Made by a program: the position numbers and the translations under genes. From positions 1 to 32,227 of IMG/VR virus record IMGVR_UViG_3300031963_000594: a stretch of DNA of 32,227 nt, one strand, 5' to 3'. Below are positions 1 to 32,227 of the stretch, piece after piece (within the stretch, counting starts at the first letter, position 1; every line of letters begins with the position of its first letter). The notes under the pieces are model-generated. The model saw only the letters and a list, made by a program, of their open reading frames with translations, did not search any database and was not told where the DNA came from. The stretch comes from a virus.

Positions 1-1
1 C

Positions 2-376
2 GCCGACGCCGCAGCCGAGGCTATCGCCTGCAGCTTTCACAACCTGCCCGCCGGCCACGTCCCGACGTATCACGAGAAAGAGCAAACATCCGGAGGCTAC
101 GCGGCGGAATCGTGGACGACCAACTACCTCACCATCCACCCGCACGAAATCGACCACGAGCACGCCGACCAGCTACCGCCGTTCGTCGCCGCGATTCTGT
201 GGAACGTCCGCCCCTACGCGTCCAACGACGCCCGCCGGACCCCGACTGTGAGCGTGGCCGCTTTCATCACGCCGACCGGCGGCCGCCTGGCCCGCACCAT
301 GACTACCGAAACTGCCGCGGCCATCGAAGCCGAAACCGCCGAGCTGCTTGAGGGATTTAGCCCGCGTGCCCGCTGA
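2..376 (+). CDS. Unknown phage protein, C-terminal part
   Basis: An open frame enters from the left edge and stops at TGA 374-376, giving the last 124 residues of a protein whose start lies outside the window. GC-rich third codon positions support this frame over the alternatives. The sequence has a conserved-looking core (PFVAAILWNVRPYASNDA, about residues 60-77 of the visible part) and then a hydrophilic tail rich in Ala, Glu and Thr. I see no membrane segment and no motif I recognise. It is the first gene of the plus-strand cluster that also carries the Prim-Pol domain, so an early function is plausible but not shown. Confidence 0.6.
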   Translation, partial: ADAAAEAIACSFHNLPAGHVPTYHEKEQTSGGYAAESWTTNYLTIHPHEIDHEHADQLPPFVAAILWNVRPYASNDARRTPTVSVAAFITPTGGRLARTMTTETAAAIEAETAELLEGFSPRAR

Positions 377-483
377 CCCGGCCGCCCCCACGCCGGCCCC
401 GGCATCCGCCGCGGCCGGCCAGGGGGATGCCGGCGACAACCGCCGACCAGCCCAAAGCAACCACCACCGAGGAAACCGCGACC

Positions 484-732
484 ATGGAAAACGCAACCAA
501 AGAACAGAGCGCCGAACGTGATTCAGCCGCATCATTTTGGGCGGCCCAATGGGGGTGCAATGCCATTTACAAAGACGTGCCGATCGGCGGAGTTTTTAGG
601 TATCGAGCAAGCCCGCCCGGAGAGTTTTTTGTGAAGGAAAAAAATGGCTTCCGAACAATTCAAGGAGGAGCACCCACCGGAAGATTGTGGAAAACAGGAC
701 AGCGCACAGCGGTTGTTTGGTCCCGAGGATAG
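484..732 (+). CDS. Small hypothetical phage protein
   Basis: This encodes 82 residues. The frame is open from ATG 427, but ATG 484 is preferred because it follows a GAGGAA Shine-Dalgarno at 470-475 with about 8 bases of spacing; ATG 427 would add 19 low-complexity residues. After a charged N-terminus comes a compact region with KDVPIGGVFRY, FFVKEKNGFRTI and TGQRTAVVWS. This alternation of short beta strands and turns is typical of small single-domain phage proteins whose function is unknown. Part of the N-terminal coding region is more AT-rich than the neighbours. Function cannot be assigned. Confidence 0.6.
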   Translation: MENATKEQSAERDSAASFWAAQWGCNAIYKDVPIGGVFRYRASPPGEFFVKEKNGFRTIQGGAPTGRLWKTGQRTAVVWSRG

Positions 733-799
733 CCGACCTGCCCGCACCCCACGGCGACAGCGGCCGCGGGGAGACGGGCCGGCCGACCGCCGGCCAGCC

Positions 800-826
800 C
801 CACCACCACCACCACCACCACCACCA
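800..826 (+). repeat. CCA trinucleotide repeat, nine units
   Basis: Nine uninterrupted CCA units lie directly in front of the GAGGAG Shine-Dalgarno (832-837) of the gene that starts at 846. In the frame of that gene the run would read as nine histidines if translation began upstream at ATG 687, but that start overlaps the previous gene and has no better ribosome site. I treat it as non-coding leader. Confidence 0.85.
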
Positions 827-845
827 CCCCCGAGGAGCCCCGCCG

Positions 846-1124
846 ATGAGCCCGACCGACCCGACGCTTTGGATGGATCACCCGCAGGCGACCAAGCATA
901 TCGACCACGCGGCATACCCCAGGCTTTGCCGGACACGATCCGACGCCGAGCTGCTCTATGTCATCGCCGACTGCCAGGCCACGCTTTCCGCATGGCCCGA
1001 CCAGCCCAACCACGGCTACTATGCCGACGAAATCAACTACTGTGCCGACGAGCTGGCCCGCCGCCGCCGAGGCGGTCGCCGGGCCAGCCCGGCCGCGGCC
1101 TGCACCGCCGAGGTGCTCGATTGA
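846..1124 (+). CDS. Small hypothetical phage protein
   Basis: This encodes 92 residues from ATG 846, behind a clear GAGGAG site with 8 bases of spacing. The middle of the protein (RTRSDAELLYVIADCQATL, then GYYADEINYCADELARRRR) looks like two amphipathic helices with conserved aromatic and acidic positions. The tail is basic (RRRRGGRRAS) and could touch nucleic acid, which is inference only. The frame stays open upstream through the CCA repeat to ATG 687, but that start lies inside the preceding gene. It is followed by a block of 19-bp tandem repeats before the helix-turn-helix genes. Function unknown. Confidence 0.65.
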   Translation: MSPTDPTLWMDHPQATKHIDHAAYPRLCRTRSDAELLYVIADCQATLSAWPDQPNHGYYADEINYCADELARRRRGGRRASPAAACTAEVLD

Positions 1125-1139
1125 CCGCCGGCCGGCAAG

Positions 1140-1215
1140 TCGCCGAGGCAGCCGGATACCGCCGAGGCAGCCCAATACCGCCGAGGCAGCGAAATACCGC
1201 CGAGGAGCCTTGACC
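1140..1215 (+). repeat. 19-bp tandem repeats carrying a ribosome-binding core
   Basis: There are four successive units of 19 bp, starting at 1140, 1159, 1178 and 1197, each built on CCGCCGAGGCAGCC followed by a short variable spacer ending in ATA. The last unit changes to CCGCCGAGGAGCC, a good Shine-Dalgarno. Further single copies lie at 1471-1485, directly before the GTG start of the second helix-turn-helix gene, and at 1772-1785, before the Prim-Pol gene (TACCGCCGAGGAGC). The repeat therefore travels with translation starts in this cluster. Confidence 0.85.
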
Positions 1216-1243
1216 CTATGCCACGAACGGCAATACTACCGCC

Positions 1244-1465
1244 ATGCCCAAAGTTGACCCTGCCCTTTACTGCTCGATCCAGACCGCGGCCCGCATCATG
1301 GGGCTTTCGCGGCAGCATGTTCACCATTTGCTGCGCAATGGTCGCCTGCGTTGCATCGACATTGAGGGGTATCGGTTCCCGCTCCGTGCCGATTGCGAGA
1401 AATACGAGCGCGACCCGACGCAGCCCGGCCGGCCCCGCACCAAGGCGGCCGACGGCAGGGATTGA
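1244..1465 (+). CDS. Small helix-turn-helix DNA-binding protein (excisionase/MerR-like)
   Basis: This encodes 73 residues. Residues 10-50 (SIQTAARIMGLSRQHVHHLL, then RNGRL and the YRFPL wing) match the winged helix-turn-helix form found in excisionases and small phage regulators (HTH_17 type): a short helix, a turn with GLS, a recognition helix, then a beta wing. The tail is basic and proline-rich. An in-frame TGA at 1211 forces the start to lie after it, and ATG 1244 is the only good choice although it has no Shine-Dalgarno. A better ribosome site (1202-1207) faces ATG 1218 in another frame. The role is probably transcription control or DNA-architectural; the target is unknown. Confidence 0.7.
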   Translation: MPKVDPALYCSIQTAARIMGLSRQHVHHLLRNGRLRCIDIEGYRFPLRADCEKYERDPTQPGRPRTKAADGRD

Positions 1466-1485
1466 AATATGCCGCCGAGGCAGCC

Positions 1486-1731
1486 GTGAAGATCGAAACG
1501 ACCCTATACGTCCGCGTGGGCACCGCCGCGGCCCTTGCCGACGTGTCCCGGTTTTGGATGCTGCAGCACGTCAAGGCCGGAAAAATCCCAGGCGTCGCAA
1601 TCGACGGCCAATGGTTTGTCCTCCGGTCCGCCGCCCAGGCATTTTCGAGGCACCCCACGGCCGGCAGGCCCGCCAGCCCGGCTACGCTCGCGAAACGGGC
1701 CCAGGCCCGTCGCCGGATCGCAAAGAAATGA
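1486..1731 (+). CDS. Second small helix-turn-helix protein
   Basis: This encodes 81 residues from GTG 1486, chosen because the GAGG of a copy of the 19-bp repeat unit (1471-1485) lies 5 bases upstream. Residues 10-50 (VGTAAALADVSRFWMLQHV, KAGKIPGVAIDGQWFVL) follow the same helix-turn-helix plus wing plan as the preceding gene, with a DGQWFV strand typical of excisionase-like proteins. The C-terminus is strongly basic (AKRAQARRRIAKK). It shares architecture but little sequence with its neighbour, so the two may be old paralogues. It is likely a DNA-binding regulator or excisionase, although no integrase is visible in the window to support recombination. Confidence 0.7.
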   Translation: MKIETTLYVRVGTAAALADVSRFWMLQHVKAGKIPGVAIDGQWFVLRSAAQAFSRHPTAGRPASPATLAKRAQARRRIAKK

Positions 1732-1791
1732 TTCTCGCTTGCCGATGTATTGCCGGTCGCATATAACCCTTTACCGCCGAGGAGCTTGCCG

Positions 1792-2283
1792 ATGCACGAG
1801 ATCGAATGCCTTGCCGATGCCGGCTGCCAGTTTGTCCGTGTCGCACGCGGTGAAAAGCGCCCGCTCGGTGCGGGCTGGCAGCACCGAGGCACTTCCGACG
1901 CCGCCGAGGTAGCCCGGTGGCTGGCGGCCGGCTCCAACGTGGGCCTGTTGCTCGGGCCGGCATCCGGAGTGGTGGACGTGGAATTTGATACCGCCGAGGG
2001 GCTGGAGCAACTCTCGGCCTTCGGCGTGCTCGACGTGCCGACCCCCTCGTGGCGTTCTGCCCGCGGCGAGCACCGGCTTTTCCGCTGGGAGCCGTGGATG
2101 CCGGCCGCGGCTGTCATCAAGGCCGAGGCACTGGAGATTCGGCTTGGCGGCCGGGCGGCGCAGAGCGTGCTGCCGCCTTCCACGCATCCGACCGGCGCGG
2201 CCTACGAATGGATTGCTCGTCCGCAGGAGGTTGCCGTGGCGGCGTTCCCTGCTCAACTCATGGCACGGGAGGCTATGACGTGA
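1792..2283 (+). CDS. Stand-alone Prim-Pol (bifunctional primase/polymerase N-terminal) domain
   Basis: This encodes 163 residues from ATG 1792 behind TACCGCCGAGGAGC. It matches the Prim-Pol domain of archaeo-eukaryotic-type primases: an N-terminal GCQFVRVARGEKRPLGAGW segment, the acidic strand VVDVEFD (about residues 60-66), which supplies the metal-binding acidic residues, and GEHRLFRW (about residues 92-99), which carries the nucleotide-binding His. Larger phage primases join this domain to a helicase; here the gene stops after it. The protein would act in the cytoplasm in phage DNA replication. A partner helicase may lie outside the window. The 3' end overlaps the next gene by GTGA. Confidence 0.75.
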   Translation: MHEIECLADAGCQFVRVARGEKRPLGAGWQHRGTSDAAEVARWLAAGSNVGLLLGPASGVVDVEFDTAEGLEQLSAFGVLDVPTPSWRSARGEHRLFRWEPWMPAAAVIKAEALEIRLGGRAAQSVLPPSTHPTGAAYEWIARPQEVAVAAFPAQLMAREAMT

Positions 2284-2591
2284 TAAACGGATTCGACGGC
2301 GACGACGAAAAGACGTGCGAAAACTGCCGGTTTTACGCATTGAACTACCACAAAACCGGCGGCGAATGTCACAGGTACGCCCCTCGCCCGCGAGCGACGA
2401 TAGACGACGGCTACAGGCACGTCGTGGATTGTCATTTCCCCTACATGAGCGGTGACGATTGGTGCGGCGAGTTTGAGCCACACCCTCTTTCGTCAGAGCA
2501 AAGGGCTGCGCAGCGAAAGTGTCACGAGGATTTCGTCGCGAAACTGGAAAGAGAGCGAGAGCGCAAACAGTCGCCGGATACTGCACCATGA
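2280..2591 (+). CDS. Four-cysteine, probably zinc-binding small phage protein
   Basis: This encodes 103 residues. The start is GTG 2280, which overlaps the stop of the Prim-Pol gene (GTGA) and follows a GGGAGG site at 2267-2272. Residues 12-60 hold CENCRFY, GECHRYAPRP, a VDCHFPYM segment and DDWCGEFEP. This spacing of cysteines, ending in a WCGEF signature, is seen in many small phage proteins and probably forms a zinc or structural metal site. The C-terminus is a charged helix (LERERERK). The function of the family is not known; the coupling to the Prim-Pol gene suggests shared timing. Confidence 0.7.
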   Translation: MINGFDGDDEKTCENCRFYALNYHKTGGECHRYAPRPRATIDDGYRHVVDCHFPYMSGDDWCGEFEPHPLSSEQRAAQRKCHEDFVAKLERERERKQSPDTAP

Positions 2592-2722
2592 CGCGCCCAA
2601 ACTGGCCCGCAATTATGCACGCCTTGGTGTTGGTCCGGCTCGGGCAAGAGCTCGGCACCGACGGCGAACTCGCCCGCGGCGTGCATGCCGTCATCGAAAT
2701 ACTACTGGCCGTGCTCCGGTGA
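2588..2722 (+). CDS. 44-residue hypothetical protein, last gene of the plus-strand cluster
   Basis: ATG 2588 overlaps the preceding stop as ATGA. The protein is one predicted helical hairpin (MHALVLVRLGQELGTDGELA, then VHAVIEILLAVLR) with hydrophobic faces and no clear signal peptide. Small size lowers certainty, but the overlap with its neighbour and GC-rich third positions favour a real gene. Its 3' end runs 21 bp into the 3' end of the convergent minus-strand gene. Function unknown. Confidence 0.55.
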   Translation: MTRPNWPAIMHALVLVRLGQELGTDGELARGVHAVIEILLAVLR

Positions 2723-3070
2723 CGCCGCGAGCTGGCGGGACGTGCGGCGCAGGTAGTCGCGCCACGCATCGGACCGGTCCCAGCGTTCGAGGCACACGGC
2801 GGCGATGCCAGACACCGTGCCGGCGAGCAGCAGCTTCCAGAGCGGCCCCACTCCGCAGAGCAGTTCGTACTCCTCGCGGACGCGGGCTCGGCAGAGGGCC
2901 ATCGCATGCCGCCTCGCCGGAACGCTTCTGCCGGCCTCGTCCAGATGGCGGCACGGCCAGTTCCGCAGGACGACGCGAGTTATGAGGGCGAACCGGCGTT
3001 CGCCGAGGGTGGCGACGCGTCCGGGCATGAGCCGCCGCAGCTCACGCTCGATCGGCTCCAAGTCAGCCAC
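2702..3070 (-). CDS. Hypothetical protein with one membrane segment, end of the late operon
   Basis: This encodes 122 residues from GTG 3070, which follows GAGGGGG with 5 bases of spacing. The N-terminal half is basic and cytoplasmic in character (RRLMPGRVATLGERRFALIT). A hydrophobic stretch near residues 75-96 (GPLWKLLLAGTVSGIAAVCL) could be a membrane helix, followed by an Arg- and Trp-containing tail. It is the last gene of the long minus-strand run and lies next to other small membrane proteins, so a role in lysis or envelope interaction is possible. I do not recognise the family. Confidence 0.6.
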   Translation of the reverse strand: MADLEPIERELRRLMPGRVATLGERRFALITRVVLRNWPCRHLDEAGRSVPARRHAMALCRARVREEYELLCGVGPLWKLLLAGTVSGIAAVCLERWDRSDAWRDYLRRTSRQLAASPEHGQ

Positions 3071-3080
3071 GGCCGCCCCC

Positions 3081-3326
3081 TCAACGCTTACACTGGCCGT
3101 CGGGGCAGCCGTTGCACGCCTGGCACTTCCAGCGGGCTCCGTTCTTGACCGTGAACCCCTTACCGTCGCACGCCTGGCACCGGCGGCGGGCGGGCCGGTC
3201 CGGCTCCATCGAGGCCCGGGCGAGCGTCACCGCGGCCGCGGCCGCCGGCCGCTCACGCTCGATCGCGTTCGGCTCGGCAGACAGCCAGACCATGAATCCG
3301 ACGATCCAGTGCCAGATCGCTTTCAT
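3081..3326 (-). CDS. Membrane-anchored DnaJ-type zinc-finger protein
   Basis: This encodes 81 residues. ATG 3326 overlaps the stop of the upstream gene as ATGA and has GAGAGG upstream. Residues 4-18 (IWHWIVGFMVWLSAE) are a likely short membrane helix. The C-terminal third holds CQACDGKGF and CQACNGCPDGQC, two CxxCxG-type motifs as in the DnaJ central zinc domain, which probably bind one zinc ion. In cells such motifs bind unfolded proteins or serve as structural ribbons. No J domain is present. Position in the putative lysis/envelope block suggests a membrane-bound late function, which is inference. Confidence 0.65.
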   Translation of the reverse strand: MKAIWHWIVGFMVWLSAEPNAIERERPAAAAAVTLARASMEPDRPARRRCQACDGKGFTVKNGARWKCQACNGCPDGQCKR

Positions 3327-3580
3327 TCCGGCCTCTCCGTGAAGGTCCGCCAGACCCAAATGGCGCCGGCGGCACCGGCCACCGACCACAGCAGGCCGGC
3401 CGGACGGTATCCGCCACCGCTCAGGGACGACTCCAGAGCCCCGCCGGCCACCGACCCGACCACGCCGCAGGCGATGGTTTCAAGGCCGGTAGCCTTGCCG
3501 CCTGACCGGATCGGCAGCAGCCAATTTCCGACCGCTCCGGCAACCCACCCAAAAATGATCCAGCCGAGGAGCCCAAGCAT
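3323..3580 (-). CDS. GlsB/YeaQ/YmgE-type small membrane protein
   Basis: This encodes 85 residues from ATG 3580, which overlaps the previous stop (TGATG). The N-terminus MLGLLGWIIFGWVAGAVGNW followed by a second glycine-rich helix (ETIACGVVGSVAGGALE) and a third hydrophobic segment fits the GlsB/YeaQ/YmgE (transglycosylase-associated protein) family of three-helix envelope stress proteins. Their biochemical function is poorly known; they are inner-membrane proteins induced by envelope stress. In this lysis-like neighbourhood the protein could act as a holin-like pore or protect the membrane. The assignment rests on hydropathy and glycine pattern. Confidence 0.6.
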   Translation of the reverse strand: MLGLLGWIIFGWVAGAVGNWLLPIRSGGKATGLETIACGVVGSVAGGALESSLSGGGYRPAGLLWSVAGAAGAIWVWRTFTERPE

Positions 3581-3849
3581 CACCACCCCCGCCTGTTGTC
3601 GAGTGTCGCGTATCCGTCGCTCCCGATGGACGCCTGGACGACCGGCCGCTCGGCCGTCGGGTTTCGCTCGGCCACGAGCGCGATCCACAGGAACGTCTTT
3701 GCCGCACGGGCAAGAAACTTGAGGACCGGGCGAGGCTTGGCCGGTGCCCACGGGTGCGGGGCCGGGCCACTGCCGGAGGCGAACGAGCCGAGGAGCATCC
3801 CGGCCACGAGCAGCACCGCCGCGCCGGCAATCAGCTTGCGATTGGTCAT
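3580..3849 (-). CDS. Small protein with N-terminal membrane anchor or signal peptide
   Basis: This encodes 89 residues from ATG 3849, which overlaps the stop of the protease gene (ATGA). Residues 1-26 (MTNRKLIAGAAVLLVAGMLLGS) form a positively charged start plus a hydrophobic core, so the protein is exported or anchored. No lipobox cysteine is present. The proline-rich stretch PAPHPWAPAKPRPV follows, then a second short hydrophobic segment (FLWIALVAERN). It sits between a papain-like protease and a GlsB-like membrane protein. A spanin-like or lysis-accessory role is possible but not demonstrated by any motif. Confidence 0.55.
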   Translation of the reverse strand: MTNRKLIAGAAVLLVAGMLLGSFASGSGPAPHPWAPAKPRPVLKFLARAAKTFLWIALVAERNPTAERPVVQASIGSDGYATLDNRRGW

Positions 3850-4928
3850 CGTTGCCTCTCGAACCACACCCGGTTGTCCAGCTCACGCCACCGAAAATTT
3901 GCCCCGCCGATCGCGAAGCAGTCGCCTTGCTGCAGGGCCGCCTCAATGTCGGCCCGCGAGGCCCAAAATGACCCGTCAGGCTGGTCGCTTGGCCACTTCG
4001 GCCCGGAGCACCACCGCAGGCTCCAACTGTTCTGAATCAGGCCGCCGTCGCGCGATCTCGGATCGTCCGGCCGCTGGTGGCGGACCGCCCATACCAGCAT
4101 CGCGTGAGCCCAACTCTTGCCGCGGAGCAGAAAGCCGTCCGCATCGCGGACCGGGTTGGCCCCGTCCCATCGGCCGTACCCGACCGTCGAGCACAGCACG
4201 ACAGGCGAACCACGCTCCACGCTGGCACAGAGCTCCTGCCAGGTGAGCACCTGAGCGACGGCCGTGGCCCGCAGTTCGTGGGCCTTGGTGGCGAGCGTGC
4301 TCGGAACGCCCGTTCGCCCCCACTGCCGCGACAGGCGAATCGAATACTGCGACAGGTCGGCGTCCGGGTATGCCTCGCGAAACAGGATGCCGCCGATGCC
4401 GGCCGTCTTGCACTGGCCGCTGACCCAGCGGGCGGCCGCCGCACCGTATGAGCCGTCCCCGCCGGAATTGACCGTCAGCGGAGGCATCCGCCCGGCCGTT
4501 CGCGAGCCGCCGTAGACAGGCTCCGTGGCGACGTTGGCCGGGGGCTCGCCTTTGGCTCCCGCGACCGCCCAATCGACCGCGAGGGCCGTCTGGCAGCCAA
4601 GGCCGAACGCCATCGAGACGCACGTCCCGGCGTCTCCCTGGTCCCAACATTGCCACGGACCGCCGTACTTGGCCCGGTGAGCCTGATCGGTGAACCGATA
4701 GAGGAACGTGTCCACCCCGCGAGCCCTGTCCATCGCCTCGCGGCCGGCCTCGGCGAACGTCGGACGGTCGAGCTCAGCAAGAAACTGCCGGGTGCCGACC
4801 GGATCGGGCAGATAGCCGTACTGGCCTGCCCCGATGGGCCGTGCCGCACCAAGCAGCGCGTAGCCGACGGACGCAACAGCGATCCCGAGAAGGCCGAGGA
4901 GCAGGCCGAGGCGGACGCGTGGGCTCAC
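3846..4928 (-). CDS. Papain-like (C1A-type) cysteine protease, membrane-anchored or exported
   Basis: This encodes 360 residues from GTG 4928, which overlaps the preceding stop as GTGA; an upstream ATG (4979) would add 17 low-complexity residues inside the neighbour. Residues 5-30 form a hydrophobic signal or anchor. The catalytic cysteine lies in DQGDAGTCVSMAFG, where the Gln supplies the oxyanion hole. The later WAHAMLVWAV gives the catalytic His and IQNSWS the catalytic Asn, all in the order of peptidase family C1. The length suits a mature papain fold with a short pro-region. Placed beside holin-like genes, it may cleave envelope or host proteins during lysis. I found no cell-wall-binding repeat. 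Confidence 0.75.
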   Translation of the reverse strand: MSPRVRLGLLLGLLGIAVASVGYALLGAARPIGAGQYGYLPDPVGTRQFLAELDRPTFAEAGREAMDRARGVDTFLYRFTDQAHRAKYGGPWQCWDQGDAGTCVSMAFGLGCQTALAVDWAVAGAKGEPPANVATEPVYGGSRTAGRMPPLTVNSGGDGSYGAAAARWVSGQCKTAGIGGILFREAYPDADLSQYSIRLSRQWGRTGVPSTLATKAHELRATAVAQVLTWQELCASVERGSPVVLCSTVGYGRWDGANPVRDADGFLLRGKSWAHAMLVWAVRHQRPDDPRSRDGGLIQNSWSLRWCSGPKWPSDQPDGSFWASRADIEAALQQGDCFAIGGANFRWRELDNRVWFERQR

Positions 4929-5467
4929 TGCACGGCCTCCGCCGCGGCCTTGCTGATCTGCCGGAAGGCTTCCACCCAAGCAGACCGAGAGGCCGCCGTC
5001 AGGTTGCCGCCGGCCTTGCCTGCCTTCGCGTCAAGGAACGCCCCGATTGCCTCGCGGGCTGCCGGGTTCCGTTCGCCAAGGTGCTCGCCGGCACACCGCA
5101 GCTCCCGGGCTCGCGTGCGGAGCAGTTCGATCTGTTGGCCCGTCTTGATTGCCGGGTCCGGTTGCTGGCCGTCCCACTCCAGTTCGTCGGCCAATTCGGC
5201 CGTCAAGCCGGCCGTAATCGCTGCATCGGCCGCGCTGGTGAACTTCCCGGCGAGGGACAGGACCGACGGCACGGGTTGCGGCGGCGGCGACTCCTCGGCG
5301 CCCGGCCACGCGAACGCCACCGCCGCAGCCGCCACAAGGGCAGCCGCAGCCAGGTGCCGCGTCGAGACGGCCGGCGGATTGGCGAGCGCCACCTTCTGCG
5401 CGAGAGCCTTGATCTGATCCGCAAACGCAAACGCGCCGGCGGCGAGGATGAGCAGTAGAACGATCAT
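4925..5467 (-). CDS. Membrane protein with one or two N-terminal helices, lysis-block member
   Basis: This encodes 180 residues from ATG 5467, which overlaps the upstream stop (ATGA). Residues 1-16 (MIVLLLILAAGAFAFA) and 38-54 (HLAAAALVAAAAVAFAWPG) are hydrophobic. The rest is a soluble, helix-rich domain with Ala- and Glu-rich segments (AADAAITAGLTAELADELEW; LRTRARELRCAGEHLGE). The plan of a membrane anchor plus helical periplasmic domain resembles inner-membrane spanins or regulators of lysis, but no family signature is clear. It is translationally coupled on both sides to the holin-like gene and the protease. Confidence 0.65.
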   Translation of the reverse strand: MIVLLLILAAGAFAFADQIKALAQKVALANPPAVSTRHLAAAALVAAAAVAFAWPGAEESPPPQPVPSVLSLAGKFTSAADAAITAGLTAELADELEWDGQQPDPAIKTGQQIELLRTRARELRCAGEHLGERNPAAREAIGAFLDAKAGKAGGNLTAASRSAWVEAFRQISKAAAEAVQ

Positions 5468-5823
5468 TTGGCGGCCCTCGTGAGCGGCAGAACTTGCTCT
5501 AGGATGCCGCCGGCAATCGCGATCACGAGCGCCCGGGCGGCTGGGCGGACCACCAGCCAGAGCGGATAGGCGAGCATCGGCACGCAGCGGTCGGCAACGG
5601 CGTCGAATAGCATGCCGACGGCCTCGATCACGGCGGCACGCTTGGCTGCGCCGGTCATGCCCGTCACGGCGTCGAGCGTCTCGGCGGCCAACCGGATGAG
5701 AGCCGTGAGCAGTTCGCCAAACTCGCCCCAGGTCAGCCCGTCACTCGCCTTGGTTCGAGCCGTGTCGATGAACCACTGCACGCGCGCGTAAAGGTCTTGA
5801 ATGGTCACGCTGTTGTCGTCCAT
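5464..5823 (-). CDS. Holin-like or membrane-associated small protein
   Basis: This encodes 119 residues from ATG 5823. The N-terminal half is amphipathic and helical (IQDLYARVQWFIDTARTK; WGEFGELLTALIRLAAETL). The C-terminal half holds two hydrophobic stretches (AVGMLFDAVADRCVPMLAY; ALVIAIAGGILEQVLPL) that could cross or lie in the membrane, followed by a short positive tail. The size and position directly upstream of two lysis-like genes suggest a holin or antiholin, but the hydrophobic segments are interrupted by charged residues, so confidence is limited. Confidence 0.55.
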   Translation of the reverse strand: MDDNSVTIQDLYARVQWFIDTARTKASDGLTWGEFGELLTALIRLAAETLDAVTGMTGAAKRAAVIEAVGMLFDAVADRCVPMLAYPLWLVVRPAARALVIAIAGGILEQVLPLTRAAK

Positions 5824-5825
5824 AG

Positions 5826-6335
5826 TCAGGTGTCCGAGTAGGTGCCGACGCCGACGAGCAGGATGTCGAGTTCCACCGCCATTGCCGACGGGTTGGCGAC
5901 GTAGATCACGTCGTTCGTGTTGTTCGTGACCGTAATGCCGTCCTGGTAGTCGGCCCAGCGGTATTCGCCGCCCCGGCCGATCCGGGCGGCATAGGCCGAC
6001 GTGTCGGCCGGACCGATGACGCCCCACAGGACGTGGGCACCAGACTGCGTCGTGTTGCACACGACGAACAGCTCTTTCAGCTTGGTGAGCGACACGCTGC
6101 CGCCAAAGCCGAAGACCGTTGCCCCGAGGTCCGTCAGGTCGAACGAATACACCTGGCCGGCCGCGATCGTGACCCGGTTCCGCCACGCGGCGTTCGCCTG
6201 CCCGGAGCCAGTGCCGTTGTCCACCGTCCTCGTGACACGCAACTCCACGCTTTCGGCGGCCGACCCAAGGGCCGGAGCATCGGAGAGCGAGTAGGTCGTG
6301 CGGGCCGAGCCGCTGACGGTCAGTGTCGTTGCCAT
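5826..6335 (-). CDS. Hypothetical beta-rich protein, probably structural
   Basis: This encodes 169 residues from ATG 6335; the start overlaps the previous stop (TAATG). The sequence is rich in Thr, Val, Gly and Ser with alternating polar and hydrophobic residues (LTVSGSARTTYSL, VELRVTRTVDNGTGSG, YSFDLTDLGATVFG, YVANPSAMAVELDILLVG), the pattern of a beta-sandwich virion protein. There is no signal peptide. It could be a minor tail or head fibre protein. It lies away from the main tail module, between the nucleotide kinase and the lysis block, so a decoration or receptor role is as likely as a core structural one. Confidence 0.6.
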   Translation of the reverse strand: MATTLTVSGSARTTYSLSDAPALGSAAESVELRVTRTVDNGTGSGQANAAWRNRVTIAAGQVYSFDLTDLGATVFGFGGSVSLTKLKELFVVCNTTQSGAHVLWGVIGPADTSAYAARIGRGGEYRWADYQDGITVTNNTNDVIYVANPSAMAVELDILLVGVGTYSDT

Positions 6336-6601
6336 TATTTCACCAGCCCTTGCGAGTAGAGTTGCTTGGCCGTCTCGACCGAGCACTTCAGTTCAAATGC
6401 CAGTTGCTCGAAGAACGTAATCGTCGGCCTCGGTCGCGACGTGATGCAGCCGATCCCGACGCGTTCCCGGCTGGAATAGTGAACGTGCGTGCCGCCGTGA
6501 TTCGGTGGCGCGAGCTCCTCGCGGCCACCACCGGAGCGACGGAACTGACATTCGCTTGTCCGCGCCCGGTCGATCACGTCCCACGTCCTCCTATTCCCCA
6601 T
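6335..6601 (-). CDS. Small hypothetical protein
   Basis: This encodes 88 residues from ATG 6601, which overlaps the end of the dNMP kinase gene by 11 bp; a more upstream ATG at 6637 would lie deeper in the kinase. The middle contains several His, Arg and Cys residues (ECQFRR, NHGGTHVHY, GIGCITSRPRP), and the C-terminus is a helix with FFEQLAFELKCSVETAKQLYSQG, a pattern loosely like a small helix-turn-helix or winged DNA-binding unit. I do not recognise the family and the assignment as coding rests on context and length. Confidence 0.5.
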   Translation of the reverse strand: MGNRRTWDVIDRARTSECQFRRSGGGREELAPPNHGGTHVHYSSRERVGIGCITSRPRPTITFFEQLAFELKCSVETAKQLYSQGLVK

Positions 6602-7469
6602 TGTACGCCTGTTCACCGGGCTCCCATAGCCGCTCAACCAGCTTCCGGAGGGCGGCCGGCGTGCTGCTGTTCTCGATCACCGAGTCGCCCGGAGCGATCT
6701 CAATGCCGGCCTCTGACAAATGGCCGTCCCGGCCCACGCCCGGGCGGGCGACGTGCCAGATGGCCCCGCCGCGACGGCGGATTTCCTGCGCCTCGTTCTC
6801 GAACCGCACGTCCGCGAAGACGATGGTCTGAATGCCGGCATCAAACGCGGCTTGGGCACGGTCCATGCCAATATGGACCCAAATGTCCCTTGCCACGGTT
6901 TCCCGGCCCCATTCGGTCCCGAGGGTCTGGAGCAGTTCCCGCGACGTTTTCCCCAGCCACTCGATCGGCCGGGACTTGACCGCCGGATGCCGCAAGACGT
7001 TTTCCGGCAGGCCGGTAATGACTGCCAGCATCGCGTAGAGCGGGTCCGCGAACTGCATGACGAGCGCCCCGGGGACCATTGACGCCACGAGCGTCTTTCC
7101 GGCCCCGGCCGGGCCGGTGATGCCAACGAGACGGGAAACGCTGCCGCCGTAGGACTGCCTGGCGATCACCGCCGGGCTCGTCCTCCGTTTGACGGCCTCC
7201 CACGCGGCGAGCAGCATGTCGGGGTCCGGGCCACTGACCGGGACCGGCCCTTCCTGCACTGCCGCAGGCCGCGGTGCCTGGCGGGATTCGACCGCCCGCC
7301 GCAGGGCCGCGTTTTCGTCGTTCAGCTTGTCGATCGTCTCCAACAGTTCCCTCCGTTCCATCACTAGCCGCATGGAATCTGCAGCCACCGACCCGGCCGA
7401 CCCGGTCCACGCACCCTGATAGCATCGCGCCCGCCGGACGCAGTCCTCGACGTATGACTCGTCAAGCAT
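6591..7469 (-). CDS. Deoxynucleoside monophosphate kinase with N-terminal coiled-coil extension
   Basis: This encodes 292 residues. From about residue 115 it has the P-loop GITGPAGAGKT, then the substrate-binding segment around FADPLYAMLAVITGL, a RELLQTLGTEWGR segment, IWVHIG, and the IVFADVRFENEAQEIRRRGG region that follows the acidic Walker B strand. This order matches phage dNMP kinases of the T4 gp1 type, which phosphorylate dNMPs, including modified ones, to dNDPs. Residues 35-65 (RRELLETIDKLNDENAALRR) form a short coiled coil that the family usually lacks. The start overlaps the phosphoesterase gene by 8 bp. A role in nucleotide supply for replication is likely. Confidence 0.8.
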   Translation of the reverse strand: MLDESYVEDCVRRARCYQGAWTGSAGSVAADSMRLVMERRELLETIDKLNDENAALRRAVESRQAPRPAAVQEGPVPVSGPDPDMLLAAWEAVKRRTSPAVIARQSYGGSVSRLVGITGPAGAGKTLVASMVPGALVMQFADPLYAMLAVITGLPENVLRHPAVKSRPIEWLGKTSRELLQTLGTEWGRETVARDIWVHIGMDRAQAAFDAGIQTIVFADVRFENEAQEIRRRGGAIWHVARPGVGRDGHLSEAGIEIAPGDSVIENSSTPAALRKLVERLWEPGEQAYNGE

Positions 7470-8550
7470 CGGGCCGCTTCCTCAGATCGCGGTCGCACCA
7501 CACCGGCATGGCACGGGTGCATTCACGCCGCTCGCCGTCCACGATGACGAGCGATTGGCACGGGGCTTCGGCTTCGGCCCGGATGCGCAGGGCGAATGCG
7601 TTCATGCCCACGAGGCTGCCGTTTGAAACGTACCGGCCGCGGAGCCATCCCCATTGGTGCCAGTGCCCAAACAGGTCGAGGTCCGCGCGCCGCGAGCGGT
7701 TCCAGGCGGCGATCGCCTTGTTGGCCGGGATGGTGATCCCGCCGATGCCGCCCTGATACCGGCCGATCGAATGCCCGTGGTGGTAGCGGACAGTGAACCC
7801 GTCGAGGTCGAGGTAGCCTAGGTATCCCTCGGCGATGTCCCAGCGGACGTTTCGCCGGCCCTCGGCCTCCCGCATCATCAGATATGCGTTTTGCTCGAAG
7901 GAATGCTGGTGCTCGGTCGCCATCCGCGGCTTGCCGTGATTCGACCGGCCGTGATTGCCCGGCTGGGTGACGACAATCACTTCCCGGGCCATGTCGGCCG
8001 CCATGTCGATGAGCCCGCGGAGCCGGGCGGCCGCCCACCGCATCGCCTCCATCGGGGCAAGGCTCGTGGTTTCGGCCAGTTCCTCGTGGATATGGCCGGA
8101 AATAAAGTCTCCAAGACAGGCCAGCACGATCCGGTCGATTTTGACCAGCCGGCGCTCGTGCTCGATCAGAATTGCGAGCCGCTCGGCCAGTTCCGCAATT
8201 CGCACGTCGGCCGTGGCGAGGTCGAACCGATTGGCGCCGCTGGTTTGCTCGCGCGTGACCGTCTCCTCGACATGCCAATCCGACAGCACGGCGATCGCCG
8301 TGGCCGTCGTCCGCGACTTGCCGGCCGGCTTGTTGCGAAATACCTTCCCTTCGATCCGACCCAGCCCGGCCAGAGTCGCCGCCCTCGCCTTTTCTGCATC
8401 CAGCGCCGCGAGGGACGCCTTGTAACGCCCGCGCAGGCTCGCGTTCTCAGCCCGCAGGCGGGCGAGCTCGGCGTCGGATTGGAGCCGGTCGTCCGTCGCG
8501 AGGTCCGCAACGGACGCGGCTACGCTTTGTTGTTTCGCTGCCTTAGCCAT
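7462..8550 (-). CDS. Calcineurin-like metallophosphoesterase with N-terminal coiled coil
   Basis: This encodes 362 residues from ATG 8550 (a GTG two codons earlier is possible). Residues 25-60 look like a coiled coil (DAELARLRAENASLRGRYK). The catalytic domain shows all the two-metal motifs in order: SDWHVE, CLGDFISG, QPGNHGR, HHGHS and LFGHWHQWG. Related phage enzymes act as DNA exonucleases, phosphatases or nucleotide phosphodiesterases; the substrate here cannot be read from sequence. Its 3' end overlaps the dNMP kinase gene and its 5' end overlaps the small gene before it by 31 bp, so the three are likely cotranslated. Confidence 0.8.
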   Translation of the reverse strand: MAKAAKQQSVAASVADLATDDRLQSDAELARLRAENASLRGRYKASLAALDAEKARAATLAGLGRIEGKVFRNKPAGKSRTTATAIAVLSDWHVEETVTREQTSGANRFDLATADVRIAELAERLAILIEHERRLVKIDRIVLACLGDFISGHIHEELAETTSLAPMEAMRWAAARLRGLIDMAADMAREVIVVTQPGNHGRSNHGKPRMATEHQHSFEQNAYLMMREAEGRRNVRWDIAEGYLGYLDLDGFTVRYHHGHSIGRYQGGIGGITIPANKAIAAWNRSRRADLDLFGHWHQWGWLRGRYVSNGSLVGMNAFALRIRAEAEAPCQSLVIVDGERRECTRAMPVWCDRDLRKRPDA

Positions 8551-8783
8551 CGGCACACCGCGTCGAATGAAGGAAGTGGATCAACGCCCAGCAGCCTGGC
8601 GACTTCGATTACTGCCCGAGCGTAAGACGCCTGCGAATGCTTGCTGGAATCCCACTGCTGCCGTGCTTGCTCAAATTCGGCGCGCAGGTCTGCGGGCATC
8701 TTGGTGATCCACGACGCGTAGCCGAATCGCGAGGCATGGATGCGAGCCACGACCATTTCCTCGACAGTCTCTTTGCGGGCCAT
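8520..8783 (-). CDS. Small hypothetical protein, putative terminase- or Nu1-like fold uncertain
   Basis: This encodes 87 residues from ATG 8783, preceded by GGAGGG with 6 bases of spacing; the frame is open further upstream but without a ribosome site. It is helical and mixed in charge: KETVEEMVVARIHASRFGY, a LRAEFEQARQQWDSSKHSQ helix and AVIEVARLLGVDPLPSFDAV, ending in WLRQRNNKA. The last part resembles small helical DNA-interacting proteins, but no motif is diagnostic. Coupling to the phosphoesterase suggests a related role. The terminase hint is only a thought from size and helical content. Confidence 0.55.
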   Translation of the reverse strand: MARKETVEEMVVARIHASRFGYASWITKMPADLRAEFEQARQQWDSSKHSQASYARAVIEVARLLGVDPLPSFDAVCRWLRQRNNKA

Positions 8784-8824
8784 GCAAACCCTCCAATGAG
8801 AGCGTCGCGAAAACCGGCTGGCGG

Positions 8825-9022
8825 TCAACCGCCGACGCCCAGCCGTTTTCCGATGGCGTTGAGCCACTCTTTCCTATCTTCACACCCGCAGTTATCCCAG
8901 CCGAGAACCATCGCCAGCACGTCCATTCGGCTTTTTGTGGCCCCGAGCGCAGCGAAGATTGCCTCCACCCTATCGCCGAGCCCTCGCAGCTCGTGCTCTG
9001 GCAGTTGCGGGGCGTCAGTCAT
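8825..9022 (-). CDS. 65-residue hypothetical protein
   Basis: ATG 9022 overlaps the end of the upstream structural-type gene by 8 bp. The protein is helical and acidic at its start (PQLPEHELRGLGDRVEAIFA), and has a conserved-looking WDNCGCEDRKEWLN segment with a CxC pair that could bind metal. A 41-bp gap (8784-8824) separates it from the next gene. I cannot assign a function. Confidence 0.55.
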   Translation of the reverse strand: MTDAPQLPEHELRGLGDRVEAIFAALGATKSRMDVLAMVLGWDNCGCEDRKEWLNAIGKRLGVGG

Positions 9023-9710
9023 ACGTCAGCCGCATCAGGTATCGCGACATGGAAAACCCGTACCGGCCCTGCCAGAACAGCTTGTGCGTAAAGCATTCCG
9101 CTCTCTCCGTAATCGACGGACGATCCGGGTACACCCAGTTTGCGGCGTATGGCACAACGTAGTTCACCATCGCGTGTTGGTCATTCACCCACGCGTTTAC
9201 TGTCCACTGCTCGTTGTTGACTTGCCCAACAACCATCTCTCTCTTGAATTCCGCCACCAGTCGGAGCGGGAAATCAAGGCTTTCGATTTGGGCCTGCTGT
9301 GGCTGGTTAGGCGAGTCGTTCACAAAAATCACTGTGGCGGAATGTCCATCAAAGCTGGATTCGTCCGGCACGCCCCTCGCAACCGTAAACCCGAAGTACG
9401 CTCCGCCCGGACTGAATCCCCACGAATCCAAATCGGCCTCCATGCGGATGGTTGCGTTCACGAGCGGCTGAATAAACGTGCGGCGACTGAGGTCGCCGCC
9501 CTCAATGAAATACCCCGGAATGGAATCCCCAAAAATCGGAAACGCCACTCCTGGGTCTAGGAACTGCATTAGCTCGACCGCCCCGCCCCACCCAGCGTTT
9601 CGCATTTCCTGCGCGGAGCCATACGCAAACAGCTCCTCAAAGTAGCTGCCCACACCGTCGCTGTCCTTTGGCGAGCAACAGCACTCGCTGCAACGGGAGC
9701 CGAGCATCAT
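9015..9710 (-). CDS. Hypothetical protein with cysteine-rich N-terminus
   Basis: This encodes 231 residues from ATG 9710, which overlaps the preceding stop (ATGA). The first 13 residues include CSECCC, an unusual cluster of four cysteines that could bind metal or form disulfides. The rest is beta-rich with many aromatic residues (GYFIEGGDLSRRTFIQPL, WTVNAWVNDQHAMVNYVV, YGFSMSRYLMRLTYD), as in carbohydrate-binding or receptor-binding virion proteins. There is no signal peptide. It follows two structural proteins in the run after the tape measure, so a tail-tip or baseplate-associated role is a fair inference. Confidence 0.6.
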   Translation of the reverse strand: MMLGSRCSECCCSPKDSDGVGSYFEELFAYGSAQEMRNAGWGGAVELMQFLDPGVAFPIFGDSIPGYFIEGGDLSRRTFIQPLVNATIRMEADLDSWGFSPGGAYFGFTVARGVPDESSFDGHSATVIFVNDSPNQPQQAQIESLDFPLRLVAEFKREMVVGQVNNEQWTVNAWVNDQHAMVNYVVPYAANWVYPDRPSITERAECFTHKLFWQGRYGFSMSRYLMRLTYD

Positions 9711-10492
9711 GTCCCGCACTCCGCCGCGATGAGGTGCCACGTCGCGCCGATCAGCCCGAGAGCCACCCACCGAGCACCCGACGGGCCGGTGGACAGCACG
9801 TTGACGGTCGCGAAGCGATTGGTAGCCGTCAGGCTGGCAATCGTGCCCGACGGACCCGTAACTCCGCTGGCGGTGTCGCCGGAGTATTCGTAGACCGTCG
9901 CCGCCGCGCCCTTGGCCCAGGTGCCGGTGATCTTTCCGAGTTTGAGCCCACCGCCGGCCCCTGCACCGATGCGGATAATCGCCCACTTGAGCCCTGTGCC
10001 TGGCTCCTTCCAGAGAATCGTGGCCTCGCCAGTAGACGCGGAATCGAGTTGGTCGTTACGCCCCGGCTTGGGCGTCGCGAACTGATGTGACTCCGACGAC
10101 ACGTTGAGTCTCGTTTGCACGACGCCGTCAATGGCAAACAGGCCGTATTCGCCGTTGGCTACTGGCTCCACGGCGACCACGAAACGCCCCTTGGTCGTGC
10201 TTGTCGCCAAGTCCACCGCTATTGCCGGCTGCCGCTCGAATTGCTGCAGGGCCGTCCCGGTCACAGACCCTGACGGCAACGGGATCACGCCCGTGATCGC
10301 CATGCACCCCCAGCGCGACACGCCGGTAGACGATTGGTTTTTGCCGATGATCGTGAAGTTGATCGGACGCGGCTCAAAAGGGCCGAGGTTCGTGAGCCCG
10401 GCAGCGGGATTGACGGCATCCACCATCCGATTCCAGGTGCGCGCCGAGACGGAAAGGGGCTGCCCCTGCCGGGCCTTGGAGAAATCGTTCAC
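9707..10492 (-). CDS. Probable distal tail or minor structural protein
   Basis: This encodes 261 residues from GTG 10492, which overlaps the previous stop as GTGA; open frame continues upstream but inside the neighbouring gene. The N-terminus (FSKARQGQPLSVSARTWNRM) and the following VDAVNPAAG segment recur in phage virion proteins near tail tips. The body is beta-rich with Gly- and Thr-rich strands (ITGVIPLPSGSVTGTALQ; GTIASLTATNRFATVNV) and ends in a hydrophobic strand (LGLIGATWHLIAAECGT). I infer a structural protein of the distal tail from position and composition; no enzyme motif is visible. Confidence 0.6.
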   Translation of the reverse strand: MNDFSKARQGQPLSVSARTWNRMVDAVNPAAGLTNLGPFEPRPINFTIIGKNQSSTGVSRWGCMAITGVIPLPSGSVTGTALQQFERQPAIAVDLATSTTKGRFVVAVEPVANGEYGLFAIDGVVQTRLNVSSESHQFATPKPGRNDQLDSASTGEATILWKEPGTGLKWAIIRIGAGAGGGLKLGKITGTWAKGAAATVYEYSGDTASGVTGPSGTIASLTATNRFATVNVLSTGPSGARWVALGLIGATWHLIAAECGT

Positions 10493-11496
10493 AACTCGGC
10501 CTCTTTCGGGTCGAGCGGGTGGACGAAAGCTCCGGTGTTGGCGGTATTCGGCCGCAGATAAATCCGCTTCCATGCGGTGCCGAGCTGCAGGAGCGAGAAA
10601 TCCTTGCGTTCGTACAGCCGATCCACGAACACGAGTTTCGGGAACCGGAGCAATTTGGACTGCTCCTCTTTGGCAGCGTATTCGACCCACAGCAAATCCC
10701 AGCCGGCCTTCGATGCAACTTGAATGTTGCCAACCGTGAAATTGCTGCGGTTGGCTCTCGCCGAGAACTGGAATGTCACGACGACCATCGCCGCCCCTGG
10801 CTGCACGTCGCCGCGGGCACCCATGAACAGCAGTTCGCCGGGCTCGAAGATTCGCCACTTCCGCAGGTTCACCGTGCCGGTCATGTCGTAGAGCGTTTTG
10901 ATGTACGGCGTCTGCGAGCTGGATGGCGTGCGGCCGAAAAGGTATTCCGACGGGATGCTCCACGTCTCCGAGAACTGGAAGGCCGGCACGGTAATGTCCG
11001 CACCCTGCACGCTGTTTTCGTTGACGTTGAGGGCGCCGTGTGTGTCCCAGTGGTCCGGCGACAGTCCCCCCTGGCCGTCGAGCGTGTACGCGCTCTGGTA
11101 TGCGGTCGCGTTAGGGCTGTCCGTCCATGCCTGGTAAACACGCTCGGTCGCGCCGGTCGTATCGAACGACAGGCCGCCGGCCACCATGTCGAACCCGTCC
11201 GGCGTTTGCTCGACGCGGGCGAGGTTGTTGGTGCGCTGGAGGATTGCCGCGTTTTCGTAGGTCGCTTCGATTTCGTACCAGCCGGCGCCGACAGAGTTGC
11301 ACCGCAAGTCCGTGCGCTTGTGGCCGGAATAGAACTGCTTGGCGAGCTCCCCCCCCTTCGTCTCCGCCTCTTGGTAGCCGGCTTGCGAATGCACCAGAAA
11401 CCGCAACTGGACGTTGCGGGAAAGGTTTCCCTCCGGCGTTGTCGCCAACGTGCCGGAGCCGCTATCGAACCGCTGAATGTCGTTTATGAGTGGCAT
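10489..11496 (-). CDS. Probable distal tail or baseplate protein
   Basis: This encodes 335 residues from ATG 11496, two bases after the stop of the tape-measure gene. In siphophages the gene after the tape measure normally encodes the distal tail (Dit) or a hub protein. The sequence is beta-rich with a repeated Trp/Phe pattern (VPAFQFSETWSIPSEYLFG, LYDMTGTVNLRKWRIFEP, AMVVVTFQFSARANRSNFT, GWDLLWVEYAAKEEQSKLL). There is no protease or lysozyme motif. Placing it as a distal-tail component rests on synteny with known siphophages and composition. Confidence 0.65.
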   Translation of the reverse strand: MPLINDIQRFDSGSGTLATTPEGNLSRNVQLRFLVHSQAGYQEAETKGGELAKQFYSGHKRTDLRCNSVGAGWYEIEATYENAAILQRTNNLARVEQTPDGFDMVAGGLSFDTTGATERVYQAWTDSPNATAYQSAYTLDGQGGLSPDHWDTHGALNVNENSVQGADITVPAFQFSETWSIPSEYLFGRTPSSSQTPYIKTLYDMTGTVNLRKWRIFEPGELLFMGARGDVQPGAAMVVVTFQFSARANRSNFTVGNIQVASKAGWDLLWVEYAAKEEQSKLLRFPKLVFVDRLYERKDFSLLQLGTAWKRIYLRPNTANTGAFVHPLDPKEAEL

Positions 11497-11498
11497 GG

Positions 11499-13373
11499 CT
11501 ACACGAACTGCGGTTGCGCGCCGCTGTCCAAGAGTTGTTTCAGCAGGGACACCATCCGGTCCGAATTGGCGGCAATCCGCTCATTGGCATTCACGAGGTC
11601 ATCGGCGCCCCGGCCGCCCACGGCCGCTGCGGCCGCCTTCGGCACGGCCATGCCGTTTTGGAGCGCCTGCACCGGGGGAAGTGCCGGAGCCAGCCGCTCC
11701 AGGTTGTCCGCCATCCGCCGGGTGTTTTCGGCCGTCTCCTCGATCGGATTCAGTGCCGGACCGATGCCAAACTGGCCGGCGACCTGGCCCGTGAGCGTCG
11801 CCAGTGCCTCGCCACGCTTGCGTGCGAGGACGGGATCGCCCGGCTGCGCCATCGGATCGCCGGCCTTGTCTCGCTCCAGACCGTTGGGCTTGCCTTGCTC
11901 AACGCCGGCAGCGCCTTTCTTCTTGTTGCCGCCAAACATCCACCACGCGCCAGCGGCGAGCAACCCGCCGCCAATCAGCAGGCCCAAGGCAACCGCGGGG
12001 TTCTTGATTGCCCGGAGCGCCAACGCAGCTTTTGCGAGCCCCCAGGTTGCAGTCGTGATGGCTTGAATCGCCTTTACGATGCCCTTGCCGGAGCCGAGGA
12101 TGAACTTGAATCCTCCCGTCACTCCGTAGAGGGCCGCGCTGGCAAGCAGGGTTGCCGTTCCAAACAAGAACATTCCGGCCGCCACGCCGGCAATCAGCTT
12201 TGACAGCAGCGGGCAGGCTTCCATGACCCGCCGCAGCCCGTCCGCGAGCGCCACGATCTGCGGCCCCAGCCAGCCCAGCGTTTCCGAGAGCGAGGTGCCG
12301 AACCCAATCGCGAGCATCTGGCCGGCCGACGACAATGCCCGCATGAATCCAGTGATGCCGGACATGACGATTCCGAACTTCTCGGCGACCGTTCGCGAGC
12401 GTTCCATCTGGTTTGCAATGTCGGCGAACCCTTTTTCGCCGATGTCCGCGAACGCCGTAATCACCTTGAGCCCGCGAACGTCAAACACCTTGACAAGCGC
12501 CTCGTCGGCCAGAATGGCGTCGCGAGCGCTCTTGCTCATCTTGCCAAGAACACGCTCGAACACGCCGGCAATCTGCGGGATGGGAAGCAGTTTTCCAGTG
12601 ACCTTGTCGCGGAACGACTCCACCGACAGGCCCATTCTTGCGAGCGCCTCTTTGGCGTCGTCCGCAGGAGCCACCAGTTTCGCGAGCATCGTCTTGATCG
12701 CGGTGCCGGCTTCCTCGCCCATGATGCCAGCGCGGGCCATGGCCGCCATCGCCTGCGAAATACCGAACAGGCTTTGCCCGAACTTGTCGCCGGACGCACC
12801 GACCTGGCTGAACGCTTCGACCATCTGCGCGATGTTCGTTTCGGAGCTGTCCGCCGCAGCCGAGAGCGTATCGACCGCTTCCTTGGCCGACACGCCGAAC
12901 ACGTTCATTGCGACCTTCATGAACGTCGCGGCCTGCTCGGCCTCGACGCCCGACACGGTGGCGAACTGCACGGCCGCCTCGGCCGCACCGCCAAGCGCGT
13001 CCTCCACCGACATGCCCGCCTTGACCAACAGCGTGATCGACCGGGCGGCATCCGTAGCCGAAATGCCCATCTCGCGGCTCATGCGCAGGGCGGCCTCGCG
13101 GGCCGCCTCGAACTGCTTGGGCGATATGTCGATGGCACTCGCCTTCAACTCCAATAGCGCGTCCTCGAACGTCGCGGCGGCCCTGGCGGCAGCGACGAGC
13201 GGTGCCCCCATCGCGACGCCGCCGAGCGTGGCGACCGTGCCGATCTTCCGCAGCGATGCCGCCATCATGGCCGTGCGGTTGTGCACCCGCCTCATCGCGG
13301 CCACGAATTTCGTGTCGTCCGCGGAAATTTCCACGAACGTCAAACCGGCACGGACTGCGGCGGCACTGCTCAT
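11499..13373 (-). CDS. Tail tape-measure protein (TP901 type)
   Basis: This encodes 624 residues from ATG 13373, overlapping the stop of the T-frame (ATGA). Residues 65-330 match the TP901 tape-measure core: FEDALLELKASA, AREAALRMSREMGISATDAA, TLLVKAGMSVEDALGG, VSGVEAEQAATFMKVAMNVF and SSETNIAQMVEAFSQVGA. Two hydrophobic regions follow (around residues 385-420 and 455-485, for example LIGGGLLAAGAWWMFGG), as expected for proteins that insert into the host membrane during DNA ejection. Length sets tail length; at roughly 0.15 nm per residue this predicts a tail near 90-95 nm. No peptidoglycan hydrolase domain is seen. Confidence 0.88.
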   Translation of the reverse strand: MSSAAAVRAGLTFVEISADDTKFVAAMRRVHNRTAMMAASLRKIGTVATLGGVAMGAPLVAAARAAATFEDALLELKASAIDISPKQFEAAREAALRMSREMGISATDAARSITLLVKAGMSVEDALGGAAEAAVQFATVSGVEAEQAATFMKVAMNVFGVSAKEAVDTLSAAADSSETNIAQMVEAFSQVGASGDKFGQSLFGISQAMAAMARAGIMGEEAGTAIKTMLAKLVAPADDAKEALARMGLSVESFRDKVTGKLLPIPQIAGVFERVLGKMSKSARDAILADEALVKVFDVRGLKVITAFADIGEKGFADIANQMERSRTVAEKFGIVMSGITGFMRALSSAGQMLAIGFGTSLSETLGWLGPQIVALADGLRRVMEACPLLSKLIAGVAAGMFLFGTATLLASAALYGVTGGFKFILGSGKGIVKAIQAITTATWGLAKAALALRAIKNPAVALGLLIGGGLLAAGAWWMFGGNKKKGAAGVEQGKPNGLERDKAGDPMAQPGDPVLARKRGEALATLTGQVAGQFGIGPALNPIEETAENTRRMADNLERLAPALPPVQALQNGMAVPKAAAAAVGGRGADDLVNANERIAANSDRMVSLLKQLLDSGAQPQFV

Positions 13374-13776
13374 AGTATTTCCTGCAGTTGTTGGTCCGTG
13401 ATTTCAGGGACCGTAACCGCGGCCCTCATCGGGTGGATTTCATCGGCCGTGTACGGCCGGCTGCGCTGCTTCGGGTCACGGTGAACTTCCGCGATCTGCG
13501 CGACGATCGCGCAGGTGTGATTCCAGCGTTCCCGCTGCCAGCCGCGGACGGCAAAGTAGAGCTCGCGAAGGGACCACTGCCCGGGGTGGACGCCGAGGAT
13601 TCCGGCGAGCTCCCAGGCGTACTCCCAAACGTCAGTGACGAGATCGCCGCGTCTATTTCCCGCTCGACCGCCGGCATCTGCCTCGCCAGCTCCTTCTCCG
13701 CCGCCGCTTCCGCCTTCTTCATCCGATCCAGCATCAGTTCGAGGATCGCTCTCACGCGGGGGCGGCAAAAAAAAAC
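13370..13776 (-). CDS. Tail assembly chaperone, T-like C-terminal part, reached by -1 frameshift
   Basis: This frame has no start codon of its own near its conserved region, which runs from about 13645 to its stop at 13370: DVWEYAWELAGILGVHPGQW, SLRELYFAVRGWQRERWNHT and the HRDPKQRSRPYTADEIHP tail. The pattern WxHTxxxxAxIAxxHRDPK is one I know from the second tail chaperone of similar phages. It lies in the -1 frame relative to the upstream G-like gene, and a run of nine T (minus strand) at 13775-13767 offers a TTTTTTT slip site. The stop overlaps the tape-measure ATG. The left boundary given is the slip site, not a start codon. Confidence 0.65.
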
Positions 13777-14058
13777 CATCTCCTCCAGCAGAGCGATATG
13801 CGCCGCGGCCAGAGTTTCGCCATTGAGCCCAGCAAAGAAGTCGTCGGCCGTCATACCACGCTGGGTCGCCTGCGGCTCGACCACGGCCCACAGCACTTCC
13901 ACCAGCGTGTACGGGTCCGTCAGCCGCTCGATGCTCTTGCGTTCCTCGGTGGCGATGTCGGTCAGATCGACGCCGCTGGCTGACTTGACGCGAGCCCACG
14001 CAAGCATGTTGCCGGCGATGTCCCACGTCCTTCCGGCAGTGTCCTTGAAGCTACGCAT
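13426..14058 (-). CDS. Tail assembly chaperone, G-like protein
   Basis: This encodes 210 residues from ATG 14058, just upstream of the tape measure, where siphophages keep the G/GT pair. The N-terminus (FKDTAGRTWDIAGN) is typical, followed by TDPYTLVEVLWAVVEPQATQ, TADDFFAGLNGETLAAAHI and a charged helix (ILELMLDRMKKAEAAAEKEL). After about residue 140 the sequence becomes Ser-, Pro- and Thr-rich, because there the other frame (T) is the conserved one. The unshifted product therefore has a low-complexity tail of about 70 residues. The start overlaps the previous gene by 8 bp. Confidence 0.7.
   Translation of the reverse strand: MRSFKDTAGRTWDIAGNMLAWARVKSASGVDLTDIATEERKSIERLTDPYTLVEVLWAVVEPQATQRGMTADDFFAGLNGETLAAAHIALLEEMVFFCRPRVRAILELMLDRMKKAEAAAEKELARQMPAVEREIDAAISSLTFGSTPGSSPESSASTPGSGPFASSTLPSAAGSGNAGITPARSSRRSRKFTVTRSSAAGRTRPMKSTR
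13768..13774 (-). promoter_or_regulatory. Candidate -1 ribosomal frameshift site (T TTT TTT)
   Basis: On the minus strand nine T follow ATGG. In the G-like frame they read GTT TTT TTT TGC, so a T TTT TTT heptamer sits in the X XXY YYZ phase needed for a -1 slip into the T-like frame. It is the only canonical slippery heptamer I find in the overlap in the correct phase. The frame-0 coding quality persists about 125 bp beyond it, which is unusual. Confidence 0.55.
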
Positions 14059-14458
14059 TGTTGGCGTTGGTGACCTGTTTTAGAAGGAACCGCGCTCGCA
14101 CCGGGCCGTTGAGCGGCTCGTCTGCGTCAAGCTCGTGAATGATGAAATCCCACTTCTGGCCGTCGAGCACGCCGTGATAAAACGCAACCTCCACTACCCG
14201 CGGCAGCCAATATCCTCCGACCGCCTGCGACATGCGATCGCGCATGAATGCGATCACCTTGTAGTCCGGCGTTGTGAAAGAGACTTCCAGGCTGCGGTGC
14301 GTGACGACCGAAGACGAGATAGACACGCCGAACTTTGTCGCGTCGATCTCTCGCTGCACGACACGGACAGTGGCATCCTCGATGCCGACCATGAGGTTGC
14401 CGTCGATAGTTAGGGCGCAGTTGCGGCCAAGGCGAAATTCCTGTCCGAGCCGCGCCAC
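14051..14458 (-). CDS. Tail protein
   Basis: This encodes 135 residues from GTG 14458, preceded by GAGGTGAGCA (GAGG at 6 bases). The sequence is beta-rich and ends in a conserved-looking WDFIIHELDADEPLNGPVRA segment, with RFLLKQVTNANN at the C-terminus. It lies between another tail protein and the tail chaperone, the usual place for the major tail tube protein or a tail-terminator partner. Its first half (GRNCALTIDGNLMVGIEDAT) has the short-strand pattern of tail tube proteins. I cannot tell which of this and the next gene upstream forms the tube. Confidence 0.65.
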   Translation of the reverse strand: MARLGQEFRLGRNCALTIDGNLMVGIEDATVRVVQREIDATKFGVSISSSVVTHRSLEVSFTTPDYKVIAFMRDRMSQAVGGYWLPRVVEVAFYHGVLDGQKWDFIIHELDADEPLNGPVRARFLLKQVTNANNA

Positions 14459-14470
14459 TGCTCACCTCGA

Positions 14471-14839
14471 TCAGCCGACGTACTTGCGGAGCGAGATGGT
14501 CGTCTCGATCGCGCCGTCGATTTCCTGCGGTTCGCTGATGTTGTTGACGTAATACACGCCTGTCGAAGTCGTGCCGGTCGTGCCCGAGGACGGGGCGATC
14601 GTGACCACGCCGGTCGCGTGCATGACGCACGAGTGATCGAGCACCGTGACCTCAATCGCGGTGTTACGCCGGACGGGCACGAACTCTTGAATGTCGTCCG
14701 AGCCCCGGGTCGTGACTTCGGCCTCCGCGCTCGTCTCGTTGGTGATGTTGACGGTGCGCACGTCCTTGTTGGCGATGCTGCTCGCGAACGAGAACGACTG
14801 ATTCTTACCAAGCCGGTACGAGTGTGCGACGGGGGGCAT
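14471..14839 (-). CDS. Tail protein, possible major tail tube subunit
   Basis: This encodes 122 residues from ATG 14839, with GGAG 5-6 bases upstream. Strands rich in Thr and Val alternate through the sequence (VRTVNITNETSAEAEVTTRG, FVPVRRNTAIEVTVLDHS, VVTIAPSSGTTGTTSTG, IDGAIETTISLRKYVG), the composition expected of a tail tube fold. The motif EVTTRGSDDIQEFVPVRRN resembles conserved segments in other short siphophage tail proteins. It is followed 13 bp later by the other tail protein. The gap upstream (14840-14898) holds a possible promoter, which would suit a highly expressed structural gene. Confidence 0.65.
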   Translation of the reverse strand: MPPVAHSYRLGKNQSFSFASSIANKDVRTVNITNETSAEAEVTTRGSDDIQEFVPVRRNTAIEVTVLDHSCVMHATGVVTIAPSSGTTGTTSTGVYYVNNISEPQEIDGAIETTISLRKYVG

Positions 14840-14869
14840 TGCCTGCTCCTGCGGGGTTCAGTGGCGGCC

Positions 14870-14898
14870 GTCCGGCCACCTGTACGTCAGTATACCCG
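14870..14898 (-). promoter_or_regulatory. Possible promoter and hairpin before the tail genes
   Basis: The 59-bp gap between 14840 and 14898 is one of few gaps in the tail module. On the minus strand it contains a TATACT hexamer (about 14890-14895), a fair -10 element, but the expected -35 region is a poor match. Just downstream lies a GGTGG/CCGG-rich stretch with a 5-bp stem. The evidence is weak. Confidence 0.25.
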
Positions 14899-15657
14899 CT
14901 ACGCCCTTTTGACGGAAAACCCACGGCCGCCGTAGGAGACGCGGAACGCGCCTTGGAACGCTCTGGCGATGTCGCCGCGGGCGATGGCGACGCGCATCGC
15001 CGGCCCCATGAATGGCCGGGCCGGATAACGCACCACCTGGCGACCGCCGGACAGCGGAGCCCACTTGCTCATGTCGCTAGGCCGCGTCCCTTCGCCCAGC
15101 TTCCAGATGATCGGGCTCCGCATCTGCCCGCTCTTGGTGGGAATCTGAGGCTTGAAAACCCAGGTGTTGAGCGCGACGGTGCCGCCGAACTCGTGCAGAT
15201 ACGGGAGCTGCCGCCCCTTCCGCGACGGGCCGACGACGGCCGAGGCGGTCATGCTGTCGTAGAAGTTCCACAGGTTGCGGCGGAAGCCAAGAAACGACTG
15301 CGGGCTTCCGGCATACGGGGTGTGGGTATAGACGGGCGATCCAGGAGGAGAGGACGGTGGATTGCGGACCTCGCGCACGATCCTGTCCGCGGTCCGCTGC
15401 GAAATAGCCCCTCCGGACACCATCCGCGAAAGCGGCAGGCCGGCGTATTGCTTGGCGACCTTAGTCGGGAGCCTCGCCATGCCTCGCTTCTTGATGAGCC
15501 GGCGAGCGTGATCCTTGACCCGCAGCGACGCCTTGGTCAAGGCACGGTAGTCCATTTCGGACAGGGCATCCTTGATTGCCTGCCGGTCAAAAAAGTTGTT
15601 GACGCTCACCCGCAGGCCGACGCCGGGGACCGTGATCCCCATGGAAAACGGGTTCAT
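14899..15657 (-). CDS. Tail completion or head-tail connector protein (HK97 gp10-like)
   Basis: This encodes 252 residues from ATG 15657, overlapping the previous stop (ATGA). Early residues (FFDRQAIKDALSEMDYRALT, then KASLRVKDHARRLIKK) form the helical start typical of HK97 gp10-type tail-completion proteins. The C-terminal part contains YLHEFGGTVALNTWVFKPQI and PARPFMGPAMRVAIARGD, matching the family pattern of HEFGG and RPFMxPAxxxA. The middle segment with VYTHTPYAGSPQSFLG is an insertion relative to short members. It should act at the head-tail interface during tail joining. Confidence 0.75.
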   Translation of the reverse strand: MNPFSMGITVPGVGLRVSVNNFFDRQAIKDALSEMDYRALTKASLRVKDHARRLIKKRGMARLPTKVAKQYAGLPLSRMVSGGAISQRTADRIVREVRNPPSSPPGSPVYTHTPYAGSPQSFLGFRRNLWNFYDSMTASAVVGPSRKGRQLPYLHEFGGTVALNTWVFKPQIPTKSGQMRSPIIWKLGEGTRPSDMSKWAPLSGGRQVVRYPARPFMGPAMRVAIARGDIARAFQGAFRVSYGGRGFSVKRA

Positions 15658-16121
15658 GGGAGTTTCCCTTGGCTGATTCGGTACTGCACGGCCACGTCTG
15701 CCAGAAACACGCGGCCGCCGGCCATCGCGTCGCGGTCGAACGTCGTGATGTTGGATATTGCCAACCACTGCACGCCGTCCGGCATGGCTGGCGTTGCCGC
15801 GGGCAGCTTGGCCGACCGGATCGCGTCCACGATCTCGGTCCGCAGCTCGATCAGGTCGTCAATCTCGGCGTCGTCGTTGAATCGCTTTGACATGACGACG
15901 TGAATCTCCACGTCGAACAGGTCCGCGCCTCGCGAGACGTTCGTCACCTCGACCTGGCCGGGGACGACGGATACCTGGAGCACGCCGGCCGTGATTGGCT
16001 CGGTTTCGGGGACGAATCGCCTGGCCGCGCTCCGGCACGTCAGCGGCCCGGAGAACGTCGCCGCCCGCATGGACGACGCCAGTGCGTCCGCGATCCGTAT
16101 TTCGATTGCCGAACTGGGCAT
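15654..16121 (-). CDS. Tail terminator-like protein
   Basis: This encodes 155 residues from ATG 16121, chosen over GTG 16127 because GAGG lies 5 bases upstream of the ATG. Features are an N-terminal helix (SAIEIRIADALASSMRA), a central RGADLFDVEIHVVMSKRF strand pair, the helix DDLIELRTEIVDAIRS and a last strand FLADVAVQYRISQGK. This alpha-beta order, plus a position just upstream of the HK97 gp10-like gene, fits phage tail terminator or minor capsid proteins (gpU-like). Assignment is by synteny and fold pattern, not a unique motif. Confidence 0.6.
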   Translation of the reverse strand: MPSSAIEIRIADALASSMRAATFSGPLTCRSAARRFVPETEPITAGVLQVSVVPGQVEVTNVSRGADLFDVEIHVVMSKRFNDDAEIDDLIELRTEIVDAIRSAKLPAATPAMPDGVQWLAISNITTFDRDAMAGGRVFLADVAVQYRISQGKLP

Positions 16122-16128
16122 GGGCACC

Positions 16129-17184
16129 TCACCATGGTTTCGGGCCGGGCTCTGCTACCATTCTCGCCAATCGCGCGGCGTTCTTCGTCAGACGATCGTC
16201 GTCCGGGCTGCGCTTGGCCGCCTCGGCGGCATGCCTCGCGGCTTCCTCAAACCTCCCCAACTTCCAAGCCGCGGACGCGGCCAGATCGGCCGCGGCGGAA
16301 CCGTAGGCCCGCGGGTCGCTGGTGTGGGTCTGGTTGTTCTGGTGGCAAGCCATCGCCTGCCGGGCGTAGTAGAGGGCCGCCACGGCGTCCTCCATGCCCC
16401 AGGCCCGCTCCGCGATCGTCAGGTACGCCTCCGGCTCGCAAGGGCTCTGGATGATCGCCTCCAGGAGCCGCCGGGTGCCCTTGTCCGCCTGCCGGCGTGC
16501 CAGCACGCGGTAGGCATAGGCTCGCTCGTGCGGCGTCCCTCCTGCCAGCGTCAGGTATCGCTCGAATGCCGGCACGGCCTCGTCGGAATTGCCGTAGTCG
16601 AGCTCCCGGGCCAGATACCACTGCATGCGGGCGTCCAACGGGTTTTCGCGGACCGCTTGGCGGAGCAGCGTCAGGTCGGTGCCGTGGGATTTTCCAGGCT
16701 GCCGGTGATGGCGAATTACCAGCCGTTCCGAGTACGCCTCAACGTCGTCCCCACTCCAGCGGACCAGCCCCTCGTGGGTCGCCCCGGTCCAGCGGTAGCC
16801 GCCCCGGGAGTGAATCCGGTCGCAGAGAAACCGGACCGACTCCGACCAGTGATACCAGTAGCGGAGCTTGGTCGTGTACGGCTTCCAATCGGCCTCTAGG
16901 GCTTCCCGCCACCCCGGGTCGAGCTGTTCATCCAGGTCGAGGCGGATGCACACGTCCACGTCGGCCGGAACGTGCATCAGCGACAGGTTGTGGGCGTCGT
17001 CCCATCGCCACGGCTGCGGGGAGCCGCTCACAACGGTCACGCCAGCCGCCGCGAGCATTTCCTGCGTGCCGTCGGTCGATCCTGTGTCTGTCACGACCCG
17101 CGCGTCGGCGTCGCGGCACGACGCCTCCCAGGCGGCCACGTTGGCGGCCTCGTTCCGGGCCAGAGCGTAGACAGCCACCCTCAT
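16129..17184 (-). CDS. Family 2 glycosyltransferase with TPR-like C-terminal region
   Basis: This encodes 351 residues. Residues 1-90 show the GT-A fold markers: VYALARNEAANV, DTGSTDGTQEML (nucleotide binding), and LDLDEQLDPGW, where the Asp-x-Asp/Glu group binds the metal and sugar nucleotide. The His-rich RWTGATHEGLV follows. From about residue 190 the sequence becomes helical repeats (DARMQWYLARELDYGNSDEA, VPAFERYLTLAGG, SAAADLAASAAWKLGRFEEA) resembling TPRs, a common partner-binding add-on in this glycosyltransferase group. It overlaps the methyltransferase gene by ATGA. The acceptor may be a phage virion protein or a host glycan; sequence alone does not say. Confidence 0.8.
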   Translation of the reverse strand: MRVAVYALARNEAANVAAWEASCRDADARVVTDTGSTDGTQEMLAAAGVTVVSGSPQPWRWDDAHNLSLMHVPADVDVCIRLDLDEQLDPGWREALEADWKPYTTKLRYWYHWSESVRFLCDRIHSRGGYRWTGATHEGLVRWSGDDVEAYSERLVIRHHRQPGKSHGTDLTLLRQAVRENPLDARMQWYLARELDYGNSDEAVPAFERYLTLAGGTPHERAYAYRVLARRQADKGTRRLLEAIIQSPCEPEAYLTIAERAWGMEDAVAALYYARQAMACHQNNQTHTSDPRAYGSAAADLAASAAWKLGRFEEAARHAAEAAKRSPDDDRLTKNAARLARMVAEPGPKPW

Positions 17185-17741
17185 GTCAGGACCGCCGCCT
17201 TCCTGAGCCCGTCGTCATAGAACTCGACGGCACGGCCGGACTCCCGCACAAACTCGTCCACCGCCCGCCGCACGTCACGGTTGTCGCAGTCGTCGGCGAG
17301 GATCACCTTGCAGCCGGACACGAGCCGAAGGTCCGCCAACGCACCGTCGAACGAGTGGTCGCCGTCAACGTGGGCGAAGTCGGCGGGCGGCAGCGATCGG
17401 ATGGCATGGGAGTCCACGACGATGAGGCGGGCGAATATCGTGTGCCGCTCGATCAGCCGTTTCGAATGAGCGAGGCAATCGTAGGAGTCGTCGTCCATCG
17501 CCCCGTCGATGCACAGCCAGCTCGTCGTGGGCATGGCTTCGTTGAACGAGAGCAGGGAGTACCCGCAGCGGGTGCCGATCTCGATGCCAGTCCGCGGGGC
17601 GGCCGCCGCCACCACGGCCGCTTTAAACGCGTAGTGCCGGATGACCGCTGAGTCGCAGTAGAACCAGTCGTTCTCTCGCCAGTTGGTTTGCAGCTTGCCG
17701 GCCACCCGGTCGTGCAGCTCCAGCGGCAGCGTCATGCCCAT
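17181..17741 (-). CDS. Class I SAM-dependent methyltransferase (Methyltransf_24-like)
   Basis: This encodes 186 residues from ATG 17741, which has GAGGG 4 bases upstream; ATG 17735, forming ATGA with the upstream stop, is the alternative. The SAM-binding loop is GIEIGTRCGYSLLSFNEA, followed by the acidic residue in WLCIDGAMDD, and the later FAHVDGDHSFDGALADL motif and VILADDCD, both characteristic of Methyltransf_24-type O-methyltransferases. Such enzymes often modify sugars or small hydroxyl groups. Lying between a glycosyltransferase and a propeller of glycoside-enzyme type, it probably methylates the transferred sugar. This substrate assignment is inference. Confidence 0.75.
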   Translation of the reverse strand: MGMTLPLELHDRVAGKLQTNWRENDWFYCDSAVIRHYAFKAAVVAAAAPRTGIEIGTRCGYSLLSFNEAMPTTSWLCIDGAMDDDSYDCLAHSKRLIERHTIFARLIVVDSHAIRSLPPADFAHVDGDHSFDGALADLRLVSGCKVILADDCDNRDVRRAVDEFVRESGRAVEFYDDGLRKAAVLT

Positions 17742-18784
17742 GCGTCCCTCGTCAGGTTGACCGCGTCCGTCAGGTCGAACGTGGCGATCCACGCTTCCGC
17801 GTCGCGGACGCCGAACGTGGCGGCGAGCGTCTTGCCGTTCCTTGCCAGGCCGGCACAGAACTCGATGGCCCGCTGTTCCCGAAACGCGAACGGTTGCGAA
17901 ATACTCTCCATCCGCCAGCCGTCCGCCTCGTTGAAGGTCACGAACCGATGTTCGTAGATGCGCCGGCCGGCGTCCTCGGCGACCTCATGGACGATCGCCA
18001 GCCACCGGCCGTTGTCGATCGGAACGAGCTGAGAGCCGCCGCGGAACTGGGCTGCGACATGCGGGGCTTCGGCGTGATGGGTGACGCGCCACGCCCCGTC
18101 TTCCAGCCGCACAGTGGCCGTCCGCCCGTTGACCGAGCAGGCGTAGAGCCATTCCCTGCGGCCGAGAATCGGCATCCAGTTCTTTTCGTGGTGGCCGTCG
18201 GCCGTAGCCGGGCAGGCCAGCCCAACGAGAGCCCCTCTGCGTAGCTGGGCTGTTGCAATCCGGCAAGTCCCGTCGTGTGGTGCCATGTTTCGGACGGTAG
18301 CCGAAACCACACACTCGCCATCAACGACGTTCAGCCGCACGTCCTCAAAGCCATCGACTGCGTATTCCGTTTTCTCGTAGTCGCATGCCCACGGGGCTGA
18401 ATGCTCAATGGCGAGATCGTCGTTGATCCGGCACAGGACGTTTCCGGTGCGGATAATTCCGCTGTCCTCCGGCGGCATGACGTACTGGCCGTCGATGATT
18501 CGGTAGTTTGAACTGCGGACGTTGACAGTCCAGCATCCCTTGCGAACGACCGATGGGTTGAACAGCGACCATCCGCTGCGGAACGGCTCGCACTGCACTT
18601 GCTGCATGCGCACGTCGAGCAAGTCGCCGAGCAGTTGCGTGTACCAGGTCCGGTTGCGTCGCACGATCGCTTCCATGCCGGGCTCGAGCCTCGTGCGGGC
18701 CAGCCGCTCGCACGCCCGGCGGCCGGCGTCCATTTCGCCAGCGGCGTATGCGTGGGCGGCGATGCGAAAGAGGTGCTCGGTCAT
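17732..18784 (-). CDS. Five-bladed beta-propeller protein, GH130-like carbohydrate-active enzyme
   Basis: This encodes 350 residues from ATG 18784; upstream open frame is low-complexity and overlaps the neighbour. The first 50 residues are helical. From about residue 70 the pattern FNPSVVRKGCW, GIIRTGNVLCRINDDL, DGFEDVRLNVVDGE, EKNWMPI, RGGSQLVPIDNGRWLAIVHE and RIYEHRFVTFNEADGW matches the GH130/GH43-type propeller: short strands, an EDVRL catalytic-like motif and His-rich blade ends. Family members include mannoside phosphorylases and mannosyltransferases. No Shine-Dalgarno is seen; a GTAC-containing palindrome sits right at the start. It opens a glycan cassette of three genes. Confidence 0.65.
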   Translation of the reverse strand: MTEHLFRIAAHAYAAGEMDAGRRACERLARTRLEPGMEAIVRRNRTWYTQLLGDLLDVRMQQVQCEPFRSGWSLFNPSVVRKGCWTVNVRSSNYRIIDGQYVMPPEDSGIIRTGNVLCRINDDLAIEHSAPWACDYEKTEYAVDGFEDVRLNVVDGECVVSATVRNMAPHDGTCRIATAQLRRGALVGLACPATADGHHEKNWMPILGRREWLYACSVNGRTATVRLEDGAWRVTHHAEAPHVAAQFRGGSQLVPIDNGRWLAIVHEVAEDAGRRIYEHRFVTFNEADGWRMESISQPFAFREQRAIEFCAGLARNGKTLAATFGVRDAEAWIATFDLTDAVNLTRDAWA

Positions 18785-18786
18785 GG

Positions 18787-18800
18787 GTACATTGGTACAC
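18787..18800 (-). promoter_or_regulatory. GTAC-N4-GTAC inverted repeat at the start of the glycan cassette
   Basis: The minus strand reads GTGTACCAATGTAC, an inverted repeat of GTAC around four bases, directly next to the ATG at 18784. A close relative, GTGTACCAACGTACAC, lies at 26614-26629 before another gene. The sites may bind a regulator; the one here would also overlap the translation start. Confidence 0.4.
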
Positions 18801-18827
18801 CACGCCGGCAATCCGGGAAACCGCCCC

Positions 18828-19223
18828 CTAGAGCCCCGCGGCCTCCCGAAACGCGGTGTCGAGGGTCGAGGCGTCGAGGCCGAGGGACGGCCCGAGGGCC
18901 GCCAGCCACGGGCTTCCCCGATAGACTTCGGTCCCATACTCCCACTCGACGCGGACGCTCTCGCGGGTGATCGCGTCGGGGATTGAGTTGACCGCCGCGT
19001 CGACGCTTGTCAGGCTGACGCCGTGCCGGACCAGCCAGAGGCGGGCTTGCCGGGCGGAGATCGTCGGCGGGACAGGGTCGGCATCCTCGGCGAGCTGCCA
19101 GCCGGGCGGCAGTTCGTCGGCCGGAACGGCCGTGCATCCGTCGGGCGGCGCCCAGCCGTCGGGTAAATCCGCCCGGACGAACGTCTGGACGAAGCCGCGC
19201 GTGTCTACGATTGCGATGTCCAT
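18828..19223 (-). CDS. Tail fibre assembly chaperone-like protein
   Basis: This encodes 131 residues from ATG 19223, sharing bases with the stop of the fibre gene. It starts with DIAIVDTRGFVQTFVRADLP, carries a short WAPPDGCTAVPADELPPGW region, then a helical C-terminal domain: ISARQARLWLVRHGVSLTSV, VNSIPDAITRESVRVEWEYG, and SPWLAALGPSLGLDASTLDT. The C-terminal pattern (ISxRQxRLxL, IPDxxxRExxxxExE, ALGxxLGL) is common in proteins encoded next to tail fibres that help them fold or attach. Its place immediately after the collagen-like fibre gene fits this role. Confidence 0.65.
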   Translation of the reverse strand: MDIAIVDTRGFVQTFVRADLPDGWAPPDGCTAVPADELPPGWQLAEDADPVPPTISARQARLWLVRHGVSLTSVDAAVNSIPDAITRESVRVEWEYGTEVYRGSPWLAALGPSLGLDASTLDTAFREAAGL

Positions 19224-20875
19224 CAGAAATACACCACGATTCGGACCATTCCGTTCGCTCCGTTGCCGCCGGCGCCGCTGGCGTAGCCGTTGAACGCGGC
19301 CCCGCCGCCTCCACCACCGCCGCCTGGGAATCCGCCGTTGCCGCCGTTGCCGCCGGCCGTCGTGGCGTTTCCGGCTCCACCGCCACCGCCACCGCTGCCG
19401 CCCGCGGAAAATACGTTGTTCGCGGTTGCGCTGGTTGCGTTTCCGCCCGGCGCCGTGCCGCCCTGCCCCCAGCCGATCCCGCCGCCCGACCCGGCAGCGG
19501 CCCATTGTTGCGAAGTCCCAGGCGCGCCGTTCCGACTGTTGTTGCTGGAGTCGATGCCGCCACCGGGACCGCCTGGACCGCCGCCGCGGAGATACATCCC
19601 CTGCCCGGAGCCGTTAGCCGTGACGCTGCCAGCCACGGCGCCGACCGAAGCCCCTGTTCCTGCGGGCTGGTTGAATCCTCCTGCGCCAGCCGCAGCCGTC
19701 CCACCGCTGCCGCCGCCGTTGTTCACTCCAAGCACCAGCAGCGGCGCCGCGCCACTGGAGAGGGCCACAGAGGACGATCCGCCGTTTGTCCCGGCGTTGC
19801 CGTTCGTGTCGTCGGTCCCCTGCGCCGCCCCGCCTCCGCCCCCGGCGCCGACCGTGATGGTGAGCGTGGTCGAGGGCATTTCCGCGACGGCCAGCATGGC
19901 CTCGCCGAGCGCGCCGCCGACGCCAGCGCCGCCGCCGAACCGCGCGGAGGCCGCGGCCCCTCGGCGGCCCGAACCGCCGCCGGCACCGCCAGCGATGGCG
20001 ATCATGTAGACGGCCTTCGCCCCGGCCGGAATCGTCCAGGTGTACGGGCCGGGTGTTGCCCCGGTCGCGTCGGCTGGCGCCGCCGTTCGCGTGAAGTCAA
20101 AGACCGCGGAGATCGGGGCGTAGGTCTGGTCGCCGCGGAGGTACGTCGAGGCCGAAGCCGTCCCGCTCCCGAGCCGCGCCGTCGCGATCGTGCCGCTGGT
20201 CAACAGACTTGCGTCTGTGGTGGCTGGCCCGGTTGGTCCGGTCACCGTTGATGCGGCGCCCGTCGGCCCGGTCACCGTTGATGCCGCGCCGGTCGGCCCG
20301 GTGATCGCCAGCAGGTCAATGGTCGCCGCCCCCCAAGAGCCGCCGGCCTTCGGCCCATAGAAGTCAGCCCCGAGGGTGTCGATGTACCAATCGCCATCCA
20401 CGCCAGCGTTCGCCAGCGGGACGCCGGCCCCGGCGATCAACGTCGCGCCGCGAACCCCGGACGGGCCCGTGCTGCCAGTCACACCGGTCGGGCCAGTGGC
20501 CCCGTTGCTGCCGTTGCTGCCGTTGGTTCCGGCAGCCCCCGTCGGCCCCGTGGCCCCCTGCTGGCCGGCCGTGAGGAGCACACCGCCGCCCCACGCTCCG
20601 TTCGCCTTTGGCCCATAGAGCCGGCCGGCGTTTGTGTCGAGGAAGAAGTCGCCGCTGTTGCCGAAACCGGACACAGGCCCGGTCGTGCCGGACCAGAACT
20701 TTGCCCCGTCAAACCCGCGCGGCCCGGTGGCTCCGGTCTGACCCATGCCAGGAAGCCAAGCCGAGCCGTCCCACGTCAGCAGCGAGCCTGTCGCCGGCGC
20801 GGTCGCGCTGACGCCGCGGCCCTGAAGCTGGGTGGCGTTGCCGGATGTCGGGGATGAAATCAAAAAGAATGGCAT
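19223..20875 (-). CDS. Collagen-like tail fibre protein with Gly-rich C-terminal domain
   Basis: This encodes 550 residues from ATG 20875. It starts [19 protein letters not shown], as the second fibre gene does. Two collagen-like stretches of Gly-X-Y (GPT, GAT, GSN triplets; for example [20 protein letters not shown]) are separated by two GDF/GDWYIDT-YGPK-G-WG modules. Residues 250-330 look like a globular adhesin, and the last 200 residues are Gly-rich with many GGG segments and few charges, like Gly-rich C-terminal domains of phage adhesins. It probably forms a trimeric fibre or spike that contacts the host surface. The following gene may be its chaperone. Confidence 0.82.
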   Translation of the reverse strand: MPFFLISSPTSGNATQLQGRGVSATAPATGSLLTWDGSAWLPGMGQTGATGPRGFDGAKFWSGTTGPVSGFGNSGDFFLDTNAGRLYGPKANGAWGGGVLLTAGQQGATGPTGAAGTNGSNGSNGATGPTGVTGSTGPSGVRGATLIAGAGVPLANAGVDGDWYIDTLGADFYGPKAGGSWGAATIDLLAITGPTGAASTVTGPTGAASTVTGPTGPATTDASLLTSGTIATARLGSGTASASTYLRGDQTYAPISAVFDFTRTAAPADATGATPGPYTWTIPAGAKAVYMIAIAGGAGGGSGRRGAAASARFGGGAGVGGALGEAMLAVAEMPSTTLTITVGAGGGGGAAQGTDDTNGNAGTNGGSSSVALSSGAAPLLVLGVNNGGGSGGTAAAGAGGFNQPAGTGASVGAVAGSVTANGSGQGMYLRGGGPGGPGGGIDSSNNSRNGAPGTSQQWAAAGSGGGIGWGQGGTAPGGNATSATANNVFSAGGSGGGGGGAGNATTAGGNGGNGGFPGGGGGGGGAAFNGYASGAGGNGANGMVRIVVYF

Positions 20876-20876
20876 G

Positions 20877-21305
20877 TCAGGTCATCCAAAAGGTGGCTCG
20901 CACCTTGTCCAGCGTGGACGTGTCTCCTCCGGCGCGGCTGAATCGGAACTGAATGAGCTCCCCTGCATTGAACGTGCCAGCGGAGCCAGACTGCGAATCC
21001 GTTCCGCTCATGCTGGCGAACGCGCTCCACAAGGTTTCGTTCTCCAACAGCCAGTTCAGCACGCCGTAATTCCAGTATTGTCGCGACCATGTTTCGAGCG
21101 TGTAGTTGAGCGTCCCGCCAACCAATGCCCGCAAAATCACTTCCGGATATGACTGAGTGTTTTGGTTGTTTCCGTAGATCGTGATATCGAACGGCGCCGC
21201 GGCTGTGCCGTGCCCGAACCGCTCGACGGTCGCCGACTCCAAATACCTGTCTTCCCGCCAATCTATCAGCGACGCCGGCCTCACGCTGCCGCATCGACCG
21301 ATCAT
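20877..21305 (-). CDS. Hypothetical protein between two fibre genes
   Basis: This encodes 142 residues from ATG 21305, which overlaps the previous stop (ATGA). It is beta-rich: [39 protein letters not shown], then [20 protein letters not shown] and a final [20 protein letters not shown]. The aromatic content and short strands suggest a virion protein such as a fibre hinge, adaptor or receptor-binding domain. The placement between two copies of a collagen-like gene suggests it could be part of the same fibre assembly. I recognise no family. Confidence 0.6.
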
Positions 21306-22231
21306 TGCTTCAAGTCTCCCATCAGAAGCCATTCGTCTGGGCGAATGAGCACCGCCGTTGCCGTTGAGTTCACGGCCCGCAACTTCTGGCCCGGAGTTGC
21401 CAAAACCGTAACGCCGTTGGCGCCAGTAATCAGCACGTCGTTCGTTCCGATTCGTGCCACGTCGATATGCACGCCGGTCGCGTAGGCCACAGTCCCCGCA
21501 GCCGGGATCGTGGCACGGAGCGTCGAAAAACCGTTGCTAGTGAACACCACCATCTTGCCGGCGTCGCCGAGCACAAGGTTGTAGCTGCTGGATTGCAGGC
21601 TGATCCCCTGGCCGTCGCCCCACGAGCCTGCCAAGCCTGCGACGCCCGTTGGCCCCGTCGGGCCGCCGTTTGGGCCTGTTGGGCCCGTGACGGTCGAGGA
21701 TGCACCAGTCGGACCTGTGCTGCCAGTTGGACCCGTGACAGTGGATGCCGCGCCGGTACTGCCCGTTGGGCCGGTACTGCCCGTTGGCCCCGCGACGGTC
21801 GATACTGGCCCGGTGCTGCCCGTCGGGCCGGTGCTGCCCGTGACTCCGGTTGGTCCGGTGACGACCGAGGCCGATCCGGTGCTTCCGGTGGCCCCAGTGA
21901 CGCCCGTCGGCCCTGTAGGTCCGCCAGCGATTGAGGAGCCGGCCCCCCAAGAGCCGTTTGCCTTGGGCCCGTAGAGCACGCTCGACGCGGTATCGACGTA
22001 GAAGTCGCCGGACCGGCCGATGCCGTTGCTCGGCGCGCCGGAGCCTGAAAACGTCGTCGCCCCGTCCATGCCGGCCGCACCCGTTGGTCCGGTCACGCCC
22101 TGCGACGCCAGCCAGGTCGAGCCGGAGTAGGTCAGGACGGCTCCGGTCGCCGGCGCCGTGGCGCTGACCGGGCGGCCCTGCAGTTGGGTTGCGTTGCCGC
22201 TCGACGGCGATGAAATGAGGAAGAACGGCAT
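21302..22231 (-). CDS. Second collagen-like tail fibre protein
   Basis: This encodes 309 residues from ATG 22231 with GGAG 8 bases upstream. The first about 35 residues repeat those of the neighbouring fibre ([20 protein letters not shown], then VSATAPATG). One [18 protein letters not shown] module is followed by about 100 residues of Gly-X-Y repeats rich in GPT, GST and GSTGPTG. The C-terminal domain ([55 protein letters not shown]) is a beta-rich head reminiscent of phage fibre tips. It is likely the shorter of two collagen-like fibres, and possibly a receptor-binding protein. Confidence 0.82.
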
Positions 22232-22602
22232 CAGTCGCTCTCCACCAGTTGCGTGTGAATCCGCCGCGTCCGCTGCTGCCTGTCAGCCCAGCTCCACGGA
22301 TTGTTGGCAGCTCCAGGCACGAATACCTCGTACACCCGCTGCACGCCGTCGATCGTTTCGCGAATCCGGTCGCCCCGCACGGGGGCTTCCGAAATATCCG
22401 CCGCCGCCACGAAGAAGTCCCGCGTCTCGGTGCGTGCTATGGTCCCGGAGGCGTCCTGGGAGTCCCACCGCGTCGATCCGATCGTTGCTGGCACGTTCTT
22501 GTCGAACATGGTCCCCTTGCGGCGATACGCGACCATGACGGCCATATGCTGCCGCCGCTTGGCCTCGAAGTAGTCCGCGCCTTTGGCGATCAGGTCTTGC
22601 AT
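22231..22602 (-). CDS. Head-tail joining-like small protein
   Basis: This encodes 123 residues from ATG 22602 (ATG 22611 is also possible). The N-terminus is a helix ([19 protein letters not shown]), then short strands with [39 protein letters not shown], and a [20 protein letters not shown] segment. The GDxI...YEV pattern matches head-tail joining proteins of the lambda FII or HK97 gp7-like kind. Position after the decoration protein and before the fibres agrees with a head-tail connector. Confidence 0.65.
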
Positions 22603-22616
22603 TGGAGCCACCAGGG

Positions 22617-22647
22617 GCCCGGGGGCGGCCGCAGCCTACCCCCGGGC
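22617..22647 (-). terminator. Strong hairpin after the decoration gene
   Basis: A perfect 9-bp GC stem (GCCCGGGGG at 22617-22625 with CCCCCGGGC at 22639-22647) with a 13-base loop lies in the gap between the decoration gene and the joining gene. There is no T run on the minus strand, so it would be a pausing, mRNA-stabilising or Rho-independent-like weak terminator. Confidence 0.5.
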
Positions 22648-22660
22648 ACCCTTTGATTAC

Positions 22661-22987
22661 TCAGGCACCCGGGACCAGGAGCACGTTCACGGTCGCGTCG
22701 CCCACGGCCGGCTGGTCAGCGACGTAGCCGGCGGCCACGCCGGTCACGCCCGTCACCATCTGGCTGTTGAACCAGTAGACCTTCGAGCCCTGGGCGTAGT
22801 TCGTGCCCGAGCCGGTCGGCTTGGGGAACGAGAACACGCCAGACACCGCCACCGCGCCCTTCTCGTTGGCCGCGATCGCCCGTGAGGCGACCGTCACCAG
22901 CGACCCGAGCACCACCACGTCGCCCGCCGCCACCGCCGAAGCCGGCGTGTGGTCGAAAGCGTCACCATCCGCACGATTGGAAGCCAC
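22661..22987 (-). CDS. Capsid decoration protein (DUF2190-like)
   Basis: This encodes 108 residues from GTG 22987. The order VAAGDVVVLGSLVTVASRAI, AANEKGAVAVSGVFSFPKPT and YAQGSKVYWFNSQMVTGVTG, followed by VGDATVNVLLVPGA, matches the DUF2190 family of small capsid-surface proteins encoded next to the major capsid protein. The ANEKGAVAVxGVFxxPK and VYWF motifs are the family hallmarks. It should bind outside the capsid and stabilise it. It is flanked by two strong hairpins, unlike its neighbours. Confidence 0.8.
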   Translation of the reverse strand: MASNRADGDAFDHTPASAVAAGDVVVLGSLVTVASRAIAANEKGAVAVSGVFSFPKPTGSGTNYAQGSKVYWFNSQMVTGVTGVAAGYVADQPAVGDATVNVLLVPGA

Positions 22988-23006
22988 GTTTCTGACCCTT
23001 TCCTGT

Positions 23007-23027
23007 TCTGGAATCTGGAATTTGGAA
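23007..23027 (-). repeat. Three 7-bp tandem repeats before the decoration gene
   Basis: The plus strand has TCTGGAA twice and TTTGGAA once in direct succession (period 7) in the leader of the decoration gene. On the minus strand they read TTCCAAA TTCCAGA TTCCAGA. They lie between the 14-bp hairpin and the start codon. Confidence 0.7.
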
Positions 23028-23028
23028 C

Positions 23029-23062
23029 CCCGGCCGGCCGGAAGTCACTCCGGCCGGCCGGG
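23029..23062 (-). terminator. Very strong hairpin after the major capsid gene
   Basis: A perfect 14-bp stem (CCCGGCCGGCCGGA at 23029-23042, its complement at 23049-23062) with a 6-base loop (AGTCAC) follows the capsid gene stop at 23079 and precedes the decoration gene. No T run follows on the minus strand. It is most likely an attenuator, partial terminator or mRNA end-stabiliser that tunes capsid to decoration ratio. Confidence 0.6.
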
Positions 23063-23078
23063 CACGTTGTCACTGCGA

Positions 23079-24914
23079 TCAGGCGGTCGCCATCCGGTAT
23101 GCCGCACGGCTTTCAGCCTTGGCGACGCCGAAGGAGAAGTGCCCGCGGACCTGGATGCCGAGCATGTTGAAGTCGGCCTCGGCCTGCTCAACCGTCGGAA
23201 CCCGGACGCCGTTCAGGAACGCCACCTCCATCGCCGGCAGTTCGGCGGGGTTGGCGACGAGCCACCACGTCGAGGAGCTGGAGAGGTAGGACGAGCTGAC
23301 CACCCGGTAGCGGCCCGCCAGCACGTTGACGTTCGTGCGGGTGGCGTTCTCCCCGGTGATAAGCAGCGAACCGCTCATCAGCTCGGCAGCGGTGATCTCC
23401 AGTTCGGGCGGCACCAGCAGGATCGACGGGGCGATCCCGAGCGGGTTGCCGTCCGGGTCGGTGATCTTCCGGTAGGCCGAGGCCGCAGTCCGGAGCGAGC
23501 CGATCGCCAGCGCGTTCCCGGCAGCGGCCGAAGCCGCCTGGTAGAACGTGCTGTTGCTCGCCTCGAACGCCGCCCAAAAGCTCTTGTTGAGCCTCGTGGC
23601 GGCACCCCGTCCCAGCCGGGCCGGAACCGCGGTGATCGCTCCGAGATCGTCGTTCACGATGTCAACCATCGTGATGGACGACATGCGGCCGTAGAGGTCC
23701 GCCTTGATCGTCCGCGTCTCGTCGCTCGCGTCCGCGCTCTTGAGCTCGCCGGCCGGGCTCACCTGCTCGAACTCGAACCCGCCGTTGAGCCGCACCCCGG
23801 TGACGGTCTTGTAGTCCGACACCGACCGGATGCTGGCGATCTGCTCGTAGTTCATCTCCACGGCCGTGTAGCCCTGGAGAAGAAACTTGCCATAGGTCGC
23901 CGCCAGCACGTTGCTGATGGAGTGGGTCGCGAACGAGCTGGCAAGCACCTCGCGGATGTTGCCGGCCGTGACACGCGCCGGGCCGTGGTAGCCGTTGGAG
24001 CGGGCAGCCTCGACCAGAACCTCCTGCAGCCCGATGGTCCGGGACCGCTTGTGGGCGGCCTCCAGCGTCCGGGAGTCGAAGGTCTTCTCGACGCCGCCGA
24101 GCCCGCCAGCCAGGCAGAGAGCGGCTTGCACCACCTCCGGCCCTTCGGCCCTTTCCACGACGTGCACAGCCGGCGCGGCGGGGCGGCTGGCACGGATCGC
24201 GGCGAGATTGTCCGCCTTGATCCGCTCCACCACCTTCGCGGCGATGCTGTCCACGTCGATCAGGCTCGCACCGTCTCCGCCCTTGGCAGCGACGATGGGC
24301 TCGACCTTGTTCTCCGCGGCGACGTTCGCCGGGGCTTCCGTCGTCGGCACGGCGGCCTCGACGGGCTTCTGGTTGAGCTCATCGCTCATGGGGTTGCCCT
24401 CATTCGCCTCGGCGGCGATCGCCGCGGACGTGTTTCCGTCCGCACCAAACAGCACAACGCTCGTCTCCCGGAGGTCCGACCCCCGGACGACAGACACAGG
24501 ACCGGCAAACTCGCGACCGTTGACGCTCACGACCGCACCGGAATTGACGTTCTCGATCGACGCCGCATCGGCGCCGATGCTCGCCTGGAGAGGCACGCCG
24601 GCCTTGGCGAGAGCGATCACACGTTCCGCGACCGGGCCGCTGCCAAGCAGTTCTCCGCGGAGAATGAGCTGCGAACCGTCGTTGACGATCTCCGTGGACC
24701 GCCCGATGACGCCGTCGAGGCTGCGGTCGTGCGACCACAGGATCGGAATTGACGCCTTGGCCGTGTTCATGCCGGCGAGGTCAACGACCAGCGGGTTGCG
24801 GCTCCAGCCCTGCCTGATGGAAGCGCCGGTGTAGGCGACGAGCTCGAACGTCGGCGTCCGCCCCTCGGCCGCCTCGATCCGTATGTCGGTGGACAGGGTG
24901 ATGCGATTGCTCAT
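23079..24914 (-). CDS. Prohead protease fused to major capsid protein
   Basis: This encodes 611 residues. Residues 1-165 look like an S78-type prohead protease: VAYTGASIRQGWS, ILWSHDRSLDGVIG with the catalytic His, VPLQASIGADAASI with the catalytic Ser, and DLRETSVVLFGAD. Residues 176-240 are a charged, Ala- and Glu-rich linker, which would serve as scaffold (delta domain). From about residue 270 an HK97-fold capsid domain follows, with SNVLAATYGKFLLQGY, FEFEQVSPAGELKSAD and the end ADFNMLGIQVRGHFSFGVAK. An internal ATG (24389, residue 176) has GAGGG 7 bases upstream, so a capsid-only product may also be made. Assembly should need cleavage in the linker. Confidence 0.82.
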   Translation of the reverse strand: MSNRITLSTDIRIEAAEGRTPTFELVAYTGASIRQGWSRNPLVVDLAGMNTAKASIPILWSHDRSLDGVIGRSTEIVNDGSQLILRGELLGSGPVAERVIALAKAGVPLQASIGADAASIENVNSGAVVSVNGREFAGPVSVVRGSDLRETSVVLFGADGNTSAAIAAEANEGNPMSDELNQKPVEAAVPTTEAPANVAAENKVEPIVAAKGGDGASLIDVDSIAAKVVERIKADNLAAIRASRPAAPAVHVVERAEGPEVVQAALCLAGGLGGVEKTFDSRTLEAAHKRSRTIGLQEVLVEAARSNGYHGPARVTAGNIREVLASSFATHSISNVLAATYGKFLLQGYTAVEMNYEQIASIRSVSDYKTVTGVRLNGGFEFEQVSPAGELKSADASDETRTIKADLYGRMSSITMVDIVNDDLGAITAVPARLGRGAATRLNKSFWAAFEASNSTFYQAASAAAGNALAIGSLRTAASAYRKITDPDGNPLGIAPSILLVPPELEITAAELMSGSLLITGENATRTNVNVLAGRYRVVSSSYLSSSSTWWLVANPAELPAMEVAFLNGVRVPTVEQAEADFNMLGIQVRGHFSFGVAKAESRAAYRMATA

Positions 24915-26365
24915 GCCGGTTGCCCCATGTCGGTTGCGGGAACCCTTGGACGGGGAGCCGATTCAATCCCCAGTTCGCTTTCCAGTGCCTTCTCGGCGGC
25001 CCGCTGCCGGAGCACGACCCGCCAATCCCGGCCACGCTTGGCACAGACTTCCGCGAGGCTCGCCATGTTCGCGGACACCATCGCCGCATCCGCGTCAGCC
25101 TCTTTCAGCGGATCGACGTGCTCGAAGCCGTCCCAGCCCCACGACCAGTTCCATTCCGCGAACGGAGGCAGGCCGTCTGGGATCAGCCCGGGGACGACAG
25201 CGGCTTCCTCGTGCCATGCCCTGAACAGCGGATCAAGCCAGACCCGCTCTAGGTCGGATCGCTCGACCCCGAGCCTCTTGCGGTAGACGAGGTAATCGCC
25301 CCGCATGCTGCTGTAGTTCGCGGTGGACGAATCCATCGCGGCCACGATGTACGGCATGTCGATGCAGCGGGCGATTTCATTGAGGAGGCGGCGCACAAAC
25401 GCGTCGTATGACGACGTTGGGTGCTCGGCCTTCATCTGGTACGGCTCCCAGCCGTCCGGAGCCGCGATCGCCATGCCGCGGACGATCGGCATGGTTTCCA
25501 GCGTCTCCAGCTTCGCGGCCCCGGCCCCTTCGGCCGGCATGGTCGTCTTGAGAATCGCGGCGAAGTCTGCGGCCGTCTCGGCGGCCGTCACGGTGGCGAG
25601 CGTGTAGCGCCGGAGCATCGCGAACAGTTCCAGAGCCGGCGCCAGTTCCGGCACACCGCGGTGCTGGCCGGGCCGCGTCTGGTGGAACCAGTGCAGGCAC
25701 TTGCCGGCGTCGATCCACGCACCGTCGAGGAACCAGCCGGGGAACAGGCCGCCCGGGTGCCGCTTCGTGATCCAGAACTCGGTCGTGTTGCCGTCCGCGT
25801 CGAACCGCACCCCGTCAACGTCGTTCTCAGCGGGCATCCCGAACGGGCTGATGCAGTGGTCGGCCTCGACCAGACGCACGTCGAGTTGGACGCCGCGGAG
25901 CCGATTGTTGGTGATGTGCACGCCGAACGATTCGCCGTCGCCCAACTTGGCAATCTTGGCGAGCCGCAGCTTGCGGGCCAGGTCGATCGCGTCGAACCAA
26001 TCAGACACCGCCAGTTCGATCTGCCGCGTCGCCTCGGCGTCCACGTCCGGGCCAAGGTCAAGCCGGAGCGACGGGCCGGTGCCGATCAAATCATGCGCCC
26101 AGGTGCTCGCCATGCCCGCGGCATAGGAGTTGTTGCCCAGTTCGTACCGGGCCCGAGCCCGCATCTTGCGACGCACTTCCGGCTGCAGCGCCGCGTCGGC
26201 GGAGTAGTAGTCCGCCATCGCCCAGTGCCGCTCGTTGAGCGGGGTCGTCTGTGCGGCGTCGTACCGGGCCTTGATGAGCGAGTGGATGGTGGCCGTCTGC
26301 GCAGCGAGTTGCTTCTGCAGCTTACGCCGCCCGCCCGCACCGGGAATGTAGTCCATCAGCCCCAT
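24911..26365 (-). CDS. Phage portal protein (lambda B-like)
   Basis: This encodes 484 residues from ATG 26365, overlapping the previous gene end and the capsid start. The sequence shows the lambda portal features: LNERHWAMADYYSADAALQ, RRKMRARARYELGNNSYAAG, MASTWAHDLIGTGP, DWFDAIDLARKLRLAKI, then the FGVHITNNRLRGVQLDVRL, EADHCISP region and a C-terminal FRAWHEEAAVVPGLIP segment. The portal forms a dodecameric ring at the capsid vertex through which DNA passes. It sits between the gpW-like gene and the protease-capsid gene, the standard order in lambda-type head modules. Confidence 0.87.
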   Translation of the reverse strand: MGLMDYIPGAGGRRKLQKQLAAQTATIHSLIKARYDAAQTTPLNERHWAMADYYSADAALQPEVRRKMRARARYELGNNSYAAGMASTWAHDLIGTGPSLRLDLGPDVDAEATRQIELAVSDWFDAIDLARKLRLAKIAKLGDGESFGVHITNNRLRGVQLDVRLVEADHCISPFGMPAENDVDGVRFDADGNTTEFWITKRHPGGLFPGWFLDGAWIDAGKCLHWFHQTRPGQHRGVPELAPALELFAMLRRYTLATVTAAETAADFAAILKTTMPAEGAGAAKLETLETMPIVRGMAIAAPDGWEPYQMKAEHPTSSYDAFVRRLLNEIARCIDMPYIVAAMDSSTANYSSMRGDYLVYRKRLGVERSDLERVWLDPLFRAWHEEAAVVPGLIPDGLPPFAEWNWSWGWDGFEHVDPLKEADADAAMVSANMASLAEVCAKRGRDWRVVLRQRAAEKALESELGIESAPRPRVPATDMGQPA

Positions 26366-26580
26366 CAGCCGGTCGCCCCCGGATACTGAATGCGTGCCAT
26401 CCGCAGCGAGTTGAACGGGCTGCCGCCGCTGGACGCGACGCGGGCCTTCATCACGAACTCGGCCGCGGCAATCTGCTGGTCGAGCTCATGCTGCTCAACT
26501 TCGCCGGCCTCCGTGCGCGCGCGCTTCGGCTGGGCAAGGTTGTCAGCGATTGCGTTCAGCACGTCGTCGTTGGTTGCCAC
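26365..26580 (-). CDS. gpW-like head-tail joining protein
   Basis: This encodes 71 residues from GTG 26580, with GGAG 8 bases upstream. It is a small helical protein with LNAIADNLAQPKRARTEAGE, a VEQHELDQQIAAAEFVMK helix and the tail RVASSGGSPFNSLRMARIQY. Size and position between terminase and portal match lambda gpW, which sits under the portal to prepare the head for tail joining. Sequence resemblance is limited, so the assignment is mainly by synteny. Confidence 0.6.
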   Translation of the reverse strand: MATNDDVLNAIADNLAQPKRARTEAGEVEQHELDQQIAAAEFVMKARVASSGGSPFNSLRMARIQYPGATG

Positions 26581-26613
26581 TGGAGTCTCCGCAGCGGTGC
26601 CCCGCTACGTTCA

Positions 26614-26629
26614 GTGTACCAACGTACAC
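26614..26629. promoter_or_regulatory. Perfect 16-bp inverted repeat upstream of the gpW-like gene
   Basis: GTGTACCAACGTACAC has 6-bp arms around four bases. It lies 34 bp before the gpW-like start, the beginning of the head operon. A related site is at 18787-18800, and the minus-strand 10-mer AACGTGTACG made by its edge recurs upstream of the gene at 30716. It is probably a regulator-binding site. Confidence 0.45.
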
Positions 26630-26640
26630 GTTATCCGTGG

Positions 26641-26706
26641 CTACGCAAACTCGATCAGCGCGTTGCAATCCTCGTCGTCCTCGAAGGCATCGAAGTCCGT
26701 GTCCAC
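26641..26706 (-). CDS. Possible 21-residue acidic microprotein
   Basis: In the 186-bp gap between 26581 and 26766 a short frame runs from GTG 26706 to TAG 26641, with a GGAGG site 7 bases upstream. The peptide (DTDFDAFEDDEDCNALIEFA after the start residue) is very acidic, carries one cysteine and has a hydrophobic end. Its size and good ribosome site make it plausible, but short frames arise by chance. No other gene is visible in the gap, which also contains a weak GGGGT/ACCCC hairpin. Confidence 0.35.
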   Translation of the reverse strand: MDTDFDAFEDDEDCNALIEFA

Positions 26707-26766
26707 CGGGCGGCCTCCGAGGGAATGGGGTTGTCTACCCCGATTTTACCCCCGGACGTGCGCGCC

Positions 26767-26910
26767 TTACTTCGCCGCGATCGACAGCCCCGCGTTGGCT
26801 AGGGCGTAGCCAAACCATGCGATAGCCATGCCGCGTTCGCCCTTGAGCCATTGGTCGCAGGCGATCAGCAAATACACGGCTCCAACGGCCAGAATCAGCG
26901 TTTTGCTCAC
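26767..26910 (-). CDS. 47-residue membrane protein
   Basis: GTG 26910 overlaps the previous stop as GTGA. The peptide is two hydrophobic segments around a charged turn: SKTLILAVGAVYLLIACDQW and MAIAWFGYALANAGLSIAA, joined by LKGERG. This two-helix hairpin is typical of small phage membrane proteins, including holins and superinfection-exclusion proteins. Position between terminase and head genes makes a moron-type role plausible. No further evidence is visible. Confidence 0.55.
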   Translation of the reverse strand: MSKTLILAVGAVYLLIACDQWLKGERGMAIAWFGYALANAGLSIAAK

Positions 26911-27038
26911 GGCCAATGCCCCTCCGCAATGTCGTCGCTCAGGTCGCCAATACCTTCGGCCAAGTGCATCAGCACCTGCGCCGGGATCGCCAGGCCGATT
27001 GCCAGTACGGCCAGTACCCACGACGCTATGAGCCGCAT
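26907..27038 (-). CDS. 43-residue membrane protein
   Basis: ATG 27038 begins inside the end of the previous gene. Residues 1-25 (MRLIASWVLAVLAIGLAIPA) form a membrane helix or signal peptide, followed by a short acidic tail (EGIGDLSDDIAEGHWP). The next gene overlaps its stop. Tiny size limits confidence, but it fits a run of coupled small membrane proteins. Function unknown. Confidence 0.5.
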   Translation of the reverse strand: MRLIASWVLAVLAIGLAIPAQVLMHLAEGIGDLSDDIAEGHWP

Positions 27039-27277
27039 CGCCTGCGCCTCTTGGCGGCCCGCCTGGCATCCAGCCAATCGGCGGCCGACAGGAGCCACGT
27101 CGCCAGCGTGCGAATTTGCCTGGCGTCGCTCTCGTCAAACGCCAAGGCCGCCACCTCGACGGCCGTCCCGCACTCCTGCCGTCCGTCCAGCACGAGCTCC
27201 CAACTGGCGAACGACGCCGCGGGAACGTCGTCCAGTCGGCACAGGTTTCGGTTGAGATGCAGCGGCTTCGGTTGCAT
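27026..27277 (-). CDS. Hypothetical protein, 83 residues
   Basis: ATG 27277 follows a GC-rich hairpin (27285-27310) with a weak ribosome site. The protein starts MQPKPLHLNRNLCRLDDVPA, has a middle ASWELVLDGRQECGTAVEV and a helical basic end (ARQIRTLATWLLSAADWLDA, then RRAAKRRRR). The basic tail might bind DNA or membrane surfaces. No family is recognised. The frame has GC-rich third positions, which favours it as real. Confidence 0.5.
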   Translation of the reverse strand: MQPKPLHLNRNLCRLDDVPAASFASWELVLDGRQECGTAVEVAALAFDESDARQIRTLATWLLSAADWLDARRAAKRRRRCGS

Positions 27278-27284
27278 GAAGAAT

Positions 27285-27310
27285 CCCCGGGCGGGTTGCC
27301 CCGCCCGGGG
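27285..27310 (-). terminator. Perfect 11-bp hairpin after the secreted-protein gene
   Basis: CCCCGGGCGGG (27285-27295) pairs with CCCGCCCGGGG (27300-27310) around a TTGC tetraloop. It lies 9 bp beyond the secreted-protein stop and ends with ATTCTTC on the minus strand, a short T-containing tail. It is a good intrinsic-terminator candidate. Confidence 0.65.
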
Positions 27311-27318
27311 CTCCGAGA

Positions 27319-27606
27319 TCACTGGTAGCGGACGACGGCAAACCAGCCGCGGCGAAGCGGCGAGTAGGCCACGCCAATGTCCACCGGGGTGCGCCGGCCC
27401 CAGTAGCAGCAGTTTTTCTTGGCCTGCAATGGGCCGGCGGTCGAGAAACCGATGCCCTCGTACCGGCCGCAGCTGGAGTGGACGAGAGCGCCGCGCCGCG
27501 CGAGCACGACGGCATGATCCTGCGCGCCGGTCACAACGACGACGGGCGGCGCCGCGGCAGCCACCGACGCCACGGCCACGATCAGAGAGGCGAGAAGACT
27601 TCGCAT
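27319..27606 (-). CDS. Small secreted protein, moron-like
   Basis: This encodes 95 residues from ATG 27606, with GGAGG 7 bases upstream. Residues 1-20 (MRSLLASLIVAVASVAAAAP) are a clean signal peptide with an Ala-rich cleavage region. The mature part is small and beta-like (VVVVTGAQDHAVVLARRGAL, HSSCGRYEGIGFSTAGPL) with the cysteine pair in AKKNCCYWGRRTP plus one more, suggesting a disulfide. It is flanked by hairpins on both sides, as a phage moron would be. It could act in the envelope, for example in superinfection exclusion, but no family supports this. Confidence 0.65.
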   Translation of the reverse strand: MRSLLASLIVAVASVAAAAPPVVVVTGAQDHAVVLARRGALVHSSCGRYEGIGFSTAGPLQAKKNCCYWGRRTPVDIGVAYSPLRRGWFAVVRYQ

Positions 27607-27629
27607 TGAAATACCTCCGAAGGGTGAAC

Positions 27630-27647
27630 TCCGGCCTCGCGGCCGGA
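27630..27647. terminator. Hairpin between the terminase and secreted-protein genes
   Basis: TCCGGCC (27630-27636) and GGCCGGA (27641-27647) form a perfect 7-bp stem with a TCGC loop. It sits in the 83-bp gap after the terminase stop and before the secreted-protein start. There is no clear T run, so it may pause rather than end transcription. Confidence 0.45.
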
Positions 27648-27689
27648 CCGCACTTCGTTCTGCCACGCCGGCGCAATGGGTCAACCGCC

Positions 27690-29786
27690 TCACCACCGTC
27701 TCTGCGCCTTCGCCATGACCGCCGCCCTGGCCTTCGCCATCTCCTCTCGCGTCACGACCCGAGCCGGCGCAATGGGCCGGCCCTCTACCCCGATTGCCGA
27801 AACCCCCCGGTATGACGCCGCCACGGCTGCACCGACAACGCAATCGAGCAGATGGTTGTCGCGTCCAGGAGTCAGCCGCCACTCGTCGCATTCTCGCGCC
27901 TTGCTCGCGACACGCACCGGCACTTCCGACGAGAGTTGCTCGGCGAGCATCGTGTGGTCGCCGGAGTGGATCGTGAACCCGTTGGGGTCTGCAATCGGCA
28001 TCTTGATCCGCGACGAGATGAACGTCTTCCACGCGTTCGTGTCGAACAGGACGTGCCGTTGTTTGCCGATCGTGCTAGTGCGCCAGTTCGGCCCAACCCG
28101 CTCGCCCTTGTCCGGTGCCTTGTCGGAAAGCGTCTGGCCGCTGGCGCCCACGAACCGGCCGTGCGTCGGCAGGATTCGCGGCCCCCACCGGGACCGCCTG
28201 GCGAAGTCTCGAACGACGCCCTGCGTCTGTGCCCAGTTAGCGTCCACGAACATCTGATCGCACCGGAGAACGGCGTCGTCCGATTCGCGGGCAAACTCGC
28301 GGTCCAGAAGCATCGCGGCCACGGCCTCCAGCCCAGCGTGAATCGCCGCCTCGACGTTGTCGCCGTGGGCTCGGCCGAGCGTTTTCTTCGCATCCCGCAG
28401 GCTGAAATATGCGCGGCCCTGATCCGGGTAGGCACCGTATGCAACCAGGTGGCCGCGGAAGCCGTGCCCCCAGCCCACGACGGCCCAGTAGAGCAAATCC
28501 TTTTGCACGTCCACGCTCGCCGTCAACGAGTCGATGCCGCGAGGCACGATCCATCGCGGCACTTCAATCGCCCGGGCACGCACGTCGTCGGCCTTGAGCC
28601 CGGCCGATTCGGCCGCGTCCTTGAGCGGCTGTTGCTGGAACTCACTGGCGAACACGTCGGCGCCGTCGTCAATCAGCGCGTTGTACGCATGCTGTATGGC
28701 CGACACTTCTCGCTCCGGGTCGTAGCAGCTTGCCCACGACACGAGGCAGCCCGCGTCCATCGCCTCGCGGTTCTCGCCGTAGAACGCGTTGGCCTCCGCA
28801 TGGGCGCGCTTCTGGTCGCCGACAACGTCCCTGGCGAATGACGTGCGGATTTCGCGGTAGCGGTCCATCCAGAGGTCTTCGTGGCGGTCCGCGAACTTTC
28901 GCACCATCGGTATCCGCTCGCCCTGCCACCCCGGATGCCGGCCGGCGTCGAGGAGCTGATCCACCATGTCGTCGGGCGCAATCACCGTGGCGTTCACGAC
29001 GCACGCCATGCTCGTCGTGTGCCCGGACAGCTTGAGAACGCTCTTGAGGAGGATTTCGAGCCGAGCCTGGCACTGGACCGGCGAGCGTGCGCTTTCCCGC
29101 GTCTGCGGGTCGTCCACGATCACGAAGTCCGGCCGGAGTTGCCGGCCGTCGGCGGCCTTGTGCCGCAGGCCGAGGATCGAGCCCGTCAGGCCGCGGCTGG
29201 TGATGATCGCCCCGCTTGAGAGCGAGCCGGCAATGGTCGGAAACACGACCGTATCCTGCGTCCACTGGATATGCGTGCGATTGCCCTGGTGCGTCTGGCT
29301 CGCGCACCGCTGCGGCTTGCCCTCAAGCGCACGGATCGCGTGGCACACTTCGGGAAAGTCGGCGTAGAGCAGATCGTTGTCGGAGAGCTCTGTCTTCGCC
29401 GACATGATCGCCTTGGTGGCGAGCCCGGCTTCCGCCGCGAAGATCGCCCCAAACTTCCTGTGCCCGTAGAGCACGGCCCACAAGAGAGCGTTTTCCGAAA
29501 TGGTGGATTTCGCAAACCCTCGATACACCGCGTTGGTGAAGCGTCCGCCCGCCAGCACGCAGTCCTGGATACGTCCGATCACACGCTCATGGTCTTCGGA
29601 GAATGGCGACAAGCCGGTGGAGTATGGGAAATACTCCACGAGGAACGACCGCAGGCTGTTCCGGCATCGCTCCCGCCTGGCAGGATCAACAACCGATGGT
29701 ATTTCGCCAATGTCGGACCCGCGGCGAGTTCGCTCGCGGCTCCGCTCAAGGTCTTGTATCCGCTTGCGTTCAGCCGCCGATTCCAT
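27690..29786 (-). CDS. Terminase large subunit
   Basis: This encodes 698 residues from ATG 29786, overlapping the RuvC-like gene by 17 bp. The ATPase part has RGFAKST (residues 89-95) as the Walker A element after NAVYRG, and FVIVDDPQ (221-228) as Walker B with adjacent acids. The C-terminal nuclease part has LTASVDVQKDLLYWAVVG, RCDQMFVDANWAQTQG and RDNHLLDCVVGAAVAAS, with the acidic residues expected in RNase H-fold terminases of the GpA type. It cuts and pumps DNA into the prohead. No separate small terminase subunit is recognised nearby. Confidence 0.85.
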   Translation of the reverse strand: MESAAERKRIQDLERSRERTRRGSDIGEIPSVVDPARRERCRNSLRSFLVEYFPYSTGLSPFSEDHERVIGRIQDCVLAGGRFTNAVYRGFAKSTISENALLWAVLYGHRKFGAIFAAEAGLATKAIMSAKTELSDNDLLYADFPEVCHAIRALEGKPQRCASQTHQGNRTHIQWTQDTVVFPTIAGSLSSGAIITSRGLTGSILGLRHKAADGRQLRPDFVIVDDPQTRESARSPVQCQARLEILLKSVLKLSGHTTSMACVVNATVIAPDDMVDQLLDAGRHPGWQGERIPMVRKFADRHEDLWMDRYREIRTSFARDVVGDQKRAHAEANAFYGENREAMDAGCLVSWASCYDPEREVSAIQHAYNALIDDGADVFASEFQQQPLKDAAESAGLKADDVRARAIEVPRWIVPRGIDSLTASVDVQKDLLYWAVVGWGHGFRGHLVAYGAYPDQGRAYFSLRDAKKTLGRAHGDNVEAAIHAGLEAVAAMLLDREFARESDDAVLRCDQMFVDANWAQTQGVVRDFARRSRWGPRILPTHGRFVGASGQTLSDKAPDKGERVGPNWRTSTIGKQRHVLFDTNAWKTFISSRIKMPIADPNGFTIHSGDHTMLAEQLSSEVPVRVASKARECDEWRLTPGRDNHLLDCVVGAAVAASYRGVSAIGVEGRPIAPARVVTREEMAKARAAVMAKAQRRW

Positions 29787-30240
29787 TTCGTACCCACCAG
29801 TGACACAGAAGCGCGGCGTCCGCACGGCCGTCGTCTTTGACGCGGGAAAACAGGTGGGCCGACGACGGCCACAGCCTCCCGGCGGCGAGCCGGTGGCTGC
29901 CCTTGTCTCGGCTTACGCCAAGAGCCTTCGTCCAGACCTGTGGCCGGACGAGCGTTGTCGGGACGCCGAGGCCGGCAAGCACACCCTCTAGCAACCCGAA
30001 GCCGCGGCCGAAAGAGAACGCCGAGGTTGCTCCGGCTTGCTGGACGCCTTGAACGTGCTCAAGGACCGCCATGTGGATCGTGCCGGCCGCGCGGATCATG
30101 GCGACAACTGCCGCAGGGTCGATCGTCTTCCGGCCTCGCACGTCCGCCACCGGCATGTCGCCGACGAGCGTGACGCAATCGCCTCGCAGCAGCATCGCAG
30201 CACCGCTGATGCCGGGGTCGATTCCAAGGATGGCCTGCAT
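29770..30240 (-). CDS. RuvC-like Holliday junction resolvase
   Basis: This encodes 156 residues. It starts with LGIDPGISGAAMLLRGD, the first acidic motif of RuvC, followed by MAVLEHVQGVQQAGATS with the conserved Glu (LEHVQ) and Gly-rich loop, GRGFGLLEGVLAGLGV, and the C-terminal DDGRADAALLCHWWV with two acidic residues. All are RuvC-fold hallmarks; the length is slightly short of cellular RuvC. Phages use such enzymes to trim branched replication intermediates before packaging, which fits its overlap with terminase. The upstream gap carries palindromes. Confidence 0.82.
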   Translation of the reverse strand: MQAILGIDPGISGAAMLLRGDCVTLVGDMPVADVRGRKTIDPAAVVAMIRAAGTIHMAVLEHVQGVQQAGATSAFSFGRGFGLLEGVLAGLGVPTTLVRPQVWTKALGVSRDKGSHRLAAGRLWPSSAHLFSRVKDDGRADAALLCHWWVRNGIGG

Positions 30241-30282
30241 TTCTCGTACCGTTTCGTATCGTTTGTGATGTGGTTTTGTGTT

Positions 30283-30384
30283 TATCCGGGTCCGGATAGC
30301 GCCGGCCTCTGCCGTCTCGCGGCCGCGTGGCGTGGGTTTCGCGCGGCGTTATCCGGCGGCGGCTGCGCTATCCGGGTCCGCATA
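30283..30384. promoter_or_regulatory. Iterated TATCCGG palindromes upstream of the RuvC-terminase genes
   Basis: TATCCGGGTCCGGATA (30283-30298) is an inverted repeat with 7-bp arms and a 2-bp centre. A nearly identical copy, TATCCGGGTCCGCATA, lies at 30369-30384, and a half site TTATCCGG at 30349-30356. They fill the 155-bp gap between 30241 and 30395, which also has a TCGTACCGTT/TCGTATCGTT pair at its left end. Repressor, packaging or terminase sites are the natural candidates. Confidence 0.6.
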
Positions 30385-30395
30385 ATGACAAGTTC

Positions 30396-30716
30396 TCAGG
30401 CCAACCTAGCGATCCACCCGCGAACGATGGCGACCGCTCGCTCGTCGTCAGCGGCAAACGTTTCGCCGTTCGTCTTGCGGTTGTCGGCGGCGTAATCGAT
30501 CGCGGCCTCGCATAGGCGCACCAACGCCTCCCGCTCCTCGTCGGTGAGCGTGGGAGAGCCGAACGTGAACCCTGCGTCTGCGAGCCGCAGGTTGACTCGC
30601 AGCCGTTCGATCTCGGCTCGCTGGTCTTGGATGATCTGATCCGCCTGCTCCCATGACATGATCGCCACAGGCTGAGAACCAGCCGATGCAACAGATCGCT
30701 CAGTATCGTCGCTCAT
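30396..30716 (-). CDS. Small protein with coiled coil and LTDEEREA motif
   Basis: This encodes 106 residues from ATG 30716, with GGAGG 8 bases upstream. The start contains SVASAGSQP, a motif shared with the next gene upstream. Residues 23-45 (WEQADQIIQDQRAEIERLRV) form a coiled coil. The later PTLTDEEREALVRLCEAAID segment and the final AVAIVRGWIARLA helix are typical of small helical phage proteins. A related LTDEEREAI segment appears in the partial gene at the right edge with 25 identical bases. Function unknown; upstream of palindromes and the resolvase. Confidence 0.6.
   Translation of the reverse strand: MSDDTERSVASAGSQPVAIMSWEQADQIIQDQRAEIERLRVNLRLADAGFTFGSPTLTDEEREALVRLCEAAIDYAADNRKTNGETFAADDERAVAIVRGWIARLA
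30525..30549 (-). repeat. 25-bp exact repeat, copy 1 (copy 2 at 32192-32216)
   Basis: The stretch that encodes TDEEREA in the gene at 30396-30716 is identical over 25 bases to that at 32192-32216 in the partial gene at the right edge. Plus-strand bases begin CGCCTCCCGCTCCTCG. Identity at synonymous positions suggests recent copying or selection on the DNA itself. Confidence 0.75.
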
Positions 30717-30758
30717 AGTCGCCGCCTCCTTCGTTCGCGGCTGTTGATCGTACACGTT

Positions 30759-31031
30759 CTATTGCCCACAGTCCTCTGGAATAGGCATCCAAAAATCGGG
30801 CGTCACCAACTCCACACCGTTTCTGGCGTACCACAGGGGAAGCCCGCGCCTCGCCACCCGTGCCGACATCGTCTCCTTGTCGTCACCCCTCGCTCGCCAG
30901 AACGCCAGAACGTAAACGCCGTGCAACGGCGGGTCGTCATGGCACCGGCGTAACCTGTTGCGAGGCGACGCAATAGAACCAGCGGATGCAAGAGACGGCT
31001 CGCTGGTGTCTCGCGTGTTGTCAGTGTTCAT
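30759..31031 (-). CDS. DUF551-like small protein
   Basis: This encodes 90 residues from ATG 31031, with AGGAG 9 bases upstream. The N-terminus contains EPSLASAGSIAS, like the neighbouring gene, and the rest has the DUF551 plan: PPLHGVYVLAFWRARGDDK, then a VARRGLPLWYARNG segment and the final VELVTPDFWMPIPEDCG, where the WMPIPE ending is the hallmark. DUF551 proteins are common in phages and have no known function. The match is by pattern only. Confidence 0.6.
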   Translation of the reverse strand: MNTDNTRDTSEPSLASAGSIASPRNRLRRCHDDPPLHGVYVLAFWRARGDDKETMSARVARRGLPLWYARNGVELVTPDFWMPIPEDCGQ

Positions 31032-31069
31032 TGCTCGCCGCTCCTGATCCTTGTTGTTAGCTTACGGAA

Positions 31070-31375
31070 TCAGATGTCCCAGTAGTCCCACTCCGAAGGC
31101 GGGTGGTGCTTCACGAAGTCATCAAACCCGGCCTGCGACTCAGCGAAGACCTTCTTCTCAAAGTCGCCCCAAACCTTCCCGTGCGTCGGGTGCGAGGCCG
31201 TGAACTCATTGACCCACTCGTAGTAGTCCGACCACACCTTGCCCTCAATCGTCCAGCCATCGGCGTGCGTCCCGATGTCGCTTGGGCTCAAGGTGTTCGC
31301 CATGTGGCCGTTCTGCGGGTAGTCGTAGGACTTCACAAAGCCGACCGGCGTGCCGTCCAGAACAATCTCACTCAT
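31070..31375 (-). CDS. Hypothetical protein, AT-richer than its neighbours
   Basis: This encodes 101 residues from ATG 31375, with GGAG 9 bases upstream; a start at 31411 is less likely. The protein is aromatic and acidic: GTPVGFVKSYDYPQNGHMAN, TIEGKVWSDYYEWVNEF, HPTHGKVWGDFEKKVFAESQ and PSEWDYWDI. There is no membrane segment. It resembles small globular phage proteins but no family is recognised. Its more neutral base composition and that of the nearby methyltransferase suggest a recently exchanged block. Confidence 0.55.
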   Translation of the reverse strand: MSEIVLDGTPVGFVKSYDYPQNGHMANTLSPSDIGTHADGWTIEGKVWSDYYEWVNEFTASHPTHGKVWGDFEKKVFAESQAGFDDFVKHHPPSEWDYWDI

Positions 31376-31454
31376 TCTCAGCGTCTCCAGCGAAAAAAGA
31401 AAAGCTAACAAAGCCTTGCAGCAGAATCGCGGCGTCGTCTTGCGTCTTGTTCAT
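31368..31454 (-). CDS. Possible 28-residue peptide
   Basis: In the 112-bp gap between 31376 and 31487 a short frame runs from ATG 31454 to TGA 31368 and overlaps the next start by 8 bp. The peptide (KTQDDAAILLQGFVSFSFFA and a short acidic end) has a hydrophobic centre. No Shine-Dalgarno is visible upstream. The overlap is the only supporting feature, so it may be chance. The gap also holds a GGCTGC/GCAGCC stem (31463-31486) after the methyltransferase stop. Confidence 0.25.
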   Translation of the reverse strand: MNKTQDDAAILLQGFVSFSFFAGDAENE

Positions 31455-31487
31455 AGGTTGTTGGCTGCGATCTGCTGAAGGCAGCCG

Positions 31488-32063
31488 TTATGCCACTAGG
31501 TCAATGTCCGAAGAAACCTCGTTGCCCCAAACGTCCCACCCAGGCCGCTTACGCCTTGCAAACAGCTCAAGCCGCGGCCCCGGCGAGATCGCCTCGATGT
31601 ATCGGTAAGTCTCGTCCCACTTTTCGCTATGCCGTGCTGGGTTTGGAACTTCAATCACGTTTGGCTTGTATCGTTCCAGCGGAAACCGGCACTTTTCCTT
31701 GTATCCGAACAGCAGTGTCTGAGTCCGACAGATGAAGTAGTTCCCAAGCCCGCTTGGCTTGATCGCGTGGACTGCCGCCAGATACTTGAATCCCCACGCT
31801 CGCATCAGAATGAAGCCGTCCTCCAAAAACTGGTTTGTCGTCCAGAGCCAAAGGTGAGCTTCGGCCGATCCTATCGCCTTCACCGGCAGCCGCAGCATTT
31901 GCTCAAGGCTCATCGTCTGATACGGAAGCTCCGTCGCTCTTCTGCGCCGCGCCTTTTTGTATCGCCCTGTCATTTCCTGCTGCCAAGGAGGGTCAATCAA
32001 TATGCAGCGGTACTCGGCATAACCAGCCGATGGAGCGGACATCGCCGCAGCGTCTTTCGTCAT
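31488..32063 (-). CDS. MT-A70-family adenine methyltransferase
   Basis: This encodes 191 residues from ATG 32063, which has GGAGG 8 bases upstream; an ATG at 32093 lacks a ribosome site. The catalytic motif is CILIDPPWQQE (DPPW) near the N-terminus, followed by TELPYQTMSLEQMLRLPV, the SAM-binding region in AHLWLWTTNQFLEDGFILM, FKYLAAVHAIKPSGLGNYF, and the end PRLELFARRKRPGWDVWGNE. This is the MT-A70 (m6A) pattern common in phages. The target is likely DNA adenine, giving protection from restriction or a regulatory mark. No restriction enzyme is nearby. Confidence 0.82.
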   Translation of the reverse strand: MTKDAAAMSAPSAGYAEYRCILIDPPWQQEMTGRYKKARRRRATELPYQTMSLEQMLRLPVKAIGSAEAHLWLWTTNQFLEDGFILMRAWGFKYLAAVHAIKPSGLGNYFICRTQTLLFGYKEKCRFPLERYKPNVIEVPNPARHSEKWDETYRYIEAISPGPRLELFARRKRPGWDVWGNEVSSDIDLVA

Positions 32064-32104
32064 ATCATCGTCCTCCGTGGCGATGCCGCTCATCTAGCGT
32101 GTTC

Positions 32105-32227
32105 TCAGTCCAGCCGCGAGAGTGCCGTGTTGACGGCAATCGCGATTTCCGTCCGGCCAGCGTCCTCGCAAATACAGGCGGCCGCGCTAATCGCCTCCCG
32201 CTCCTCGTCGGTGAGCCGCAGGCGGGC
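32105..32227 (-). CDS. Hypothetical protein, C-terminal part with LTDEEREA motif
   Basis: The frame enters at the right edge and ends at TGA 32105-32107, leaving 40 residues. It begins ARLRLTDEEREAISAAACI, continues with a CEDAGRTEIAIAVNTALS helix and ends in RLD. The LTDEEREA segment matches the gene at 30396-30716 in protein and, over 25 bases, in DNA. It is probably a paralogous small helical protein. Start lies outside the window. Confidence 0.55.
   Translation of the reverse strand, partial: ARLRLTDEEREAISAAACICEDAGRTEIAIAVNTALSRLD

Follow-up and report, generated by a model that had tools for sequence, protein, structure and literature searches.

A phage tail assembly chaperone gene with a probable programmed -1 slip at a T run, unusually far upstream of the zero-frame stop

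The present study analysed a virus record of 32,227 bases, hereafter the window, in which genes for portal, capsid-protease, terminase and tape-measure proteins are present, and the features described here lie on its minus strand. The tail tape-measure protein is encoded at 11499..13373 (phrog_28, E 1.6e-45; Pfam PhageMin_Tail, E 3e-36). Directly upstream of this gene lies a G/T gene pair, comprising a G-like tail assembly chaperone ORF of 210 aa in the zero frame (13426..14058; alignment of 45 relatives) and a T-like domain in the -1 frame (13373..13633), which was aligned in 14 diverse relatives and has predicted helices from 13630. Consistent with the initial annotation, the stop of the T frame (TGA, 13372-13370) overlaps the tape-measure start (ATG, 13373-13371), and the G-like frame is open down to its stop at 13428-13426; the -1 frame itself is open from 14050 to the TGA. 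The same annotation had noted a T TTT TTT heptamer in the right phase, and a T9 run (13767-13775) indeed holds the slippery heptamer T_TTT_TTT (13768..13774), which consists of the third base of V95 followed by F96 and F97 and is the sole perfect in-phase heptamer upstream of the T domain in the window. Residues 1-97 (13768..14058), common to G and the predicted fusion, carry a codon-position signal and are predicted to be globular. Between the slip and the T domain, the segment at 13630..13767 would be decoded twice, as a helix of G in frame 0 and as an acidic linker of about 46 residues in frame -1. Where G overlaps the T domain, its zero-frame tail (13426..13629) is open, with low predicted order. 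Immediately upstream of G, a 135-aa protein (14051..14458) is a tail-tube candidate only by its position in the gene order, with no match in PHROGs and a sub-threshold match in Pfam. Elsewhere in the window, a beta-1,4-glycosyltransferase-like gene lies among the structural genes (16129-17184; phrog_13126, E 6.6e-72), two tail-fibre-like proteins match collagen-like minor tail families (19223-20875 and 21302-22231), a head protease is fused to the major head protein (23079-24914; phrog_4523), and the terminase large subunit (27690-29825) is matched over its separate halves by two families.

Relatives were collected from viral and genome contigs. Protein searches of viral contigs returned one relative for G, eight for T and three for the tape measure, a search with the T alignment yielded 431 relatives from which 80 loci were kept, and genome contigs gave four relatives, whose titles name Planctomycetota in two cases and Lentisphaeraceae in one. 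The T domain was also observed in 27 of 294 genomes sampled from the phylum of the genome that carries locus L016, a titled Planctomycetota MAG, and the phage of the window may infect a Planctomycetota host. Six T-domain matches on separate contigs of genome G224, including locus L103, possibly represent several prophages. A T match is present in 86 loci (85 and the window), and 80 of them carry the heptamer in the searched interval. From these 80 loci, 47 clusters, each with a representative locus and not fully independent of one another, were derived; 45 of the representatives entered the G alignment and 43 the PHROG search over T. In addition, a genome set of 26 loci was used, leaving out two weak hits (L118 and L119) and L091-L094, which come from the same genomes as L014-L017; here the site was located by a motif search per locus that did not presuppose the heptamer. 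Substitutions were analysed in 15 hand-picked pairs of related loci.

A T_TTT_TTY heptamer in G phase was observed 102-192 nt upstream of the T match in 80/86 loci, window included, and thus an X_XXY_YYZ heptamer of the kind expected for programmed -1 ribosomal frameshifting is conserved in the zero-frame phase. All close relatives have a run of exactly T9, with one T on either side of the heptamer, and distant relatives have T6C (T_TTT_TTC) at the equivalent place and in the same codon phase; among the 47 clusters, the site is of the T9 type in 20 and of the T6 type in 27. T9GCC is invariant across 19 relatives, whose alignment has a mean column identity of 72%. Runs of at least nine T occur 20 times in the 816,290 nt (both strands) of the 47 representative loci, in every case at the slip site, and the window has no other such run on either strand. 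The codons of the site would rarely be expected from the codon usage elsewhere in these genes (log10 P -34.1 and -33.5, calculated from pooled usage and, like the log P values of the openness test described below, taking no account of phylogeny). A -1 Pro codon follows the slip in 46 of the 47 clusters. In the genome set, T_TTT_TTC is present in 19/26 loci, and in 26/26 a T is the last base of the codon preceding the first Phe; because this T is never missing, T_TTY is the core of the putative slip site.

The full heptamer is absent from seven of the 26 genome loci, and from four of the six loci outside the 80, with TCT TTC TGC at the site in L014, L056 and L057 and GAT TTC TTC in L070; of the other two, the contig of L076 begins downstream of the slip site. 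The sixth, L058 (4740-5020), is closely related to L052; it retains the heptamer, 254 nt upstream, but a 74-nt insertion just before T, which is not a multiple of three, breaks the -1 path to T, and this locus is either a decayed copy or an assembly fault. Altered sites (A_AAT_TTT, T_TTT_TCC, T_TTT_ACC, T_TTC_TTC and T_TTC_TGC) were seen in L100, L106 and L120 and in L105, L110, L099 and L104, where the -1 frame is still open to T despite the changed site. The altered-site genome loci suggest that the P-site tRNA may slip alone.

Judged by these comparisons, ribosomal slippage would be the likeliest mechanism, because tandem slippage accounts for both types of site and for their fixed phase. 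The U_UUU_UUU heptamer is far less prone to frameshifting than A_AAA_AAG in E. coli (PMC5009743). Stimulatory RNA structures downstream of the slip are frequent at such sites without being universal. In searches of pseudoknot-free structures, no conserved one was found by RNAalifold (0 pairs on 19 T9 relatives), the folding z scores after the site (-0.37 and -0.39) did not differ from that of an upstream control (-0.45), and the excess of Shine-Dalgarno-like sequence is weak (31/47 clusters compared with 24.0 expected). Alternatively, RNA polymerase might slip at the T9 run in the close group, producing mRNAs with one additional U that are read into the -1 frame, while the distant T6 group would depend on the ribosome. 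Transcription in bacteria slips efficiently at runs of nine A or T (PMC5009743), and the constancy of T9 in every close relative, flanking T on either side of the heptamer included, speaks for this explanation. However, the run of at least nine A or T found in the close group is missing from the distant relatives, which have a mere T6 in the same codon phase, and the constant phase is the one required for tandem slippage by the ribosome, although it could also result from the encoded amino acids. We consider this alternative rather unlikely.

The codon-level comparison in the 15 pairs revealed which frame is constrained in each part of the gene. Upstream of the slip, frame-0 differences at the three codon positions were 0.18/0.13/0.47. 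Between the slip and T they were 0.22/0.21/0.38, and frame 0 is under purifying selection there (NN/SN 0.41, 0.32-0.53), whereas past the T start they changed to 0.08/0.36/0.14, purifying selection on frame 0 was not detected in these pairs (NN/SN 0.86, 0.60-1.21), and the T frame is constrained (NN/NS 0.20). At the T start, residue constraint thus leaves frame 0 and passes to the T frame. The initial annotation had described frame 0 as coding-like for about 125 bp past the heptamer, in agreement with the signal of about 140 nt obtained herein and with a helix predicted at 13761-13627. For the -1 linker, residue-level constraint was not detected between the slip and T in the same 15 pairs (1.22, 0.97-1.60). 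Its composition nevertheless deviates from that expected from frame 0, with more acidic residues (0.181 compared with 0.137), more Gly (0.245 compared with 0.218) and fewer bulky residues (0.047 compared with 0.076), and these trends are absent upstream of the slip. The proposal of a Gly/Glu-rich linker read from dual-coding DNA therefore holds for composition and for dual decoding, but selection on residues is seen in frame 0 only. At the level of sequence, the dual segment is held in frame 0 by its residues and in frame -1 by openness and composition only, and past 13630 the T frame alone appears constrained.

For the openness test, codons were shuffled among synonyms to obtain the expected number of open frames. 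All 47 clusters have an open -1 frame between the site and the T domain, compared with 17.7 expected, whereas the third frame is open in 4/47 compared with 10.7 expected; in an upstream control segment of equal length, the -1 frame is open in 12/47 clusters, close to the 12.9 expected. Similar results were obtained with the genome set, in which the -1 frame is open in 26/26 loci (11.8 expected), the third frame in 5 (5.0 expected) and the -1 frame of the upstream segment in 9/25 (7.7 expected). Because the segment from site to T is open throughout both sets and the upstream control is at expectation, the apparent requirement for an open -1 frame starts at the T run. The last -1 stop of several loci is found 0-12 nt before the heptamer. 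The G stop falls between -23 and +238 nt relative to the start of the T match; in the T6-type loci (L048-L090 and L091-L117) it is often located about 55-64 nt past that start, a narrow band despite the lack of residue constraint on frame 0 in this region. Taken together, comparison among relatives shows where a slip would lie, which segment would be decoded twice and which frame is constrained where.

These results also bear on the remaining explanations. A slip further downstream, near the T domain, would make the T run incidental, and this alternative, raised in the initial annotation, might be supported by the persistence of frame 0 as the constrained frame to about 13630 and by C_CCG_GGC at 13585-13579, which fits the heptamer pattern. 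However, an open -1 frame would not be expected from the T run onward in every cluster, C_CCG_GGC lies within the T domain and occurs in the window alone, and no other heptamer is common to the relatives; we regard a downstream slip as very improbable. Independent translation of T, from a start codon of its own in frame -1, is equally hard to sustain. The window has such codons, namely TTG 13768, created by the T run itself and preceded by GAGG-like bases, and GTG 13891, 13999 and 14026, and TTG follows the heptamer in 18 of the 20 T9 clusters; the earlier remark that the T-like domain has no start of its own thus does not hold to the letter for the -1 frame of the window. On the other hand, 19 of the 47 clusters have no ATG, GTG or TTG in the -1 frame between the last stop and the T core. 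Finally, long homopolymers are error-prone, but a sequencing or assembly indel splitting one gene into two, suggested earlier for a position near 13645, is scarcely credible because 80/86 loci, located on separate contigs, share the arrangement, as do relatives that lack a long run.

The structural predictions agree with the position at which residue constraint changes frame. G and the -1 product after the slip were modelled separately with AlphaFold2. In G, a globular part (pLDDT 94-98) is followed by a long helix of 45 residues (residues 100-144, 13761-13627, pLDDT about 96) and, after residue 144, by a region of low order (pLDDT 53-69). In the -1 product, about 45 disordered residues are followed by helices from residue 47 (13630). 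The frame-0 helix ends where the T fold begins, and therefore the predicted slip probably swaps the helix of G for a tether and T. Pfam and PHROGs gave no assignment for the G or T proteins of the window, and in the PHROG search over T, phrog_34388, of no function, was matched in 8 of 43 members. Searches of named phages with G and T of the window, and with T of L067, found no match. Searches of solved structures by sequence returned nothing for T and, for G, no more than dynein light chain rows at chance level; a PDB fold search with G gave nothing below E 1, and the best Z in VIA was 4.6. In viral models, the best named fold match was a tail assembly chaperone, although weak (E 0.083, probability 0.90), and the matches of T were also weak.

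Herein, we propose that a G-like chaperone gene with a programmed -1 slip at the T run yields either G or a G-linker-T fusion, which we consider the probable reading of these data; that slippage occurs, that the ribosome is the slipping machine and that the products act in assembly are what we infer from sequence comparison, models and analogy. First, most translation would stay in frame 0 and produce G, in which the globular domain is followed by the 45-residue helix and then by a disordered tail. Second, a minority of events would slip back one base at the T run, most likely through tandem slippage of tRNA-Phe on U_UUU_UUU, or on U_UUU_UUC in distant relatives. The resulting fusion would keep the globular domain, have about 46 residues of flexible acidic linker in place of the helix and carry the T-like helical domain at its end. 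Third, the DNA between the slip and T would be translated in two frames, one specifying the residues of a helix and the other being merely open and hydrophilic. If the roles resemble those in lambda, G may form a coat on the tape-measure protein, and the T domain may recruit the tail-tube protein. A more elaborate reading, in which the C-terminus is a built-in switch between a functional rigid helix found in G only and a tether for T, and in which slippage of RNA polymerase at T9 has, within this family, taken over from that of the ribosome at T6C in the lineage of the window, is in our opinion doubtful.

The present study adds a broad family of phage chaperones, some linked to Planctomycetota and without a Pfam or PHROGs assignment here, to the genes considered frameshifted. 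The slip lies far upstream of the zero-frame stop, and tools favouring slips near the stop would tend to miss such genes. The dual-decoded segment might also be regarded as a clean natural case in which residues constrain one frame, and openness and composition the other. Moreover, two questions become testable, namely the role in tail-length control of the rigid helix that is found in G and absent from GT, and the exchange of ribosomal for transcriptional slippage between homologous genes.

Among the closest known systems is the programmed -1 frameshift of lambda gpG/gpGT, together with the set reported by Xu, Hendrix and Duda (2004). As in lambda, the pair described herein lies just upstream of the tape measure, the second domain lacks its own start and is read in the -1 frame, a slippery heptamer is present, and a minor fusion product is expected. 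A literature search, with most subscription papers outside its reach, found no description of this chaperone arrangement. In lambda, the slip occurs near the 3' end of g (PMC5009743), and published means put the slip 26 and 36 nt from the stop (PMC10885494). In contrast, this distance is 339 nt in the window and 138-372 nt, with a median of 216, in the 47 clusters. Furthermore, unlike in lambda, the fusion would lose a G helix predicted to be structured. Between the two systems, no sequence relation was detectable. In a GeneTack cluster of frameshifted tail assembly chaperones, 6% and 7% frameshifting was measured for two genes; these phage chaperone genes were likewise predicted as frameshifted, but the cluster resembles a phage HK97 protein, and the survey had two Planctomycetes genomes only (PMC3711429). 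Thermus thermophilus dnaX, in which transcriptional slippage takes place at a run of nine (PMC5009743), shares nine T-type bases in a coding region and two products, which are predicted in the present case, but it is a different gene, and the distant relatives here hold T6C in a fixed ribosomal phase. Thus, as judged from sequence, the system of the window follows the logic of lambda-like G/GT with an unusually early slip.

Follow-up and report, generated by a model that had tools for sequence, protein, structure and literature searches.

The window, by which we mean the whole stretch of DNA analysed, spans 32,227 bases and is a virus record of IMG/VR. Its minus strand encodes a terminase, a portal, a protease-capsid fusion, and head-tail joining and tape-measure proteins. 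Between 16129 and 22231 the same strand carries, from the higher coordinate downwards, a collagen-like fibre (fibre B), a 151-aa protein, a second fibre (fibre A), a 131-aa protein, a propeller protein, a methyltransferase and a GT2 glycosyltransferase; the last three are referred to below as the cassette. A first-pass annotation of this DNA had placed two fibres, a GT2 enzyme with a DxD motif and a TPR-like tail, a Methyltransf_24-type protein and a GH130-like propeller here in one orientation, and all are present on the minus strand as it described.

The upstream border of the fibre and cassette region is a gene for a head-tail joining protein (22231-22611, minus strand; PF25138, 1.4e-28), and the downstream border is the gene for p157, a 157-aa tail-module protein (15654-16127, minus strand). 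In a provirus of Rhodopirellula rubra (14486-15177 of L185) the gene for p157 follows immediately on the head-tail joining gene, and the fibres and the cassette therefore together occupy one insertion point. Relatives of the capsid occur almost only in planctomycete genomes, some of them in long chromosomal contigs (e.g., Rhodopirellula rubra). Thus, judging from gene relatives, the host of the phage is very probably a planctomycete (Planctomycetota). Also encoded on the minus strand of the window are an MT-A70-type adenine methyltransferase (31488-32093) and, at 6591-8556, a deoxynucleoside monophosphate kinase (phrog_139) that adjoins an exonuclease (phrog_284). A 77-kb contig (IMGVR_UViG_3300042453_002958; L006 and L092) contains two structural modules, with portals 45% and 75% identical to that of the window.

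Both fibres are candidate acceptors for glycosylation and share an N-terminal module. Fibre B (21302-22231, minus strand; 309 aa) matches tail fibre PHROGs and contains 12 GPT and 7 GST triplets; counting only runs of at least four, it has 32 GXY triplets. Shuffled sequences of the same composition have on average 0.67 GPT (maximum 6) and 1.4 triplets (maximum 13). The match of fibre B to the collagen profile PF01391 (23.1 bits) falls below the cut-off of 27.2, but its triplets are far above those of the shuffles. Fibre A (19223-20875, minus strand; 550 aa) has a single collagen stretch of 14 triplets (residues 104-145), followed by a Gly-rich C-terminal domain (PF21722). The earlier description of many GPT and GST triplets in two fibres is accurate for fibre B and overstated for fibre A, which has 5 GPT and 1 GST. 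The 151-aa protein encoded between the fibres (20877-21332, minus strand) is without a family match; it is 44% identical in the relative L002, compared with 74-89% for its neighbours, indicating fast change between conserved genes. The 131-aa protein (18828-19223, minus strand) is a conserved phage protein (phrog_6034).

The GT2 glycosyltransferase (16129-17184, minus strand) has a weak Pfam GT2 match, a TPR_14 match above the cut-off and a match to phrog_13126 at 7e-72. Its DxD motif is DLD at 83-85, in which D83 and D85 are invariant in 38 sequences. The structural model (pLDDT 91) has helical pairs at 171-344 that form a C-terminal TPR domain, and its best fold matches are the peptide glycosyltransferases ThuS and SunS (2e-16, Foldseek), over the GT-A domain and a large part of the helical tail. 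SunS and ThuS modify chiefly Cys, ThuS also Ser, and SunS derives from the SPbeta prophage. Unlike what we propose here, their substrates are small bacteriocin precursors, and similarity in sequence is weak, with the profile of the window enzyme reaching ThuS at E 0.01. Actinophage homologues, which match the window enzyme at a profile E of 4e-75, find ThuS/SunS (1e-4) and GmaR (8.5e-9) by sequence. GmaR is the GlcNAc transferase that glycosylates Listeria flagellin (PMC9638930); it shares the GT-A and TPR architecture and a protein acceptor, but has an extra antirepressor domain and uses flagellin as its substrate. ThuS, SunS and GmaR all glycosylate proteins or peptides and all have a tail that is helical or made of TPRs. 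By fold, the window enzyme belongs with these GT2-TPR protein or peptide glycosyltransferases, and we annotate it as a putative initiating enzyme that may transfer sugar to protein Ser, Thr or Cys.

A close parallel is Clostridioides difficile SgtA (358 aa, GT-A and TPR), encoded beside bclA3, which adds O-GlcNAc in vitro to Thr, and also to Ser, of GPT collagen peptides (PMC7157674). From its published description, SgtA resembles the window enzyme in having a GT-A domain with C-terminal TPRs, a length of about 350 aa and a gene adjoining that of a GPT collagen-like protein. It differs in that its acceptor is a cellular spore protein and in that no propeller has been reported with it. Matches to the glycosyltransferase profile were not found in bacterial genome contigs, in a search limited to two exact motifs that is no proof of absence. 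Among 294 genomes of the phylum two matched, one strongly and one weakly; the strong match is an apparently orphan chromosomal gene.

The adjacent gene (17732-18784, minus strand) encodes a five-bladed propeller. A 401-aa version is too long, and the start at ATG 18784 (350 aa) agrees with relatives. The fold of the model (pLDDT 94) resembles those of GH130 phosphorylases and of the GT108 enzyme MPT-2 (1e-10 to 2e-7), with GH130 enzymes as the best PDB matches (1e-10). Like the GH130 mannoside phosphorylases and MPT-2, the protein retains the GxEDxR motif and the terminal Asp motif (GxxD). E147-D148-x-R150 and D328 are invariant in 33 sequences; E147-D148 and D328 align with GIEDAR and GVADT of Lin0857, in a sequence alignment that is weak (E 0.1). 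In this alignment D148 would be the catalytic Asp and D328 the terminal Asp that binds mannose. Mannose binding in GH130 enzymes involves Asn, Asp and Asp, with Tyr or Glu before the first Asp (PMC4264767). The window propeller has Glu at this position, as in the GH130_NC group, and an invariant N76 (in FNPS), a candidate for the mannose-binding Asn that lies towards the N-terminal end of the GH130 propeller; N76 was aligned with cyanophage propellers, not directly with solved GH130 structures. The Pfam GH130 profile (PF04041) has no match in the window protein, and because of this we call it GH130/GT108-like and not a GH130 member; an enzymatic role, as a mannosyl(-like) transferase or a phosphorylase, is putative. 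Four of 20 cyanophage homologues match PF04041 (best 1.3e-4), and one that was fully scored reached 21.4 bits, below the cut-off of 26.

A further difference from the GH130 enzymes and MPT-2 is an added N-terminal helical region. Residues 2-48 form helical hairpins that resemble TPRs and are possibly a docking part, and homology to the cyanophage propellers begins only at residue 68. Among the BFVD matches are giant-virus proteins in which a similar propeller domain is joined to a glycan-modifying enzyme; they are named as fucosyltransferase, LicD/FKTN nucleotidyltransferase or WcaK-like pyruvyl transferase. A search of 392 genomes of the phylum with the propeller profile found none.

Between these two genes lies that of a Methyltransf_24 protein (17181-17741, minus strand; PF13578, 33.5 bits against a cut-off of 26.3), a putative sugar O-methyltransferase. 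The first-pass annotation had the enzymes coupled by ATGA overlaps. This is correct for the junction of methyltransferase and glycosyltransferase (17181-17184), but propeller and methyltransferase overlap by 10 nt (17732-17741). The junctions are remarkably uniform: most related contigs have overlaps of 7, 10, 13 or 20 nt at the latter junction and of 4 nt or 1 nt at the former. Among the best 80 relatives of the glycosyltransferase, the order fibres, propeller, methyltransferase, glycosyltransferase, p157, p254 recurs with few variants wherever the contig is long enough, and the position of the cassette between fibre and tail genes is fixed in dozens of related contigs. In some lineages the interval from methyltransferase to glycosyltransferase also contains a second, FkbM-type methyltransferase or other glycosyltransferases, and in others the methyltransferase is absent or replaced. 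The glycosyltransferase and propeller co-occur in nearly all relatives, which suggests that these two are the core and that methylation or extension is the variable part. Comparison of the window with its nearest relative indicates purifying selection (dN about 0.2-0.3, dS about 0.9-1.0; dN/dS 0.2-0.3).

After removal of near-identical cassettes, 46 distinct clusters, including that of the window, could be scored for adjoining fibres (6 more could not). The window and 18 others are collagen-rich, 6 are weakly so and 21 lack a collagen-like fibre. In a tree of glycosyltransferase and propeller, the collagen-less cassettes fall in one clade with support of 100/100 (18 without, 2 weak); the incompletely covered L007 is collagen-less but stands apart from it, and all other lineages are collagen-bearing. 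Cassettes without such fibres are almost wholly those of this one clade, which exchanged its fibres yet retained the cassette. A match to the collagen family was absent from the whole record in 22 of 23 collagen-poor cassette records, most of which are incomplete, and present in all seven collagen-rich controls. The fibres of the collagen-less clade are still Ser/Thr-rich (16-28% in 13 measured), and one bears a laminin-G-like domain. The open frame of the head-tail joining gene in this clade often extends to about 200-680 aa, possibly as a C-terminal extension.

Collagen-rich fibres accompany 19 of 46 cassettes and occur in 3 of 26 cassette-less relatives (Fisher p=0.007), and for T-rich collagen fibres, which only one of those three relatives has, the counts are 19/46 and 1/26 (p=4e-4); both tests count related phages, which are not independent. 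The cassette thus tends to accompany T-rich collagen fibres but can be retained where they are absent. The comparison of cassette presence with triplet content that had been suggested at the outset is therefore split, with 25 of 46 cassettes adjoining collagen-like fibres and cassette-less relatives mostly collagen-free, but 21 cassettes without. By crude counts, the pattern named as speaking against the original proposal, a cassette found mainly in the absence of Thr-rich fibres, is nearly reached; on the tree, the collagen-less records are essentially one clade.

Actinophages and cyanophages of unrelated lineages also encode distant relatives of the two core proteins, again close to T-rich collagens. 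In the Actinomycetia phage DSL-LC01 a pair of GPT-rich collagen genes, a gene for a YHYH protein and a halogenase-like gene lie ahead of a glycosyltransferase homologue. An actinophage cluster at 1535-8077 of L208 comprises two GPT-rich collagens, a YHYH protein, a tryptophan-halogenase-like flavoprotein and a glycosyltransferase. The Synechococcus phage DSL-LC02 has a propeller homologue adjoining T-rich collagen fibres and an FkbM-type methyltransferase, and the window-type and cyanophage-type propeller families are related at a profile E of 2e-34. Collagen runs of eight or more triplets were identified at 56 of 80 loci of the glycosyltransferase type and 42 of 80 of the propeller type, and collagen matches in 16/16 and 13/15 long records, respectively. 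The median distance from glycosyltransferase to nearest collagen is 2.8 kb, compared with 17 kb under random placement (p 1.5e-4), in a test of 16 long records plus DSL-LC01 that represents essentially one lineage. For the cyanophage-type propeller the excess is small (0.057 versus 0.044 collagen ORFs per kb). In any case, fibre and accessory genes lie in the same late regions, which weakens proximity as evidence.

We consider it reasonably probable that the cassette encodes a phage system for protein glycosylation, directed at the phage's own tail-fibre proteins, the acceptor and the effect on the virion being presumed. The original proposal, that it glycosylates the threonines of GPT triplets in the fibres, stands as regards a protein-glycosylation cassette (by fold, synteny and the SgtA/BclA3 precedent; PMC7157674). 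Its acceptor was too narrow: 21 of the 46 cassettes have no collagen-like fibre nearby, and GPT triplets are therefore not an obligatory acceptor. The Thr of GPT is likely one acceptor, not the sole one.

Most likely, the cassette would be made together with the late structural genes. The GT2-TPR enzyme would bind a Ser/Thr-rich fibre and put the first sugar on Thr or Ser, including the Thr of GPT and GST triplets. The GH130/GT108-like propeller could then add a mannose-type sugar, and the methyltransferase could cap the glycan by O-methylation; in relatives, additional or replacing methyltransferases and glycosyltransferases would vary the glycan. Priming is proposed from fold and precedent, extension from fold and motifs, and capping only from family membership and neighbourhood; the sugars and the order of the steps are those that we infer. 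A propeller partner in such glycosylation is not described in the literature searched.

When phage glycosyltransferases lie beside tail fibres, the literature usually takes them to serve DNA protection or change of the host surface. The alternative raised by the first-pass annotation was of the latter kind, alteration of host surface glycans to exclude other phages. More broadly, the enzymes could act during infection on glycans of the host surface or on proteins of the host, and the varying extra methyltransferases and glycosyltransferases would fit this. We regard it as unlikely, and less favoured given the solubility of the proteins and the protein-glycosyltransferase fold: membrane-spanning segments were not found in propeller, methyltransferase or glycosyltransferase, no flippase or polyprenyl-linked glycosyltransferase lies beside the cassette, the glycosyltransferase groups by fold with soluble protein glycosyltransferases, and the cassette genes overlap each other inside a late structural gene run. 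Glycosyltransferases of other phages do glycosylate phage DNA, and the window encodes a deoxynucleoside monophosphate kinase (6591-7469), but this role is extremely improbable for the cassette. A PF00303 search of 12 cassette-bearing records (32-77 kb, incomplete) identified no thymidylate-synthase/hydroxymethylase relative, and the fold of the glycosyltransferase is that of a TPR protein glycosyltransferase.

That same fold, together with the fixed position, the overlaps conserved across dozens of contigs and the purifying selection, makes it very unlikely that the cassette is sugar-metabolism cargo in a variable fibre region, with only incidental proximity to GPT fibres, although one whole clade holds it without collagen fibres. 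Retention of the cassette by a clade with changed fibres would also be expected if its target is a virion protein other than the fibres (major capsid, decoration or tail-tube). The account of Freeman 2023 given in PMC12619734 provides a precedent in mycobacteriophages, where phage glycosyltransferases modify virion proteins; the acceptors in that account are capsid and tail-tube subunits, not collagen-like fibres. For the window phage we judge such an acceptor quite unlikely: cassette-less relatives retain homologous capsid (55-73%), head-tail and tail genes, for which the cassette is not required, and proximity to collagen fibres recurs in other lineages.

Glycosylation of the fibres, our preferred reading, may extend beyond this family. 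We suggest, tentatively, a fibre-glycosylation system of aquatic phages whose modules recur in several lineages: an SgtA/SunS-type enzyme that primes fibres, collagen-like or of other kinds, at Ser/Thr, a GH130-fold mannosyl-type transferase acting on the virion glycan, and exchangeable methyltransferases and glycosyltransferases that diversify it. If this is correct, a common group of unexplained phage genes would gain a function, and the propeller would represent a case of a phage applying a GH130-fold enzyme to a virion protein. The cassettes of planctomycete, actinobacterial and cyanobacterial phages would become one testable problem. Sugar coats on the phage's own fibres may occur in many aquatic phages, and the receptor-binding surface would then no longer be described by the sequence of the fibre alone.
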